A DNA stretch of 64,000 bases, taken from a bacterium. Lineage in GTDB: Bacteria > Actinomycetota > Acidimicrobiia > Acidimicrobiales > Bin134. Position numbers and translations under genes: made by a program. The stretch is from positions 62,001 to 126,000 of the forward strand of contig JAPPAP010000019.1 in assembly GCA_026705465.1 (NCBI GenBank), in the 5' to 3' direction. Positions 1-64,000 of this stretch are shown piece after piece (positions within the stretch are counted from its first letter, which is position 1; each line of letters begins with the position of its first letter). Under the pieces are notes generated by a model. The model made no database searches and was not told where the DNA came from. It was given only the letters and a program-made list of their open reading frames with translations.

Positions 1-1095
1 CCCGGCCTCAAGGGACTGATCGTGGCCGATACGGAGGTGGGCTCAGTTCGCGGGAATGAGGGGTGGTACCACTATCGAGGTCACAGCGCTGCCGCTTTGG
101 CTCGTGATCACTCCTTCGAGGCGGTGGCCCACCTGCTCTTGAACGGCTCTCTTCCGGATGGGGCCACCGAGGAGGAGTTTCGGGCCGAGTTGGCTACCTC
201 CCGTCGTCTGACCCCGGAAACGGCAGCGTTGGTCGCTTCTCTGGCCCGTACCGACCTGCCCCCGATGTCTGTTCTGCGCAGTGTGTTGGGGGTGGTTGTC
301 GATCCCCGCCCCACCCTCGACCTCGATCAATTGGAGCGGCGGGCCGCGGTCATCCGAGCCATCGGCATTACCCCCACCGTGCTGGCTGCGGTCAACCGAA
401 TCCGCTCGGGATCGGAGCCAGTGTCCCCCGACGAGTCGCTGACCCACAGCGCCGACTACCTGCGCATGACCTTGGGCGAGACGCCATTACCCGAGCATGC
501 CCGGGCGGTGGAGACCTATCTGTGCCTCACCGCCGACCACGGGTTCAACGCCTCCACGTTCACCGCCCGGGTCATTACCAGCACCGGCACCGACGTAGCC
601 GGAGCAATGGGCGGAGCTTTGGCCGCCTTGGCCGGCCCGCTGCACGGCGGCGCTCCTGGCCGGGTGCTGGACATGCTGCACGCCATCGGCCATCCCGACA
701 ACGCGGTTCCCTGGGTTGCCGCCGAGCTCGACGCTGGCGGCAAGATCATGGGGTTCGGCCACGCCGTCTACCGGGCGGCCGATCCACGCTCTGAGGCGTT
801 GAAGGCTGTCGCCGTTGAGCTGGGCGGCGAGCTGGTGGACCGGGCCCTCGACATCGAAAGCCGCATCCTGGCCTACCTAGCCGAGTGGAAGCCCAACGCG
901 GTAATCGTCACCAACGTGGAGTTCTACGCCGGCGTTGTGCTCCACCTGGCCGGACTGCCCCAAGAGGCCTTCACCCCCACCTTCACCACCAGCCGGGTCG
1001 TCGGCTGGGGTGCCCACCTGCTGGAGCAGGCGGCCAACAACAAGATCATGCGCCCCAGCGCCCGCTACACCGGGCCACTGCACAATTCCAACTAG
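1..1095 (+). CDS. Citrate synthase (5'-truncated by the window edge)
   Basis: This enzyme condenses acetyl-CoA (or propionyl-CoA in methylcitrate synthases) with oxaloacetate at the entry to the TCA cycle. The reading frame is open to base 1 and starts PGLKGLIVADTEVG, the usual N-terminal strand of the family, so the real start is upstream. A GTG at 22 lies inside the conserved part and is unlikely to be the start. Family landmarks are PLHGGAPGR (about 637-663), GFGHAVY with the catalytic His (751-771), and the C-terminal TSRVVGWGAHLLEQ. The catalytic Asp of the usual NVDF motif is Glu here (codon 919-921, NVEFYAG). The short length (about 364 visible residues) fits the type I/CitA-like group. 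The methylmalonyl-CoA mutase genes lie next to it on the opposite strand, so a propionate link is possible but unproven. Confidence 0.9.
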   Translation, partial: PGLKGLIVADTEVGSVRGNEGWYHYRGHSAAALARDHSFEAVAHLLLNGSLPDGATEEEFRAELATSRRLTPETAALVASLARTDLPPMSVLRSVLGVVVDPRPTLDLDQLERRAAVIRAIGITPTVLAAVNRIRSGSEPVSPDESLTHSADYLRMTLGETPLPEHARAVETYLCLTADHGFNASTFTARVITSTGTDVAGAMGGALAALAGPLHGGAPGRVLDMLHAIGHPDNAVPWVAAELDAGGKIMGFGHAVYRAADPRSEALKAVAVELGGELVDRALDIESRILAYLAEWKPNAVIVTNVEFYAGVVLHLAGLPQEAFTPTFTTSRVVGWGAHLLEQAANNKIMRPSARYTGPLHNSN

Positions 1096-1121
1096 GACCC
1101 GCCGCCCGGAAAAGAATTCAG

Positions 1122-2102
1122 TTAACTGTCAAAAGCCTCAAGTATCTGGTCCGCCGCGGCCGCAGGGGCGGTCTGACCAGCCGCTACTTGCTGCTCTAGC
1201 TGAGCAGCCAGATCGCCAACGGCTGGCGAGGCCTGAAGACGATCTCGCAGGCGATCTTCCACCATCGCCCACATCCACCGAACTTGTTGATCGGCTCGTT
1301 GGCCAGCGAGTTCACCTGAGTCAGCCAGCACTTTGAAATAACCCAGGATGTGGTCCCACACCTGGTCGAGGCCGACTCCCTCGATGGCACTGACCGCCAG
1401 CACCGGGGGAACCCAGTGAGGATTGTCCGGAGCAGTCATGGCCAGCGCAGCCCGGTAATCCCGCACTGCCCGCTGGGCGGCGATCTCGTTGCCGCCGTCG
1501 GCCTTGTTCACCACCAGAGCGTCGGCCAGCTCCAACACCCCCTTCTTGATGCCCTGAAGCTCGTCGCCGGCACCGGGCAGCATCATCACCAAGAAGAAAT
1601 CCACCATGTCGGCCACCGCGGTCTCCGACTGGCCGACTCCCACCGTCTCCACCAGCACCACGTCGAACCCGCCCGCCTCCACCACGGTCATGGTCTCCCT
1701 GGTGGTGCGAGTGACCCCGCCCAGCGAACCGGAGGACGGCGACGGGCGGATGTAGGCGGCATCGTCGATGGCCAGGTTGGGCATCCGGGTCTTGTCGCCG
1801 AGGATGCTTCCCCCCGACACCGACGAAGACGGGTCTACCGCCAACACCGCTACCCGGTGATCCTGCGAGGTGAGGTAGGTGCCCAACGCGTCGATGAAGG
1901 TGGACTTCCCCACCCCTGGCACCCCGGTGATCCCTATTCGCCGAGCACCTCCGGTGTGGGGCAGTAGCCGCTGAAGAAGCTCGGTAGCCGACGCCCGATC
2001 GTCAGACTTGGTGCTCTCCACCAAAGTGACCGCTCGGCCCAGCCAGGTGCGGTCGGCGGCCAGCACCCCCTCGACACAGGCGTCGAGACTGAAATCCATC
2101 AC
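1122..2102 (-). CDS. meaB: Methylmalonyl-CoA mutase-associated GTPase MeaB
   Basis: This is a G3E-family GTPase chaperone that gates adenosylcobalamin loading and protects methylmalonyl-CoA mutase from inactivation. The 326-residue protein has a P-loop (GVPGVGKST, residues 60-68), a switch region ETVGVGQSE (152-160) and the guanine-specificity motif NKAD (199-202), all in MeaB order. It is the third gene of a minus-strand operon after mutA and mutB, 56 bp downstream of mutB, which fits its role. An AGGAAG ribosome site precedes the GTG at 2102 and the ATG at 2099; either could be the start, so the N-terminus is uncertain by one residue. Confidence 0.95.
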   Translation of the reverse strand: MMDFSLDACVEGVLAADRTWLGRAVTLVESTKSDDRASATELLQRLLPHTGGARRIGITGVPGVGKSTFIDALGTYLTSQDHRVAVLAVDPSSSVSGGSILGDKTRMPNLAIDDAAYIRPSPSSGSLGGVTRTTRETMTVVEAGGFDVVLVETVGVGQSETAVADMVDFFLVMMLPGAGDELQGIKKGVLELADALVVNKADGGNEIAAQRAVRDYRAALAMTAPDNPHWVPPVLAVSAIEGVGLDQVWDHILGYFKVLADSGELAGQRADQQVRWMWAMVEDRLRDRLQASPAVGDLAAQLEQQVAAGQTAPAAAADQILEAFDS

Positions 2103-2158
2103 CGACTTCCTGACGGTGAACGATAAGGTCGATCAGGGGCCATCAGTGTCGAGGTCGA

Positions 2159-4357
2159 TCACTTGCGGTCGTCCAAAGCGGCCAGCAACTCCAGTGCCGC
2201 GTCGGCGATCACCGTACCCGGGCCAAAGATGGCCTCAGCCCCCGCCGCCCGCAACTGGTCGTGGTCGCTGAGCGGAATGACCCCGCCGACCACAATCATG
2301 ATGTCGGCCCGCCCCAGTTGCTTCAACTCGGCCCGCAGCTCGGGCACCAGGGTCATGTGCCCGGCAGCCAACGACGATGCTCCCACGATGTGGACGTCAG
2401 CCTCTACCGCCTGACGGGCCACCTCGGCTGGGGTTTGGAACAGTGGCCCGACATCCACGTCGAAGCCGAGGTCGGCAAACGCAGTGGCGATCACCTTCTG
2501 GCCCCGGTCGTGGCCGTCTTGGCCCATCTTGGCCACCAGAATCCGGGGCCGACGCCCAGTTCGAGACGCAAAACCAGCTACTGCTTCCCGCACTTCGCCA
2601 GTGCCGCTGCCGTTGCCGTCGCTCTGTCCCATCTCTGATTGGTACACCCCGGAGATTGTGCGAATCCGGGGCGCATGGCGACCATACACCTTTTCCAGCG
2701 CGTCGCTGATCTCTCCCACCGTGGCCCGGGCCCGAGCAGCGTCCACGGCCAGAGCCAGCAAATTGGAGCCCGTACTGCCTACAGGACGGTCGGCACCCGC
2801 AGTCAGCGCGTCCAAGGCACGACCGCAAGCGTCGTTGTCCCGGTCGGCCCGCAGCCGCTCGAGCCGGGCGATCTGTGAGGCCCGTACTTCGGCGTTGTCC
2901 ACTTTCAACACCTCGATGGGCTCGTCGCCCTCCACCTGATAGCGGTTCACACCAACCACCGTTTGAGCGCCGGAGTCGATGCGAGCCTGGGTGCGAGCCG
3001 CCGCCTCCTCGATGCGCATCTTGGGCAGCCCAGCCTCGATGGCCTCGGCCATGCCGCCCGCAGCCTCGACCTCGCTGATGTGCTCCCACGCCCGTTGGGC
3101 CAGGTCATGGGTGAGGCGCTCCACGTAGTACGAGCCGCCCCAAGGATCGGCCACCCGGCACGTCCCCGACTCCTGCTGCAACAAAAGCTGGGTGTTCCGG
3201 GCAATCCGGGCCGAGAAGTCAGTGGGCAGGGCTAAGGCCTCGTCCAAGGCGTTGGTGTGCAACGACTGGGTATGGCCCTGGGTGGCGGCCATGGCCTCGA
3301 TGGTGGTGCGGACAACATTGTTGAAGACGTCTTGGGCGGTGAGGCTCCACCCGGAGGTCTGGCTGTGAGTGCGCAGAGACAGCGACCGGGGGTTGGACGG
3401 GTTGAACGGGCGCATCAGCTTGGCCCACAGCAGGCGAGCGGCTCGCAGCTTGGCCACCTCCATGAAGAAGTTCATCCCGATGCACCAGAAGAAGCTGAGC
3501 CGGGGAGCGAAGGCATCGATGTCCAACCCCGAGTCCAAGCCGGCCCGCACATACTCCACCCCGTCGGCCAGGGTGTAGGCCAACTCCAAGTCAAGGGTGG
3601 CTCCGGCCTCTTGCATGTGATAGCCGGAGATGGAGATGGAGTTGAATTTCGGCATGTTGGCCGAGGTGTAGGCGAAGATGTCGGAGATGATCCGCATCGA
3701 TGGGGCCGGCGGGTAGATGAAGGTGTTGCGGACCATGAACTCCTTGAGAATGTCGTTCTGAATGGTCCCGGCCAGCTTCTCCGGCGGTACCCCCTGCTCT
3801 TCGCCGGCCACGATGTACATAGCCATGATCGGCAGAACTGCGCCGTTCATGGTCATCGAAACGGTCATCTGATCGAGCGGAATCCCATCGAACAGGATCT
3901 GCGTGTCCAGAATGGAGTCGATGGCCACGCCGGCCATGCCCACGTCCCCGCTCACCCGCCCATTGTCGGAGTCGTACCCCCGGTGGGTGGCCAGGTCGAA
4001 GGCCACCGACAGTCCCTTCTGCCCCGCAGCCAGGTTGCGGCGGTAGAAGGCGTTGGAATCCTCAGCAGTGGAGAATCCGGCGTATTGGCGGATGGTCCAG
4101 GGCTGGGTGGCGTACATGGTGGCGTAGGGACCCCGCAGATAGGGCTCCAGCCCGGGGTAGGTGTCGCAGAAGTCCAGCGGTGCCCGGTCCTCGGCGGTGT
4201 ACAGCCGGCGCACGCCAAATCCCTCAGGGGTCGCCCAGGTCAGACGGTCAGGGCTCTCTCCAGTCTGTTCGGCCACCAGATCGGCCCAACTGGCGCCGTT
4301 CGTGCCTGACGACGACGCTGCGTCGAAATCCACGCCGGTGAAGTCGGGGACAGTCAC
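2159..4357 (-). CDS. mutB: Methylmalonyl-CoA mutase large (catalytic) subunit
   Basis: This subunit carries out the adenosylcobalamin-dependent isomerisation of methylmalonyl-CoA to succinyl-CoA, the last step of propionate assimilation. The 732-residue protein has the substrate-binding TIM barrel first and a C-terminal B12-binding domain. The cobalamin motif DGHDRG lies at residues 614-619, with His616 as the expected lower axial cobalt ligand. The early stretch [18 protein letters not shown] is typical of the family. The GTG start at 4357 overlaps the mutA stop by 4 bp (GTGA), so the two subunits are translationally coupled. Length and domain order are normal. Confidence 0.97.
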
Positions 4358-6057
4358 AGGCCCAGCCTTGCGTGAAGGGCTTGCAGGGCGGCCACGGCAT
4401 CACATCCAAGGTGGATGTAGGCGTCTGCCCCCCACCGCTCATCGGGACGACCAGCCAGCACTACGTATTCGCATCCGGCCTCTTTCAGCGCGGCCACCGT
4501 CGAAGCGGCGCACTCTTGGTACACATCGTCGGAGGAACAGATCACGGCTATTGGCGAGCCCGACGACGACCAAGCCGCGGCCGCTTCGGCCGGAGTGTCA
4601 AAGCCGCCATTGCCCAAAGAGCGGATTCCTCCTGCGGCCAACAGGTTCGCGGCAAACGCCGCCCGCGCCGTATGTACCGCCATGGGGCCGAGGTTGGCCA
4701 AGAAAGCAGTCGGACGTAACGGGCTGGCCTCAGCGGCATCCCGCAATGCCTCGAACGGTTCGGCCAGGCGGCGCAGTTCGGACTCTGGCGCCACCGGCAA
4801 CCGATCCACCGCCTCCTCATCGATATCGGGGAACTCGCTCACCCCGGTAAGGGGCAAGCGGCGGGTGGCCACGTCCTGGCTGCGGGCCTCATGGGTCGCT
4901 TCGATGCGCTCGGCCAGGCCTGCTCCCGCCTCCAGTTCTTGGAACAGCCCCCACGCGGTCCCTGCCAGCGCGTCAGTGAGCGATTCCACGTAGTAGGAGC
5001 CGCCGGAGGGGTCGATCACCTGATGGATGTGGGATTCCTCTCGCAGCAGGAGTTGGGTGTTGCGAGCGATACGCAGCCCAAGTTGATCTGGGACGCCGAT
5101 AGCCGCGTCGAACGGGCTGACGGTAATGGCATCGGCGCCGCCCACCGCAGCGGCGAAACAGGCCACCGTGGTGCGGATCATGTTCACATACGGGTCACGA
5201 CGGCTCATCATGGCGCCAGAGGTAACCGCGTGCTGCCGTTGCGGGGATGGCTCAATACCGCACACCTGCGTCACCCGAGCCCACAGGCGGCGTGCAGCCC
5301 GGAATTTGGCGATGGTCAAGAACTGATCCACACCGGCTGCGTAGCGGAATTCCAGTCTGTCGGCCGCCAAGGCCAGATCGATCCCCGCCTGTTCACAGGC
5401 CCGCAAGTAGGCCACTCCGTCGGCAAGCGATCCGGCTAGCTCCTGGGCTTCGGTGGCACCCTGATCAGCCAGCCGGGCCCCGTTGACAACCGCGACCAGC
5501 ACGTCGCGGTAGTTCCGGTTCAAAGTGTTGGCCACTGCCTCGGCTACCGCTGGATCCCGGGGGTCGATCCCAAAGCCGCCGAGAGCCTCGTCTCTGGCCA
5601 CTCCCCTGCTGTCCCACAGACTGACCAAGTGCCAAATGGCGGCCTCGCTCCCCGGCGCCAACATGATCGGCACCGTTGCGGGAACGCCTTCGAGCAGTTC
5701 TTCAAGTTCTTCCAAGCTGGTCTCGCCGTCGATGTGGAGCTCTATGGCATCAGCTCCCCCACCCAAGTCGGCCAGCACAGCCTGGTTGCCGGTAGCACGG
5801 CTGTGGGCCTGGCGTACCTGCCACGCGCCGCCCACAACCCTGCTGCCTCGGGTGAACGGCGCCATGCCCGGCAGGCTGGGGTCGCCGGCGTGGTCGGCTC
5901 CGGTATAGAGCGGTTGAATGCCGACACCGTCATAGGTCTTGTGAACGAGTTTCTTGTCGAACGGCGCCCCTCTCAGCACCTGCTCAACCAGCTCCATCCA
6001 CTGGTCTCGCCCGGCCAGGTCGAAGTCGTCGGCCAGACTCATCACGGCATCGCTCAC
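4354..6057 (-). CDS. mutA: Methylmalonyl-CoA mutase small subunit
   Basis: This is the non-catalytic partner of MutB in the heterodimeric mutase. The 567-residue protein follows the mutase fold: an N-terminal barrel with [16 protein letters not shown], then a B12-like C-terminal domain. The DxHxxG cobalamin motif is absent from that C-terminal domain, as expected for the small subunit. It is the first gene of the mutA-mutB-meaB operon. The GTG at 6057 has AAGGG directly upstream, spaced too closely to be ideal. ATG 6042 (MSLADDF) is an alternative start, so the N-terminus is uncertain by up to five residues. Confidence 0.95.
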
Positions 6058-6147
6058 ACCCTTGATGGTACGTCCTGCCCTCGTGGATTCCCGCCTTGGA
6101 AAAAGACCTACTCAGCCATTGGCAGGCGCAACTTGTGACCGAATACC

Positions 6148-6177
6148 GGAGAGGGCGAAAATCAAGGCACCCTCTCC
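6148..6177. promoter_or_regulatory. Inverted repeat between mutA and the amidohydrolase operon
   Basis: The arms GGAGAGGG (6148-6155) and CCCTCTCC (6170-6177) are perfect complements separated by 14 nt. They lie in the 157-bp gap between the divergent starts at 6057 and 6215. The hairpin lies about 40 bp upstream of the 6215 start and has no T-run, so it is more likely an operator or a leader hairpin than a terminator. No B12-box or other cobalamin riboswitch sequence was recognised in this gap, although a B12 enzyme operon starts here. Confidence 0.35.
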
Positions 6178-6214
6178 CCCGCCTGAAACCCACTCAATCT
6201 GACGAGGTAGCAAC

Positions 6215-7417
6215 ATGGCAGACCTGCCGTTCAAGGTGTTCGACGCCGACAACCACTACTACGAAGCCACAGACGCATTCATCCGCCACATCGACCCGGC
6301 GATGAAGAAGCGCTGCATGCAATGGGCCAACATCGACGGCAAGCAGCGCTTGCTGGTGGCGGGAAAGATCAACCGGTTCATCCCCAATCCCACCTTCGAC
6401 CCGGTCTCCAAGCCGGGCGCGCTTCAGGACTTCTTCCGGGGCCGCAACAAGGACGGTGTGGATGTGAAGACCATGTTCGGCGAACTCGATCCCATCTCCG
6501 AGCGCCCTGAGTACCGCGACCGCGACAAGCGCCTGGAACTCATGGACGCCCAGAACGTCGAGGCGGCCCTGTTCTTCCCCACCTTGGGAGTGGGCATGGA
6601 GCAGTCGCTGCGCCACGACCCACCGGCAGTGGTGGCGGCCTTTACCGCATTCAATCGGTGGCTGGCTGAAGACTGGGGTTTCGCCTACCAAGAGCGGATC
6701 TTCGCCGCTCCGGTGATCTCGATGATCGATGTGGACTGGGCCGTTTCCGAGGTGGAATGGGCTTTGGCCAACGACGCTCGCATGGTGGTTATGGTCCCCG
6801 GACCCGTGCCCACCACCGATGGCGGAAGCCGTTCACCGGGCATGCCCGAGTACGACCCGGTGTGGGCCCGCATTGCCGAGGCCGGCATCACCGTGGGCAT
6901 GCACGGAGGCGACGGCGGCTTGCACGAATACAACGAGATGTGGGAGCCCACTGAGGACTTCCAGTCGTTCCGCACGTCAACGTTCAAGCAGATCACCGGC
7001 CACGACCGTCAGATCTTCGACACGATGGCCGCCATGGTGTGCCACGGGCTGTACGACCGCCACCCCAACCTCCGGATTGCCTGCATCGAGAACGGGGGCA
7101 TGTTCGCTCCCCGCTTGGTAGAGGAGCTCAAGATTGCCTACGGCAAGATGCCCCAGGAATTCCGCACCGACCCAGTTGACCAGTTCTTGAACCATGTGTG
7201 GGTATCGCCCTACTACGAGGACGACATCGACCTCATCAAAGAGACGATTGGCGCCGACCACATGCTGTTCGGCTCCGACTACCCCCACGCTGAGGGATTG
7301 GAAGTGCCCACCGACTTCATCTACGACATCCCCAATTTCACCGATGCCGAGGCCAAGGCCATGATGCGGGACAACGCGTGGGACGTGATCACCCCTCGCT
7401 CCGCGCTAGCCGCCTGA
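6215..7417 (+). CDS. Amidohydrolase family protein (Amidohydro_2 / ACMSD-like)
   Basis: This is a 400-residue TIM-barrel protein of the amidohydrolase 2 group, which includes metal-dependent hydrolases and decarboxylases. The N-terminus reads FDADNHYYE, the variant of the metal-binding strand common in actinobacterial members. Further motifs are a central MHGGDGG, CIENGG, and the C-terminal LFGSDYPHAEG that carries the conserved metal-site Asp. GAGG precedes the ATG. It heads a probable operon with the 7461, 8357 and 8848 genes, with gaps of 43, 29 and 11 bp. The substrate cannot be read from sequence. It keeps more of the metal-site motifs than its neighbour at 7461, which lacks them. Confidence 0.85.
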   Translation: MADLPFKVFDADNHYYEATDAFIRHIDPAMKKRCMQWANIDGKQRLLVAGKINRFIPNPTFDPVSKPGALQDFFRGRNKDGVDVKTMFGELDPISERPEYRDRDKRLELMDAQNVEAALFFPTLGVGMEQSLRHDPPAVVAAFTAFNRWLAEDWGFAYQERIFAAPVISMIDVDWAVSEVEWALANDARMVVMVPGPVPTTDGGSRSPGMPEYDPVWARIAEAGITVGMHGGDGGLHEYNEMWEPTEDFQSFRTSTFKQITGHDRQIFDTMAAMVCHGLYDRHPNLRIACIENGGMFAPRLVEELKIAYGKMPQEFRTDPVDQFLNHVWVSPYYEDDIDLIKETIGADHMLFGSDYPHAEGLEVPTDFIYDIPNFTDAEAKAMMRDNAWDVITPRSALAA

Positions 7418-7460
7418 GCTTCGCCCACCCGACCCCCTCCAACCGAAAAGGACCAGCACT

Positions 7461-8327
7461 ATGGGCATGCCCACCGACATTCCGATCATCGACACCATGG
7501 TCGGCTTTCCCAAGCCGGATTTCTCCACCTACGACTTCATCCGAGCCCAGACCAAGGACACCCAGACGTCCGATGAGTTCGACTTCCCGGTGGAGTACAT
7601 GTTCAAGGGGGTACCCAAAGAGCTGTACGGCACCGATGACGACCCGGTTCAGGTCGTGCTCAAGGAGATGGATCGATTCAACATCGAGATGGCCCTTGTA
7701 TCCTGCGAGGACGAGACTGGCCAGCGGGCGCTGAAGGACTTCCCCGAGCGGTTCATCCCCTCCATGAACGTGGAGCCCAACGACGTGATGGGAGAGGTGC
7801 GCCGCATGGATCAGCTCCACCGGGAATGGGGCGTCAAAGCGGTAGGGGCATTCCCGGCCGGCTGCTTCCCCCAGGTGCCGATCGACGACGCCAAGTTCTA
7901 TCCGATTTATGCCAAGTGCGTAGAGCTCGACGTGCCCATCTTCGTATGCGCCGGCGTGCCTGGCCCCCGGTTCCCGTTCTCTCCCCAGCACGTAGAGCGC
8001 ATCGACCGGGTCATGTACGACTTCCCCGAGCTCACCTTCGTGACCCGCCACGGCTGTGAACCGTGGGAAGACCTGGCGGTGAAGCTCATGCTGAAGTGGC
8101 CCGGCCTGCACTACTCCACTTCGGCGTTCGCCCCCAAGCACTACCCCGAAGCCATCATCCGCTACGCCAATACCCGAGGCGCTGAAAAGGTGATCTACGC
8201 CGGCTACTTCCCCATGGGCCTGTCGCTGGAACGGATCATGACCGATATGAAAGACGTGCCCTTCCGAGACAAGGTGTGGCCGGGATTCCTACGGGAGAAC
8301 GCCCGCCGTGTTCTCAAGCTGGACTGA
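7461..8327 (+). CDS. Amidohydrolase-fold protein lacking canonical metal ligands
   Basis: This 288-residue relative of the amidohydrolase 2 group is second in the operon that starts at 6215. The first strand reads IIDTMVGFPKPD where active members have a D/H-x-H motif. The usual C-terminal GSDYP is replaced by IYAGYFPMG, losing the Asp. A central TRHGCEPW, resembling the substrate-pocket HGG/PW motif, is kept. I infer that metal binding is weakened or lost, so the protein may be a partner subunit or a metal-independent enzyme. An AAAAGGA ribosome site precedes the ATG. Function is unknown. Confidence 0.75.
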   Translation: MGMPTDIPIIDTMVGFPKPDFSTYDFIRAQTKDTQTSDEFDFPVEYMFKGVPKELYGTDDDPVQVVLKEMDRFNIEMALVSCEDETGQRALKDFPERFIPSMNVEPNDVMGEVRRMDQLHREWGVKAVGAFPAGCFPQVPIDDAKFYPIYAKCVELDVPIFVCAGVPGPRFPFSPQHVERIDRVMYDFPELTFVTRHGCEPWEDLAVKLMLKWPGLHYSTSAFAPKHYPEAIIRYANTRGAEKVIYAGYFPMGLSLERIMTDMKDVPFRDKVWPGFLRENARRVLKLD

Positions 8328-8356
8328 GCAGCGAATTTGAGCAAAGGAGACAACCT

Positions 8357-8836
8357 ATGAGCGATCAGAGAGTGGAACAAGACTGGGAGACCCCGTCGTT
8401 AGAGGAGATCCCGGTCATCACCAAGATGCATGTGGAATCCATGGAGTCGAGTGACGATCCTGCGGTGTGGAACGTGGCAGGAATGCACCATGTGATGATC
8501 CGCACCATTGGCCGTCGCTCAGGCAATGAGCACAAGGTAGCTCTGCCCTATTGGCGCGATCCCGACGGCCATCGCATCGTGGTGGCATCGTTCGCCGGGG
8601 CCGAAGCTCACCCGTCTTGGTACTTCAACCTGGCCGATAAAGATGCCAACCCCGAGCTGCTGATCACGGAGATGGGCCAGCAATTCTGGGCTGTGGCCGA
8701 CATCTGCGATGGCGATGACTACGACGCCACCTGGGACGGCTTGGTGGCCGACCGGGCCTGGTACGCCGACTACCAGGCCAAGGCCCCCCATCGGCGCATC
8801 CCCCTCGTACGGCTGGTCGAGCAGCGCCCCGCTTAG
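8357..8836 (+). CDS. Nitroreductase/deazaflavin (F420)-dependent oxidoreductase
   Basis: This is a 159-residue protein of the Ddn-like family, which uses F420H2 to reduce quinones or nitro compounds in actinobacteria. Family features are MIRTIGRRSGNEHKVAL near the N-terminus, then a split-barrel core with HPSWYFNL and an Arg-rich C-terminal RIPLVRLVE. The start is ATG 8357 because AAAGGAG sits at 8343-8349. An upstream in-frame start at 8276 would overlap the preceding gene. It lies between the amidohydrolase pair and the DegT-fold gene in the same operon, suggesting a redox step in that pathway. Confidence 0.85.
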   Translation: MSDQRVEQDWETPSLEEIPVITKMHVESMESSDDPAVWNVAGMHHVMIRTIGRRSGNEHKVALPYWRDPDGHRIVVASFAGAEAHPSWYFNLADKDANPELLITEMGQQFWAVADICDGDDYDATWDGLVADRAWYADYQAKAPHRRIPLVRLVEQRPA

Positions 8837-8847
8837 GATCAGCAGCC

Positions 8848-10059
8848 ATGGCGAATCAACCAGTTCGTACCCTGCCGCCCGCTGGGGCTATCCAAGACGA
8901 GCGCGAGATCGAAGCCGTGCTCGAGGTTCTGCGCTCAGGGGACCTCAACATCGGCGAGAACGTGGCCCGCTTTGAGGACGAGGTGTCCACGATTTTGGGT
9001 AAGGAGCGGGGGGTGATGGTCAACTCTGGCTCCTCTGCCCTCCTGCTGGGCATCAGCCTTCTCGACTTGGAGCCGGGCGACGAGATCATCACCTCGGTGC
9101 TCACTTTCTCCACCGATGTGTCATCAATCATCCAACTGGGCCTAGTGCCGGTATTCGTCGACGTGGAACCCGACACCTTCCAGATCGACGTGAATCGGAT
9201 ACCCGAGATGATCGGCCCCCGCACCAGGGCCATCATGACCCCCAACCTGATGGGCAACTGCCCCGATTGGGACGTGATCCGGGCCATTGCCGACGAGCAC
9301 GGACTCAAGGTGATCGAGGATTCCTGCGATGTGTTGGACACCCGCCTGCGGGGCACTCGCATCGGCGCCCGCAGCGACATCAGCCTTACCAGCTTCGCCA
9401 TCTCCCACTCGCTCACCTGCGCGGGCAACGGCGGCATGGTGGCCATGGACGATCCTGAGATGCACGACAAGTGCCTGACCCGGCGGCGCTGGGGTCGGCG
9501 CTCAGAGTCGTACCTGTACGGCTCCCGCAAAGGACAGGACACTCGTTGGGGTCCGTTGGACGACGGCACCATGTACGACCAGATCTTCATCTTCGACGAT
9601 CTGGGCTACAACTTCGAGCCCTCCGAGCTGGGAGCGGCCTACGGGCTGGTGCAACTCAGCAAGCTCCAAGAGTTCAATGCCCGCCGCAGCCACGCTTTCG
9701 ATCGCTACAACGATCTGCTGGTCAACCACACCGACAAGGTGATCCTGCCCCGCACCACCCCTGAACTGGAGACCACCTGGATGCGCTACGGGTTCATCCT
9801 TCGCCCTGAGTCGGGGCACGACCGCACCGATGTGCAGAACTTCCTCGAAGACCGCAACGTGCAGTCCCGCATGGTCTGGACCGGAAACATCCTGCGCCAG
9901 CCGGGGTTCTCGGACATCCAACATCGGGCCCCTGCTGACGGCTTCCCCAACGCCGACCTGGTGATGGACCACGCCCTTTGTATCCCCACCCACCACGGTC
10001 TGGGTTCAGACGACATTGGCTATGTGGTTGACACCCTCTCGGAGCTTTTCGGGGGTTGA
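8848..10059 (+). CDS. DegT/DnrJ/EryC1 PLP-fold protein, His-type (ColD/RfbH-like dehydratase candidate)
   Basis: This is a 403-residue fold-type I PLP protein of the sugar aminotransferase family. It has the phosphate loop NSGSSA (59-64) and the cofactor Asp in VIEDSCD (Asp158). In the strand that normally carries the Schiff-base Lys it reads SFAISHSLTCAG, placing His187 at the Lys position. Among characterised relatives this His is a hallmark of GDP-4-keto-6-deoxymannose 3-dehydratase (ColD) and RfbH, which dehydrate rather than transaminate. WGRRSE also resembles RfbH. The Cys pattern of the RfbH iron-sulfur site is not obvious. It is last in the 6215-10059 operon. No sugar-nucleotide genes lie nearby, so the substrate is open. 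A close paralog is at 58871. Confidence 0.85.
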   Translation: MANQPVRTLPPAGAIQDEREIEAVLEVLRSGDLNIGENVARFEDEVSTILGKERGVMVNSGSSALLLGISLLDLEPGDEIITSVLTFSTDVSSIIQLGLVPVFVDVEPDTFQIDVNRIPEMIGPRTRAIMTPNLMGNCPDWDVIRAIADEHGLKVIEDSCDVLDTRLRGTRIGARSDISLTSFAISHSLTCAGNGGMVAMDDPEMHDKCLTRRRWGRRSESYLYGSRKGQDTRWGPLDDGTMYDQIFIFDDLGYNFEPSELGAAYGLVQLSKLQEFNARRSHAFDRYNDLLVNHTDKVILPRTTPELETTWMRYGFILRPESGHDRTDVQNFLEDRNVQSRMVWTGNILRQPGFSDIQHRAPADGFPNADLVMDHALCIPTHHGLGSDDIGYVVDTLSELFGG

Positions 10060-10060
10060 T

Positions 10061-10435
10061 TCAGCCGCCGGCGAACTGTCCCATGTCGAAGTAGTCCGAC
10101 CAGCGGGCGATGCGCCCGTCGCGCACTTCGAATACGCCGCATACCGGCAACGCCAGCTGGCCATCGCCGGTGTTGATGTAATCGGTTCGCTCGTTTAGAA
10201 CCACGTTGCCATTGGCCGCTTGATGGTGGGTCTCAAACACAATGCCTCCGGACGTGGCGAAGAACCCCTCCAAGAACGCCCGAATGGCCTCGGCACCCTC
10301 TAAGGGATCCATCGGCACGTTGTGATAGACGGCATCGTCGGTGAAGTAGGCCATCAGCTCGTCGGCATCGCCATTAGCCCATGCCGCGCAGAACGCACTC
10401 ACCAGCTCGCTGGGATCGGTCGGCAGATCGGACAT
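10061..10435 (-). CDS. Limonene-1,2-epoxide hydrolase-like / SnoaL-fold protein
   Basis: This is a 124-residue cone-shaped alpha+beta barrel protein. The residues used by limonene epoxide hydrolase can be matched: Tyr and Asn in VYHNVP, Arg and Asp in ERTDYI, and the final Asp in WSDYFD. It is therefore likely a cofactor-free epoxide hydrolase rather than a generic SnoaL protein; the substrate is unknown. The start is ATG 10435 because AGGAGAG lies just upstream; an in-frame start at 10513 has no such site. It ends one base from the stop of the convergent DegT-fold gene. Confidence 0.8.
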   Translation of the reverse strand: MSDLPTDPSELVSAFCAAWANGDADELMAYFTDDAVYHNVPMDPLEGAEAIRAFLEGFFATSGGIVFETHHQAANGNVVLNERTDYINTGDGQLALPVCGVFEVRDGRIARWSDYFDMGQFAGG

Positions 10436-10550
10436 CGCTCTCTCCTGTTGTCGAATCGTCTTGTCGGGACGCCCAGCATGACCCGCAACCTGCCTGCTCT
10501 GCCAAATGGCCAAGACCCTCTAGCGCAAGACTGGAGGATGTGATATTTTA

Positions 10551-10576
10551 GAAAACAGTCCAGCTAGCCTGTTTTC
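10551..10576. promoter_or_regulatory. Candidate operator upstream of the betaine-binding protein gene
   Basis: Perfect 8-bp arms GAAAACAG (10551-10558) and CTGTTTTC (10569-10576) are separated by 10 nt. They sit in an unusually AT-rich patch of the 167-bp gap before the binding-protein start at 10603. Position and symmetry suit a repressor site, and the TetR gene at 13280 is a plausible binder, but no shared motif proves it. Nothing else was recognised in this gap. Confidence 0.4.
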
Positions 10577-10602
10577 GGGCATTGCCAAGTGAGGGGGATC
10601 CC

Positions 10603-11589
10603 ATGCGGACGTTACAGACCAAATCGATTCGAAGCTGGAGGCTTATCGCCTTGCTCTTGGCGGCTCTGGCGCTCATTGCCGTCAGTTGCGGCAACGACGA
10701 CGACTCCCGAGGCTCTCAGTCGACGATTACGATTGCAGTCAACGGATGGAACGGAGCTGCGGCAAACTCTGCTGTGGCTGCCCAGCTGCTGGAAAGCGAG
10801 CTCGGCTACACCGTGGAGCGGGTGGACATCGATGAGAACGCCCAATGGCCCGCCATCAACACCGGCGATATCGACGTGTCGCTCGAGATCTGGCCTTCTG
10901 GGCACGCCCAAGACGTTGTCGATTTCATCGACAATCCCGATGCCAATATCGACAACGCGGGATTGCTGGGACCGGTGGGCAAGATCGGTTGGTTCATCCC
11001 CACCTACATGGTCGATCAATACCCAGAACTGGCCACTTGGGAAGGGTTCGCCAATCCTGAGTTAGCCGGAATGTTCGCAACTGCCGAGACCGGTGACCTG
11101 GGTCAGTTCCTCGGCGGCGACCCCAGCTTCGTACAGTTTGACGAGGCGATCATCAACAACTTGGGCCTGCCTCTCCAGGTGGTCTACGCCGGCTCCGAGG
11201 CTGCAATCCTGGCCGCGGTCGATTCGGCGTACAGCCGTCAAGAGCCGGTCTTGGTATATCTCTGGACACCGCACTCGGCATTCAACAATTACGACCTCAC
11301 CAATGTGCTCCTTCCCGAGTACACCGACGCCTGCGGCGAGGCAGCGGCGAGCAATCCCGAAGACGTCGACTGCGACTACCCCGCAGATGTGCTCTTCAAG
11401 ATCATCAATGGCGACTTGGCGGAGAATGCCCCAGACGCGGATCACTTCCTTCGGGCAATGAACTACACCAGTGCCGACCAGATCGCGATGCTGGCCGCCA
11501 TTGAGAATGACGGCCTCTCCGTGGATGAGGCGGCGGCCAACTGGATCGCGGCCAACGAAAACGTCTGGAGCGCTTGGCTCCCCTCCTAA
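10603..11589 (+). CDS. Glycine betaine/proline ABC transporter substrate-binding lipoprotein
   Basis: This is a 328-residue extracytoplasmic binding protein of the OpuAC/ProX group that captures betaine, choline or related quaternary amines. The N-terminus is a lipoprotein signal: basic residues, a hydrophobic run, then AVSC with Cys29 as the probable lipidation site. The mature part has NGWNGAAANS near its start and SLEIWPSGH, typical of the family. ATG 10603 follows GAGGGGGA at good spacing, which favours it over an in-frame TTG at 10582. A strong terminator follows at 11600. The matching ATPase and permease are at 14031 and 15085. Confidence 0.93.
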   Translation: MRTLQTKSIRSWRLIALLLAALALIAVSCGNDDDSRGSQSTITIAVNGWNGAAANSAVAAQLLESELGYTVERVDIDENAQWPAINTGDIDVSLEIWPSGHAQDVVDFIDNPDANIDNAGLLGPVGKIGWFIPTYMVDQYPELATWEGFANPELAGMFATAETGDLGQFLGGDPSFVQFDEAIINNLGLPLQVVYAGSEAAILAAVDSAYSRQEPVLVYLWTPHSAFNNYDLTNVLLPEYTDACGEAAASNPEDVDCDYPADVLFKIINGDLAENAPDADHFLRAMNYTSADQIAMLAAIENDGLSVDEAAANWIAANENVWSAWLPS

Positions 11590-11599
11590 GCTCCAGCTA

Positions 11600-11648
11600 A
11601 GAACCGGTGCCGACGGCTAGCAAAGGCCGTCGGCACCGGTTCTCTTTT
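11600..11648 (+). terminator. Rho-independent terminator after the betaine-binding gene
   Basis: An 18-bp perfect inverted repeat (11600-11617 with 11626-11643) encloses an 8-nt loop and is followed by CTTTT. It begins 11 bp after the binding-protein stop. It also overlaps the first codons of the longest reading of the next gene, which argues that the next gene starts later, at TTG 11667. Confidence 0.95.
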
Positions 11649-11666
11649 CACAATGAGGAGCAGTCG

Positions 11667-13319
11667 TTGTACGACTTCATCATCGTCGGAGGGGGCTCTG
11701 CTGGCTGCGCGTTGGCCAACCGTCTGAGCGCGGACGCCGACACGAGAGTTCTCGTACTCGAAGCAGGACGACGGGATTACAAGTGGGACGTGTTCATCCA
11801 CATGCCCGCGGCCCTGACATTCCCCATCGGAAGCCGCTTCTACGACTGGAAATACGAGAGCGAGCCCGAACCCCACATGGGAGGCCGAAGGGTCTACCAC
11901 GCCCGGGGAAAGGTGCTGGGCGGTTCCAGCTCCATCAACGGCATGATATTCCAGCGGGGAAATCCTGCTGATTACGACAAATGGGCCACCGAACCGGGCA
12001 TGGAGCACTGGGACTACCGCCATTGCCTGCCCTATTTCAAGCGCATGGAAACCTGTTTGGCCGGACCAGACCAGTGGCGTGGCGGCGAAGGACCACTGGT
12101 GTTGGAGCGGGGACCGGCCGACAGCCCTCTGTTCACCGCCTTCTTCAAGGCGGTGCAAGAAGCCGGCTATGAGCTGACCGACGACCTCAACGGGTACCGC
12201 CAAGAGGGATTCGCGGCATTCGACCGCAACGTCCATAGAGGTCGACGGCTCTCGGCATCTCGGGCCTACCTGCATCCGGTGATGGACCGCAAGAACCTCA
12301 AGGTGGAGACCGGCACCCTGATCAGCCGGGTGCTGTTCGATCAGGACCGGGCCGTTGGGGTGGAGTACCGGCAACGGGGGCGCACACGCACCGCCCGGGG
12401 GGCACGTGTTCTGCTGTGCGCAGGGGCATTCGGCTCGGCCCAGCTTCTGCAACTCTCCGGAGTGGGCCCAGCTGACCTGTTGGAGTCGCTGGACATCCCG
12501 GTGGTGTCCGATCTGCCGGGGGTGGGCGAGAACCTTCAAGACCACCTAGAGGTGTACATCCAGTACGCCTCTGGCCAACCGGTGTCCTTGCAGCCCGCCC
12601 TCAAGCTGTGGCGCCGGCCTTGGATCGGCTTGCAATGGCTGGCTCGAAGGGGGCCGGGGGCCACCAACCACTTCGAGGGGGGCGGCTTCGTGCGCTCCAA
12701 TCCCGACGAGATATATCCGAACCTGATGTTCCACTTCTTGCCGCTGGCCATCCGCTATGACGGCTCATCGCCGAGCAGCGGGCACGGCTATCAGGTCCAC
12801 GTGGGACCCATGTACTCAGACGCCCGAGGCCATCTGCGGATCAAGTCCCGCGATCCCCGGGTGAAGCCCGCTCTTCAGTTCAACTACCTCTCCACCGAAC
12901 AAGACCGCCGCGAATGGGTGGAAACCATTCGAGTGACCCGCAGCATCATGAACCAACCCGCGTTCGCTCCCTACAACGATGGCGAGCTGTCGCCCGGTCC
13001 CGATGTCTCCACCGATCAGCAGATCATGGACTGGGTGGCCCACGACGCCGAGACCGCGCTGCATCCCGCAGGAACCGCCCGCATGGGAACCGATAACCAA
13101 TCGATCGTGCATCCCAAGACGATGGAGGTCCACGGCACCAAAGGGTTAATGGTGGTGGACGCCTCAGTGATGCCCACCGTCACCAACGGCAACATCTACG
13201 CCCCGGTGATGATGATCGCCGAGAAGGCGGCCGATCTCATTCTGGGCCGCGAGCCGCTTTCCCCTGAGGATGTCCCGGTCTATTCCGCAGACCCGACCGA
13301 GCCTCGACCGACACCATGA
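11667..13319 (+). CDS. GMC-family FAD oxidoreductase, choline dehydrogenase-like
   Basis: This is a 550-residue flavoenzyme that probably oxidises choline or another alcohol to the aldehyde. It opens with the Rossmann motif [13 protein letters not shown]. It contains the GMC signature around [16 protein letters not shown] and ends with the active-site pair [10 protein letters not shown] (His) and TNGNIYAP (Asn). The start is TTG 11667: GAGGAG lies 6 nt upstream, and the upstream alternative at 11607 falls inside the terminator stem. It lies between betaine transporter genes, which supports a choline-to-betaine role. No betaine aldehyde dehydrogenase is present in the window. Its 3' end overlaps the convergent TetR gene by 40 bp. 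Confidence 0.88.
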
Positions 13320-13897
13320 TCAGTGATCATGTTCGAGACGAGATCGAGCACCCTGCTGCGCTCTTCCGCAGTGGGCGGCGCCAAACCGAAGAGGTCGATG
13401 AGCCAGAGCCCATCCCCGACGATGCGAGCCAGCAGTGCCTCCACCTCGTCGAGCCCGTCGTCGTGGCGGAGTCGCTCCTGCCAGCGCTGAAACGTCGCCC
13501 GGGTGCTGTCCAGCAGATCGTCGTCCACTGCGGCGGCGGCCAAGATCGACACCGCGGTATCGGTGGCCGCCTGTGTCGGCTCCCGCACATAGTCGAGATA
13601 GGCCAGCGCAAACGCCCCCTGGGGGGCGTCGATGCCCTCAGCCAGCACATTGAGCTCGTGGTCGAGCACCCCCATCACCTGGTTGAGCAAGCCGACAATC
13701 AGCGCGTCTTTGGAGCCGAAGTGGTAGAGGAAACCCCCTTTGCTAACCCCAGCTCGGGCCGCCACCTTGTCAAGGGTCAGCGACGACACACCTTCTTGTT
13801 TGATGACCTCGGTAGCTGCTTGCAAGATCCGGTCTCGAGTCAGGACGGCCCGCTCCTGTACCGGCAAATTCCTGGTTCGCCCCTTCGATTCCGCCAT
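13280..13897 (-). CDS. TetR-family regulator, BetI-like by context
   Basis: This is a 205-residue repressor with an N-terminal helix-turn-helix, [16 protein letters not shown] then [12 protein letters not shown], and a helical ligand-binding domain. It lies between choline dehydrogenase and the betaine transporter ATPase, the position BetI repressors often hold, so choline-responsive control of this cluster is a reasonable inference. The start is ambiguous: a 36-nt imperfect duplication gives two in-frame start regions (ATG 13897, MAES; ATG 13963, MVES). I chose 13897. The 3' end overlaps the GMC gene. Confidence 0.85.
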
Positions 13898-13987
13898 TGC
13901 GGAGTCAGGGTACTCCAAACCCGGCTTGGGAGATCCGATGACGACGGCATGCGATTCCACCATTGCGGAGGCGGAATGCTCCAAACC
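13886..13987. repeat. Imperfect direct duplication at the tetR start
   Basis: Two 36-nt copies (13886-13921 and 13952-13987) match at 30 positions, with a 66-bp period. Each contains CCATTGCGGAG and CTCCAAACC and carries an in-frame ATG for tetR. The second copy also has near-palindromic ends (ATTCCACC and GGCGGAAT, one mismatch over 8 bp). It could be an operator for tetR or for the divergent transporter gene at 14031, a duplicated start region, or both. Confidence 0.7.
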
Positions 13988-14030
13988 AAGACCCGTCTGA
14001 GCGGACGGTAAGGTCTAGGACTGGGGCGCA

Positions 14031-15074
14031 ATGGACACACCCAACGAAACAGCCCAGGTCCGAGTCGAAGGCGTGTGGAAGGTCTTCGGAAGAAAGCCCC
14101 GCGAGGCAAAGGAGATGGCCGAGGCCGGGTCCACTCGGGAGGAAATCCAAACTGCCACTGGCAGCGTGGTGGCCGTTCGCGACGTCAGTTTTCACGTAGC
14201 GACCGGGGAGACCTTCGTGGTCATGGGACTCTCCGGATCGGGCAAGTCCACCCTCATTCGGTGCGTTTCCCATTTGGTGGCGCCGACCGAGGGAACAGTT
14301 GAATTGTGCGGCACCGAGCTCACCCAAGCCGACGGCGCCAAACTGCGCGAGTTGCGCCGCCAGAAGATGGCGATGGTGTTCCAGCATTTCGGCTTGTTCC
14401 CCCATCGCAAGGTGGTGGACAACGTGGCCTACGGGCTCGAAGTACAGGGAGTGGATCGCCACGACCGTCAAGACCGAGCCCGAGAGCTGTTGGACACGGT
14501 TGGCTTGGAGGGTTGGGGCGACCACTATCCCCAGCAGCTCAGCGGCGGCATGCAACAGCGGGTGGGGTTGGCCCGAGCCCTTGCCGTCGATCCAGAGGTG
14601 TTGTTCTTCGACGAGCCGTTCTCCGCCCTCGACCCGCTCATCCGCCGGGATATGCAGGACGAGCTCATCGACCTCCAGATGAAACTTCAGCGGACGCTGG
14701 TATTCATCACCCATGACTTCGCCGAGGCTCTGAAGCTGGCCGACCGCATCGCCATCATGAACGACGGGGCCTTCGTTCAGGTCGGCACCCCGGTGGAGAT
14801 ACTGACCAGCCCGGCCGACGACTATGTGCGGGCATTTACCCAGGATGCTCCGGTGGCCAAGGTCTTGCAGGCCTGTTCGCTGATGAAACCGCTCGATGGG
14901 AGAGCCATCGATCCCGAATGGCACCGTGTCTCATCGACCACGCCGCTGGAGGTCGCACTCCCCCACCTGCTCGGGTCCATCAATCCTGTGTTGGTGTGCG
15001 ATGAGCACAACACCCCGGTAGGGCTGCTACACGGGGACGATGTCGCCAGGGTGATCTCCGAGAACCAGCAATGA
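14031..15074 (+). CDS. Glycine betaine/proline ABC transporter ATP-binding protein
   Basis: This 347-residue ProV/OpuAA-type ATPase energises quaternary amine uptake. It has a Walker A GLSGSGKS (66-73), signature LSGGMQQR (170-177) and Walker B LFFDEP (191-196). The ProV-specific N-terminal extension with FGRKPREAKEMAEAG is present. The C-terminal part after about residue 260 resembles a CBS-type sensor module, which in relatives senses ionic strength. It is transcribed divergently from tetR and followed 10 bp later by the permease gene. Confidence 0.93.
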   Translation: MDTPNETAQVRVEGVWKVFGRKPREAKEMAEAGSTREEIQTATGSVVAVRDVSFHVATGETFVVMGLSGSGKSTLIRCVSHLVAPTEGTVELCGTELTQADGAKLRELRRQKMAMVFQHFGLFPHRKVVDNVAYGLEVQGVDRHDRQDRARELLDTVGLEGWGDHYPQQLSGGMQQRVGLARALAVDPEVLFFDEPFSALDPLIRRDMQDELIDLQMKLQRTLVFITHDFAEALKLADRIAIMNDGAFVQVGTPVEILTSPADDYVRAFTQDAPVAKVLQACSLMKPLDGRAIDPEWHRVSSTTPLEVALPHLLGSINPVLVCDEHNTPVGLLHGDDVARVISENQQ

Positions 15075-15084
15075 CGGCGGTGCC

Positions 15085-17034
15085 ATGACAAGTGTGACCG
15101 ACGCCCGTCCCACGGAACGCGTATTGCGAACTGCGTCTGACAGCCGCGTAGCCCGCTTTGTCTTGGCAGTAAGCACCATTGTCGTACTGGTTTTGGTTTT
15201 CCGACTGTTCACGAACTTCGGCGTCTTCCCAGAGTCCTGGGATATCGGTCTGGCTGATCCCATCGACCGGGCCCGACGGTGGCTGATCAACAACCAAACT
15301 TCCCATTGGCTGTACACCGTCTTCCTGAACCCGATCACCGATGCCATCGACTGGGCCATCCGCCGGTTGGAATCCATCCTTCGGTGGTTCCCGTGGTACT
15401 CCTACCCGCTGTTCACCGGCGTGGGCCTGTGGTGGACCAGGGGGCGGGTGGCCGGAGCGCTGGGCCTGGCCAGCGTGACCCTCATCGGAGTGATCGATCT
15501 TTGGGAGGAGTCGTTCGCCACCTTGGCCCTCATGGGGGTGTCGGTGCTCATTTCCATGGTCATCGGCATTCCGCTGGGCATCGCGGCCTGGCGCAGCGAT
15601 GCCGTCGCCAGGGTGATCCGCCCCTCTCTGGACGCCATGCAGACCATGCCGGGGTTTGTCTACCTCATCCCCTTCGTGCTGCTGTTCGGGGTCGGGCGAG
15701 TTCCGGCCTTGATCTCCACGGTGATCTTCGCTCTCGCTCCGGTGGTGAGGCTCACCGAAGTGGGACTGCGCACCGTGCCCCAGGTCACCGTCGAAGCTTC
15801 GGAGATGTTCGGGGCCACCGAGCGCCAGACACTGCGGCTGGTGCGGCTGCCTCAGGCTCGCCCAGCCATATTCGCGGGCATGAACCAGACCACCATGCTG
15901 GCCATGAGCATGGTGGTGATCGCCGCCTTCATCGGAGCAGGCGGACTGGGCCAAGTGGTGCTGCGGGCCATGCAGAGCATCGAGGTGGGAAAAGCATCTG
16001 AGGCTGGCATCGCCATTGTGATCATGGCCATCGTGCTCGATCGCTTCTCCACCGGCATCGCCACCGCCGACCCTGGCCGTGATGCCGCGACAATCAGATG
16101 GCTAGGCGTAGGGGTCTCCGCGCTTGCAGTAGTCGGCGGCTTGCTGGGCCACAATGCGTTCCCCGAGTCACTGAATTGGCAGTTCGCCCCCTACGTGGAC
16201 GATGCCACCGATTGGGCGCGGGACAACCTGTACGACATCGGCGGCTCGGGGATCGGCACCGGCCCGTTCAGCGACTTCGTGACTCTCGAGTTTGTGACTC
16301 CGCTGCGTGAGTTGCTGTCGGCTGATATCCCCTGGCCAGCCATGATCGGGATCGGGTTCGTCCTTGGCCTGTGGGCCCGGGGGATCCGGCTAGCCATCGG
16401 CATCGGAGCGGCTTTGTTCGCCATCGGGTTCTTGGGCATGTGGGCGCTGTCGATGGACACCTTGGCCCAGACCATCGTCGGGGTGGCCATCACCTTGGCC
16501 ATCGGCGTGCCGGTGGGGATTCTGACCGCACACAACGATCTGCTCCGTACGGCCCTCAAACCAGTGCTGGACTTCTTTCAGACCATCCCCAGCTTTGTGC
16601 TGTTGGTTCCGGTGATCACCCTCTTCCATGTGGGGCGCATCCCCGGAATCATCGCTTCGGTGATCTACGCCCTTCCCGCCGCGGTCCACTACACCGACCT
16701 GGGGTTGCGCCGAGTACCCGCCGAGATCCACGAGGCTGCCGAGAGCTTCGGCGCCACTCGCGGCCAGCGTTTGCGCCGGGTGGAGATGCCGCTGGCCGCG
16801 CCCGAGCTGATGGTGGCGGTGAATCAGGTCATCATGTTGATCTTGGCCATGGTGGTCATCGCCGGGCTGGTCGGCGGAGGCGGGCTGGGCTTGGAAGCGG
16901 TTCGGGGCTTGCGGCGCAGTGACGCGGTAGGCCGGGGCTTCGAAGCCGGCATCGCCATCGTGCTGCTAGCGAGCATCCTCGACCGCCTCACCCGGGCCAT
17001 CGCTGATCGCCTCCGCCCTCCAGCGGCGGTCTGA
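15085..17034 (+). CDS. Betaine ABC transporter permease with two fused permease domains
   Basis: This 649-residue integral membrane protein carries two ProW/OpuAB-like domains in one chain. The first (about residues 140-330) has the coupling-loop pattern EASEMFGATERQTLRLVRLP. The second (about 465-645) repeats it as EAAESFGATRGQRLRRVEMP. Each is followed by a glycine-rich transmembrane segment (GAGGLGQVV and GGGGLGLEA). Canonical systems use a homodimer of a single-domain permease; here the pseudo-dimer is encoded as one protein. It follows the ATPase gene directly, and the substrate-binding protein is the separate lipoprotein at 10603. Confidence 0.92.
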   Translation: MTSVTDARPTERVLRTASDSRVARFVLAVSTIVVLVLVFRLFTNFGVFPESWDIGLADPIDRARRWLINNQTSHWLYTVFLNPITDAIDWAIRRLESILRWFPWYSYPLFTGVGLWWTRGRVAGALGLASVTLIGVIDLWEESFATLALMGVSVLISMVIGIPLGIAAWRSDAVARVIRPSLDAMQTMPGFVYLIPFVLLFGVGRVPALISTVIFALAPVVRLTEVGLRTVPQVTVEASEMFGATERQTLRLVRLPQARPAIFAGMNQTTMLAMSMVVIAAFIGAGGLGQVVLRAMQSIEVGKASEAGIAIVIMAIVLDRFSTGIATADPGRDAATIRWLGVGVSALAVVGGLLGHNAFPESLNWQFAPYVDDATDWARDNLYDIGGSGIGTGPFSDFVTLEFVTPLRELLSADIPWPAMIGIGFVLGLWARGIRLAIGIGAALFAIGFLGMWALSMDTLAQTIVGVAITLAIGVPVGILTAHNDLLRTALKPVLDFFQTIPSFVLLVPVITLFHVGRIPGIIASVIYALPAAVHYTDLGLRRVPAEIHEAAESFGATRGQRLRRVEMPLAAPELMVAVNQVIMLILAMVVIAGLVGGGGLGLEAVRGLRRSDAVGRGFEAGIAIVLLASILDRLTRAIADRLRPPAAV

Positions 17035-17051
17035 CGCTCAGGAGATCATGA

Positions 17052-17579
17052 TCAGCGGTTGTCCTCGATCCACGCAGCAGTGGCGTCCGACTGCTTGGTG
17101 CCGTCGAATGAGATGCGCTGGGTGGGCTCTACTTCAAGGATCACCCGTCGGGGGGAGTCCAAGAATCGGGTGAAGTGGCGTTGCATTTCCTGGTCGGGAT
17201 GCAAGGCTGCGGCCAGCTCAGGGTAGAACCAGGCCTTCGTCTCGTCGTCGTCGTGCAGACGGCAAGTGCCCTTGTAGGTCACCGTCTGCCGGCGGGGCAC
17301 TCCGGTCGCCCCAGTACTGGTCACCACGATGCACACTCGAGGATCTCGACGCACCGCAGCGATGCGGGCCCGCTGGCCACTGGCTGTGAGCCAGAACCGG
17401 CCCCGGCGCCAGATGAAGCTCATGATGACCCCCACCGGCCACCCTTCCTTGTTGGCCCAGATGAAGGTGCACTCGGTCTGTGCGGCCAGCATGGCCTCCT
17501 CGGCGTCGGCCTCCAGCCCCCACCCGGTCACATCCTCATAGTCGGCTGACCCGGCGCCAGCAGATTGGTCTTCGCTCAT
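17052..17579 (-). CDS. Pyridoxamine 5'-phosphate oxidase-family protein
   Basis: This 175-residue split beta-barrel flavin or F420-binding protein has VGVIMSFIWRRGRFWLTASG as the first strands, then RARIAAVRRDPRVCIVV, the usual family core. Specific substrate residues cannot be assigned. It lies 18 bp downstream of the acyl-CoA ligase gene on the same strand and is probably co-transcribed. It could be an F420-dependent reductase, like other PPOX proteins of actinobacteria, or a FMN protein. Confidence 0.78.
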   Translation of the reverse strand: MSEDQSAGAGSADYEDVTGWGLEADAEEAMLAAQTECTFIWANKEGWPVGVIMSFIWRRGRFWLTASGQRARIAAVRRDPRVCIVVTSTGATGVPRRQTVTYKGTCRLHDDDETKAWFYPELAAALHPDQEMQRHFTRFLDSPRRVILEVEPTQRISFDGTKQSDATAAWIEDNR

Positions 17580-17597
17580 CGGCTTCTCCTTGTGTGA

Positions 17598-19130
17598 TCA
17601 GGCCTTGGCCATGTCCTGGACTTGGGATCGGGCGATCTTGCCCAGAGGGGTTCGGGGAAAGGCATTAACGAAGCAGATCTCATCAGGAACCTTGAAGGGA
17701 GCGAGGTTGGCTCGGCACAACGCAAGCAAGTCTTCGACGCCTGCCTCACAACCGCTAGCCAGTTGCACGAAGGCCACTACCAGTTCCCCGAGGCGGTCGT
17801 CGGGCCGGCTCACCGCGCAGCACTCGGCTACGCGGCTGTCGGCCCCCAGCACCCGCTCGATCTCGGCGGGGTAGATGTTGTTGCCGCCCCGGATAATCAG
17901 CTGACTGCGACGCTCCACGATGTACAGCTCGCCGTCGGCATTGAATCGCCCCAGATCGCCGGAGTGAACCATGCCCCCTCGCAGTGTTTCTGCAGTGAGC
18001 TCGGGGCGGCCCCAATAGCCCAGCATGGTGCGATACACCCCAGCCCAAGAGCCGTCCTGGCGAGATCCAAAACAGATCTCCCCGACCTCTCCCGGGGGAA
18101 CGGGCCGATCGTCATCGTCGAGCACCACAACTTCGATGTGAGGCAGCGGCCGCCCGCAGCTTCCCTCGATGATTGGCCGGTCGATGTCTTGGCGGGTTAC
18201 CAGCGTCGGCCCCTCGGTCAGCGCGTAGCTCGTGGCTGGTTTGATCCCGAATCTCTCCTCAAACAGCAGCTTGACCGACTCGGGCATAGCCGCTCCCCCA
18301 ACCCTGGGTTTGGTGAGCGTGGCCAGATCATCGGAATGGACATCGGGATGGGTCAGCAGGTCGTAGGCCACCGTGGGCACCACTGCGAAGTGGGTGACGC
18401 CCTCCTGCATGATCCAGCGGGCCAGCGACACCGGGTCGTGGCGACTGGCAATGGCACAGGTGCCGAGAGCCTGGATGGTGGTTAAAGGGTTGAGTACTTG
18501 CAGGTTCAGAATGGTCAGCGGCTGGACGCACAGGAAGACATCATCGGCGTCATAGCTGCCCCGTGACACGGCCACGGCGCCCGGCAGCAGGGCGTTGTGC
18601 TGGCTGTGCATGACCCCCTTGGGATTGCCGGTGGTTCCCGACGTATAGGCGATTGCCGCCACCGCCAGCGGATCGACTTCGGGAAAAGGCTCAATGGGAT
18701 CGGAGCTGGCCACCTTTGACCGCCATTCACCAAGGTGGATGGTGCGGGGTGCGCCCACATCCTCTGTCGGATCGGCAGTCAAATACAGCGTGGGCTCGCA
18801 ATCGTCGATCAGATAGCGCTTCTCCGGCGGGGCCAGCACGGTATGGACCCCCACGAACACCGCCCCCCGGGCCCAGATGCCCATCAGTGCCACTGCGACG
18901 TCAATGTCATTGGGGAGGGACACCGCCGCTCGGTCGCCGGGCCGAACCCCAAGACTGTCCAGCGCTTTGGCCGCCCGGTTTACTTCATCGGCCAACTGGG
19001 CATAGGTCAACCGTCCGCAGGCGCCAACCAACGCAGTTTTCTGAGGCACCGCGGCCACTGCCCGATCCAAAAGCGGGCCCAGCCCCAGTGGTTGGCTGAA
19101 GTCGATAGGCGGTACGTCCAGCACCGGCAC
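17598..19130 (-). CDS. Class I adenylate-forming acyl-CoA synthetase
   Basis: This 510-residue ligase activates a carboxylic acid as acyl-AMP and then forms the CoA thioester. The AMP motif AYTSGTTGNPKGVMHS, the hinge region GDLGRFNADGELYIVERRSQ, GGNNIYPAEIE, and the C-terminal catalytic Lys in TPLGKIARSQV are all present. The acid substrate is not deducible. It is first in a two-gene minus operon with the PPOX protein and divergent from the LLM oxidoreductase at 19178, 47 bp away. Confidence 0.88.
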   Translation of the reverse strand: MPVLDVPPIDFSQPLGLGPLLDRAVAAVPQKTALVGACGRLTYAQLADEVNRAAKALDSLGVRPGDRAAVSLPNDIDVAVALMGIWARGAVFVGVHTVLAPPEKRYLIDDCEPTLYLTADPTEDVGAPRTIHLGEWRSKVASSDPIEPFPEVDPLAVAAIAYTSGTTGNPKGVMHSQHNALLPGAVAVSRGSYDADDVFLCVQPLTILNLQVLNPLTTIQALGTCAIASRHDPVSLARWIMQEGVTHFAVVPTVAYDLLTHPDVHSDDLATLTKPRVGGAAMPESVKLLFEERFGIKPATSYALTEGPTLVTRQDIDRPIIEGSCGRPLPHIEVVVLDDDDRPVPPGEVGEICFGSRQDGSWAGVYRTMLGYWGRPELTAETLRGGMVHSGDLGRFNADGELYIVERRSQLIIRGGNNIYPAEIERVLGADSRVAECCAVSRPDDRLGELVVAFVQLASGCEAGVEDLLALCRANLAPFKVPDEICFVNAFPRTPLGKIARSQVQDMAKA

Positions 19131-19177
19131 GATGCTAGGCGGGCGCGGGCACCACCACAGACCTCTATCCTCGGCCT

Positions 19178-20200
19178 ATGAGCGCATCTATTGCATTCGG
19201 CACCGGCAAGGTCCCTGAGGACCTGACCACCTACGGCGCCTGGGCTCGCCAAGTCGAGAGCTCCGGGTTCTCCATGGTCGTCGCAGGAGATTCCCAGTCG
19301 CTGTGGGCCGACCCCTTCCTCACCCTCTCAGTGGCCGCCAACCACACCGAGAACGCCCTGCTGGCGACCACCGTCACCAACCCCGTCACCCGCCACCCGG
19401 CGGCGGCTGCATCCACCGCCATGGCGCTCCAGCAGATCTCCGGAGGGCGCTTCCGCTACGGGATCGCCTCGGGTGACAGCGCGCTGCTCAACATTGGCGA
19501 AAAACCGGCATCGGTGGACTATCTGCGGGACTACACCGCAGCGGTCAAGGCGCTCAGCAACCGCAAGACGGCCCACTGGGAGGGCAAAGACCTGCACATG
19601 CGCTGGGGTCCGGCCCCCGTCCCAGTATGGATAGCGGCCGAGGGACCCCGCACGCAGTACATGGCCGGGCAGATAGCCGACGGAGTGATCCTCTCCAACA
19701 GCTTGCCCGCCGACGTGTGCGAGATCGTGCGGGACAACATCGCCGCAGGGGCCCGCTCGGTGGGCCGCGATCCGGACGAGATCGAAGTGTGGTGGTTCGC
19801 CAACCTGTTGTTCGCCGAGTCGGAGGAAGCTGGTTTGGAGCAGATCAAGTTCCTGATCGCGGGCACCGCCAACCATGTCTATCGATTTCACATGGACGGC
19901 AAGGGCCTGCCTGAGGACATCAAGCCCCGGCTGGCCGCCATGATGGCTGAATACGACAGCCGCCACCACGCCTTCGCCGACGGCGCCAACGTCAACGCCG
20001 GACTGGCCGACAAGCACGGGCTCACCGAGTTCCTGGCCAGCCGGGGCACCATCGCCGGCCCGCCTGAATACTGCATCGACCGCTTGACCGAGTTGGCCGA
20101 GCGGGGAGTGAACAAAATGGTGCTGGCGCAGTTCATGGAGGACAAAGAAGGCTGGATGCGCACCTTCGCCGACGTCATCGCCCCCGTGTTCTGCCGCTGA
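19178..20200 (+). CDS. LLM-class F420/flavin-dependent oxidoreductase
   Basis: This 340-residue luciferase-like TIM-barrel enzyme resembles methylenetetrahydromethanopterin reductase-type F420 enzymes. Features include a strand with FSMVVAGDSQSLWADPF, the TTVTNPVTRHPAAAAS stretch, and ISGGRFRYGIASGDSALLN, the cofactor-binding region. The C-terminal part holds the substrate lid with FADGANVNAG. The substrate is unknown. It diverges from the acyl-CoA ligase and converges on ribA with only 7 bp between the ends. Confidence 0.85.
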   Translation: MSASIAFGTGKVPEDLTTYGAWARQVESSGFSMVVAGDSQSLWADPFLTLSVAANHTENALLATTVTNPVTRHPAAAASTAMALQQISGGRFRYGIASGDSALLNIGEKPASVDYLRDYTAAVKALSNRKTAHWEGKDLHMRWGPAPVPVWIAAEGPRTQYMAGQIADGVILSNSLPADVCEIVRDNIAAGARSVGRDPDEIEVWWFANLLFAESEEAGLEQIKFLIAGTANHVYRFHMDGKGLPEDIKPRLAAMMAEYDSRHHAFADGANVNAGLADKHGLTEFLASRGTIAGPPEYCIDRLTELAERGVNKMVLAQFMEDKEGWMRTFADVIAPVFCR

Positions 20201-20207
20201 GCTCCCC

Positions 20208-20816
20208 CTACACCAAGTCGAGGAGGTGGCCGAGGCGCTGCTGTTTGGTGCGGAGGTAGTCCACGTTTTCGGTTCGGGGGGTCACCTCGAGGGGAACCCG
20301 GCGAGCTATCTCCAGGCCGAATGAGGCCAATCCGTCGTGCTTAGTTGGGTTGTTGGTCATCAGCGCCACCCGCTTCACACCCAACTCGGCCAGGATGGCC
20401 GCGCCGATGCCATAGGTGCGAGCGTCCACCGGCAGGCCCAATTCCAGGTTGGCATCCACGGTGTCGTGGCCCTTGTCTTGAAGGGCGTAGGCCTGGACCT
20501 TGTGGCCAATTCCGATACCTCGGCCCTCATGGCCTCGCAGATACACCAACACACCAGTGCCGCAGTCGGCAATGGCATCCATGGCGGCGTGCAGTTGTGC
20601 CCCGCAATCGCAGCGCCACGAGCCGAACACATCGCCGGTGAGGCACTCGCTGTGTACCCGTACCAAGACCTCGTCGGCACTGTCTATGTCGCCGAGAGCG
20701 AACGCCACATGCTCCTCGCCATCGTCCATCGATTCGAAGGCGTGGCAGGTGAAGCGACCCCAATTCATGGGTACCTCGGTGGTGGCGATCAACCTGATCT
20801 CGGGTTGGTGTCTCAT
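20208..20816 (-). CDS. ribA: GTP cyclohydrolase II
   Basis: This enzyme catalyses the first committed step of riboflavin synthesis, opening GTP to a diaminopyrimidine with release of formate and pyrophosphate. The 202-residue protein has the zinc-binding pattern HSECLTGDVFGSWRCDCG, the catalytic RGHEGRGIG, and TNNPTKHDGL. It is a stand-alone RibA without the fused DHBP synthase (RibB) found in many actinobacteria. The ATG at 20816 is chosen because conserved residues begin soon after it. The same frame stays open to 21752 only as antisense of the neighbouring LLM gene. The ribosome site is weak. Confidence 0.93.
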   Translation of the reverse strand: MRHQPEIRLIATTEVPMNWGRFTCHAFESMDDGEEHVAFALGDIDSADEVLVRVHSECLTGDVFGSWRCDCGAQLHAAMDAIADCGTGVLVYLRGHEGRGIGIGHKVQAYALQDKGHDTVDANLELGLPVDARTYGIGAAILAELGVKRVALMTNNPTKHDGLASFGLEIARRVPLEVTPRTENVDYLRTKQQRLGHLLDLV

Positions 20817-20882
20817 GAGACTGCCCTGAGAGTACCGCCGCGAGCAGTCAAACAGGCAGCCCAAGCGACATACGCTTTGGCC

Positions 20883-21737
20883 ATGCGATTCGGCGTGATG
20901 ATGCAGACCACCGACCGCTCCATGTCGCCAGTGCAACTGGCCCAGGAAGCAGAAGCCCGAGGTTACGCCTGCATCTATCTGCCCGAGCACACCCATATCC
21001 CGACCAGCAGACGCACACCGCCTCCTACGGGTGAGGATGAACTCTCTGAGACCTACTACCGGACTCTCGACCCTTACATTGCCCTCGCGGCCTGCGCCCA
21101 GGCCACCAGCGCCATCGGGCTGGGCGTGGGGGTAGCGCTGCCCGCCCAACACGACCCCATCACCTTCGCCAAGCAGTGCGCCACCCTCGACTGGATAAGC
21201 GGGGGCCGTCTGGTTCTGGGCATCGGCTACGGGTGGAACCACGAGGAAATGGAAAACCACGGCATCGACGTGAAGCGACGCCGTGCCCTGGTCAGAGAGC
21301 ACATGCTCTGCGCCCAGGCACTGTGGGGAAATGAGATCGCCGAATTCCACGGCGAATTCGTCCATATGGAGCCCTCTTGGAGTTGGCCCAAGCCCATTCA
21401 ACAACCCCGCATCCGCACCATCATCGGCGCCGCCCCCGGTCCTACTACCTTTGCCCACATCGCCGAGTTCGCCGACGGCTGGATGCCTATCGGCGGTGCC
21501 GGAATGCGAGCAGCGCTCGCTGAGTTGGGCGAGGCAATGGCAGCCGTCGGCCGCAACCTCGAGGAATTGGAGCTCATCACCTACGGCACCAATCCCGACT
21601 TCGGAAAGCTCGATTACTACCGAGAACTCGGTATCACCGAAGTAGTGCTGCGATTTCCCCACGGCGGTTCGGCCGACGAAGTGCTGCCGGTGCTCGACGA
21701 CTACACCCGCTGGATCAACGAATTCGGGGGGACGTAA
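20883..21737 (+). CDS. LLM-class F420-dependent oxidoreductase
   Basis: This 284-residue luciferase-like enzyme opens with MRFGVMMQTTDRSM and then has the aldehyde/F420 pocket strand CIYLPEHTHIPTS. The family region ISGGRLVLGIGYGWNHEEM and the later AHIAEFADGWMPIG support a TIGR03619-like F420 enzyme. ATG 20883 is chosen because the protein fold begins there; the open frame further upstream is antisense to ribA. The gene is divergent from ribA and ends just before the 33-bp hairpin array. The substrate is unknown. Confidence 0.85.
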   Translation: MRFGVMMQTTDRSMSPVQLAQEAEARGYACIYLPEHTHIPTSRRTPPPTGEDELSETYYRTLDPYIALAACAQATSAIGLGVGVALPAQHDPITFAKQCATLDWISGGRLVLGIGYGWNHEEMENHGIDVKRRRALVREHMLCAQALWGNEIAEFHGEFVHMEPSWSWPKPIQQPRIRTIIGAAPGPTTFAHIAEFADGWMPIGGAGMRAALAELGEAMAAVGRNLEELELITYGTNPDFGKLDYYRELGITEVVLRFPHGGSADEVLPVLDDYTRWINEFGGT

Positions 21738-21751
21738 CGGGCTCTGTCTCA

Positions 21752-21906
21752 TAGCCCGGCGATAATCCGCCGGGCGGTGCCTGATAGCCCGGCGATAATC
21801 CGCCGGGCGGTGCCTGATAGCCCGGCGATAATCCGCCGGGCGGTGCCTGATAGCCCGGCGATAATCCGCCGGGCGGTGCCTGATAGCCCGGCGATAATCC
21901 GCCGGG
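21752..21906. repeat. 33-bp tandem hairpin array between convergent genes
   Basis: Four complete 33-bp units start at 21752, 21785, 21818 and 21851, and a partial fifth of 23 nt starts at 21884. The units are essentially identical. Each has 8-bp arms GCCCGGCG and CGCCGGGC around the loop ATAATC. A second pairing between neighbouring units (GCCGGGC with GCCCGGC) is also possible. The array begins 14 bp after the LLM stop and ends against the stop codon of the convergent alcohol dehydrogenase gene. A multi-hairpin bidirectional terminator or mRNA 3'-end stabiliser is the simplest reading. There are no spacers, so it is not a CRISPR. Confidence 0.95.
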
Positions 21907-23013
21907 TTATTCCTCGCCGATGTCCAGCACGGTGCGGACCACGCCGCCGGTGTCCAACTCGTCGAGAGCGGCGGTGACGTCGTCGAGCGGTCGGTGTTGG
22001 GTCACCAGTTCGTCCAGCAGGAGATCGCCGGAGCGGTAGAGATCGAAGATCCAGGGGAAGTCCCGAGCCGGCGAGGAGTTCCCGTACATGCTGCCGGTCA
22101 ACGCCTTGCCGAAGTAGATCTCGGTGGCATCGATGTGGAATGGCGTACCGGCCGGCGGCCCGCCCACCATCACCGCCAAACCGCCCATGCCGATGGAGTT
22201 CCATGCGTTCATGTACGTTTCCCCGGTGCCGATCACCTCGAAGGCGTAGTCGGCCCCTCGGCCCCTGGTTTGTTCCATCACCGCGGCCACCGGATCGCCT
22301 TCGGAGGCGTTTACCGTGTGAGTAGCGCCGAACTTCTCGGCCAATGCCAGCTTGTCGGCCCGTAGGTCCACGGCCACGATCTCGGCCGCACCCATCAGGC
22401 GGCAACCCTGAATCACGTTGAGCCCGACTCCACCGCAGCCGTAGACCACGCAGGTACTGCCCCGGCGGACCTGGGCGGTGTTGACTGCCGAACCCACCCC
22501 AGTGGGCACCCCGCAGCCCACCAGGCAGGCCACATCCAAACCCACATCGTCGGGAACCGCCACTGCCTTGGAGAAGTGGACCACGGCGTGCTCGGCAAAC
22601 GAACCCACCGTGCAGAACGAGTGATAAACCTCCCCGTTGCGCTCGAAACGGTGGCCGCCGTCGTAGTAGGTGCCAATGGGAAAAGCGGGCAGTACCTGAC
22701 AGCGGTTGGCGAAGCCCGAGGCACATGTTCGGCAGCGCCCGCAACTGGCCACCAGCGACAGTACAACCCGGTCGCCGGGCTTGATCCCGGTGACGCCCTC
22801 GCCTATTTGCTCCACCACGCCAGCCCCCTCGTGGCCCAGGATCATGGGGGTTTCCCAATCCCGGTTGCCGTGGTAGACGTGCAGGTCGCTGTGGCAGATC
22901 CCGCTGTGGGTAATCCGCACCAGCACGTCCTGGGCGGCCAGATTGCAGATGTCCACCTCGACGATATCCAGCGGCGCATTCGGCTCCCGATACACCGCGG
23001 CCCGTGTCTTCAT
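21907..23013 (-). CDS. Zinc-dependent alcohol dehydrogenase (MDR family, class III-like)
   Basis: This 368-residue NAD(P)-dependent dehydrogenase has a catalytic zinc site in CHSDLHVYHG and GHEGAGVVE. The structural zinc cysteines are in CGRCRTCASGFANRC, and the nucleotide fold has VYGCGGVGLNVIQG. The pattern is closest to formaldehyde/NDMA-dependent alcohol dehydrogenases of actinobacteria, but the cofactor is not certain. The ATG overlaps the stop of the upstream unrecognised gene by 4 bp, so both are probably in one operon with the MFS gene. Its stop abuts the hairpin array. Confidence 0.9.
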   Translation of the reverse strand: MKTRAAVYREPNAPLDIVEVDICNLAAQDVLVRITHSGICHSDLHVYHGNRDWETPMILGHEGAGVVEQIGEGVTGIKPGDRVVLSLVASCGRCRTCASGFANRCQVLPAFPIGTYYDGGHRFERNGEVYHSFCTVGSFAEHAVVHFSKAVAVPDDVGLDVACLVGCGVPTGVGSAVNTAQVRRGSTCVVYGCGGVGLNVIQGCRLMGAAEIVAVDLRADKLALAEKFGATHTVNASEGDPVAAVMEQTRGRGADYAFEVIGTGETYMNAWNSIGMGGLAVMVGGPPAGTPFHIDATEIYFGKALTGSMYGNSSPARDFPWIFDLYRSGDLLLDELVTQHRPLDDVTAALDELDTGGVVRTVLDIGEE

Positions 23014-24020
23014 GCCTCCGCCTCCTTCTTCGCGAGCCAGTCCCGCAATTCCCGGACACCCCAGTGCCAGCGATATTCCCCGATACCTGGCTCGCCTTCG
23101 TAGCTCCAGTCCACAAAGCCGTTACAGGAGAACGCGTTGGTGGACACCTTCTCGATGGTGCGAGCCACCCGGCCTTCGATGCGGTGGTGGCGACCTCGCT
23201 CGTCGACGATCTCATAGACCAGCCCGGTGGTGCGATAGCCGTCCAGCTCAAACCGACCTGTTCCCTCGGCAATTCGGACGATATCGCCGTCGTCCAGCAA
23301 ATAGCCGTGGGTGACGACACAGGAATCGGGGGTGTCGTTGCGGGTCTGAACCAAAAAGTGGAAGTCGTCGCCCCAGTGGCCGTCGTCGAAGTTGCCGCAT
23401 CCCAGCCGGGCCACGGACTCCCGCCGCGGCCCCCATGAGTGGTCGCGGTTCACCGCACAGTCCACTCCGAACCGAATGCCGTTCACCACCACCTCTCCCG
23501 AAACATGCAGTGTCTGATCAATGTGCCCGTGGGACAACGCCGCATCGGAGCGTTGGATCGACCCGAACCCCTCCCCCGCACCCACTACCTTGATCTCACC
23601 CACCTCAACCGGCGGCATCAAGGCGGTGTACTCCAAGTCGAACACCGTGCCGTCATTCCCGTCGTAGCGGACCTCCCAGCGGTGAAATGCCTCGGTTTGG
23701 CGCACGGCAATACCGTTGTCCAGCCGGTAGTCGTCCAGGTTGTGGGGCGGCATGGGCATGGCAAAGCGGTCCTCGTGCATGTCGTTGGCCAGTGCCCCGG
23801 TGGCATCCAGCCCCCGATTGGAGTACACGAACACGTTGGCGCCCACGATTCCCAGCGTGGGCCGCCACAGCGAGCGCAGGTGCCCGACCATGGCCTCATC
23901 AGGCACAAAAAAGCAGAACCAGTTGGTCTCCACCCAATTCCAGTCCCGAAAGCGGGGCTCGTGCAAGAATCGGTCCCGCCTATTCAACCGTGTTCCCGGG
24001 GACTGGCTGTTAGCTCTCAT
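23010..24020 (-). CDS. Unrecognised protein, possibly DUF7064/CrtC-like beta fold
   Basis: I do not recognise a function for this 336-residue protein. The N-terminal half has WNWVETNWFCFFVPDEA, then alternating hydrophobic strands. The second half has NRDHSWGPRRES, a motif seen in lipocalin-like hydratase (CrtC/AttH) folds, followed by DDGHWGDDFHFLV. There is no signal peptide or membrane segment. Translation is coupled to the zinc alcohol dehydrogenase downstream (4-bp overlap), and an exporter gene lies 48 bp upstream. A role in processing a small hydrophobic molecule is possible but is only inference. Confidence 0.7.
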   Translation of the reverse strand: MRANSQSPGTRLNRRDRFLHEPRFRDWNWVETNWFCFFVPDEAMVGHLRSLWRPTLGIVGANVFVYSNRGLDATGALANDMHEDRFAMPMPPHNLDDYRLDNGIAVRQTEAFHRWEVRYDGNDGTVFDLEYTALMPPVEVGEIKVVGAGEGFGSIQRSDAALSHGHIDQTLHVSGEVVVNGIRFGVDCAVNRDHSWGPRRESVARLGCGNFDDGHWGDDFHFLVQTRNDTPDSCVVTHGYLLDDGDIVRIAEGTGRFELDGYRTTGLVYEIVDERGRHHRIEGRVARTIEKVSTNAFSCNGFVDWSYEGEPGIGEYRWHWGVRELRDWLAKKEAEA

Positions 24021-24068
24021 CGCCCTTCGACCGTACTCTGCTGGCGTACCCCCACGTTGCTGTAGAGG

Positions 24069-25298
24069 TCACTCGGGACCGCGATCAAGACCGGCGAAGC
24101 CGTTGGACCGAACTGTCACGATGACCCAGAAGACAGCCAGCAATCCTCCATACAGCAGTAACACGAACCGCATGGAAACCAGGTCACCCAAGAAACCGCC
24201 GATCAGTGAGCCAATCGGCAGGCCAGCAAGCACCGACATCAGCCAAACCGACATAACCCGGCCCCGATACTGCTCATCAACCTGCACTTGCAGGGCACTG
24301 TTCACCGTCACTCCGTGGGCCATATGGGCGGCCCCGAAGATGAAGTAGCCCAGAAGTCCGAATACCAGCCACGGTGAGGCACCCACCACCAACACCCCCA
24401 GGGCATAAACACCCACGGCAGTCATCTCAACCCGGGACCGGGCATGGCGGTCACCGTGTCGGGTCACATACAGCCCCACCACCAGCGATCCGAATCCGAA
24501 GGTCGCCGTAAGCCAGCCTAAGCCGCCGTCACCGAGCGCGAACACGTCGTCGGCCACGCTGGCTACCAAGGCAAAGGCGAAGACGGCCCCGACGCTGGCC
24601 ACAACGAACGAGGTGACCATCGCCAAGCGCATGGCCGGACGACGCCTGACGTATTCCATTCCCTGGCGAAACTGCAACCAAAACGGCTCCTGCTTAACCG
24701 GCTCGGACGGCCGAAGCCGTATCGGCACCATGAGGGCCAATCCCAAGACGAAGCCGACAATGGTCACGGTGAACGCCGGTCCCGGCCCCCAATATCGCAA
24801 GGTAAGCCCAGCCAGCGCTGGGCCCAGCGCCCGCCCGGCAGTGAAAGACAGCGACACAAAGCGCACCGCCGACAGAAGGTCTTCGGGGGGCACCAATTGC
24901 GCGGTCATTGCCTGGGTGGGTGCCCACTGGAATCCCGAGGCCACCCCGACCACCACTTGGAGCCAGAGGATCAGCCACGGGGTGAGGAGGTCAGTGGCGT
25001 ATAGCGCCACGAAGCCCGCCGAGCAGGCGAGTTGGAGGGAGAAAGATCCGAACAAGATGGTCTTGCGGCTGATCCGGTCGCTCCAGATGCCGGCCACCGG
25101 GGTCATGAACAGCGAGGGGATCAGCACGGCGAAGGCCGAGCTCCCCACCCAGAAGTTCGAGTCGGTCACCTCGTTCATGTAGAAGGGCACGGCCAGCGAC
25201 TGCATGAACTGCCCGGTGGTGGCAATAGACACCCCGATGAAGAACAGCAGGAATGACCGGTGAGACAGAGCGCGAAGCGCAGAGGGCTGGGCGGGCAC
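24069..25298 (-). CDS. MFS transporter (drug/siderophore exporter-like)
   Basis: This is a roughly 409-residue major facilitator protein with about 12 predicted membrane segments. The cytoplasmic loop between TM2 and TM3 reads AGIWSDRISRKTILFGS, the MFS signature, and the whole resembles the EntS/MFS_3 group of exporters. GTG 25298 (VPAQPSALRAL) is chosen because the residues before it look non-coding; no strong ribosome site is visible. It is transcribed divergently from the DUF2889 gene and is upstream of the unrecognised protein and alcohol dehydrogenase. Confidence 0.85.
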   Translation of the reverse strand: MPAQPSALRALSHRSFLLFFIGVSIATTGQFMQSLAVPFYMNEVTDSNFWVGSSAFAVLIPSLFMTPVAGIWSDRISRKTILFGSFSLQLACSAGFVALYATDLLTPWLILWLQVVVGVASGFQWAPTQAMTAQLVPPEDLLSAVRFVSLSFTAGRALGPALAGLTLRYWGPGPAFTVTIVGFVLGLALMVPIRLRPSEPVKQEPFWLQFRQGMEYVRRRPAMRLAMVTSFVVASVGAVFAFALVASVADDVFALGDGGLGWLTATFGFGSLVVGLYVTRHGDRHARSRVEMTAVGVYALGVLVVGASPWLVFGLLGYFIFGAAHMAHGVTVNSALQVQVDEQYRGRVMSVWLMSVLAGLPIGSLIGGFLGDLVSMRFVLLLYGGLLAVFWVIVTVRSNGFAGLDRGPE

Positions 25299-25348
25299 GA
25301 TCAGCCGACAGTACTTGCCGCGATGATGAATCTGGTCGTCCGGTCCCG

Positions 25349-26152
25349 GTGTGCGAACATCAGAAAGTGCCCGAGCTTGTCCGCAACCGCCACGGCAGCG
25401 GTGCATTCCGCCGGAGGTTGCGGATGGTCGCTCCCGACGACACGACCGTGGTGGTCGGACTTGAGGACGACATGCATCATTACGAGGCTGCTCTGATCCA
25501 CGACGGCACCAGGATCACCGGGGTAGAAGCCGCCGGTCCCCGCATGCCTTGGGAACCATGCTCAGGAGCACTTGACCAGCTCCAGTTTTTGGTGGGCTGC
25601 CCGCTGACCACCACGGCTTCCCAGGTGTTCGCGTGGACTGACGTCCGACAACAGTGCACCCATCTCTATGACGCCGCCGTACTCGGAGTGCTCCACGCCG
25701 CCCGGGGGGAAGTCGGTATCCGCCAATACGATGCCACCGTCCCAGATTGGGACAAGCCTCCATTCGACGCCTGGATCGAGCGGGACGGCGTCGAATTGCT
25801 CCGCTGGCGTATGGCCACCACCTTGAAAATTGAGTCCCCCGAGCCGTTCGCCGGGCGTCAGCTCAAGGGAGGATTTGTGTATTGGTGCGAACAGGCCTTC
25901 GAACCTGAGGAGGCCGAGGCCGCCTGGGTGCTTCAACGCACCACTTGGCTCTCCGGTGCCCGACACAGCGAGTTGGAAGACTGCGACGACGCAGTCGAGT
26001 CGGGGCTGGTCGCCAATGTGTGCTGGACTTCCCAGCCCGAGCGCTACCACGTCGCCTTCCGACGTCGGGGAACGCTGCGGGACCACGGTCCCAGCGCCGA
26101 TGGGATGCTGGTGGACATGCCGACCCGTTGGCCCCAACTCCACGACACCTGA
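25349..26152 (+). CDS. DUF2889 domain-containing protein
   Basis: This roughly 267-residue protein matches the DUF2889 pattern: FRRRLRM near the N-terminus, then LEDDMHHYEAALIHDG, MPWEPCSGA, and a Cys-His pair in QQCTHLYDAA. The family is common in actinobacteria and proteobacteria and has no settled function. The start is uncertain; GTG 25349 and GTG 25367 both precede the conserved region, and neither has a good ribosome site. Its stop codon begins a short duplicated segment that recurs in front of moxR. Confidence 0.7.
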   Translation: MCEHQKVPELVRNRHGSGAFRRRLRMVAPDDTTVVVGLEDDMHHYEAALIHDGTRITGVEAAGPRMPWEPCSGALDQLQFLVGCPLTTTASQVFAWTDVRQQCTHLYDAAVLGVLHAARGEVGIRQYDATVPDWDKPPFDAWIERDGVELLRWRMATTLKIESPEPFAGRQLKGGFVYWCEQAFEPEEAEAAWVLQRTTWLSGARHSELEDCDDAVESGLVANVCWTSQPERYHVAFRRRGTLRDHGPSADGMLVDMPTRWPQLHDT

Positions 26153-26243
26153 GAGACTCTGCGGCATGGCGATGAGCGGAACTCACGTGATCTCACCTCT
26201 CCCTGAACCAACGAACTGAGAGACTTTGCGACATGGCGATGAG
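26149..26243. repeat. Direct duplication of the stop-spacer-start segment before moxR
   Basis: Two 28-nt copies (26149-26176 and 26216-26243) differ at two positions, with a 67-bp period. Each holds a TGA stop, a 13-nt spacer and ATGGCGATGAG. The first copy runs from the DUF2889 stop to ATG 26166, which opens a 17-codon frame (MAMSGTHVISPLPEPTN). That frame ends in the TGA of the second copy, which leads to the moxR ATG 26233. The mini-frame may be translated as a leader peptide or may simply be a relic of slippage. Confidence 0.85.
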
Positions 26244-27192
26244 AGAATCGGAGGAACCACTGTTCGCCGAGCAGTTCCAATCCATCGTTTCCAACATCGG
26301 CAAGGCCATTATGGGCAAGCCAGATGTGCTGGATCTGGCCGTTACCTGCCTACTGGCTGAGGGGCACCTGCTCATCGAGGACGCCCCCGGCGTGGGCAAG
26401 ACCAGTCTGGCCAAAGCCTTGGCTATCACGGTCCAAGCCGAATTCGGCCGCATCCAATTCACCCCCGACCTGCTTCCCTCCGACGTGGTGGGAGCCACAA
26501 TCTGGAACCGGGCGGCAAATTCACTGGACTTCCAGCCCGGACCGGTGTTCTCCGGCATCGTGGTCGCCGACGAGATCAACCGAGCCTCCCCCAAGACCCA
26601 GTCAGCTCTGTTGGAATCGATGGCCGAAAGACAGGTCACGGTGGATGGCACCAGCCGCAGCCTCCCCCGGCCGTTCATGGTGATCGCCACCCAGAATCCG
26701 CTTGAGCACGAAGGCACATACCCGCTGCCTGAGAGCCAACTCGACCGGTTCTTGATGCGAATCGAGGTGGGTTATCCCTCAAAGCAGGCTGAGCTTGAGA
26801 TTCTCGACGCCCACGGCACCGACAATCCGCTGGACACCCTTCATCCGGTAGTGGACTCACAGACGGTCAACACGCTGGCCGACCACGCCAGCACCGTTTT
26901 CATGGCTCCGGGGATCAAGCGCTACCTGGTGCAGATTGCCAACGCCACCAGGGACTACCCCAGCCTCATCTTGGGGATGTCCACTCGGGCAACCCTCGCG
27001 CTCCAGCGGGCAAGCCGGGTTCGGGCCGCTTCTCAGGGAAGGGACTACGTCCTCCCCGACGACGTGAAGCAGCTGGCCGTGCCAGTCTTGGCTCATCGGC
27101 TGCTGTTGGACCCACAGGCTCGGGCTCGGGGCACTCCGGCCGCGCGCATCGTCGAAGAAATCATGAGCTCGGTTCCGGCGCCCGTCGAATAG
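26233..27192 (+). CDS. MoxR-family AAA ATPase
   Basis: This 319-residue AAA+ ATPase is thought to act as a chaperone for partner proteins. Walker A is APGVGKT (51-57) and Walker B is VADEI (111-115), followed by NRASPKTQSALLESMAE, the MoxR hallmark. A sensor region ATQNPLEHEGTYPLPESQ and an Arg-finger-like DRFLMRI follow. It is the first gene of the MoxR-DUF58-transglutaminase operon, a conserved arrangement in many bacteria. The 28-nt duplication directly upstream repeats its start. Confidence 0.93.
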   Translation: MAMRESEEPLFAEQFQSIVSNIGKAIMGKPDVLDLAVTCLLAEGHLLIEDAPGVGKTSLAKALAITVQAEFGRIQFTPDLLPSDVVGATIWNRAANSLDFQPGPVFSGIVVADEINRASPKTQSALLESMAERQVTVDGTSRSLPRPFMVIATQNPLEHEGTYPLPESQLDRFLMRIEVGYPSKQAELEILDAHGTDNPLDTLHPVVDSQTVNTLADHASTVFMAPGIKRYLVQIANATRDYPSLILGMSTRATLALQRASRVRAASQGRDYVLPDDVKQLAVPVLAHRLLLDPQARARGTPAARIVEEIMSSVPAPVE

Positions 27193-27204
27193 CAACTGCC
27201 GCCC

Positions 27205-28464
27205 ATGCTCACTCCCTCCGGCTGGCTGTTGCTGATCGGATCGACGCTGCTGGTAGCTGCCGGCTGGGTGTTCGGCTCAAGCGAGTTGCTGGCCACCGGG
27301 ATCGCCGGTGTCGCGGTGGCAGTCCTCGCGGTGGCTTACGTCAAAGTCCGCCCGCCTTTGCGGGCGACTTCCCGATCTCTCAAGCCGCAGCAAATCCATG
27401 TTGGAAGCGAGTGCCACGTGCAATTGGAGATGGCCAACCCCGGCCGCCTCCGCACCCCGGTGCTGAGACTGGCCGATGAGATCTCGTTCTCTACCAAGAA
27501 CTCGATCAGCGATTTCCGATCACCAGATCTACTGGTGGCACCGGTTTCGCCGGGAGACAGGTTGACGGTCAGCTACCGACTGCCAACCGAGGAGAGAGGC
27601 AGAGTCATCGCCGGACCGCTCACCTTGACGGTAACCGATCCGCTGAGCATGGCTGCCCAGCACATCCAGGTGGGGGACCGGGCCGAAGCGCTGGTCTATC
27701 CGGCAGTCTTCCCGATAAAGCCTCCCCCGCGCCTGCCAGGAAACACATTCGATGCCGTTCGGCGCAGCCCCATGGCCCAAAGCGGCGACGAACTGTATGG
27801 CTTGCGGCCGTTCCAGCGGGGCGACGACCCGCGTCACATTCACTGGCGATCTTCTGCCCATCACGACGAGCTGATAGTCCGCCAGTTCGAAGAGTTCTCC
27901 CACACCCATACCACCGTCTTGTTGGACACTCGGAGCGCGCAACTCGACGACAGAGATGGCTTCGAGCGCTTTGAGGCCTTGGTGTCGGGCGCGGCCAGCA
28001 TCTGCCGGGCCAGCCAGCGACGAGGAGACCAGATCCGTCTGACGACAACCGCGGACTACGACAGCGGATTCGGCTGTGATTCAGCCCACCTCCACAAGAT
28101 CTACGAGCACTTGGCCCTCGTCAGCCCGGATAGCGGCAATTTGGTCGGTGCGATTGAGCGGCTCGGGCGAGAGCACGGCGGCGGGCTGGTGGTGGCCGTT
28201 ACCGCCTCGGTGGATGGCACCGAACCCGGATCGCTGATGCCGCTGGGCTCACAGTTCAGCTCCAAGACAGTGGTGCTGTTTGCCGCGGTTGACCAAGCGC
28301 AAGAGGGGCAATTGCCCCCGGTGTTTGTTCCGGGGACGACCCTGCTGTTCGTGGATGAGCCCACGGGATTCGCCGAAGTATGGGCAACCCACACGGCCCC
28401 CGATGAGGAATCCTGGGCCCTGCCCTACCCGGCTGCCTCTACTCCTGCTGATCACCGCCCATGA
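27205..28464 (+). CDS. DUF58 domain-containing membrane protein
   Basis: This 419-residue protein has two N-terminal membrane segments (about residues 5-22 and 28-47) and then a beta-rich and vWA-like part. The DUF58 signature is RPFQRGDDPRHIHWRSSAHHDELIV, split across about residues 198-222. Family members accompany MoxR ATPases and are probably remodelled by them. The gene starts 12 bp after moxR and its stop overlaps the transglutaminase start by 4 bp (ATGA), so the three proteins are likely made together. Confidence 0.9.
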   Translation: MLTPSGWLLLIGSTLLVAAGWVFGSSELLATGIAGVAVAVLAVAYVKVRPPLRATSRSLKPQQIHVGSECHVQLEMANPGRLRTPVLRLADEISFSTKNSISDFRSPDLLVAPVSPGDRLTVSYRLPTEERGRVIAGPLTLTVTDPLSMAAQHIQVGDRAEALVYPAVFPIKPPPRLPGNTFDAVRRSPMAQSGDELYGLRPFQRGDDPRHIHWRSSAHHDELIVRQFEEFSHTHTTVLLDTRSAQLDDRDGFERFEALVSGAASICRASQRRGDQIRLTTTADYDSGFGCDSAHLHKIYEHLALVSPDSGNLVGAIERLGREHGGGLVVAVTASVDGTEPGSLMPLGSQFSSKTVVLFAAVDQAQEGQLPPVFVPGTTLLFVDEPTGFAEVWATHTAPDEESWALPYPAASTPADHRP

Positions 28465-30785
28465 CCGCCTCTCGAATACCTAATTCATGGGAAGCGGCCC
28501 TCGAGACCACCGGGCCAATCCTGACCGCGGCCACCGCCTTCAGCCTCATCCGGGTATTTGACGGAGATGCCTGGGTTCTGCCTGTGTACATTGCCGCGGC
28601 GGTCAGCCATCTACTGGCCATCGCCATCCGCCGCATCGGCTGGGGAATGCTGGTTTCCACACTGATCAGCGGAGTCGGACTAGTCCTGACGATCACATGG
28701 TCCCACTACTGGAGCACTGCATTTTGGGGGTTCCCCGCAGGACGCACACGGACTGAGCTGGCCGACGATCTGGAACAGGCCTGGACGGGATTCGGAGATC
28801 TCAGTCCCCCGGTTGAGCCGCTCGACGGTTTCGTCGTGAGCGCTATGGCCGCGTTGTGGCTGTTGGCCTTCGTCTACGACTGGACTGCGATGCGTACGCG
28901 CTCCCTGTTCGAGCCAATGGCTCTGCCGATCGCGGCCACTGGATTCACGGGACTGGTGGGCGGCAGCCAACACCGGATCCTCACCATCGGTGTGTTCACC
29001 GGAGCCTTGCTGTTGTTCGCCTCGATTCATCGGATAGCAGCCCAAACCGCCGATGCCAGGTGGTTGGGGGGCGAGGGCCGGGCTTCGTTTGGGCGCAGGG
29101 CACTATTGGTCGGAAGCTCGGCGATCGCAGCAGTCGCACTGGTGGGGGCCATTGTCGCCGGCCCAGTTCTGGGGACCCAAGATGACCCGATCGTCGATCT
29201 GACCGAAGCAGTCGAACGAGGACGGAGGAGTTCGGGGAGGGTGGTGATCAGTCCCTTGGTCGACATCAGAGGTCGACTGGTCAACCAAGGCGATGCGGTG
29301 ATGTTCCGGGTGCGGGCTGAGGATCGGTCCTATTGGCGTCTTACCTCGCTAGACCAATTCGATGGTCAGGTGTGGACTTCCCGAGCCGACTATGCCGCCC
29401 AACCCACGCAACTGCCCACGCTCTTCCAGTCGGGTACCAGCGTTCTTGAATCCGTTCAGCACTTCAGCATCGAACAGTTGAGCACGGTGTGGATCCCCGC
29501 AGCCTTCGAACCCCGATCTTTGGTATCGGACACAGTCGACATAGGCAATGGCGAAATCAGCTACGAGCCTTCATCATCCACTCTCATCGTGGGGCCCTCG
29601 CTGGCCAGTTCCAACGGCCTCACCTATACCGTGTCGTCCGCGTTGCCGCGATTCGACCCCGAGGTGCTCAAAACCATCCCCCTTGATGCCGCCCCGGGCG
29701 CTCCGGTGGACGCCTTTTCCGCGCTGCCCTCTGACTTCAGCCCCGAAGTGCGAGAACTGGCCACCCGCATCACCGAGGAGGCCACCTCAGGCTACGAGAA
29801 GGCACTGGCCCTTCAGGAATTCTTCCGCAGCGGGGACTTCATCTACGACGCAAACGTGGCACCCGGCCATTCTGGAGACCGCATCGAGGAGTTCTTGAGC
29901 AGTCGAAGGGGATATTGCGAGCAATTTGCCGGGACGTTTGCCGCCATGGCCCGATCGGTAGGCCTGCCCGCCCGGGTGGCGGTGGGATTCACCGTAGGCG
30001 AGGCCGACCCAAATGATCCCAATCTCTATGTGGTACGCGGAAGGCACGCGCATGCCTGGCCCGAGGTGTACTTGGCCGGTGCGGGCTGGGTGGCATTTGA
30101 ACCCACGCCGGGCCGAGGCGCACCCGGCGCCCAAAATTACACCGGCTTGGCCGAGGCTCAGGCCGTCAGGGGATCTGACCTCGAACCTCCAGACGTCGAA
30201 CCGGCTTCAGACATCGCCGGCTCCCTTGAACCCCCAACGGATTTTGAGAGCCTCTTCCCCCCCGACCTCCCCGAACTTGGCGACGCACAGACAACGGCCG
30301 GAGGAGGCGGCGGGATGACCTGGAAGACCTGGCTCGCAATCGGTGCCTCTCTACTCGTCGCCTTGCTGGTTCTGCTCATCCCTTGGTTCAAGCACATCCA
30401 AAGTCAGCGGCGATTCCTCAAGATCACCGGCAACCGGGGCAAGATCAGACTGCTGTGGGCGGAAACGGTCGAATCGCTGGCCCTGATCAACATGTCCCCC
30501 CGACCAGACGAGACCTATGCCGAATTCGCCCACCGGGCCATTGAGCAAGTCCCACTTCATAGCCCTGACCTGCGACAACTGGGCGAACTTGCCGCGGCTG
30601 CCACGTTCGCCCCTTCAGAGCCCAGCGATCGAAATCAGTGGCTGGCCCGGACATGGTCTCTATCCGTGCGGGCCGAGGTGAACTTCCGGGTGAGCCGTTG
30701 GCAGAAGCTGGCCGCGGCGTTCAACCCGCTGTCCCTCATTAGTTCACGGCGGCGAGAATGGCGCGGCCATGCCGTCAGTCTGTGA
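28461..30785 (+). CDS. Transglutaminase-domain membrane protein (TgpA/DUF3488-like)
   Basis: This 774-residue protein has several N-terminal membrane segments (residues about 15-240), an extracytoplasmic region and a transglutaminase core. The catalytic Cys is in GYCEQFAG (Cys486), and the His is in HAWPEVY (His531). A C-terminal membrane helix around residues 625-645 is followed by a DUF4129-like cytoplasmic tail. It may act in the envelope, as TgpA does, but the substrate is unknown. It is the last gene of the MoxR operon. Confidence 0.9.
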   Translation: MTASRIPNSWEAALETTGPILTAATAFSLIRVFDGDAWVLPVYIAAAVSHLLAIAIRRIGWGMLVSTLISGVGLVLTITWSHYWSTAFWGFPAGRTRTELADDLEQAWTGFGDLSPPVEPLDGFVVSAMAALWLLAFVYDWTAMRTRSLFEPMALPIAATGFTGLVGGSQHRILTIGVFTGALLLFASIHRIAAQTADARWLGGEGRASFGRRALLVGSSAIAAVALVGAIVAGPVLGTQDDPIVDLTEAVERGRRSSGRVVISPLVDIRGRLVNQGDAVMFRVRAEDRSYWRLTSLDQFDGQVWTSRADYAAQPTQLPTLFQSGTSVLESVQHFSIEQLSTVWIPAAFEPRSLVSDTVDIGNGEISYEPSSSTLIVGPSLASSNGLTYTVSSALPRFDPEVLKTIPLDAAPGAPVDAFSALPSDFSPEVRELATRITEEATSGYEKALALQEFFRSGDFIYDANVAPGHSGDRIEEFLSSRRGYCEQFAGTFAAMARSVGLPARVAVGFTVGEADPNDPNLYVVRGRHAHAWPEVYLAGAGWVAFEPTPGRGAPGAQNYTGLAEAQAVRGSDLEPPDVEPASDIAGSLEPPTDFESLFPPDLPELGDAQTTAGGGGGMTWKTWLAIGASLLVALLVLLIPWFKHIQSQRRFLKITGNRGKIRLLWAETVESLALINMSPRPDETYAEFAHRAIEQVPLHSPDLRQLGELAAAATFAPSEPSDRNQWLARTWSLSVRAEVNFRVSRWQKLAAAFNPLSLISSRRREWRGHAVSL

Positions 30786-30803
30786 ATTGGCGAGGGGTTC
30801 GGC

Positions 30804-31199
30804 TTAGTCGCGCTCGGGCTGCTCAGCACCACCACGGCGTAGGCGGTTGAGAATGCGGCGCCCCGGCGTCCGCAAGTAGTTGCTCACGTCGCCTCGGTTG
30901 ATGCTGTCACTTATCTGTTGCAGCCCGAACCGCCCAAGCTGGCGTAGGTTGCTCCACCCCCACAGCGACGCGGCCAGCATGACCAAGAAGCCGAGGAATG
31001 ACAGCCAGAACGAGGTGGAAAGGGTCAGGATCATGAATACCAAACCCGCAATACAGCCCAATACCGCCAGCCGGAGATTGCGGGCCGGATGGGTGAACAC
31101 CGTGGTTCGGCCGACTTCGCGGGCCAGCGCGGGGTCGGTCTCATAGAGCCGTTCCTCTATTTCACTGAGGATGCGTTGCTCGTCCTCGGAAAGTGGCAC
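30804..31199 (-). CDS. DUF3040 domain-containing membrane protein
   Basis: This 131-residue actinobacterial protein has an N-terminal helix PLSEDEQRILSEIEERLY, the DUF3040 hallmark. Two hydrophobic segments follow (about residues 46-66 and 70-86), then a basic C-terminus. Function is unknown. GTG 31199 is the likely start; no clear ribosome site is seen. It lies 68 bp downstream of dinB on the same strand and converges with the transglutaminase gene. Confidence 0.88.
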   Translation of the reverse strand: MPLSEDEQRILSEIEERLYETDPALAREVGRTTVFTHPARNLRLAVLGCIAGLVFMILTLSTSFWLSFLGFLVMLAASLWGWSNLRQLGRFGLQQISDSINRGDVSNYLRTPGRRILNRLRRGGAEQPERD

Positions 31200-31207
31200 T
31201 CATTTAG

Positions 31208-31233
31208 TGTCTCACAGGCCGACTCTTGAGACA
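31208..31233. promoter_or_regulatory. Inverted repeat upstream of the DUF3040 gene
   Basis: The arms TGTCTCA (31208-31214) and TGAGACA (31227-31233) are perfect complements with a 12-nt spacer, 9 bp before the DUF3040 start and 35 bp after the dinB stop. There is no T-run, so an operator or a translation-blocking hairpin is more likely than a terminator. It does not match the usual actinobacterial LexA box. Confidence 0.35.
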
Positions 31234-31267
31234 ATGCCAGTGATCTATGCCAAGGGAGCCATCGGGC

Positions 31268-32515
31268 TCAACCAGGCCGGCTCCAGCCAGTTTGTCGAGG
31301 ACCGGCGTCGGGTGTGCTCGCGGGGTGAATTGCCTCGGTTCCGAAGCGGTCTCTGATGCGGTCTACAGCCCGATCCACGTCTTGCCACGAGGGAGCGTCG
31401 GCATCTTCCAGGGAAAGCTGGCGCTGACCGGGATCCTCTAACTCAGACACCCCGACCCCAATGAGGCGAACGCCTGACGCCACATCCACTTCCTCCAAGA
31501 GCCGCTTGGCTTCCCGGGCCAACACCACCCCAGAGTCAACCGGACTGGCCAGGGTGTGAGATCTGGTTATGGTGCTGAAATCCCCAAAGCGGACTTTGAT
31601 GGTGACCGTCCGCCCCGCCACCCCCGCCGTCCGCAACCGGGAGGCCACCGAATCGCTCAAAGCCACCAGCTCTGTTCCGAGGGCCTCGTGGGTGTGCACA
31701 TCGCGGGGAAACGTCTTCTCATGGCTCATTGATTTGGGGGAGGTCTCAGGAATCACCGGTCGGGGGTCCACCGCATTGGCCAGGTTGTGCAGATGCTGTC
31801 CGTGGGCGTTGCCGACGACTTCCTCGAGCCGTTCGAGGGGATACTGGGCCAACTCCCCGATTGTGGCGATCCCAATTCGGCTGAGTCGGGCCAAAGTGGC
31901 CGGACCCACCCCCCAGATATCAGTGACCGGGCGGGGCGCCAAGAACGCCTGCTCTTGGCCGACTGGGACCTCAAACACGCCGATCCCTTCCGACGGTCCC
32001 GACGGCGTTGGCTCAGGCTTGGCCAACTTGGAGCCCAACTTGGCCAAGAATTTGGCCGAAGCCACCCCAACCGCACAGTTGATGCCCTCTTCCTGCCGAA
32101 CCCGCTTCCGGATCAGCTGACCGATCTCGTCTGGTCGGCGATGGGCGCCGGAAACATCCAGGAAGGCCTCGTCTAACGACAAGGGCTCGACCAGCGGAGT
32201 GAACGACCGGAGGATGACCATGATGCGCTGGCTCACCTCCTGATAGAGCTGGTTGTCGCCGGGCAAGAACACAATGTCGGGACACAATCGGCGGGCCCGC
32301 ACGGCCGGCATGGCTGAATGAACCCCGTAGGCTCGGGCCTCGTAAGAGGCTGACGCCACCACCCCCCGACTGCCCGGACCCCCGACTGCCACCGGCAAGC
32401 CCCGCAACTCGGGATGCCGCAGCAGCTCCACCGACACGAAAAAGGCGTCCATGTCAACGTGCAGGATGGTGCCTGACTGAGTTTGCCTGCTATCGCCGCT
32501 GGAGTTCCCCATCAC
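31268..32515 (-). CDS. dinB: DNA polymerase IV (Y-family)
   Basis: This translesion polymerase is error-prone and non-processive. The 415-residue protein has the metal-binding motif DMDAFFVSVE, the steric region ASYEARAYGVHSAMP and the second acidic motif SLDEAFLDVSG. The thumb carries helix-hairpin-helix-like VTDIWGVGPATLARL. The start is GTG 32515 or ATG 32512. It lies just downstream of the Nudix gene (5 bp gap) and may be co-transcribed with it. No LexA-like box was recognised. Confidence 0.95.
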   Translation of the reverse strand: MMGNSSGDSRQTQSGTILHVDMDAFFVSVELLRHPELRGLPVAVGGPGSRGVVASASYEARAYGVHSAMPAVRARRLCPDIVFLPGDNQLYQEVSQRIMVILRSFTPLVEPLSLDEAFLDVSGAHRRPDEIGQLIRKRVRQEEGINCAVGVASAKFLAKLGSKLAKPEPTPSGPSEGIGVFEVPVGQEQAFLAPRPVTDIWGVGPATLARLSRIGIATIGELAQYPLERLEEVVGNAHGQHLHNLANAVDPRPVIPETSPKSMSHEKTFPRDVHTHEALGTELVALSDSVASRLRTAGVAGRTVTIKVRFGDFSTITRSHTLASPVDSGVVLAREAKRLLEEVDVASGVRLIGVGVSELEDPGQRQLSLEDADAPSWQDVDRAVDRIRDRFGTEAIHPASTPDAGPRQTGWSRPG

Positions 32516-32520
32516 CGTTG

Positions 32521-33030
32521 CTACAGCCGGATTACCGCGAGGCCATCGATCTCAGTGCCGGTCACCTGATAGCGATAGCTCAACATTTGGTCGGGACGCT
32601 GGCGGCACCAATCCAACAGAGGCTCGCGTACCCACCGGGGGCTCTGGACCAAGTGGACCTCGCATTCATCGGGATCGTAGAAGTCAGCGTGCTCCACGAT
32701 GCCGTCGGGATCTTCCAGCACGATCTCGCCATTCCAGTTGACCGCTCGATGGGCCTCCACTCTGAGCCGCCAGCCCAAGTCGGCGAAATCCACGGTTATC
32801 TCATAGAGCGGCCCCTCCCATCGATGAACCTGGATCCCGGTCTCCTCAAGCACCTCCCGGCCCAATGCCTCCAGCAAGGTCTCTCCAGGATCAACCACCC
32901 CTCCAGGCGTGCTCCACTCCACTGAATCGTTCCGGCGTCGGTTCCTCACCAGCAACAACTGCTCTCCCCGCAGGACAATCCCCCCGGCTACCTCCCAATC
33001 CCGAACTCGCCCCGTCGCCACCTCTGACAC
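32521..33030 (-). CDS. Nudix hydrolase
   Basis: This pyrophosphohydrolase of nucleotide-diphosphate-type substrates has the full Nudix box: GVVDPGETLLEALG followed by REVLEETGI, matching G-x5-E-x7-REUxEExGU. The protein is about 169 residues. GTG 33030 is chosen, with GTG 33021 as an alternative, because GGGGGA precedes them and the residues upstream are low-complexity. The substrate is not predictable. It is upstream of dinB in the same direction, so a role in cleaning the nucleotide pool is possible but unproven. Confidence 0.85.
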   Translation of the reverse strand: MSEVATGRVRDWEVAGGIVLRGEQLLLVRNRRRNDSVEWSTPGGVVDPGETLLEALGREVLEETGIQVHRWEGPLYEITVDFADLGWRLRVEAHRAVNWNGEIVLEDPDGIVEHADFYDPDECEVHLVQSPRWVREPLLDWCRQRPDQMLSYRYQVTGTEIDGLAVIRL

Positions 33031-33113
33031 TCCCCCAGTATGGCCCGATCCACCGACACCACTCCCCGGTCCCAACACGAATACTTGATCCGTCGCCCCC
33101 GTAACATGGACGG

Positions 33114-33401
33114 ATGGTCAACCCAGCGTCTCCCGAAGAGCGCTCGGCCCTTCCTCCAAAGGGAGCCCGCTGGCTGGCCTTTGCGTCGATCTTGCTCGGT
33201 GGCCTGTGCGGTGGGCTGATCGGATTCGCCTACATCGACCTCCAGTGCGAGGGCAATTGCGGGCTCTGGACCGGACTCGGCGCCTTGGTCGGCGCGGTGG
33301 CCGGGGCAGTGGGCTTGGCCGTCGTGGCCATTTTGACCTTGCGGGCCATGGAGGAGTGGCGGCGGTTCGGCGGCCGCCGTCAAGACCGCGACCGGTATTA
33401 G
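33114..33401 (+). CDS. Small two-helix membrane protein, unrecognised
   Basis: This 95-residue protein has two hydrophobic segments (about 20-42 and 52-76) separated by a short loop with two Cys (LQCEGNCG). It ends in a basic, Arg-rich tail. The glycine-rich helices (GLGALVGAVAGAVGLAV) suggest helix packing. No family recognised. Its stop overlaps the convergent threonine aldolase stop by a few bases. It is expressed divergently from the Nudix gene. Confidence 0.65.
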   Translation: MVNPASPEERSALPPKGARWLAFASILLGGLCGGLIGFAYIDLQCEGNCGLWTGLGALVGAVAGAVGLAVVAILTLRAMEEWRRFGGRRQDRDRY

Positions 33402-34459
33402 CCCCCTCCCAATGGACCAGGCGCGGAGGACAGGGCAGCGACGGCCCGGTCGATATCAGCGTCATCCACATCCAAATGGGTGACGAAGCGCACGATGCCA
33501 GGGGCCAGCAGCCCGGCTCGTATTCCAGCCTGGCGCAAGTGGTCCAACAGGCCTGGCGCGTCGGGATGGCGAAACGCCACCACGTTGGTGAACGGGCGCC
33601 CACAGGCCGCTTCCGGTTCGCCCAAACGGGCGCTAGGCCACTGCTCAGCAACCACTTCGCCCAGACGATGAGCTCGGGCATGGTCCTCGGCCAGTCGATC
33701 GATATGGTGATCCAGCGCAAACAGCCCACCCGCGGCGATCACCCCGGCTTGCCGCATCGCCCCGCCTAGCCGCCGCCGGTGCAGTCGGGCCTCAGCAATC
33801 AACTCGGCTGGCCCAGCCAGCAGCGAGCCCACCGGTGCCCCCAATCCCTTGGACACACAGGACATGACCGTGGTCGCCGTGCTGGCCAACTCCTCAGCGG
33901 TAGTTCCCAATGCGACCGCGGCGTTGAACAGCCGGGCCCCGTCCAGATGCACCGGTGAACCCAATGCAGCCGCCGCGGCCATGTCTTCGGCGCCGACCGC
34001 CAGACCGCCGGAGGATAGATGGGTGTTCTCCAGGCAGATCAGCGACACCGGAGGCCAAAAGCCGTCGTTGCCGGCGGCCACTGCCTCGGTGGCAGCCTCG
34101 GTGTCAAGGACGCCCCCGGTGTCGTCCACTGCGTAAATCTGGAAGGAGTTGTTGAGCCCGGCAGCACCGCTCTCATAGGACATCAAATGCTGCCGTCGGC
34201 CCACCACGACATTGCTTCCTGGCGTTCCGTGCAGCCGCAGGGCGATCTGGTTGCCCATTGTGCCCGACGGCATGTAGATGGCGGCGGGCTTGCCTACCAG
34301 CTCGGCAAACCGCTCCTCCAAGCGGTTGACAGTGGGATCTTCTCCGTATCGGTCGTCGCCTACCGGCGCGGTGGCCATAGCCGCTCGCATGGGCTCCGTC
34401 GGCTGAGTCAGCGTGTCTGAGCGCAGATCGACCACTCCGCGAGATGTCATCGCCAACAT
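33398..34459 (-). CDS. ltaE: Low-specificity L-threonine aldolase
   Basis: This PLP enzyme cleaves threonine or allo-threonine to glycine and acetaldehyde. The roughly 353-residue protein begins VVDLRSDTLTQPTEPMR, the family signature. It continues with GDDRYGEDPTVNRLEE and has the PLP Lys in SCVSKGLGAPVGS. The start is ATG 34459 (or 34450); the frame upstream of it is antisense to the inositol-phosphatase gene. It diverges from that gene with 15 bp between starts. Confidence 0.92.
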   Translation of the reverse strand: MLAMTSRGVVDLRSDTLTQPTEPMRAAMATAPVGDDRYGEDPTVNRLEERFAELVGKPAAIYMPSGTMGNQIALRLHGTPGSNVVVGRRQHLMSYESGAAGLNNSFQIYAVDDTGGVLDTEAATEAVAAGNDGFWPPVSLICLENTHLSSGGLAVGAEDMAAAAALGSPVHLDGARLFNAAVALGTTAEELASTATTVMSCVSKGLGAPVGSLLAGPAELIAEARLHRRRLGGAMRQAGVIAAGGLFALDHHIDRLAEDHARAHRLGEVVAEQWPSARLGEPEAACGRPFTNVVAFRHPDAPGLLDHLRQAGIRAGLLAPGIVRFVTHLDVDDADIDRAVAALSSAPGPLGGG

Positions 34460-34474
34460 CGTAAGGTCTCTGCT

Positions 34475-35299
34475 GTGCCGGAGACTGAACCATCCTCCTA
34501 CCCGGAGAATCCAACATGGGACCATTTGGAGAAGCTGGCTGCTGAAGCGGCTCAGTTGGCCGCGTCGCTGCTGCGAGCCCAGACCGGCTCCCAACTCCAG
34601 ATCTCGGCCAAGTCCTCGCGTACCGACTTGGTCACCGATATGGACGTGGCCTGCGAGGCCGCCATCGTGGAGTTCCTGACCTCTCATCGTCCCGATGACG
34701 CCGTTCTGGGCGAAGAAGGCGCGGGCCGTGATGGCACCACCGGCGTGCGCTGGATCATCGACCCTATCGATGGCACGGTGAACTTCGTCTACGGGCATGT
34801 CGGCTTCGGGGTGTCGGTGGCGGCCGAGGCCGCGGGCCAGGTTGTCGCCGGCGCGGTGGTCGATCCCATTCTCCACGAGACGTTTACCGCCCACGCAGGC
34901 GGTGGGGCCCGGCTCAACGGTGATCCCATCGCTGTCCGGCCCGATGGCGACCCTTCCATGGCCTTGGTGGCCACCGGATTCTCCTACGACCACAGCCGGC
35001 GTCGGCGCCAGACCGAGGTGCTCGGCGAATTGCTTCCCCACATCGGCGACATTCGGCGGGTGGGAGGGGCCGCTATCGACCTCTGTACGGTGGCCTGCGG
35101 GCGAGTAGACGCCTTCTTCGAGGTGGGACTCAATCCCTGGGATTACGCCGCCGGAGCCCTCATCGCCGAAGAGGCCGGTGCAATCGTCCAAGACCTGAAC
35201 GGCGGACCCCCTAGCCGTCAATTCGTGTTTGCCGCCTCCCCGTCGGTCGCCGACGCGCTCTTGACGCTGCTTCAAAACGCCGAGGCCGACCAGATTTAG
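34475..35299 (+). CDS. Inositol monophosphatase family protein (SuhB-like)
   Basis: This 274-residue Mg-dependent phosphatase has the metal motifs GEEGAG, WIIDPIDGTVNF (DPIDGT) and NPWDYAAGALIAEEAGA (WDxxAG), in normal order. The substrate may be inositol phosphate, histidinol phosphate or a related sugar phosphate; sequence alone does not decide. GTG 34475 is the start. It stands alone between divergent ltaE and the two-component operon. Confidence 0.92.
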   Translation: MPETEPSSYPENPTWDHLEKLAAEAAQLAASLLRAQTGSQLQISAKSSRTDLVTDMDVACEAAIVEFLTSHRPDDAVLGEEGAGRDGTTGVRWIIDPIDGTVNFVYGHVGFGVSVAAEAAGQVVAGAVVDPILHETFTAHAGGGARLNGDPIAVRPDGDPSMALVATGFSYDHSRRRRQTEVLGELLPHIGDIRRVGGAAIDLCTVACGRVDAFFEVGLNPWDYAAGALIAEEAGAIVQDLNGGPPSRQFVFAASPSVADALLTLLQNAEADQI

Positions 35300-35366
35300 C
35301 GGTCCTCGCTAGCCAAAATGGGGCGACTGCTACCCATAGCGGCCCAAAATCGGGCACCATTTCAGG

Positions 35367-36047
35367 GTGGGAACCCGCATTCTGGCCATCGAGGACGACG
35401 AGAGGATCCGCACCGCGGTCCGCCTTGCCCTCGAAGACGAGGGCTGGGATGTCTCGGAGGCAGCCAACGGACAGGAGGCGTTCGATGCCTTCTCGGAAAC
35501 ACCTGCCGACGTAGTGCTCATCGACATCATGCTGCCCGACATCGATGGATTCGAGGTGTGCCGCACACTCCGCCGAACCAGCGACGTGCCCATCATCATG
35601 GTTACAGCCCGAGCGGACACCCATGACGTGGTGGCCGGCTTGGAGGCAGGCGCCGACGACTACCTGACCAAGCCGTTCGCCCCCAAGGAGCTCTCCGCTC
35701 GTATTCGCGCCCTGTTGCGCCGTGTGCGCACCACCGACTCCCCCATGACCGATCTGCGCTTCGGGCGGTTGGAAATCATGCCCGAGCAAGGCGTCGTCAC
35801 GATCGATGGCGAAGAGGCCCACCTCACCAAGACGGAGTTCCGCCTCCTCGTCGAGCTGGCCACTAACTCCGGCAAGGTACTCAGCCGAGAAGTGCTCCTG
35901 GAGCGGGTATGGGATCTCGGGTATTTCGGCGATGGCCGTCTCGTGGATGTCCACATCCGGCGCTTGCGCACCAAGATCGAGTCGGACCCGGCCAATCCCC
36001 GCTACGTGGTGACCGTCCGCGGCCTGGGGTACAAGCTCCAGGCATAA
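35367..36047 (+). CDS. OmpR/PhoB-type response regulator, MtrA-like
   Basis: This 226-residue transcription factor has a receiver domain with acidic pocket EDDE (9-12), phosphoacceptor Asp53 in LIDIMLPD, and the conserved Lys in YLTKPF. The winged-helix DNA-binding domain ends in VTVRGLGYKLQA. The receiver and output domains resemble mycobacterial MtrA. It is followed by a histidine kinase and a GerMN lipoprotein, the same order as mtrA-mtrB-lpqB. Its stop overlaps the ribosome site of the kinase gene. Confidence 0.93.
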   Translation: MGTRILAIEDDERIRTAVRLALEDEGWDVSEAANGQEAFDAFSETPADVVLIDIMLPDIDGFEVCRTLRRTSDVPIIMVTARADTHDVVAGLEAGADDYLTKPFAPKELSARIRALLRRVRTTDSPMTDLRFGRLEIMPEQGVVTIDGEEAHLTKTEFRLLVELATNSGKVLSREVLLERVWDLGYFGDGRLVDVHIRRLRTKIESDPANPRYVVTVRGLGYKLQA

Positions 36048-36058
36048 GGGCGAAGCTG

Positions 36059-37492
36059 ATGCCGAAACGGCCGGGGCTGCGTTCCCGCTTCTGGCGCCGA
36101 GCGGGCTCCCGGGCCCGTCGGCTGAGGCTCCGCACCCGGATCATCCTGGCCTTCGTGCTCACCACTTTGCTGTTGTCGGCGGCGCTCAGCGTGATCGTTT
36201 TCGCGCTGACCCGCCAGAATCTGCTCAACGGGCGGGAGAACGACGCCTTGGCCACGGTGGGGTTCAACGCCTCGGTGGTCAACCGCCGTCTCAGCCCTGA
36301 CATCGAGTCGGAGGCCCTCCAGAACCTGGTCAGTACGCTGGCCACTCCTGAGGGCTCCCGCCCGGTTCTGCGTGTGGGCAGCGACTGGTTCCAGCCGTCC
36401 TTCGAGTTCGAACAGGGCGATATCAATGAGCGACTTCGCCGCACGGTGGAAGGCGGCAATCCCGCTCGAATGCGCTACCGGGTCAGGGACAAGCCCTTCT
36501 TGGTGATCGGCATCCCTATTCCCGGCCACAACGCCTCCTACTACGAGGCCACGCCGTTGGATGGGATCGAGGACACGCTGGGCTCGCTGGGCATCATCCT
36601 TGCCAGCACCGGCGGTGGCGTGACCCTGGCCTCAGCGGGTGTCGGGTTTTGGGCCAGCCGCCGACTGCTGCGCCCGTTGGTGGACATTGGCAAGGCCGCC
36701 CAATCCATCGCCCGCGGCGATCTCAGTACCCGACTGGAAGCCGGGGCCGCTCGGGAGCTGGTGACGCTCACCGATTCGTTCAACGACATGGTGGGAGCGC
36801 TTCAGCACCGGATTGCCCAAGATGAGCGGTTCGCGTCCGAGGTAAGCCACGAGCTGCGATCCCCTCTCATGACCCTCTCCGCTTCAGTGGAGGTGATGAA
36901 CACCCGCCGAGCTGAATTGCCGGAGCGGGCTCGCACCGCGCTGGACCTGCTGACCGAAGACGTCAACCGCTTCGAGCATTTGGTCGAGGATCTGCTGGAG
37001 ATCTCCCGCTTTGACGTCGGCACGGCCGAGCTGGATCTGGACGTGTTCAACTTGCTCGAATTTGTGGAGAACGCAGTTTCGGCTACCAGCCCAGTCGCCA
37101 TTCCCATTGCCTGTGATCCGGCAGCAGCCCGGGTGTGGGTACGGGCTGACAAGCGCCGGTTGGTCCAAGTCATCGACAATCTGTTGAGCAATGCCCAGAA
37201 GTATGCGGGAGGAGCGACCGGGATCTTCCTCTACCACCATCCAAAAGGGATCGAAATCGCGGTAGAAGACGCCGGTCCTGGTGTAGCCGTCGATGAAAGA
37301 GAGCACATTTTCGACCGGTTCTCACGCGGCCGACAAGCGGTCGAGCGGGGGGCCACCACCGGAGTTGGGTTGGGGCTCGCCCTCGTGGCTGAGCACGTTC
37401 GCCTGCACCAGGGCCGCGTCTGGTGTGAAGACCGAACCGACGGGCTGCCCGGGATCAGATTTATTGTCCACCTTCCCATCGCGGTGTCATGA
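36059..37492 (+). CDS. Sensor histidine kinase, MtrB-like
   Basis: This 477-residue membrane kinase has one N-terminal membrane segment (about 25-47), a periplasmic sensor region, a second membrane segment (about 180-205) and a HAMP linker. The H-box SHELRSPL carries His264, followed by N-box NLLSNAQKYAGG and G-boxes EDAGPGV and VGLGLALV. ATG 36059 is set by AAGGG at 36046-36050, 8 nt upstream. It is the probable partner of the regulator at 35367, in one operon with the lipoprotein at 37489 (4-bp ATGA overlap). Confidence 0.93.
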   Translation: MPKRPGLRSRFWRRAGSRARRLRLRTRIILAFVLTTLLLSAALSVIVFALTRQNLLNGRENDALATVGFNASVVNRRLSPDIESEALQNLVSTLATPEGSRPVLRVGSDWFQPSFEFEQGDINERLRRTVEGGNPARMRYRVRDKPFLVIGIPIPGHNASYYEATPLDGIEDTLGSLGIILASTGGGVTLASAGVGFWASRRLLRPLVDIGKAAQSIARGDLSTRLEAGAARELVTLTDSFNDMVGALQHRIAQDERFASEVSHELRSPLMTLSASVEVMNTRRAELPERARTALDLLTEDVNRFEHLVEDLLEISRFDVGTAELDLDVFNLLEFVENAVSATSPVAIPIACDPAAARVWVRADKRRLVQVIDNLLSNAQKYAGGATGIFLYHHPKGIEIAVEDAGPGVAVDEREHIFDRFSRGRQAVERGATTGVGLGLALVAEHVRLHQGRVWCEDRTDGLPGIRFIVHLPIAVS

Positions 37493-38283
37493 CTCGGCGA
37501 ACTGCACACCGAGGCCTGCTGACTGTCTTGGCCGCCGCCTTGCTGTGGGCCGCGGCTTGCTCGGTGCCAGAAGACGGCCGTCCCCGAGCCGTGGACTATT
37601 CCCAGTTGCCCGACGATCTGGTTGCGCCCACTGAATCGCCGGAGCCGACGCCATTGATCACCCAAGAAGTGCTCATCTACCTGATCGATGAGAACAACCT
37701 GCTATCCCCGGTGGCCCGCGACGTGGCCAGTCCAGCCCTGCCAACCACGGTGTTGGAGGCCCTGTTCTCCGCTCCCAACGAGGCCGAGTCTGACCAAGCC
37801 CTGTCTACTGCCCTGCCCGCCGATGTCGAGGTGGTATCGATCGACGTCAACCCAGCCGGAGACCTGGTGACCGTGGCATTGGAGTCGGAGGTGTTCGAGG
37901 AGCGCTTAGAGGGTGAGAACCGCCAGCTCGCGGTGGCTCAGCTCGTGTTCACCGCAACCGAGAATACGGGTGCAAACCGCTTCTCTTTGCTGCTAAACGA
38001 CAACCCCGTGCCGCTGCCCACCGACAGCGGGGAGAGCGACGTCCCCGTGACCCGTGACGACTTCCACTCCGTTGACCCCGACTACCAGCCCGAGGCCACC
38101 CCCACACCCATTCCCACGGCGAGCCCGTCTCCAACCGCTACGCAGGTCCCAGAGCCGACCCTGCCCCCGGAGACGCCAACGCCGACGCCGACTGCGTCAG
38201 CCAGCCCAACCCCAGACCCCGAACCGACCCTGCCCCCTGATTTCACGCTCGATTTCTCCCGAAACCGCGATGACGGTCCCTAA
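37489..38283 (+). CDS. GerMN-domain lipoprotein, short LpqB-like
   Basis: This 264-residue exported lipoprotein has a signal peptide ending in AAAC with Cys24 as the lipid anchor. A GerMN domain follows (about residues 55-190). The tail from about 198 to 255 is a low-complexity Pro/Thr/Ser stretch such as PTPTPTASASPTPDPEP. LpqB proteins near MtrAB are about twice this length and carry a beta-propeller; here that part is missing and replaced by the Pro/Thr tail. Context suggests it modulates the adjacent kinase. It converges with pfkA by 4 bp. Confidence 0.85.
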   Translation: MTRRTAHRGLLTVLAAALLWAAACSVPEDGRPRAVDYSQLPDDLVAPTESPEPTPLITQEVLIYLIDENNLLSPVARDVASPALPTTVLEALFSAPNEAESDQALSTALPADVEVVSIDVNPAGDLVTVALESEVFEERLEGENRQLAVAQLVFTATENTGANRFSLLLNDNPVPLPTDSGESDVPVTRDDFHSVDPDYQPEATPTPIPTASPSPTATQVPEPTLPPETPTPTPTASASPTPDPEPTLPPDFTLDFSRNRDDGP

Positions 38284-39311
38284 GCGAAAAAAGCCCGAGC
38301 CACGTCGTAGAGAGCGGGGCTGACCGGCTTCAGCTCGGCCACTGCATCGGCCAACCGCACTCGAACCATCTCCCCGCCTTGAAAGGCCACCATCGATCCC
38401 CAGTCGCCGTCATGGACGGCGTCGATCGCGGCGATGCCGTACCACGAGCAAAGCACTCGGTCTAGCGCACTCGGGGTTCCACCCCTCTGGATGTGGCCTA
38501 AGACCGTCACTCGAGTGTCGAAGCCGGTACGGGCCTCGATCTCAGTCGCCACTACCTGGCCGATCCCCCCGAGCCGGACATGGCCGTACTGGTCGACTTC
38601 GGGCTCAGGCACCTCCAGCGTCCCCTCTTTGGGTCGGGCCCCCTCAGCTACCACCACAATGGATGCCCACCGGCCGCGCTCATGGCGCCTGATGATGGCT
38701 TGGGCCACGGCGTCGATGTCGAAGGGCTCCTCGGGGATCAGGGTGAGCGTGGCCCCTCCCGCTATGCCGGCCCACGTGGCGATATGCCCGACATGGCGAC
38801 CCATCACCTCTACCACCATCACCCGATCGTGCGACTCGGCGGTGGTGTGCAGCCGGTCGATGGCGGCGGTGGCAATCTCAATGGCGGTGTCGAAGCCGAA
38901 GGTGAGCTCGGTGAGCCCGATGTCGTTGTCGATGGTCTTGGGCACGCCTACCACATTTGCCGCCCCAGCTTCACCGACCCCGACCCCCGCCGACAGGGTT
39001 CCCTCGCCCCCGATGACGATCAAAGCCTCGGTACCCGTCGCCTCCATGGTCGAGCGCACCCGCTCTAATCCATCCTCGTACATGCGGGGGGAAATTCGAG
39101 AGGTGCCCAAGACGGTGCCTCCCCGGGGCAGGGTGCCTCGCATGCGCTCCACATCGAGTTCGATGAACTCCCCCTCCAACACCCCCCGCCACCCGTCCAG
39201 AAAGCCGACCACAGTGTCGCCATAATGGCGCTCGGCCTTGCGCACAATCGCTCTGATCACTGCGTTGAGGCCGGGGCAGTCGCCGCCCCCAGTCAGTACC
39301 CCGACTCTCAT
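38280..39311 (-). CDS. pfkA: ATP-dependent 6-phosphofructokinase
   Basis: This glycolytic enzyme phosphorylates fructose 6-phosphate. The 343-residue protein starts MRVGVLTGGGDCPGLNAVIR and has GGEGTLSAG, VPKTIDNDI and VEVMGRHVG, closely like the mycobacterial PfkA. The site residue pattern GGDCPG with GGEGT fits the ATP-using subgroup of actinobacteria rather than the pyrophosphate type, but this is inference from motif memory. It lies 6 bp after the alaC-like gene, at the end of the long minus-strand run. Confidence 0.93.
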   Translation of the reverse strand: MRVGVLTGGGDCPGLNAVIRAIVRKAERHYGDTVVGFLDGWRGVLEGEFIELDVERMRGTLPRGGTVLGTSRISPRMYEDGLERVRSTMEATGTEALIVIGGEGTLSAGVGVGEAGAANVVGVPKTIDNDIGLTELTFGFDTAIEIATAAIDRLHTTAESHDRVMVVEVMGRHVGHIATWAGIAGGATLTLIPEEPFDIDAVAQAIIRRHERGRWASIVVVAEGARPKEGTLEVPEPEVDQYGHVRLGGIGQVVATEIEARTGFDTRVTVLGHIQRGGTPSALDRVLCSWYGIAAIDAVHDGDWGSMVAFQGGEMVRVRLADAVAELKPVSPALYDVARAFFA

Positions 39312-39317
39312 TGGAGG

Positions 39318-40496
39318 CTACGAATCCAGCTTGGTCAGCGATTGGCGGAGCTGGCGGATGGCCTGAGCAGTTCGCTGCTCGTTCTCGATGAGGGCGAACC
39401 GCACGTGACCCTCCCCGCCAGGACCGAAGCCCACACCGGGCGACACCGCCACCCGGGCGTCTCGAACCAGCCATGAGGCAAATTCCACCGATCCCATCTC
39501 AAGATAGGGCTCGGGGATCTTGGCCCACACGAACATGGTCCCCTTGGGCGGCTCCACTTCCCAACCCATGCGATTCAGCCCCGAACACAGGGCATCCCGG
39601 CGGCTCTGGTAGATGTCGCACACTTCTTTGGGATGGCCCGGTGCTTCGTTCAAGGTCACCGTGGCCGCGATTTGAATGGGCTGGAACGTGCCATAGTCGA
39701 GATAGGACTTGAGCTTGGCCAGCGCGGCCACTACCTGGGGATTGCCCACCATGAATGCCACCCGCCAGCCGGCCATGGAGAACGACTTGGTCATGGAATA
39801 GAGCTCCACTGCCACATCCTTGGCCCCTTCTACCTGCATGATGGACGGCGGCAGATAGCCGTCATAGCCCAAGTCGGCGTAGGCGAAATCGTGGACCAAC
39901 AGCACATCGTGCTCTTTGGCGAATTCCACAACGCCGGCCATGAACTCCAAGTCCACGCAGGCGGTGGTGGGATTGTGGGGGAACGACAGCACGACAATCC
40001 GGGGCTTGGGCCAGGAGTAGCGCCAGCGCTCCTGCATGGTTCCGAAGAAATCAGTTCCCGTGCTCAGCGGGATCTCCCGTACTTCCGCGCCGGCGAACAG
40101 CGGGGCATAGAGGTGGATCGGATAGGAAGGGGATGGAACCAGCGCGGCGTCTCCAGGCTGAAGCAGAGTCCACATGAGGTGGGAGAACCCCTCCTTGGCC
40201 CCGATAGTGTTGATCACCTCGGTTTCGGGGTCGAGATACACCCCGAACCGCCGGGCGTAGTAGCCGGTCACAGCCTCACGCAGCTTGGGGATGCCCCGGC
40301 TGGCCGAGTAGCGGTGATTGCGGGCATTGCCAGCTGCTTCCGCCAGCTTTTCCACGGCGATGTCCGGCGACGGGAGGTCAGGATTGCCAAAGCCGAGGTC
40401 GATGATGTCGTGGCCCTCTCGGCGGCCCTCGACTTTCAGGTCGTTGATGATGGTGAAGACATACGGGGGCAGGTTGTTGATCCGACGGAACTCCAC
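39318..40496 (-). CDS. Class I/II aminotransferase, alanine transaminase (AlaC)-like
   Basis: This 392-residue fold-type I PLP aminotransferase starts [19 protein letters not shown] and has [11 protein letters not shown], both typical of AlaC/LL-diaminopimelate-like enzymes. The PLP Lys is in [13 protein letters not shown], and [10 protein letters not shown] and the C-terminal RFALIEN complete the site. Pyruvate/glutamate alanine transaminase is the best guess. GTG 40496 is the start. Neighbours pfkA and the SRPBCC gene are on the same strand. Confidence 0.9.
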
Positions 40497-40526
40497 AGGT
40501 CCAATCTACTTTCTGATAGGGCGGGA

Positions 40527-40988
40527 CTATTGGAGCTTTTCGGCGCCTGATTCGGCCCGGCGACGCAGGTTCTCCAGCGCGGTTTGCATGATGCGGGCCT
40601 CCGCCCGTCGTTTCACGAATCCGGGCAGGGGCATGACCATCTGGACGGCCAGGTGATAGGTGACCTCGGTGCGATCCGGCTCGCCGGGCACCGGGTTGAA
40701 GCAGTACTCGCCGTCGAGTCGTCGGGTCAGGTCGCCCTGTACCAACCGCCAGGAAACCCGAAGGGGGTTGGACCCGTAGTAGTACTCCAGCAAGTAGCTG
40801 GTACTGCGCCCCATGGCCGCAGCCCGAAATGACACCAGTCCGCCCCGGCCGTCGTCGTCTCGACGGACTATCTCAACCTGCTTAACCTCGGTGGCCCATT
40901 CCGGATAGGACTCGAAATCGCACACCACCTCAAAGCAGCGCTCAGGTGATGCATCTATGGAAATGCTCTTGGTGGCCTGGTCAAACAT
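40527..40988 (-). CDS. SRPBCC-family (polyketide cyclase/dehydrase-like) protein
   Basis: This roughly 153-residue START-like lipid-pocket protein has ISIDASPERCFEVVCDFESYPEW, a canonical N-terminal strand-helix, and ends in a long helix. The family binds hydrophobic ligands; the ligand here is unknown. ATG 40988 is chosen because GCAGGA lies about 10 nt upstream, with ATG 40997 as an alternative. The N-terminus overlaps the end of the membrane-protein gene by 8 bp. Probably part of the trpD-pfkA transcription run. Confidence 0.85.
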   Translation of the reverse strand: MFDQATKSISIDASPERCFEVVCDFESYPEWATEVKQVEIVRRDDDGRGGLVSFRAAAMGRSTSYLLEYYYGSNPLRVSWRLVQGDLTRRLDGEYCFNPVPGEPDRTEVTYHLAVQMVMPLPGFVKRRAEARIMQTALENLRRRAESGAEKLQ

Positions 40989-41481
40989 TGTCACCATTCC
41001 TGCTGGGATCGCTGTGCTCTGAGGTTGTGCTTCCGGAGGGCCGGGGCGGGAAGGTCCCGTGCCGAGCTCCCCATGCGCCGGACAGGCCCAGCGCATAGAC
41101 AGGTACCAGGATACCGAATGCCGAGGCGGTAAACGGACGCACCGAGGCCGCAGCCAGCGCCACCACCACCTCAACAGCGAGTGCCCCCATCATCGAGAAC
41201 CGCACCGAGGGGGGCGCGCAGCCAGCAAGAAAGTACAGTCCGCCCACTCCAATCAACTCGTAGCGGCTGCGCTGAAGTGCCCTCTGGAAGGCCCAGAGCA
41301 TGGCGGCACAGCCCCCGGCCAACAGCACAAGCGACACCACCGCGATGGGAACGGCCATGGGATCGGGAAATGCGGTCGTGAGGATGGCGATTGCGGTAAA
41401 CATCGCAGTTCCCGCCCAGCACACCCGAAGGAGGTCGTGGCCTTCGACTCCTGGTGGTACCAGGCGATCCCGCAGCGGCAT
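40981..41481 (-). CDS. Four-helix membrane protein, unrecognised
   Basis: This 166-residue protein has about four hydrophobic segments. The N-terminus PLRDRLVPPGVEGHDLLRVCWAG is cytoplasmic and amphipathic, and the C-terminus is a Ser/Pro-rich hydrophilic tail. No family recognised. ATG 41481 overlaps the glycosyltransferase stop by one base (TGATG), so translation is coupled, and function may relate to glycolipid synthesis. That is inference only. Confidence 0.65.
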   Translation of the reverse strand: MPLRDRLVPPGVEGHDLLRVCWAGTAMFTAIAILTTAFPDPMAVPIAVVSLVLLAGGCAAMLWAFQRALQRSRYELIGVGGLYFLAGCAPPSVRFSMMGALAVEVVVALAAASVRPFTASAFGILVPVYALGLSGAWGARHGTFPPRPSGSTTSEHSDPSRNGDNV

Positions 41482-42623
41482 CAACGGCTCTTTCCGCGAG
41501 CGATGACCTCGGCGATAACGGTTCGGAGCCGCTCGGCCATGTGGTCGTAGGAGAACTCGGCCACGGCCCGCAACCGGCTCTCCAATCCCATTCGCTGGAG
41601 TCGGACCCGATCCGACAACAGGGCATCGAGGGAAGCCGTCACTGCGTCGAGATGACTGGGCCGGTCCACAACCAGTCCGGTCCGTCCGTGCTCCACCGCC
41701 TCGGCCGCTCCCCCGCTGTCCCCGGCCAACTGCGGGACTCCGGCCGCCGCTGCCTCCAAGAACACAATGCCGAATCCCTCCTGCTCGAGGCCTCCCCAAC
41801 GCTGGCGGCACATCATGGCGAACACATCGGCACAGCCGTAAAGGTCGGGCAGGTCAGAGTCGGCCACCCGGTCGAGCAGGCGGGCGGGAGCACCGGTGCG
41901 TCCGATGAGCCGGTCCAGCCGAGCCCGGTCGCGCCCGGCCCCAGCCACTGCCAACGTAAGACCAGGATGGCGATCGGCCAAGCGAGCCGCTGATGCGATC
42001 AGAACGTCCATGCCCTTGCGGGGCACCAAGCGGCTGATGGACACCACAACCGGGCCGTCGACAGGCAAGCCGAATCTCTGGCGGGCCTCAAGCCGTTGAA
42101 ACGCATCCAGGGGCCTGAACCGGTCCACATCTACCCCGGGGGGCACGATCACCGCGGGAAGCGGTCCACCAGCAGCCCTCTCGGCTTCGATCACCGAATA
42201 CCGGCCCGCGGTGATCACCACCTGAGCGCCGCGCAGCACTTTGCCCAGCAACTGCTTGCTGCCCGGAAGGCGGCCGGGAACGGTCACCTCGGCACCGTGG
42301 AGAATCACGCCGTAGGGATGGGGCAGGCGGGGGGCCAGCGCCCCCAGTGGTACTGCCGGGTCGTAGAGCACCAGTTCGGCACCGACCTCCTCGGCAAGGT
42401 CGGTGATCTCCTCCGCCATCTCCTGGGTTGGCAGGAGGAATTGGCGAGGCGAGCGAACCACCCGGTGGCCTTGCCGGGCATCCCATTCGGCATCTCCGGG
42501 ATGAGATCGAGTCAGCACGCAGACGTCATCAGGCGGCAGTCGGCGCCACAGCTCCCACAGGTAGTTCTGGATGCCTCCCAGCTTGGGGGGATAGTCGTTG
42601 GTGACCAACAAGTGCCGGGGCAT
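41481..42623 (-). CDS. GT4 glycosyltransferase, PimB-like
   Basis: This 380-residue GT-B enzyme transfers a sugar from a nucleotide donor. The N-terminus HLLVTNDYPPKLGGIQNYL is the glycine-rich acceptor loop of GT4 proteins. The donor domain has SISRLVPRKGMDVLI and the E-x7-E motif EGFGIVFLE. It resembles mycobacterial phosphatidylinositol mannosyltransferases, but acceptor specificity is not proven. It starts 3 bp after the queG stop. Confidence 0.9.
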   Translation of the reverse strand: MPRHLLVTNDYPPKLGGIQNYLWELWRRLPPDDVCVLTRSHPGDAEWDARQGHRVVRSPRQFLLPTQEMAEEITDLAEEVGAELVLYDPAVPLGALAPRLPHPYGVILHGAEVTVPGRLPGSKQLLGKVLRGAQVVITAGRYSVIEAERAAGGPLPAVIVPPGVDVDRFRPLDAFQRLEARQRFGLPVDGPVVVSISRLVPRKGMDVLIASAARLADRHPGLTLAVAGAGRDRARLDRLIGRTGAPARLLDRVADSDLPDLYGCADVFAMMCRQRWGGLEQEGFGIVFLEAAAAGVPQLAGDSGGAAEAVEHGRTGLVVDRPSHLDAVTASLDALLSDRVRLQRMGLESRLRAVAEFSYDHMAERLRTVIAEVIARGKSR

Positions 42624-42626
42624 GGG

Positions 42627-43673
42627 TCAGACCAGTTCCACCGAGTCGAGGCCGAGTTGACGGGCAGCCCAATCGGCGTGGCCCGCCAACATGGGATCGG
42701 GATCGGCCTGATAGCGCTGCACGATTTCGACCACATCAGGGTCAGTCCCCCGCCCTGAGTTTCCCAACGCCACCAGCGCGTTGCGCCGCACGTAGCGAGG
42801 CTCGCGTCGGGGGATGTACCAGCGGCCGTAGCGGGCCATCAGCTCATCGTCATCCGATGCCAGCAGCTCCACGAGATCCACCCAAGCGGTGTCGTCATCG
42901 AGCCCTTCCCCCGCACCGACGCCGTTCGACTCCGCCATCTTGTTGGGCGGGCAGACCTCCTGGCAGTCGTCGCATCCGTAGATCCGGTCGCCTAGGGCTT
43001 CGCGGAATTCAAGGGGAAAATCACCGTCGGCCTGCACCAACCACGCCAGGCATCGCCGGGCGTCGACCACACCCGGCGCCACTATCGCGCCGGTCGGACA
43101 GCCGTCTAAACAGCGGCGACACGGCCCGCACTGATCAAGAACCGGGTTTGATGGCTCGAGCACCGCGGTGGTGATCACCGAGCCCAATACGAACCAACTC
43201 CCCCGGCCGGGCAGCAAGATATTGCTGTTCTTGCCGTACCAACCCAGTCCCGCCCGGCGGGCCGCCTCCCGATCCACCAGCGCGTTGTCGTCGGCCACCA
43301 CGGTTGCCTTGTATCCGGCATCCCGCAGCACATCGGCTACCTGGCCCAGGGCGTCTCGCAACTTGGCGTAGTGGTTGCTTCGGGCGTAGGCGGCCACCCG
43401 GCCAACAGCCCGGTTGGGTGCCGGAGCAGCGGAGTTGCGATAGCCGAGGGCACCGACCACGAGGGATTGGGCCCCGTCCACGGTGTGACTGGGGTCGGTG
43501 GAACGATCAGGGTTGCGATAGGTGAAGGCCATGCCGCCGTGCAGGCCCTGGTCCCGCCGCTCCAGCAGCGTGCTCCGGGTTGAGTCGAACGGCTTGGCTG
43601 GGGCCACGCCAACGGCATCGAGCCCAGCCGCAACACCAACGGCAATGACCTCTTCAGCGACGAGAGCGCTCAC
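42627..43673 (-). CDS. queG: Epoxyqueuosine reductase
   Basis: This cobalamin- and iron-sulfur-dependent enzyme performs the last step of queuosine tRNA modification. Two ferredoxin-like 4Fe-4S clusters are visible: CGPCRRCLDGCPTGA and CDDCQEVCPPNK. The protein is about 348 residues. GTG 43673 is chosen because the QueG fold starts ten residues later; ATG 43718 would overlap trpD and has no ribosome site. No other queuosine genes are in the window. A cobalamin enzyme fits with the B12-dependent mutase at the window start. Confidence 0.93.
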   Translation of the reverse strand: MSALVAEEVIAVGVAAGLDAVGVAPAKPFDSTRSTLLERRDQGLHGGMAFTYRNPDRSTDPSHTVDGAQSLVVGALGYRNSAAPAPNRAVGRVAAYARSNHYAKLRDALGQVADVLRDAGYKATVVADDNALVDREAARRAGLGWYGKNSNILLPGRGSWFVLGSVITTAVLEPSNPVLDQCGPCRRCLDGCPTGAIVAPGVVDARRCLAWLVQADGDFPLEFREALGDRIYGCDDCQEVCPPNKMAESNGVGAGEGLDDDTAWVDLVELLASDDDELMARYGRWYIPRREPRYVRRNALVALGNSGRGTDPDVVEIVQRYQADPDPMLAGHADWAARQLGLDSVELV

Positions 43674-43701
43674 CGGCCCATGAAATCGACTGCGCCCGGT
43701 T

Positions 43702-44781
43702 TCATTCCCTCTCCTCATCAGAACGGGCGTCATTCGAAGTAGAGACGAAGTTCTCGAGTACCTGCCCCGCGGAGCCGTCGTCAATAGAGGCCGCAGCAGC
43801 CCCCAGCCCTCCCTCCAGTGTGTCCGAAAGCCCGGCTATCACCAGGGCCGCAGCCGCGTTGAGCACCACGATGTCACGGTGTGGTCCCTCCTGCCCCTCG
43901 AATACCCTTCGCAGGCATACAGCATTGACGGCTGCATTTCCGCCGACCAGATCCTCAGTGGCGGCGGGAGCGAGCCCCAGATCTACAGGATCAACTGTGT
44001 GGCGAAGGATGTCCCCGTCCCGCAACTCCCACACATCGGTGGGACCGGTGGTCGATAACTCATCCAAGCCGTCCTGGCCATGCACGATCATGGCCCGCTC
44101 CGAACCGGTAGCGGCCAGCACCTCAAGCATGATCTCAGCCATCGACCGGTCGCTGACTCCTACCACTTGGCGCTTCACCCCGGCTGGGTTGGCCAGCGGG
44201 CCGAGGAAATTGAACACGGTGGCCACCGCCAACTCCCGGCGAGCCGGCCCGGCGTGGCGCATGGCCGGGTGAAAGCGCGGAGCCATGCAAAAGCCGAAAC
44301 CGGTCTCAGTCACACAGCGGGCCACCCCGACTGGACCGAGGTCGATGACCGCACCTAGTTCCTCCAGCACATCGGCAGAGCCGCATTGAGATGAAGCCGA
44401 CCGGTTGCCGTGCTTGCACACCTTGGCTCCCGCACCCACGGCTACCAGGGCGGCCGCGGTGGACACGTTGATACTGCCGCTGTGGTCGCCGCCGGTGCCA
44501 CAGGTGTCGATGAGGCCGAGGGCAGCCGCATCCAGCGGTACTGTCTCACAAGCCGCCCTCATGGCCGAGAGCAAGCCCACCAGCTCTTCTGCGGTCTCGC
44601 CCTTGGTCCGCAGGGCAATCACGAATCCGCCAATCTGTGCCGGCGTGGCCTGACCACTCAGGATCTCGGTCATGGCCGCATTGGCCGCTTCCGCAGTGAG
44701 ATGACCACCTGCGGTCAGCTGCCGGAATACCCCGGCCCACCCCCCGTGCTCGTCCAGGCTCACCGCCTTAGTGTGGCCCAA
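43702..44781 (-). CDS. trpD: Anthranilate phosphoribosyltransferase
   Basis: This enzyme carries out the second step of tryptophan synthesis, joining anthranilate with PRPP. The 359-residue protein has the PRPP motif DTCGTGGDHSGSINVST, KHGNRSASSQCGSADVLE and RFHPAMRH. The start is TTG 44781, or GTG 44763, which has AAGG upstream. It is the first gene in the minus-strand run to pfkA, and other trp genes are absent, so tryptophan genes are probably dispersed. Confidence 0.95.
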   Translation of the reverse strand: MGHTKAVSLDEHGGWAGVFRQLTAGGHLTAEAANAAMTEILSGQATPAQIGGFVIALRTKGETAEELVGLLSAMRAACETVPLDAAALGLIDTCGTGGDHSGSINVSTAAALVAVGAGAKVCKHGNRSASSQCGSADVLEELGAVIDLGPVGVARCVTETGFGFCMAPRFHPAMRHAGPARRELAVATVFNFLGPLANPAGVKRQVVGVSDRSMAEIMLEVLAATGSERAMIVHGQDGLDELSTTGPTDVWELRDGDILRHTVDPVDLGLAPAATEDLVGGNAAVNAVCLRRVFEGQEGPHRDIVVLNAAAALVIAGLSDTLEGGLGAAAASIDDGSAGQVLENFVSTSNDARSDEERE

Positions 44782-44856
44782 ATCGACCCCAATTCATGAA
44801 CTGAGATTCGAGATTGAGATACTGAAGTCACATGGTCGCTGCGCACCTCTCAGAAT

Positions 44857-46512
44857 ATGAGTGCAGAACTCTTTAGCCGACCCGAAGCCCTTGCCCGGAT
44901 GGCCGAGGGCCAATTCGATGTTTGCGTAATCGGTGGCGGCATCACCGGCGCTGGCGTCGCCCTCGATGCAGCCTCCCGAGGGCTGCGAGTGGCGCTGGTC
45001 GAGCGTGGCGACTTTGCCGAGGGCACCTCATCCCGGTCGTCCAAACTGGTACACGGCGGCCTCCGCTATCTCCAAAAGGGGGAGATTCGGCTGGTGGCCA
45101 GCGCATTGATCGAGCGTCACCGGCTACGGAGCAATGCTCCCCACCTGGTGAGGGATCTGCCGTTCGTCATCCCCCTGTTCGGCCACAGTGGCAAACTGCG
45201 CCGCGGGCTCACCAGGGCAATCGGCGGCGCTCTGTGGGCCTATGACCTGTGCGGGGGGGCGCTGATCGGCAAACTCCACCGCCGCCTGAGTCGGGAGCAG
45301 GTGCTGGCCGCCTTCCCGACCTTGAACCCTGATCGAGTGGTCGGGGGCTACCAGTACTACGACTGCCAAACCGACGATGCTCGACTGGTGCTGTCGGTCA
45401 TCCGCACCGCGGCCTTGGACTACGGCGCGGTTGCCGCCAACGGGGTGACAGCAACGACGGTTGTCCGCGACGGCCGCGGGCGGGTGAAGGCTCTGCTGGT
45501 GCGATCTGCCGAGGGCAAGGAACTGGAGATCTCATGCCATGCGGTGATCAACGCCACCGGGGTATGGGCAGCAGATCTGGGAGACATAGATATTCGGCCT
45601 GCCAAAGGGGTTCATCTTGCCTTTCGCCGGTCGCTGTTGGGCATTGACCGCGGCTCGATACTGCCTTCGCCGGTGCGGGGAAGGAGCATCTTTGTGATTC
45701 CCTTGGGAGAATCCTGCTATGTCGGCACCACCGATACTGACTACTCGGGTTCCTTGGACGATCCTCGATGCACTGCTGACGACGCGGCCGAGTTGCTGGG
45801 AGCACTGCGGTCGGCAACGTCGTTGGAAGTATCGACCACCGATGTGATCGGAGCTTGGGCCGGGCTTCGACCCTTGGTCGCCGACACATCCTCGGCCCGG
45901 ACCGCAGACTTGTCTCGCAGACATCACATTGCCGAAGCCGATGGAGTGGTCACCGTTACCGGAGGCAAGCTCACCACCTATCGGCAGATGGCCGCCGACT
46001 CAGTCGACGTAGTCGTTGACCTGCTGCCCGGGCCCAACCGCCGAAGGCGTCGTTCGAAGACAAGGCGCCTCCGCCTTCGGGGAGCGGCCAGCCCTCAAGA
46101 GGTTCAAGATGAGCTGACATCGAGGGGCTTGCCTGCTGACGCTGCCCGGCACTTGGCTGAGCGCTATGGCAGCGAAGCCAGCAAGGTTGCCGACTTGGTC
46201 GCAAATGACCCCGACTTGGGTCACCCGTTGACCGAAGAGCTCCCCTACCTGCGAGCCGAAGTTGTCTGGGCGGCCCGGGCCGAAATGGCCCGAACGGTGG
46301 ATGACGTGCTCAGCCGGCGCACTCAAGCCCGCCACCGGCACCTATCAGCCAGTATGGCTGCCGCCGAAGAAGTCGCGACGCTGCTGGGCCGCGAACTCGG
46401 ATGGTCCTTGGTCGACCAGCAGGCCGACGCCGACGCCTACCGTGAACTATCGGCGCCCGACTTGGCTGGCATTAGCTCTGTTGACCCATCCAAGCAGCCT
46501 CTGAATACCTGA
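44857..46512 (+). CDS. glpD: Glycerol-3-phosphate dehydrogenase
   Basis: This FAD-dependent enzyme oxidises glycerol 3-phosphate to dihydroxyacetone phosphate at the membrane. The 551-residue protein has DVCVIGGGITGAGVALDAASRG with the FAD motif, GTSSRSSKLVHGGLRYL, and a C-terminal domain (about 390-535). It diverges from trpD with a 75-bp gap and leads glpK. No clear ribosome site is seen; initiation may be weak or leaderless. Confidence 0.95.
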   Translation: MSAELFSRPEALARMAEGQFDVCVIGGGITGAGVALDAASRGLRVALVERGDFAEGTSSRSSKLVHGGLRYLQKGEIRLVASALIERHRLRSNAPHLVRDLPFVIPLFGHSGKLRRGLTRAIGGALWAYDLCGGALIGKLHRRLSREQVLAAFPTLNPDRVVGGYQYYDCQTDDARLVLSVIRTAALDYGAVAANGVTATTVVRDGRGRVKALLVRSAEGKELEISCHAVINATGVWAADLGDIDIRPAKGVHLAFRRSLLGIDRGSILPSPVRGRSIFVIPLGESCYVGTTDTDYSGSLDDPRCTADDAAELLGALRSATSLEVSTTDVIGAWAGLRPLVADTSSARTADLSRRHHIAEADGVVTVTGGKLTTYRQMAADSVDVVVDLLPGPNRRRRRSKTRRLRLRGAASPQEVQDELTSRGLPADAARHLAERYGSEASKVADLVANDPDLGHPLTEELPYLRAEVVWAARAEMARTVDDVLSRRTQARHRHLSASMAAAEEVATLLGRELGWSLVDQQADADAYRELSAPDLAGISSVDPSKQPLNT

Positions 46513-46535
46513 CTGCCATCACACAGGAGGAACCT

Positions 46536-47975
46536 ATGAAGATCTGTGTCATCGATGTGGGTACCAGCAGCATTCGCTCGGCGGTGACCGACGGACACCG
46601 GGTGATCTGCTTCCGCCAGGAGCGCACCCCTCCCGACATGCCCGAACCCGGGCTGGTGGAGTTCGACGCCAACGAGATGGCCGCGGTCATCCTCCAGTCG
46701 GCTACCGAGGTGATCGACGAGGTGGGTGGTGTGGATGCAGTGGCCGTGACCAACCAGCGGGGAACCGCAATGGTGTGGGACCGAAAGACCGGCGAGCCGG
46801 TGGGTCCGGCGCTGGGCTGGCAAGATCTCCGCACGGTGGGCGAGTGCCTGGCATGGCAGGCCGAGGGCTTGGAGATGGTGCCCAACGAGTCGGCCACCAA
46901 ATTGGTCTGGCTACTCGACCAGCACGATCCCGATCGAACCCGCGACCTGTGCTTTGGCACCGTGGACACCTGGACGGTGTGGTGCCTCTCTCAAGGCGCC
47001 CTTCACGTGGTGGACCCCTCGAACGCGGCCATGAGCGGAATGCTGGCCGATGACGGCAGCCGCTGGTCAGACGAGATCGTCGACCGGCTCGGCGTTCCCC
47101 CGGCCTGTTTGCCCGAGATAGTGGACTCCACCGGAGTGCTGGGCGACGCCACCACACTGCCGGGGTCGCCGCCAATCGCCGGGATCATCGGCGACCAGCA
47201 GTCATCGCTGATCGGGCAGCGATGCGTGCTTGAAGGGCTGGCCAAGCTCACCTTCGGCACCGGGGCCTTCCTGGACGTGTGTACTGGCCCGGGTAGGCCG
47301 ATTGCCGACAAGCGCAGCGACCGGGGCACCTTCCCCATCGTGGCCTGGCAAGAGGACGGGGCCATCGTATGGGGTGTGGAGGCCTTCATGATTGCCGCCG
47401 GCTCGAATATGAGCTGGCTGATCGACGACGTGGGGCTGCTGGGCGACGCGACCGAGTCGACCGAGATGGCCGGCAGCGTGGACGACACGGGCGGCGTGGT
47501 GTACGTACCCGCCCTCTATGGACTGGGCACCCCCTACTGGGACTTCGGGGCCCGGGCCGCACTGCTCGGCATAACCGGGGGTACCACCGCTGCCCACATC
47601 GTGCGGGCGGTGTTCGAAGGCGTGGCCCACCGGGCCGCCGATCTGCTGGAAGCGGCCGAGGCCGACAGCGGCTATCGATTTGAGCGGATCCGAGTGGACG
47701 GTGGGATGTCCCAGAATCCGGTATTCAACCAGATTCTGGCCGACACCTTGGGCCGGACCGTGGAGTTGTGCCCGGTGCCGGAGGGTACTGCGTTGGGCGC
47801 CGCCGTTTTAGCCGGGCGGGCCCTAGGCCAGTGGTCGAGCTGGCAGGAGGTGGCCGACTCCTGGACGCCTCGGGCGGTGGTGGAGCCGCAGGGAACGGTG
47901 GACCGCGAGCGCTGGCAGGAGGCGGTGCAGCGGGCATCCCGCTGGTACCCCGAACTCTCCGACATCGGCCTCTAG
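46536..47975 (+). CDS. glpK: FGGY-family kinase, probable glycerol kinase
   Basis: This 479-residue kinase has IDVGTSSIRSAV, VTNQRGTAMVWDRKTGEP and the C-terminal DGGMSQNPVFNQILAD of the FGGY family. Its position 23 bp after glpD, with a near-consensus AGGAGG ribosome site, makes glycerol the likely substrate. The motif details differ from E. coli GlpK (GTSSIR rather than GTTSSR), so another polyol is possible. The 56 bp after its stop hold the presumed rnpB promoter. Confidence 0.85.
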   Translation: MKICVIDVGTSSIRSAVTDGHRVICFRQERTPPDMPEPGLVEFDANEMAAVILQSATEVIDEVGGVDAVAVTNQRGTAMVWDRKTGEPVGPALGWQDLRTVGECLAWQAEGLEMVPNESATKLVWLLDQHDPDRTRDLCFGTVDTWTVWCLSQGALHVVDPSNAAMSGMLADDGSRWSDEIVDRLGVPPACLPEIVDSTGVLGDATTLPGSPPIAGIIGDQQSSLIGQRCVLEGLAKLTFGTGAFLDVCTGPGRPIADKRSDRGTFPIVAWQEDGAIVWGVEAFMIAAGSNMSWLIDDVGLLGDATESTEMAGSVDDTGGVVYVPALYGLGTPYWDFGARAALLGITGGTTAAHIVRAVFEGVAHRAADLLEAAEADSGYRFERIRVDGGMSQNPVFNQILADTLGRTVELCPVPEGTALGAAVLAGRALGQWSSWQEVADSWTPRAVVEPQGTVDRERWQEAVQRASRWYPELSDIGL

Positions 47976-48031
47976 AAATCGGCCCCTAAATCTCTCTCGC
48001 CTTGAGACGAGGGGGCTGGCAAACTGGAGAC

Positions 48032-48403
<372 letters not shown>

Positions 48404-48442
48404 TCGTCTTCTCGAAGGTCGCGATATTCAGCGCCTCCGCGG

Positions 48443-48940
48443 TCACCGCTGCCGATCCCTGCCCATACGAGACCGGTCTAGCCGGCCCTGGGCGTAAAAC
48501 AGGCGCAGTCTTTCGCGGTCGGTGAGACCGAAACGGCGCACCGCCCAAGCCCCCACGGCCAACCCAATCAGCTCCAGCGCGATCAGCGTCGCCACAGGCT
48601 TGAAGTCCGGCAAGTCGCCGCTGTCCACCCCTGCTCCGAACACCGGCCACCAAAACAGTTCGGTGCGCAGCCATGCCCCGTCCAGCACCAAGTACAGAAA
48701 CAAACCGATAGGCAGTCCCAGCCACCGGCGGCGGACCAGCCGGCGACCCCGGGTGACCAGCATCACCGCGATCAGAACGACCAGCGGCGCCAGCAGCGTG
48801 TGCAGCGCCCATGGGCCTCCGGCCAAAAGCTCGACCACAGGCAGCACCGATCCCAGCATCACCATGCGGTAGTCCAGCGCCGGACTGTCGAACACCAAGG
48901 CCACCAGCACGAAACTGAGAGCCAAGAACCAGAAGAACAC
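48443..48940 (-). CDS. Four-helix membrane protein, unrecognised
   Basis: This 165-residue protein has about four to five hydrophobic segments (for instance FFWFLALSFVLVALVF and LLAPLVVLIAVMLV). It has short loops with basic RRLVRRRW, and a C-terminal Arg-rich tail. No family recognised. GTG 48940 is the start, 15 bp after the zinc-ribbon gene stop on the same strand, so co-transcription is likely. The 3' end converges on rnpB. Confidence 0.7.
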   Translation of the reverse strand: MFFWFLALSFVLVALVFDSPALDYRMVMLGSVLPVVELLAGGPWALHTLLAPLVVLIAVMLVTRGRRLVRRRWLGLPIGLFLYLVLDGAWLRTELFWWPVFGAGVDSGDLPDFKPVATLIALELIGLAVGAWAVRRFGLTDRERLRLFYAQGRLDRSRMGRDRQR

Positions 48941-48955
48941 TTGCCGTCTGTTAGG

Positions 48956-49678
48956 TCAGGTCCGCACCAGGATGCGACCGCACTCCTCGCAGTGGCACAG
49001 CTCATTGGCCGGTGCGTGGCGGATGCGGTCCAGTTCCATGGCCGACAGCGCCAGATGGCAGCCCTCGCAGGTGCCGTTGCGGAGCCGGGCCACGGCGACG
49101 CCCCCCATACGGACTCGCAGGCCGTCGTAGCTGGTCAAGGCCGCCTCCGGGATTTCCTCGGCTTCGCTGGAACGGGCGGCGGCCTCTTGATCGATCTCGG
49201 CCTGCACGACTGCCTCGGCCTCGGCAAGCTTCTGTTGAGCGACGGCGACCTCAGATTCGGCGGCTATAAGGCTGGCTTCCAGGCTCTCCACCTCGGCATC
49301 GACTTCTTCAATCGCCTCCATCAACCCCAAGGCATCGCTTTCCATATCCGAGCAACGGGACCGCAAACCGTCCACCTCTTCCTGAAGGGTCAGAAGCTCC
49401 CTGGTGCCGGTGACCTCCCCCGAATACAGCCGGTCGTTTTCCCGCTTTACCCGGCTTTCCAACACGGCCAGCTCATCCTCGTTGCGCTTGAGGTCGCGCT
49501 GGAGCTCTAGGCGCTGAACCTGCTTTACCGCCCGCTGGTTGTGAATCTGCTGGCAAGCCTGTTGGGCGGCAGTCAGCGAGGCCTTCTCGGGCAGGGTGTC
49601 GAGGCGATGTCGAAGCTGGTCGATCCGGGTGTCGTGATCCTGCACCGACAGCAGGCGCTGGAATTGATCGTCGATCAC
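48956..49678 (-). CDS. Zinc-ribbon coiled-coil protein (CT398-like)
   Basis: This 240-residue protein has long heptad-rich coiled coils from about 15 to 175 (QRLELQRDLKRNEDELAVLE is representative). It ends in a C4 zinc ribbon with NGTCEGCHLAL and HCEECGRILV. The family is conserved and may have a nucleic-acid-related role, but its function is unsettled. Its start overlaps the penicillin-binding protein stop by 4 bp, which places it in the same operon. Confidence 0.9.
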   Translation of the reverse strand: MIDDQFQRLLSVQDHDTRIDQLRHRLDTLPEKASLTAAQQACQQIHNQRAVKQVQRLELQRDLKRNEDELAVLESRVKRENDRLYSGEVTGTRELLTLQEEVDGLRSRCSDMESDALGLMEAIEEVDAEVESLEASLIAAESEVAVAQQKLAEAEAVVQAEIDQEAAARSSEAEEIPEAALTSYDGLRVRMGGVAVARLRNGTCEGCHLALSAMELDRIRHAPANELCHCEECGRILVRT

Positions 49679-52008
49679 GTCTCGATATTAGGTTCAGATG
49701 ATCCTTCGGGATCAGCCTCGACGCCGTCGTCGCCGGGGACATCCGAACCAGACCCCGGTCCTACACAGATGTCGGCGACGCCGTCATTGTTCGAGTCCAG
49801 GGGGAATTGCCCTTCGGGGCACTCCGCCTCGATCGGCAGCGGCGTCCCGCAGTACAGCGGTATAGGCTCGCCCCCCTCGACTGCGAACTCGCTGAGTCCG
49901 CAAGGTTCGATGCCTCTGGTGGTCAATAAATCCACACACGTGTCGTAAGCGCCGTCGTCGTCGGTGTCTACTGGCACAATGACCGGCACGGGTGCTTCTG
50001 GATCCTCGGGGGCAGGCGGGGTTGCGCAGGGGACTCCCACGGTGAACACGTCCTCCAACTCGATCAGGTCGCTGAGCCGGGGCTCGCCGGGACAGCCGGG
50101 GAAGTCCACAACCTCCAAGCCCTCGTGGTAGCTGGTCATGAATCGGCCCCACGCCATTGCCGGGTAAGAGCTGCCGGTCACCTTGCGCATGGGGATGCGC
50201 TCGTGGGGGTTCCCCAGCCACACTGCGGTGGCCAGATGGGGGGTGAACCCCACGAACCAGGCATCGGCCGACTCTTCGGTGGTGCCGGTCTTGCCCGCCG
50301 AAGTCTGCTGGGGCAGCTGAGCCCGCCGTCCAGTGCCGTTGAGCATGTTGTTCTCAAGGACGTCGGTGGCCCAGCAGGCCGAGCGCGGCGACACCACCCG
50401 CTCCCCCGACAGCTCATGGCGGTAGAGCACGTTGCCTTCGCGGTCGACGATCTGCTCGATGAAGTAAGGCTCGTAGCGGATGCCCCCGGTGCTGATCACC
50501 CCGTAAGCCGACGCCATGTCGATGGGATGAACCTCTTCGGAGCCCAGGGGCAGAGACGCCACCGCATCCAACTCGGTGGTGATGCCCATCTTGGTTGCGG
50601 TGTCGATGACCGGCTGAATGCCCGCCACCCGGCCCAGCCGCAAGAACGCGCAGTTGGAGGACACCCTGATCTGGTTGTTGATGGTGTCCACTTGTCCGGG
50701 CGAGCTGGCAAAGTTGTTGGCCACGTAGGGATCGGGGACGCCACCAGGGTTGGGGATCTGGCAGGGACCTCGTCCGCTGATCCGGTCACTGGGCTGGTAG
50801 CCCTGCTCGAACAAGGTCATCATCACGAACGTCTTGAACGCCGACCCTGGCTGACGAGAGCCCTGGGTGGCCAGGTTGAACTCCTCGGTGTCTTGGGCGA
50901 ACCCCGGCCCCCCCACTACCGCTCGCACCGCCCCGGTGTCGGGCTCCAGCGCGGCCAGAGCCATGGTGGCCTCGACGCCGCCGTGCTCGCCCGCGTTGTA
51001 CTCCACCAGGATGGCGGCCACCGCGTCTTCGGCTTGCCGCTGAGCGACGGGGTCGAACGTGGTGTAGATGCTGAGGCCGCCGTTGAACACCAGATTGAAC
51101 CGATCTTCGGGACTTCCCCCCAGATAACGGGGATCGTCCAGGAGCTGCTGCTTCACTTCCTCCACGAAATAGCTCTTGGGCGGCAACTCGATTTCGTTGA
51201 CCTCAGTGGGCAGCGGCTGAAGATGATACAAGTCGGCCTGTTCCTCGGTGATGTAGCCCAACTCGGCCAGCCGGTTCAGCACGATGCTCCGTTGGCGAAG
51301 GGCCCGTAGAGGATTGTTGATGGGGTCATAGCTGCTGGGGTTGCTGATGAGCGCAGCCAGAAGCGCAGCCTCCCCCCATCCCAGATCGGCGGCGTCCAAC
51401 CCCCAGTACACCTCGGCCGCGGCCTGCACGCCGTAGGCACCCTGGCCGAAGTACACCGTGTTCAGGTACAGGTTGAGAATCTCATCCTTTTCCATCTCCC
51501 GTTCCAGGCGCTTGGCCATGGCCATTTCTTGGAGTTTGCGCTCGGCTTCGACCTTGTTGCCCACCACCAGGTTCTTGATCAGCTGCTGGGTAATTGTCGA
51601 CCCGCCCTGGGTGATGCCCCCCGCCCCCACATTTTCGAGTCCGGCCCGAAAAACAGCGCTGAGGTCGATACCGGTGTGCAGGTAGAAGTTCTCGTCCTCG
51701 ATGGCGATCACCGCGTGCTTCACCTCATCGGAGATGTCACCGAGGTCCACCAGCACCCTGTTCTCGACGTAGCTGAACACGTCGATGATCTGGCGGTTTG
51801 AGTCGTAGACGTAGGAGCGGATGGCCAGTTCGTCCAGGCTGACGTCTTCAGCCAGGTTCACTTCCACCGGTGTGGACTCCCATGACCTGAGCACATCGGT
51901 GGTCGGAGGCCAAACCACGAACAGGGTGGCGGCCAGGGCCAGCGCCAGCATGGGCATGAGCACGGCTAGGCGGAACAGGTGGGACAGCCACCTCAGGAAG
52001 TCCTTCAC
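49675..52008 (-). CDS. Class A penicillin-binding protein (bifunctional peptidoglycan synthase)
   Basis: This 777-residue envelope enzyme polymerises and cross-links peptidoglycan. An N-terminal membrane anchor (about 12-32) is followed by the transglycosylase domain with AIEDENFYLHTGID and GGSTITQQLIKNL. The transpeptidase domain has the active Ser in SRQPGSAFKTF, SSNCAFL (SxN) and AGKTGTTEE (KTG). After the catalytic part there is an unusual roughly 100-residue extension with two DxDxDG-type loops (DTDDDGAYDTC and DSNNDGVADIC) and several Cys. GTG 52008 is the start. Confidence 0.95.
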   Translation of the reverse strand: MKDFLRWLSHLFRLAVLMPMLALALAATLFVVWPPTTDVLRSWESTPVEVNLAEDVSLDELAIRSYVYDSNRQIIDVFSYVENRVLVDLGDISDEVKHAVIAIEDENFYLHTGIDLSAVFRAGLENVGAGGITQGGSTITQQLIKNLVVGNKVEAERKLQEMAMAKRLEREMEKDEILNLYLNTVYFGQGAYGVQAAAEVYWGLDAADLGWGEAALLAALISNPSSYDPINNPLRALRQRSIVLNRLAELGYITEEQADLYHLQPLPTEVNEIELPPKSYFVEEVKQQLLDDPRYLGGSPEDRFNLVFNGGLSIYTTFDPVAQRQAEDAVAAILVEYNAGEHGGVEATMALAALEPDTGAVRAVVGGPGFAQDTEEFNLATQGSRQPGSAFKTFVMMTLFEQGYQPSDRISGRGPCQIPNPGGVPDPYVANNFASSPGQVDTINNQIRVSSNCAFLRLGRVAGIQPVIDTATKMGITTELDAVASLPLGSEEVHPIDMASAYGVISTGGIRYEPYFIEQIVDREGNVLYRHELSGERVVSPRSACWATDVLENNMLNGTGRRAQLPQQTSAGKTGTTEESADAWFVGFTPHLATAVWLGNPHERIPMRKVTGSSYPAMAWGRFMTSYHEGLEVVDFPGCPGEPRLSDLIELEDVFTVGVPCATPPAPEDPEAPVPVIVPVDTDDDGAYDTCVDLLTTRGIEPCGLSEFAVEGGEPIPLYCGTPLPIEAECPEGQFPLDSNNDGVADICVGPGSGSDVPGDDGVEADPEGSSEPNIET

Positions 52009-52085
52009 CAGACCCCCAACGCTACCGGGCGATCACTCAGCAGTGGGCGCGCACTGTTGACGATGTGGCCGGGACGAGAATCGGC

Positions 52086-52550
52086 TCAGTAGGTGCCGCC
52101 CAACTTGGTGTGGTCCCAGCTGATGGTCTTCTCAGCCTTGATTACCACTGCGGTGCGCTTCAAGGCCATGCTCTCCGCCGCCTTTGACAACATTTCCCGG
52201 TCGATGTCGGGGTTGTTGCGGTCCATCACCTCCAAGGCGTAGCGGTGGACCACCTCGGGATCGGTGTGCAGCTCGGCATACCCGTTGATGGCCACCCCGC
52301 GGAGCTTCTCGTACTCGAGGCCGTCCTCCATCAACAGGGCGATGCGGTTGTCCCGTTCCAGGTTCTTGATCTTCTGCGATTTGGTATAGGTCTCGAAAAC
52401 GATGTCGCCGTCCACCACCGCGAACCACAGAGTGCTCAGATGGGGCGTCCCGTCCTGGTTGATGGTTGCTACTTGGAGGCTCTTCTGCTCTTCGATGAAC
52501 GCCTCGAGCTCTTCGGGGGTCAGACGGATTTTGTCGCGACGCTTAGCCAT
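52086..52550 (-). CDS. PPOX-class F420-dependent oxidoreductase
   Basis: This 154-residue split-barrel protein starts AKRRDKIRLTPEELEAFIEEQ, typical of F420-binding PPOX proteins of actinobacteria. TINQDGTPHLSTLWFAVVDG then forms the first strands. ALLMEDGLEYEKLRGVAI is the usual second motif. The substrate is unknown. It is monocistronic by position, 77 bp downstream of the PBP start on the same strand. Confidence 0.85.
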   Translation of the reverse strand: MAKRRDKIRLTPEELEAFIEEQKSLQVATINQDGTPHLSTLWFAVVDGDIVFETYTKSQKIKNLERDNRIALLMEDGLEYEKLRGVAINGYAELHTDPEVVHRYALEVMDRNNPDIDREMLSKAAESMALKRTAVVIKAEKTISWDHTKLGGTY

Positions 52551-52621
52551 GCGCTCAGCTTCTCACACCGCCTGGTGCTGCGGTCATTCGTCCAGCGGCT
52601 CCCTAACCCGCCACCCAGCGG

Positions 52622-53488
52622 TCATCCGTCTAGCAAATTGCGGGCACGACGGGCTAGCGGCTCGTCGATCATCTGGCCCTCGAAGGCTACCGATGCCTCG
52701 CCCCGAGCCTGGGCTTCGTCCCAAACAGTCAGCAGGGCCCGGGCCCGCTCTTTCTCCTCGGCTGATGGCGAGAAGCATCGGTTGGCAAGCGGCACCTGGG
52801 CGGGATGGATGCAGAGTTTGCCGCTGTAGCCGATCGACCTACCAATGGCCGCGTCAGCCAGGAAACGCTCGTCGTCGCCGAACGCGGTCACTACCTGGTC
52901 GAGCACGGGTACTCCGGCCAATCTGGCCGCCAACGCCACCTGCGAGCGGGCATAGAGCACCTCCAGGCCGTCGTCGGTGCGGACACCGCCCATATCAGTG
53001 ATGAAGTCTTCGGCCCCGAAATAGCCAAATGCAACGCCGGAATGTTCCAAAACGCTGCCGGCCCCGGCCACACCGGCGGCGGTCTCGATGCCCGCCAACA
53101 TTCGGAGATGGCTCCTATTGGCCTCGATCAGCGCATCCAAGACTTGGTTGACCTGGGCCGCGCTCTCCAGCTTGGGCACCACCACCCCGGTCAACTCAAC
53201 GGCCAAGCTCTCGGCGACATCACCGGCGAACCACTCGGTGCCGAGAGAGTTCACTCGCACGAACACAGCCAAGTCGGGGTGCTGGCGACGCAGTTCTTCG
53301 CCCATGGTTCGGGCATGGATTCGGGCTTCAGCCTTGGCTGAGGGAGCTACCGCGTCCTCCAAATCGAGCACAACCCCGTCGGGGCCGCTGCGGGGCAGCT
53401 TGGCGCACATGTCGGGGCGGCTGGCCGGGGCAAAAAGCAGGCTCCGAAGGTGGGGCTGCGTTTCGTCTATCGGGGGATTCTCAGTCAC
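52622..53488 (-). CDS. HpcH/HpaI-type CoA ester lyase (CitE-like)
   Basis: This roughly 288-residue TIM-barrel enzyme cleaves or forms C-C bonds in CoA esters such as malyl- or citramalyl-CoA. LRSLLFAPASRPDM, LDLEDAVAPSAK and GIETAAGVAGAG are family landmarks, including the Mg-binding acidic residues. GTG 53488 overlaps the acetoacetyl-CoA synthetase stop by 4 bp (GTGA), which settles the start over an upstream reading. The pairing suggests catabolism of a branched or keto acid. Confidence 0.88.
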   Translation of the reverse strand: MTENPPIDETQPHLRSLLFAPASRPDMCAKLPRSGPDGVVLDLEDAVAPSAKAEARIHARTMGEELRRQHPDLAVFVRVNSLGTEWFAGDVAESLAVELTGVVVPKLESAAQVNQVLDALIEANRSHLRMLAGIETAAGVAGAGSVLEHSGVAFGYFGAEDFITDMGGVRTDDGLEVLYARSQVALAARLAGVPVLDQVVTAFGDDERFLADAAIGRSIGYSGKLCIHPAQVPLANRCFSPSAEEKERARALLTVWDEAQARGEASVAFEGQMIDEPLARRARNLLDG

Positions 53489-55428
53489 GCCAACTCCGGT
53501 CGGTTGCGGAAATAGTCCAACGCCTCGGGGTTGGCCAGCGCCTCGATGTTGGCGATGGGCCTCCCGCAAATGGCATCGCGCACCGCCAACTCCACTGTCT
53601 TGCCGCTGCGGGTGCGGGGGATGTCGTCTACCGCGCAGATCACCGCGGGCACGTGTCGGGGGGTGGCCCCCGATCGAATCGCTGCTCGAATGGTCGCCTC
53701 CAACCTGTCGTCGAGGCGGAAGCCTTCAGCCAGCTTTACGAACAGGACCACCCGGGTGTCGAGATCGACGGACTGGCCCACCACGACGCTCTCGGTCACT
53801 TCGTCCATGGCATCGACGATGCGGTAAATCTCCGCCGTACCGATGCGCACCCCGCCGGGGTTCAAGGTGGCGTCGGAGCGGCCGGAAATCACAAACCCGC
53901 CGTGCTCGGTGGCACAGACGTAGTCGCCCTGATGCCACCGGCCCTCGAACCGGTCAAAGTAAGCAGCGCGGTACCGTTCGTCGCCTCCCTCTCCCCAGAA
54001 ACGGAGAGGCTGCGATGGGAACGGAGTGGCGCACACCAGTTCGCCAAATTGGCCGGATTCGAGGGGCGCGCCTTCGGTGCCGAGCACTTGGATGTCGAGG
54101 CCGAGGGCAGGTCGCTGGATCTCGCCTGGCCACACTGGGCTGGTGGGATCGCCACCCACTAACAAGCCGCATAGATCGGTGCCCCCCGAGATGGAGGCCA
54201 GATGCACATCGGCTTTCACCTCGTTGTAGATGTACTCGAAACCGTCGGGCGACAGCGGCGAGCCGGTGGAGCAGATGGCGCGCAGCGAGCTCAGGCGGTG
54301 GGTGTGTCGGGGCGACACCCCGGCCTTGCGCAGCGAGTCGATGTAGCGGGCTGACGTCCCGAACAGGGTGACCCCTGCTTGATCGGCCATGTCGAACAAA
54401 GTGTCGGGCTTGGGATAAACGGGGTTCCCATCCCAGACCACTGCTGCGGCGCCCGAGGCCAACGACGACGCCAGCCAGTTCCACATCATCCAGCCGGTAG
54501 TGGTGAAGTAGAACACTCGGTCGCCGGGGCGAACGTCGCAGTGGAGCTGGTGCTCGCACAGGTGCTTGAGCAGGATCCCGCCGGCCCGATGGACGATGCA
54601 CTTGGGCGCGCCGGTCGTGCCCGATGAGTACAGCACGTACAGCGGATGGTCAAAGGGAAGCTGCTCGAACTGGATCACCCCAGCCGGATGGGGCCCGATC
54701 CAATTGTCGAAGTCAACCGTGCCCTCGGGCAGCGAGTCCCTGTCGGTGCGGTTCAGCACCACGGTGGCCGCCACCAAGGGCAGTCCAGCCTGGATCTGCC
54801 CCACCCTCTCCCCGCAGTCGAACCGCTGGCCGCCATAGTCGTAGCCGTCCACGGCAAACAACAGCTTGGGCTCGATCTGGCCGAAGCGGTCGAGCACCCC
54901 GGCGGTCCCGAAGTCGGGCGAAGTGGACGAGAACACCGCCCCCACCGAAGCCGCGGCCAGCATCACCGCAATAGCCTCGGGCACGTTGGGCATCCAGCAG
55001 GCCACCCGGTCTCCGGGGCGCACGCCCTCGGCCCGCATGGCCTGGGCCAGCCGGGACACCAAGGCCCGAAGCTGTCCCCGAGTGGTCTCGGTGTAGACAC
55101 CCGACTCGTCGGCGAACACCATGGCGATCTCGTCGTCATCCCCAGCCAGCAGGTTCTCAGCGAAGTTGAGCCGGGCCCCGTCGAAGAACCGCACATCGGC
55201 CATGTGCTCGGCTCCGACCACCGGAGCACTCCCCCGCTCTGAGGCCACCACCCCGCAGAAATCCCACACCGCCGACCAGAATCCACCTGGGTCATCCACC
55301 GACCATTGGTGCAGCCGCTCGTATCCCCCCTCGGCTGCCATGTCGAATCCCAGTCCGGAGGCGAAACGGGACAGATTGGTGTGGACAGCCTGATCCCCGT
55401 CAGGTATCCAAAGCGGCCGGCTGCCCAT
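53485..55428 (-). CDS. Acetoacetyl-CoA synthetase
   Basis: This 647-residue adenylate-forming enzyme activates acetoacetate. It has LYSSGTTGAPKCIVHRAGG, the AMP motif, TTTGWMMWNWL, typical of acetoacetyl/propionyl-CoA synthetases, and SGRSDATLNPGGVRIG. The catalytic Lys is in RTRSGKTVELAV near the C-terminus. ATG 55428 starts MGSRPLWIPD; residues upstream look non-coding. It is translationally coupled to the CoA ester lyase. Confidence 0.92.
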   Translation of the reverse strand: MGSRPLWIPDGDQAVHTNLSRFASGLGFDMAAEGGYERLHQWSVDDPGGFWSAVWDFCGVVASERGSAPVVGAEHMADVRFFDGARLNFAENLLAGDDDEIAMVFADESGVYTETTRGQLRALVSRLAQAMRAEGVRPGDRVACWMPNVPEAIAVMLAAASVGAVFSSTSPDFGTAGVLDRFGQIEPKLLFAVDGYDYGGQRFDCGERVGQIQAGLPLVAATVVLNRTDRDSLPEGTVDFDNWIGPHPAGVIQFEQLPFDHPLYVLYSSGTTGAPKCIVHRAGGILLKHLCEHQLHCDVRPGDRVFYFTTTGWMMWNWLASSLASGAAAVVWDGNPVYPKPDTLFDMADQAGVTLFGTSARYIDSLRKAGVSPRHTHRLSSLRAICSTGSPLSPDGFEYIYNEVKADVHLASISGGTDLCGLLVGGDPTSPVWPGEIQRPALGLDIQVLGTEGAPLESGQFGELVCATPFPSQPLRFWGEGGDERYRAAYFDRFEGRWHQGDYVCATEHGGFVISGRSDATLNPGGVRIGTAEIYRIVDAMDEVTESVVVGQSVDLDTRVVLFVKLAEGFRLDDRLEATIRAAIRSGATPRHVPAVICAVDDIPRTRSGKTVELAVRDAICGRPIANIEALANPEALDYFRNRPELA

Positions 55429-55430
55429 GA

Positions 55431-55766
55431 TCAGACGATATTTGGCTCCGCCAGCCACCACCACCAAGCCGCGACTGCGATCGCTCCGGCAATCATGGCG
55501 ATGATGAACCCCCGCTTGACCAGTTTGTACAGACACACCAGCGTGGCCACCACGGCAACGATCACCGCAGCCAGCGCCAATTCGGGGTTGGTGGTGGCGA
55601 ACTCGACCAGCTCGTCGGGGATGTCGTCTCGCACATCGGAGGGCAAACAGTCGAGGGCGCGCTCGGGTAGCTTGTCGATCACTCCGCTGCGCAGGTCTTC
55701 CAACAGATCCGGATCGACACAGTCCACCCCGTCGGGCAGTTCAGAGGTCCGACCCTGCGATTGCAT
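55431..55766 (-). CDS. Small membrane protein, unrecognised
   Basis: This 111-residue protein has an acidic N-terminal half with two Cys and DKLPERALDCLPSDVRDD, followed by two membrane segments (about 62-81 and 87-105). It ends in WWWWLAEPNIV, just before the acetoacetyl-CoA synthetase start. No family recognised. It may be co-transcribed with that gene (2-bp gap). ATG 55766 is chosen because upstream sequence overlaps the divergent amidohydrolase gene. Confidence 0.6.
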   Translation of the reverse strand: MQSQGRTSELPDGVDCVDPDLLEDLRSGVIDKLPERALDCLPSDVRDDIPDELVEFATTNPELALAAVIVAVVATLVCLYKLVKRGFIIAMIAGAIAVAAWWWWLAEPNIV

Positions 55767-55847
55767 CCCGCCATTCTCCCTGACGGGCTCGGTGATTCCG
55801 CGCACCCCTTCAGCAACAGGCAAAGTATGGGGATGGAAGGCCAGTTG

Positions 55848-56987
55848 ATGATTTCCGCCGACTGCCACGCCAGCGCGCGGCCTGACACCTATCGCCAGTA
55901 CCTGGATCCCGGCTATGAAGAGGCCTACGACCAGTGGCTGGGCGACACCGAGATGAAGAGCAAGCGCAAAGCCGAGCACACCGGGGCGGCGATCTACAGC
56001 GACCAGGCCCTCGAGGAGTTCGGGGAAATCGAAGAGGTGGCCTCGGGCGGAGTCGACGGGGGCTGGGATTCGGCCCGGCGGCTGCGTGAGCTCGAGGCCG
56101 ATGGGACCGTCGCCGAAGTGCTGTATCCCGGCGCGGGCGGCCCGACCGTCACCCCCTTCGACGTGGGGCTGATGACCTACCAGTACGAGCAGGACCCGGC
56201 CCTGTGGCTGGCCGGTTGCCGGGCCTACAACCGCTGGTTGGGCGACTTCTGCAATGATGCGCCCGGACGCCGGGCCGGGGTGGGCCTGATCACGGTGGAC
56301 GACATCGACATCACGGTGGCCGAGATCCAGCAGATGCGCGAACTGGGACTGTTCGGAGGCGTGCTGCTGTGCAGCGGCACCGGCGACAACCCCCTGTACA
56401 ACCACCCCCGCTACGACCCCGTGTGGGCGGCCTGCGCCGATGAGGGCCTACCGGTTCACACTCACTCGGGCTGGACCCCCAACTACGGAGATTTTACCGG
56501 CTCGCTGGGCATCTTCCTCACCGAGATCTCGTGGTACGCACACCGCCCGTTCTGGCTGCTCATGTGGTCGGGAGCCTTCGAGCGCCACCCCGGCCTGCGC
56601 ATGGTGATGAACGAGCAGGGTTCCACTTGGGCTCCGGCGACACTCGACGAACTGGACCACTATTACGAGCTGCGGATGTTCGACCAGTTGCGTCGAGATC
56701 TACCGCTGAAGCCCAGCGAGTACTTCCGCCGTCAAGTGTTCCTGGGCGCGGGGTTCACCGATACCGACGAGGTCGAGGTGGTGGACCGACTGGGGGCCGA
56801 CCATCTCATGTGGGGCTCCGACTACCCCCACATCGAGGGCACGTGGCCTCGCTCACAGGAGATGCTGGACCAGCAGTTCGCAGGGAGGTCCGATGACGAG
56901 GTGGCCCGCCTCGTGGGGGGGAATGCCGCCGATCTCTACGGATTCGACAAAGAGGCTCTTACCGAGCTCAGCACGAGCCTGGCCTGA
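55848..56987 (+). CDS. Amidohydrolase family protein (Amidohydro_2)
   Basis: This roughly 379-residue TIM-barrel protein of the same group as the 6215 gene begins MISADCHAS, with DxH ligands. It has HTHSGW in the middle and MWGSDYPHIEGTWP with the conserved Asp at the end. ATG 55848 is chosen because GGAAGG lies 7 nt upstream, over ATG 55827 or 55833. It keeps all the metal motifs, unlike the 7461 protein. The substrate is unknown. It is divergent from the small membrane protein and convergent with the DUF1214 gene. Confidence 0.85.
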   Translation: MISADCHASARPDTYRQYLDPGYEEAYDQWLGDTEMKSKRKAEHTGAAIYSDQALEEFGEIEEVASGGVDGGWDSARRLRELEADGTVAEVLYPGAGGPTVTPFDVGLMTYQYEQDPALWLAGCRAYNRWLGDFCNDAPGRRAGVGLITVDDIDITVAEIQQMRELGLFGGVLLCSGTGDNPLYNHPRYDPVWAACADEGLPVHTHSGWTPNYGDFTGSLGIFLTEISWYAHRPFWLLMWSGAFERHPGLRMVMNEQGSTWAPATLDELDHYYELRMFDQLRRDLPLKPSEYFRRQVFLGAGFTDTDEVEVVDRLGADHLMWGSDYPHIEGTWPRSQEMLDQQFAGRSDDEVARLVGGNAADLYGFDKEALTELSTSLA

Positions 56988-57003
56988 TCGGCGCCTGGAG
57001 CGC

Positions 57004-58116
57004 TCAGCGCAGGTCAGCGAGCTTGACCAGTTTGGGTTCGATCCGCTCCACCGGGCCGGTCGGCAGGAAGAAACGCCAGAAGATGCTGCCGGAGGGGCGG
57101 CCCTCAGTGTCCAGCCAGTTGTACACGCCGGGGTCTTCGTGGGCGATGACCATCTTGAACGTGCCGTCGGCTTCCAACGTGGTGTTGGCCCGGTTGCGGC
57201 TGGTGGTTCGGTTGCCGTAGTCATAGGTCTGACCGGCCGCGGTCCACAAGCACACATTGCCGAACTTGCACTCCGGCCACCGCCCGGTCATCACCAATGC
57301 CTCGTCGGGGGCGAGCACATAGCGGCCCATGGTGTAGTAGGCGTCGAAGGCAGCGAAACCCATGGTGCCGGGCGGCTGGGGGTCGGGCAGGACGTTGGGC
57401 TCGCGGCTCACCCATGTCGGCAAGGGATAGGTGCCGGGAATGGGCTGCTGGAGGGTCTTGCCCAGCACGTGGTTGGACACCCGGTTGATGGCCTCGGCCA
57501 CCGTCTCGTCGTTCCACAGCGTGGCCGGCCCCACCGGCGACAGGCACTCAATGTTGAGGGGGATGTGGAGGGACTCGTCGGCCGCCGAGGGCTTGGGAAC
57601 CTCGAAGTAGTGACGGGTGGTGATCCGGCCCGACTCGGGAGGCAGATCCAGCCAGTTCCGATCCCGGGGCTCGCCTCCGAGGAACACCTCGTAGTTGCCG
57701 TCGGCGTCCACGTCGATGTCGTCGTCGTTGAGCACTCCGCCGGTGCCGGTGGCATATCGGCCCTCCGACGAGCCCAGCTCCACCGTGAACGACGTGTAGA
57801 CCGCTCCGGCCAGATTGCCGGTGACCCGATAGACCAGATCGCTGCTGACCGGGGCCTCGAAGTACACCGCATCGGCGTTGTCGCCGGTGAACTTGCGGGT
57901 AGGCGACACGATGCGGCGCCACACCGGCCGCTCGGGGTCGAACTCGGCGTGGGCGAACAGGGCCGACTGGAGGATATGCAGCACCAGCCGATGGCTGTCG
58001 GCGACGTCCTGTTCGCCGGACACCCCCCACTCCTCGCCGCAGAAGCGGTCGCTCACTTGCGAAAGGGCATCAACCATGTCGGCCCACGCGGCCTGGGTCT
58101 TGGTCTGAGCTGCCAT
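57004..58116 (-). CDS. DUF1214 domain-containing protein
   Basis: This 370-residue protein has no clear catalytic motif. The N-terminal half is helical with ALSQVSDRFCGEEWGVSG. The C-terminal part is beta-rich with RASPTRK-like basic loops and PGVYNWLDTEGRPSG near the end, the DUF1214 pattern. It may sit in lipid or steroid-related metabolism, as family members often do, but the function is not known. GGGGGAG precedes the ATG. Confidence 0.8.
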   Translation of the reverse strand: MAAQTKTQAAWADMVDALSQVSDRFCGEEWGVSGEQDVADSHRLVLHILQSALFAHAEFDPERPVWRRIVSPTRKFTGDNADAVYFEAPVSSDLVYRVTGNLAGAVYTSFTVELGSSEGRYATGTGGVLNDDDIDVDADGNYEVFLGGEPRDRNWLDLPPESGRITTRHYFEVPKPSAADESLHIPLNIECLSPVGPATLWNDETVAEAINRVSNHVLGKTLQQPIPGTYPLPTWVSREPNVLPDPQPPGTMGFAAFDAYYTMGRYVLAPDEALVMTGRWPECKFGNVCLWTAAGQTYDYGNRTTSRNRANTTLEADGTFKMVIAHEDPGVYNWLDTEGRPSGSIFWRFFLPTGPVERIEPKLVKLADLR

Positions 58117-58212
58117 TCTGATCTCCCCCTTGGTTTGGGCCGGACGTTACCGCAGCGGCTTGAACCCGCCACCATCCACCAAACCGTCACTCCCCGTCGG
58201 TATGGTCGAGTC

Positions 58213-58785
58213 ATGGGTTCTACCCTCCTGAACACGGCTTTTGACGCCGCGGCGAGCACCGCAGTCGACGTTGCTCCAGCAGCACCGCCGCTTCCGATCC
58301 GTGTCATCCGCAGTCCCCGGCGCCGCAAGACTGCCGCAGCCAAGCTCCTGCCCGACTACATCGAAATACGGCTTCCCGCCGGGATGACCCCCGACGCCGA
58401 GGCTGAAATGGTGGCGGGCCTGGTAGCCCGCCTTGAGCGCAAACGGGCCGCTGAGGCCGGTGGGGTGAACCTGGACGAGCGGGCCGCCAAGCTGGCCCGC
58501 CGCTACGGCCTGCGCCAGGCGGAGTCGGTCACCTGGGCCGAGCAGAACGACCGCTGGGCATCATGCACCTCGGCCCGGGGCACCATTCGCATCTCCACCC
58601 GGCTGGCCCGAGTGCCTAGCTGGGTTCTCGACGCCGTGATCGTCCACGAATTGGCCCACCTGTCTGAGCCCAACCACAGCCCCGCATTCTGGGAACTGGC
58701 CAACCGCTACCCCCGCCAAGAACGGGCCTCCGGCTTCCTCGAAGCCATGTCCGCAGGCCACTCCGACCCCTGCCACTCAGTCTGA
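58213..58785 (+). CDS. YgjP/SprT-like zinc metallopeptidase (DUF45)
   Basis: This 190-residue protein has the zinc motif VHELAHLSEPNHSPAFW: HELAH with a third ligand His in PNHS. WASCTSARGTIRIS precedes it, typical of the YgjP group. The N-terminal 40 residues are low-complexity Ala/Pro. The substrate and cellular role are not known. ATG 58213 is chosen because upstream sequence is antisense to the DUF1214 gene. It may be transcribed separately from the downstream DegT operon (86 bp gap). Confidence 0.82.
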   Translation: MGSTLLNTAFDAAASTAVDVAPAAPPLPIRVIRSPRRRKTAAAKLLPDYIEIRLPAGMTPDAEAEMVAGLVARLERKRAAEAGGVNLDERAAKLARRYGLRQAESVTWAEQNDRWASCTSARGTIRISTRLARVPSWVLDAVIVHELAHLSEPNHSPAFWELANRYPRQERASGFLEAMSAGHSDPCHSV

Positions 58786-58870
58786 GCTCATCGAAAATCT
58801 CAGTCGCCGCTCGCTCTGAACCGGCACCCTGATCGCGCCTCGCTGGCGAGGGTGGGGCAGACTGAGGCCG

Positions 58871-60076
58871 ATGGGCGAGCGGATCTTCTACGCGGCCAGC
58901 GTGCACGACGAGGCCGAAATCGAAGCGGTGACAGAGGTACTGCGGGGCGGAGCCGCTGCCCTTTGGCCAGGACGCAATGTCACCGCCTTCGAGTGGGCGG
59001 TGGCCGAGCGGTTCGGCAAGCAGCGGGGGCTCATGTGCAACTCGGGATCCTCGGCGTTGTATCTGGCGGTGGAGTTGGCCGACCTGCCCCCGGGCAGCGA
59101 GGTGATCACCGCGGCGGTGACCTTCTCCACCGATGTGGCCCCGCTGGTGCGAGCCGGGCTGGTCCCGGTGTTCGCCGACGTGGACCCCGACACCTACCAG
59201 ATCGACGTCGAGTCCATCGAGAGCCTGATCAGCCCTAGCACTAGGGCCATCTTGGCCCCCAACCTCATCGGCAACGCCCCCGACTGGGACGTCATCCGGG
59301 CCATCGCCGACCGCCACGGGCTGTTCGTCATCGAAGACAGCTGCGACGCCCTGGGGCCGGTGCTGCGGGGAACCCCAACCGGCACCCGCAGCGACCTGAC
59401 CGTCACCAGCTTCGCCTCATCGCACATCATCACCTGCGCGGGCAACGGCGGCATGGTGTTGCTCGACGACGAGGACCTGCGGGATCGGGGCTTATTGCTG
59501 CGCCGCTGGGGGCGGCGCTCCGAGCTGCACTTCTATGGCTCCAAGCGCCGGGACCGGAACTTCTGGGAAGACCTCGACGGCATCCACTACGACAACCAGT
59601 TCATCTTCGACGAGCTGGCCTGGAACTTCGAGCCGTCCGAGATCGGCGCGGCCTTCGGGCGCCAGCAGCTCGAAAAGGTGCCGGTCAACTTCGCCCGGCG
59701 CACCCGCAGCTTCGACCTCTACACCGACTTCTTCTCCGCCCACGCCGACCGCTTCCGCCTCCCCCGTCAGATCGAGGGGCTGGACACCGCCTGGCTGTGC
59801 TATCCGCTTACCATCGCTCCGGATGCCGGTTTCGCACGGGCCGACCTCCAAGCTCATCTCGACGGCAACGGGGTGGACACCCGCACGGTGTGGACCGGAA
59901 ACGCCACCCGCCAGCCGTTCATGTCCGGGGTGGACTTCCGCCAGCCCGAAGGCGGCTTGCCCAACGCCGATGCCATCATGGAAAGGGGCGTGGTGCTGCC
60001 CATGAACCACTCCCTCGACGACGAGGACATCGGCTACGTGATCGGCCTGATAGAAACGTTCCTGACTACTACCTGA
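58871..60076 (+). CDS. DegT/DnrJ/EryC1 PLP-fold protein, His-type paralog
   Basis: This 401-residue paralog of the 8848 protein has the same architecture: NSGSSA, VIEDSCD (cofactor Asp) and SFASSHIITCAG, placing His185 where aminotransferases have the Schiff-base Lys. WGRRSELHFYGSKRRDRNFW follows. Among characterised relatives this His type corresponds to ColD/RfbH dehydratases. It is the first gene of a plus-strand operon with an alcohol dehydrogenase and two SDRs, suggesting dehydration followed by reductions. No sugar nucleotide enzymes are nearby. Confidence 0.85.
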   Translation: MGERIFYAASVHDEAEIEAVTEVLRGGAAALWPGRNVTAFEWAVAERFGKQRGLMCNSGSSALYLAVELADLPPGSEVITAAVTFSTDVAPLVRAGLVPVFADVDPDTYQIDVESIESLISPSTRAILAPNLIGNAPDWDVIRAIADRHGLFVIEDSCDALGPVLRGTPTGTRSDLTVTSFASSHIITCAGNGGMVLLDDEDLRDRGLLLRRWGRRSELHFYGSKRRDRNFWEDLDGIHYDNQFIFDELAWNFEPSEIGAAFGRQQLEKVPVNFARRTRSFDLYTDFFSAHADRFRLPRQIEGLDTAWLCYPLTIAPDAGFARADLQAHLDGNGVDTRTVWTGNATRQPFMSGVDFRQPEGGLPNADAIMERGVVLPMNHSLDDEDIGYVIGLIETFLTTT

Positions 60077-60099
60077 ACCCCACCATCAAGGAGAACCCC

Positions 60100-61185
60100 A
60101 TGCGCGGCGCCGTTTTGCATACCAGCCCCGGCGAACTTGTCGTCGAGAGCCTCACTGTCGACAAGCCCAATCCCAACGAGGTGCTCATCAGCACTTCCCA
60201 CGCCGGTCTATGCCACTCCGACCTGCACTTCATGGACGGCCATTGGCCGGTGGCGGAGTCGATGGTGATGGGCCACGAGTCGGCCGGCGTAGTGGCCGCG
60301 GTGGGCGAGGATGTGACTTATGTGAAGCCCGGCGACCACGTGATCACCTGCGTGTCGATGTGGTGCGGGGTATGCCGCACCTGCCTTCAGGGCAAGCCCT
60401 ACCTGTGCCTCGACGCCGACTCCATGCGCTCGGGCCGCCCCACCCCGTCGCTGCGGTTCGACGACGGCCGGGGCTGCATAGCCTTCGCCGGTCTGGGCTC
60501 GTTCGCCGAGGAGCTGTTGGTACACGAGCGGGCGGTGGTCAAGATCCGTGACGAAATGCCCCTCGACCGGGCCGCTCTCATCGGCTGCGGGGTCACCACC
60601 GGGCTGGGCGCGGTCATGCGCACTGCGGCGGTGCCCGCCGGTTCGAGCGTGGTGGTGATCGGCTGCGGCGGCATCGGCCTGTCGGCCGTGCAGGGCGCCC
60701 GCATCGTGGGGGCCACGCCGATCATCGCGGTGGATCTGGTGGCCTCCAAGCTGGAGATGGCCCGCACCCTGGGTGCCACCCACACGGTGAACGCGTCTGA
60801 GACCGATCCCGTGGCCGCAGTCCACGAGATCACCGGGGGCGGGGCCGACTACTCGTTCGAGGCCATCGGACTGTCGGCAACCGCCGAGCAAGCCTGGGCC
60901 ATGATCGGCATAGGCGGCACGGCCACGGTCATCGGAATGCTGCCCATGACCAGCCAGGTGACCATCCCCGGCGGGGAGATCATCTTGAGCGAGAAGAAGC
61001 TCCAGGGGTCGCTGATGGGCGGCAACCGCTTCCGCCTGGACATGCCCAAGTTCATCGACCTCTACCTCGATGGGCGGCTCAAGCTGGACGAGATGGTGTC
61101 GGCCACCATCGGCATCGACGAGGTGAACGACGGCTATGCGGCCATGAAGGCCGGCGAGACCCTGCGCTCGGTCATCGCCTTCTAG
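60100..61185 (+). CDS. Zinc-dependent alcohol dehydrogenase (MDR)
   Basis: This 361-residue dehydrogenase has the catalytic zinc motif CHSDLHFMDGHW and GHESAGVV. The structural zinc cysteines are in WCGVCRTCLQGKPYLC, and the nucleotide fold is VVIGCGGIGLSAVQG. AAGGAG lies 6 nt before ATG 60100, which settles the start. It is close in sequence style to the 21907 dehydrogenase but not identical. It sits second in the 58871 operon, 23 bp after the DegT-fold gene. Confidence 0.92.
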   Translation: MRGAVLHTSPGELVVESLTVDKPNPNEVLISTSHAGLCHSDLHFMDGHWPVAESMVMGHESAGVVAAVGEDVTYVKPGDHVITCVSMWCGVCRTCLQGKPYLCLDADSMRSGRPTPSLRFDDGRGCIAFAGLGSFAEELLVHERAVVKIRDEMPLDRAALIGCGVTTGLGAVMRTAAVPAGSSVVVIGCGGIGLSAVQGARIVGATPIIAVDLVASKLEMARTLGATHTVNASETDPVAAVHEITGGGADYSFEAIGLSATAEQAWAMIGIGGTATVIGMLPMTSQVTIPGGEIILSEKKLQGSLMGGNRFRLDMPKFIDLYLDGRLKLDEMVSATIGIDEVNDGYAAMKAGETLRSVIAF

Positions 61186-61219
61186 CCCCGCTCATTCAAC
61201 ACCCAAAAGGAGCACGACC

Positions 61220-62017
61220 ATGGGACAACTCGACGACCGAGCAGCGGTAGTCACTGGCGGTGCCGACGGCATCGGCTACGGCATCTGCCGGAGGTTTGCC
61301 GCCGAGGGAGCCAAACTGCTGGTCACCGACATCGACGGGGAGGCCGCCGAGCGAGTAGCCGGCGAGTTGCGGGATGAGTTCGGCGCTGATGCACGGACCA
61401 TGCGGGTGGACGTGGCCGACAAGGACGAGGTGACCGCCATGGTGGACGCCGCGGTTGACCACTGGGGACGTCTGGATGTGCTCATCAACAACGCCTGGGG
61501 CGGCGGAGAGCTGAGCCGGGTGGAGATCAAAACCGACCAGCTCATGAACGACGCGATGCACGTGGGGCTGTACGGACCGCTGTGGGCCATGCAGGCCGCG
61601 TTCCGGCCCATGCGCGATCAGCAGTATGGCCGGATCGTGAACCTGTGCTCGCTCAATGGGGTGAACGCCCACATGGGAACCCTGGAATACAACTGCGCCA
61701 AGGAGGCGCTGCGGACCCTGAGTCGCACCGCGGCCCGGGAATGGGCGCCCTATGGGATCGTGGTGAACGTGATCTGCCCCGGAGCCAAGACCGCGTCGGC
61801 GCGTCGGGTGGAGCAGATGATGCCCGATCTGATCCGCAACGCAGAAGCAGCCAACCCCATGGGCCGGATGGGCGACCCCGAGGGCGACATTGCCCCGGTG
61901 GCTTTGTTCTTGTCGTCGGAGGATGCCCAGTACCTCACCGGCAACACGCTCTACGTGGACGGCGGCAGCCACATCAACGGGGCCAGCTGGGTCCCCGATC
62001 TTCCAGAGACTGTGTAA
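61220..62017 (+). CDS. Short-chain dehydrogenase/reductase
   Basis: This 265-residue SDR has TGGADGIGYGIC, NNAWGGGE, catalytic Ser in LCSLNG and the Tyr-Lys pair in YNCAK. The C-terminal YLTGNTLYVDGGSHINGA is typical. AAAAGGAG precedes the ATG. The substrate is unknown. It is third in the operon, 34 bp after the alcohol dehydrogenase. A duplicated hairpin segment follows its stop. Confidence 0.92.
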   Translation: MGQLDDRAAVVTGGADGIGYGICRRFAAEGAKLLVTDIDGEAAERVAGELRDEFGADARTMRVDVADKDEVTAMVDAAVDHWGRLDVLINNAWGGGELSRVEIKTDQLMNDAMHVGLYGPLWAMQAAFRPMRDQQYGRIVNLCSLNGVNAHMGTLEYNCAKEALRTLSRTAAREWAPYGIVVNVICPGAKTASARRVEQMMPDLIRNAEAANPMGRMGDPEGDIAPVALFLSSEDAQYLTGNTLYVDGGSHINGASWVPDLPETV

Positions 62018-62019
62018 CG

Positions 62020-62098
62020 CCGATGCCGCCGGCATCGGACCGAGGGACCGTGATCAGCGAACCCAAATGCCGCAGGCGTCGGACCGAGGCACTGTGAT
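62020..62098. repeat. Imperfect direct duplication with hairpin between two SDR genes
   Basis: Two 32-nt copies (62023-62054 and 62067-62098) match at 28 positions, with a 44-bp period. The first also forms a perfect stem with arms CCGATGCC (62020-62027) and GGCATCGG (62031-62038). The second keeps a shorter stem with a G-U pair. Neither has a T-run. It may act as a processing or stabilising element between the genes, or be a slippage product. Confidence 0.8.
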
Positions 62099-62111
62099 AC
62101 GCAAGGACGCT

Positions 62112-62906
62112 ATGAATCCGGATCGCTCGATGGCTGGCAAGGTGGCCATCATCACCGGAGCGGGGCCGGGGGTGGGCCGGGCCTGCGCCCTGACCATGGC
62201 CGCCGACGGAGCCGACCTGGCGCTGGCCGCTCGCCGGATCGAGGCGCTTGAGGCGCTGGCCGCCGAAGTGTCGGAGGCCACCGGGCGGCGGGTAGTGGCG
62301 ATTCCCACCGACATCAGCGATCTCGCCTCGGCTGCGGCCCTAGCCGACACCGCCGCGGCCGAACTGGGCCGGGTGGACGCGGTGGTGAACGTGGCTACTG
62401 CCGGGGGTGCCCGTGCCGCGGTGACCGACATCGACTGGGACGACTACCGCTATTCCTTCGAGCTGAATGTGCTCGGCACCTTGGAGGTGAGCCGCCGGGC
62501 CGCCGATCACATGAAGGCCGTAGGCGGGGGCTCGATCGTGCAGATCGGCACGCTCAGCACCCACTCGGTGCCCGAGAAGATGGCCATCTACACCTCCACC
62601 AAAGCCGCCCTCCAGACCGCGTCAATGGTCATGGCCCGGGAACTGGGGCCGCACAACATCCGGGTGAACATCGTCACGCCGGGCTACATAACCGGCGACA
62701 ACCTGGACCGGCTGTGGGGCAACATCGCCGAGCAAACCGGCAAGACCGCCCAGCAGGTGTCCGATCGAGCGGCCAGCGCCGCAGCTCTGAACCGCCACGT
62801 CGATCCTGAGGACATCGCCGAGGCGGTGCTGTTCTTGGCCTCCGAGCGGGGCCGGGGGGTCACCGGCCTAGAGATCCGGGTCGACGCCGGCCAGCTGATC
62901 GGGTGA
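62112..62906 (+). CDS. Short-chain dehydrogenase/reductase
   Basis: This 264-residue SDR has TGAGPGVGRACA, the catalytic Ser in GTLSTHS and the YTSTK pair. The C-terminal GRGVTGLEIRVDAGQ is typical. ATG 62112 is chosen because AAGGA lies at 62103-62107; ATG 62067 (in the duplicated segment) is an in-frame alternative. It is the last gene of the 58871 operon and converges with the class III aminotransferase gene. The substrate is unknown. Confidence 0.9.
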   Translation: MNPDRSMAGKVAIITGAGPGVGRACALTMAADGADLALAARRIEALEALAAEVSEATGRRVVAIPTDISDLASAAALADTAAAELGRVDAVVNVATAGGARAAVTDIDWDDYRYSFELNVLGTLEVSRRAADHMKAVGGGSIVQIGTLSTHSVPEKMAIYTSTKAALQTASMVMARELGPHNIRVNIVTPGYITGDNLDRLWGNIAEQTGKTAQQVSDRAASAAALNRHVDPEDIAEAVLFLASERGRGVTGLEIRVDAGQLIG

Positions 62907-62913
62907 CGCCGGC

Positions 62914-64000
62914 CTATTTCTCTTCGGCCAGGACGTCGGCCATGGTGTCGAACAGGATGCCGATCTCGTGGTCGGTGATAATCAGCGGCGGACAGATGGC
63001 CAAAGCGGTGCCGATGGGCCGCAGCACCACCCCGGCTTCCAGCAGCCGCATCCGGGCGGGCGCGGCGTCGTAGCCCAACTCGGCGGCGTACACCGCGCCG
63101 GTTCCTCGATAGCTCTGGATCAACCCATCGGCTTGGAGCGCGGCCAGTCCTTCGGTGAGCTTGTCGGCCAGGTGTGGCACCCGGGCTACGAGCTGCTCCT
63201 TGTCCATGAGGGCCAAATTGGCCACCCCAGCAGCCATGCACGTGGGATGACCGGCGTAGGTGTATCCGGTGCGCAGCAACCAGCCGGGCTGCTCCAGCAC
63301 GTCGCACACATCCCGGCTGCAAATCACCCCGCCCACCGGCTGATAGCCGGAGGTGACCCCTTTGGCGAACGTCATCAGATCCGGGGTCACCCCATAGTGC
63401 TGAGCCCCGAACCATTGCCCGGTACGGCCGAACCCGCAGATCACCTCGTCCAAGATGAGCAGGGCACCGTGCTGGTCGCACAGCCGCCGCAGTCCCTCCA
63501 GATAGCCGTCGACCGGCGGGAACACGCCCCCGGCGCCCTGCAGGGGCTCGGTGATAACCGCGGCCACTCGTCCCTCATTGGCGGCCATGGTCGTGCTCAC
63601 CGCCTCGATGTCATCGCGGGGCACCTCGATGAAGTGGGGCACCAGATCTCCCCAGCCTTCCCGGTTCGGGGCAATTCCCTGGGCTGTAGTGCCCCCGAAG
63701 TTGGTGCCGTGGTAGGCATCGGTGCGCCGGATGATGATCTGGCGGTCGGGCTCGCCCCGGAGCTGGTGTACCGCCCGGGCGATCTTGAGCGCGGAGTCCA
63801 CCGCCTCAGATCCCGAGCCGCCGAAGAACACCCGGCCGTTGGGATGGGGCGACCGCTCGACCACTAGCGAGGCCAATTCCTCAGCCGGTTCGTTAGTGAA
63901 CGGGGCGAACGTCTGATAGGCGTCCAGCCTCCGCATCTGGTCGGCCACCGCGTCGATAATCTCGGCCCGACCGTGGCCAACCTGGCAGTACCACAGGCTG
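62914..64000 (-). CDS. Class III aminotransferase (5'-truncated by the window edge)
   Basis: This PLP aminotransferase of the omega-amino acid type is cut at base 64000. The frame remains open and in family sequence (LWYCQVGHGRAEIIDAVADQM), so the start is beyond the window and about 100 N-terminal residues are missing. ILDEVICGFGRTG and the PLP Lys in TFAKGVTSGYQPVGG are diagnostic, as is RRTDAYHGTNFGGT. Substrate may be an omega-amino acid, beta-alanine or an amine. Its end converges with the SDR gene (7-bp gap). Confidence 0.92.
   Translation of the reverse strand, partial: SLWYCQVGHGRAEIIDAVADQMRRLDAYQTFAPFTNEPAEELASLVVERSPHPNGRVFFGGSGSEAVDSALKIARAVHQLRGEPDRQIIIRRTDAYHGTNFGGTTAQGIAPNREGWGDLVPHFIEVPRDDIEAVSTTMAANEGRVAAVITEPLQGAGGVFPPVDGYLEGLRRLCDQHGALLILDEVICGFGRTGQWFGAQHYGVTPDLMTFAKGVTSGYQPVGGVICSRDVCDVLEQPGWLLRTGYTYAGHPTCMAAGVANLALMDKEQLVARVPHLADKLTEGLAALQADGLIQSYRGTGAVYAAELGYDAAPARMRLLEAGVVLRPIGTALAICPPLIITDHEIGILFDTMADVLAEEK

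Follow-up and report, generated by a model that had tools for sequence, protein, structure and literature searches.

What does a DegT-fold protein do when histidine stands where aminotransferases of this fold have their Schiff-base lysine, and when the genes beside it are not those of sugar-nucleotide metabolism? The question is raised by P0001, a 403-residue protein encoded in a 64,000-nucleotide stretch of DNA, analysed as a whole and hereafter called the window. The initial annotation had read it as a possible PLP/PMP dehydratase of a new substrate, with a His residue known from ColD and RfbH, lying next to two amidohydrolases and an F420-type reductase. It described a single gene and overlooked a second His-type copy, P0006, about 50 kb away. 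The features on which the argument depends are the following (loci of relatives are numbered with L, and genomes of the window's genus with G).

6215–7417, plus strand: P0004, a PF04909 protein of 400 aa whose best characterised PDB relative is PtmU3 (profile and PDB search)
7461–8327, plus strand: P0003, a shorter PF04909 protein of 288 aa, with homologues also near the His-type gene in L050, L055 and L095
8357–8836, plus strand: P0002, an F420H2-dependent quinone-reductase-family protein (PF04075/TIGR00026; profile matches)
8848–10059, plus strand: P0001, a DegT-fold His-type PLP/PMP protein of 403 aa (intact ORF, ATG start)
9022–9042, plus strand: phosphate-loop motif NSGSSAL of P0001, residues 59–65 (sequence and alignment)
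9319–9321, plus strand: codon of Asp158, the cofactor Asp, within VIEDSCD (residues 155–161), invariant in every alignment group
9406–9408, plus strand: CAC codon of His187, at the position of the Schiff-base Lys (sequence; alignment column)
10061–10435, minus strand: P0005, a SnoaL/limonene-epoxide-hydrolase-like protein, convergent with P0001 (profile match)
55827–56987, plus strand: PF04909 protein near P0006, with PtmU3 and DitZ as best PDB matches
57004–58116, minus strand: DUF1214-family protein (weak match, 7.3e-07), between the preceding PF04909 gene and P0006
58871–60076, plus strand: P0006, the second His-type paralogue, 401 aa, with His185 and 52% identity to P0001 (sequence)
60100–61185, plus strand: zinc-type alcohol dehydrogenase adjoining P0006 (profile matches)
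61220–62017, plus strand: SDR dehydrogenase (profile match)
62130–62906, plus strand: a further SDR-type dehydrogenase (assigned from its sequence, with syntenic genes grouped in SDR cluster c1)

P0001 matches the DegT/DnrJ/EryC1/StrS profile PF01041 over residues 16–397 with 280.8 bits (gathering threshold 19.8; 2.3e-83), but fails the criterion of a DegT-type aminotransferase, namely the Schiff-base lysine. Its His187 lies within SFAISHSLTCAGNGG, and at the corresponding alignment position E1 (3bcx) and ColD (2gms) have H, and 8/8 Lys-type rows have K. All 96 family rows carry His there (the 92 rows of the derived clade described below, which include near-identical rows from the window's genus, plus L112, L113, L114 and L116), as do 17/17 E1/RfbH rows, 3/3 ColD rows and two further His-type rows. 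The dN/dS of P0001, calculated for one pair only (against L010), is 0.044, indicating purifying selection, and that of P0006 is 0.054–0.164 against three loci. Given this selection and the retention of His throughout the family, the residue is neither a chance substitution nor a sequencing slip. Lysines kept in more than 60% of the derived rows are limited to K52, which starts the strand leading into the phosphate loop according to the secondary structure of the model, and K272, whose position is also K or R in E1, ColD and Lys-type rows; judging from the alignment, no other conserved lysine appears able to replace the missing one. The cofactor residues S60, G61, D158, S182 and N255 are retained in the family. 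The histidine, the cofactor Asp and the phosphate loop were all read correctly at the outset.

Sequence searches place P0001 nearest to E1. In phmmer against the PDB, E1 (3bcx, 3.4e-60) precedes a sugar transaminase (7b0d, 6.9e-43) and ColD (2gms, 7.3e-37), and the best NCBIfam model for the two window copies is RfbH (NF011936), with 276.7 and 261.3 bits, below the cut-off of 423. An AlphaFold2 model built from 51 aligned rows (pLDDT 93.5, pTM 0.92) also finds E1 first, both with Foldseek (1.9e-40) and with VIA-align (Z 50.5, rmsd 2.1, 382 residues aligned). The structural margin is small, since ColD follows with Z 48.3 and Lys-type enzymes reach 48.6, and it is the tree rather than the structure that discriminates between families. 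Each of five preset groups formed a single clade in a 94-row tree. A second tree of 69 out of 99 rows, rooted on five Lys-type rows, gave bootstrap/SH-aLRT supports of 100/100 for the His-type enzymes, 99/86 for E1 together with the new family, 100/99 for the new family and 100/99 for its derived part (44 rows). Both window copies fall in this derived clade, away from the Lys-type enzymes, whereas ColD forms its own clade (100/100, three rows only) outside E1 plus the new family, with P0001 not inside it. The tree and the structure model asked for by the initial annotation thus both came out on the side of the His-type dehydratases, although E1/RfbH, and not ColD, is the nearest relative. Taken as sequence evidence, these data indicate that the clade of P0001 and P0006, sister to E1/RfbH, is real and conserved, has no name of its own and would lack an iron–sulphur cluster. 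An ordinary aminotransferase is ruled out by the His column, the tree and the structure match; a true RfbH by the missing FeS cysteines, the score below cut-off and the lack of a CDP-glucose 4,6-dehydratase. The trees also contained a deeper His-type DegT group (L141 and L147, with SFYIAHNIQ-AGEMG and a cysteine-rich stretch), outside both ColD and E1.

The absence of the cluster is seen in the residues themselves. Column 219, an FeS ligand, is Cys in 17/17 E1 rows and Ser in 92/92 derived rows, only C160 remains of the [2Fe-2S] cysteine set, and the GRDCWC of E1-type rows has become GRRSE. Family members nevertheless share N137, C160, H187, W215, R217, G346 and N347 with E1 and ColD, residues that are mostly absent from Lys-type rows. 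In the family, the GEGG motif that follows the catalytic position is longer by one residue and has lost its Glu (Asn, Thr or Gly instead). Loss of the FeS cysteines disfavours the electron route of E1 and SpnQ and makes glutamate-driven recycling of the ColD kind likelier. ColD itself (GDP-4-keto-6-deoxymannose 3-dehydratase; 2gms, 3b8x) also combines His for Lys with the absence of an FeS cluster, and by analogy its glutamate-recycled mechanism is likely to be the model for the P0001 family, even though ColD forms a separate clade and no GMD or colitose genes lie near family members. With E1/RfbH (CDP-4-keto-6-deoxyglucose 3-dehydratase; 3bcx) the family shares the best sequence and structure match, the His and the sister-clade position, but differs in the missing [2Fe-2S] cysteines, the score under the RfbH cut-off and derived loci devoid of CDP-sugar genes.

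A further comparison is provided by FeS-free RfbH-like proteins at the base of the family, from Roseibium (L187), Leisingera (L188), Sinorhizobium (L186), Sphingomonas (L112) and Taylorbacteria (L116), which fall in the same 100/99 clade and share the motif SH-x-(I/L)-(T/N)-x-(A/G)-G-x-GG. Unlike the derived clade, they are found beside rfbF–rfbG and polysaccharide genes, and D90, W344 and the RRSE motif are missing from those of their rows that were examined. Six rows of the tree are basal, and genes for glucose-1-phosphate cytidylyltransferase and CDP-glucose 4,6-dehydratase adjoin five of them: both rfbF and rfbG models are above cut-off in L112 and L116, the pair is present by annotation in L187 and L188 and by tblastn in L186, and neither marker was found in L113. 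D90, R175, W344, S88, E220 and other residues are fixed in the derived clade but not shared by E1, ColD or most of the CDP-linked basal rows, which, read from the sequences, is as would be expected after a change of substrate.

The gene neighbourhoods changed between the two parts of the family. Among the 64 derived loci, 42 span at least 14 kb, and CDP-sugar genes lie near none of these; the genus near-copies L038–L045, L080, L081, L083 and L085 had been set aside beforehand. The count relied on blast seeds drawn chiefly from L099, L089, L095, L112 and the window and misses diverged equivalents. Within three positions of the His-type gene at 22 chosen derived loci (126 proteins), SDRs (16) and PF04909 proteins (13) were the most frequent in a Pfam census, which also counted luciferase-like proteins (7), MarR regulators (6) and acyl-CoA dehydrogenases (5); P450s likewise occur among the derived-clade neighbours. 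The control consisted of 18 Lys-type DegT loci (101 proteins) in 12 genomes where a His-type locus occurs as well, and showed the expected sugar setting, with epimerase/4,6-dehydratase (5), glycosyltransferase (5 and 4) and hexapeptide transferase families; the census gives the top 25 families, and one missing from the control list has at most two members there. The derived clade has moved from sugar into catabolic gene contexts. No clear-cut catabolic cluster surrounds the gene at some derived loci (L052, L067, L069 and L077).

Rhodococcus, Tomitella and Nocardioides carry the gene in a tight operon of the steroid-side-chain type. The operon encodes a steroid 3-ketoacyl-CoA thiolase (NF005889, 592.7 against a cut-off of 515), a lipid-transfer protein above the cut-off of NF005892, an Ltp2-like aldolase (6ok1, 3.9e-168) with ChsH-type hydratase parts, a FadD nearest to CasI (606.8, below that model's cut-off of 900), several acyl-CoA dehydrogenases, one of double length, and SDRs. 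This operon accompanies 7/12 His-type loci versus 0/18 Lys-type loci of the same genomes, and 10/42 of the long derived loci; as these are all orthologous versions of a single arrangement, found in one clade of the tree and three genera, they amount to about one independent observation. In Nocardia carnea (L089) the gene adjoins KshA (4qdf, 6.7e-189) and a KstD-like protein, KshA being near the gene in 1/42 derived loci and KstD-like proteins in 3/42. The KstD-like dehydrogenase of L089 (11354–13459) is a fusion protein with a flavin reductase domain of the HsaB type.

In the window, P0001 is the last of four closely spaced co-directional genes, after P0004, P0003 and P0002. P0002 is a protein of the F420H2-dependent quinone-reductase family; P0004 and P0003, first read as amidohydrolases, are PF04909 proteins, and the activity of P0004 may be another. 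The overall best PDB match of P0004 is the uncharacterised 4dzi (3e-112); PtmU3 is matched by P0004 at 4.4e-21 and by the 55827–56987 protein at 1.5e-37 (DitZ also, 1e-29), with the motifs ADxHxxE (P0004) and GSDYPHxEG shared in the PtmU3 alignment. PtmU3 and DitZ are diterpenoid-pathway proteins. According to PMC10811679, PtmU3, AibH2 and SfbO are dinuclear oxygenases within PF04909. Since PtmU3 is there a dinuclear monooxygenase, P0004 and the 55827–56987 protein may by homology be oxygenases. The long/short pair P0004/P0003 recalls AibH2/AibH1, and a comparable pairing accompanies the gene at L050, L055 and L095. Around the two window copies, blast detected no steroid markers to a distance of about 10 kb (at most 4 kb downstream of P0006).

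P0006 has a conserved cluster of its own, with the PF04909 protein, the ADH and the two SDRs and, beyond the window, luciferase-like, P450 and acyl-CoA dehydrogenase genes. The downstream order, much alike in other members of the genus, is ADH, SDR, SDR, aminotransferase, luciferase-like, P450 (NCBIfam), TIM-barrel protein and acyl-CoA dehydrogenase; the DUF1214-family gene is also conserved in syntenic loci of the genus. P0001 and P0006 are the only full-length PF01041 matches in the source genome (3.11 Mb, 95.7% complete), where three more weak matches cover about 50–105 profile positions each. Orthologues of P0001 occur in 18/22 genus genomes, in pieces in two of the 18 and with 90–97% identity when full length, and P0006-type copies in at least 15/22; among the best 80 loci of the family search, L038, from an Acidimicrobiia metagenome bin, is 96% identical to P0001. 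In L047 (837–4486) a P450 gene stands between a P0001-type and a P0006-type gene in a single row, accompanied by a divergent MarR-like gene; this row perhaps reflects two successive steps or a heteromer, and because of it the two window paralogues may serve one pathway.

The genus was also searched for the means of supplying possible substrates. No KshA orthologue was found in 21 genus genomes, 12 of which give only Rieske matches of 31–40% identity, and CDP-glucose 4,6-dehydratase (TIGR02622) is found in 0/21. GDP-mannose 4,6-dehydratase (GMD) is present in 20/21, the copy of the source genome being on another contig, so that the substrate of ColD could be made. The initial statement that there are no sugar-nucleotide genes is thus correct for the vicinity of P0001, but a genome without a sugar-nucleotide pathway would be a wrong description, GMD being present. 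The genomes G003, G009 and G016 (3/21) have neither His-type copy. An expansion of SCPx/Ltp2-like thiolase-fold proteins was seen in the genus (G000–G020): there are 17 in the source genome, 10–19 in 18/21 genomes and 0–3 in G003, G009 and G016, which are also among the smallest genomes, making size a confounder. The missing KshA and the lack of steroid markers near the window copies mean that classical steroid-ring breakdown is not indicated in this genus, where the substrate is just as likely to be a terpenoid or some other ketone. The notion that the whole family is steroid-specific was dropped for the same reasons.

The reading that we favour, with confidence somewhat above even, is that P0001 and P0006 are PMP-dependent dehydratases of alpha-hydroxyketones in catabolism, acting most likely on a polycyclic, steroid- or terpenoid-like ketone. 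Its parts differ in strength. By analogy with the characterised enzymes, PMP dehydration with recycling by glutamate is quite probable, and gene context makes it equally probable that the substrate is not a nucleotide sugar; for a steroid- or terpenoid-like substrate, the same kind of evidence gives about an even chance in the window and a better one for the Rhodococcus operon. The proposal of a dehydratase with a new substrate thus gained from tree, structure and gene context, the novelty of the substrate depending on context. An iron–sulphur-free, CDP-hexose-associated side branch of E1/RfbH would have been recruited into catabolic clusters, where the alpha-hydroxyketone would be generated by an SDR or ADH together with an oxygenase encoded nearby, either a P450 or a PF04909 protein of the dinuclear-oxygenase-like kind. 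Enzyme-bound PMP would then form a ketimine with the ketone, His187 would take the C4' proton and the adjacent hydroxyl would be lost. Hydrolysis would release PLP and an enamine, the latter giving the deoxyketone and ammonium, and glutamate would convert PLP back to PMP. This ketimine/His/glutamate cycle is modelled on ColD, the mechanisms of E1, ColD and SpnQ being reviewed in PMC8987622.

The most serious competitor, which we nonetheless hold to be unlikely, is an orphan nucleotide-sugar 3-dehydratase of the ColD or E1 kind, with partner genes elsewhere in the genome and catabolic neighbours that are incidental. The rfbF/rfbG genes adjoining basal relatives and the GMD of the genus speak for such an enzyme, but CDP-glucose 4,6-dehydratase is missing from all 21 genus genomes, GMD is kept in G003 and G016 without the His-type gene, and that gene is absent where Ltp/SCPx-type proteins are few (with small genome size as confounder). 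The 0/42 derived loci with CDP-sugar genes, and D90, W344, R175 and E220, fixed in the derived clade but replaced in E1, in ColD and in most basal rows linked to CDP-sugar genes, also count against it. Catabolism could instead be directed at something smaller: a PMP dehydratase of a free sugar, a cyclitol or a small polar hydroxyketone such as inosose would suit the plasmid copy L185, with iolC, Gfo/Idh/MocA and sugar-phosphate isomerase genes about 8 kb away, and the xylose-isomerase-like TIM-barrel protein downstream of P0006. This seems rather improbable, as the acyl-CoA dehydrogenases, Ltp2/FadA5, P450 and PtmU3-like neighbours found elsewhere fit hydrophobic acyl-CoA chemistry.

Two further possibilities concern the chemistry itself. 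In a half-transamination with His as base, as in SpnQ, the product would be an amine instead of a deoxyketone; SpnQ without its reductase does transaminate, as stated in PMC8987622, and the Glu of the GEGG motif is lost in the family. The same review reports, however, that ColD and E1 show no transamination under the same conditions and that E1 H220K transaminates only non-catalytically, and we regard this outcome as very unlikely. A non-catalytic DegT-fold protein, whether sensor, regulator or inert half of a paralogue heterodimer, is barely credible: the adjacent P0001-type and P0006-type genes of L047 would suit a heteromer, but the cofactor residues are retained, the His is under purifying selection in both paralogues, and P0001 and P0006 are 50 kb apart in the window.

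If the catabolic alpha-hydroxyketone dehydratase is the correct reading, the breakdown of hydroxylated polycyclic compounds gains a B6-dependent step that removes a hydroxyl adjacent to a keto group. In the section of PMC8987622 on His-type PLP/PMP dehydratases, every enzyme discussed is biosynthetic and has a nucleotide sugar as its substrate. A search by title and opening of abstract found no literature joining DegT/PMP dehydratases with steroid, terpenoid or catabolic roles, a weak negative given that subscription papers were mostly outside its scope. Outside the DegT family, GenB3 belongs to a different, Lys-bearing aminotransferase class with a phosphorylated substrate, and Hsh3 and BaiE are cofactor-free SnoaL/NTF2-type enzymes without B6 chemistry. 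What GenB3, of gentamicin C-3',4'-dideoxygenation (PMC7941887), has in common with the proposal is PLP-dependent hydroxyl removal from a compound outside the nucleotide sugars; for the hydroxysteroid dehydratases Hsh3 and BaiE (PMC12175502, PMC9426597) it is hydroxyl removal in steroid metabolism. It can be suggested, though only tentatively, that the family provides the first B6-dependent dehydroxylase of steroid- or terpenoid-type ketones, a glutamate-driven product of an FeS-free former sugar-dehydratase lineage, widespread in actinobacterial and in some myxobacterial and proteobacterial catabolism.

A pattern search confirmed 541 stretches, with patterns that also fit other DegT proteins; the best 80 of these, which were read, represent Acidimicrobiia, Rhodococcus, Nocardia, Streptomycetaceae, Myxococcota and further groups. 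Annotated records name the family only “DegT/DnrJ/EryC1/StrS family aminotransferase”, a label that would be misleading for a widespread clade should the proposed function be true. As the operon is present in cultivable Rhodococcus, Tomitella and Nocardioides, the question of the substrate is directly testable. At the basal end of the family, the FeS-free RfbH-like enzymes of L187, L188 and L186 lie by rfbF–rfbG in alphaproteobacterial plasmid loci, and in L187 and L188 the gene is followed by a methyltransferase and then an NAD-dependent oxidoreductase; these three enzymes are possibly ColD-like CDP-sugar 3-dehydratases that need no E3 reductase.
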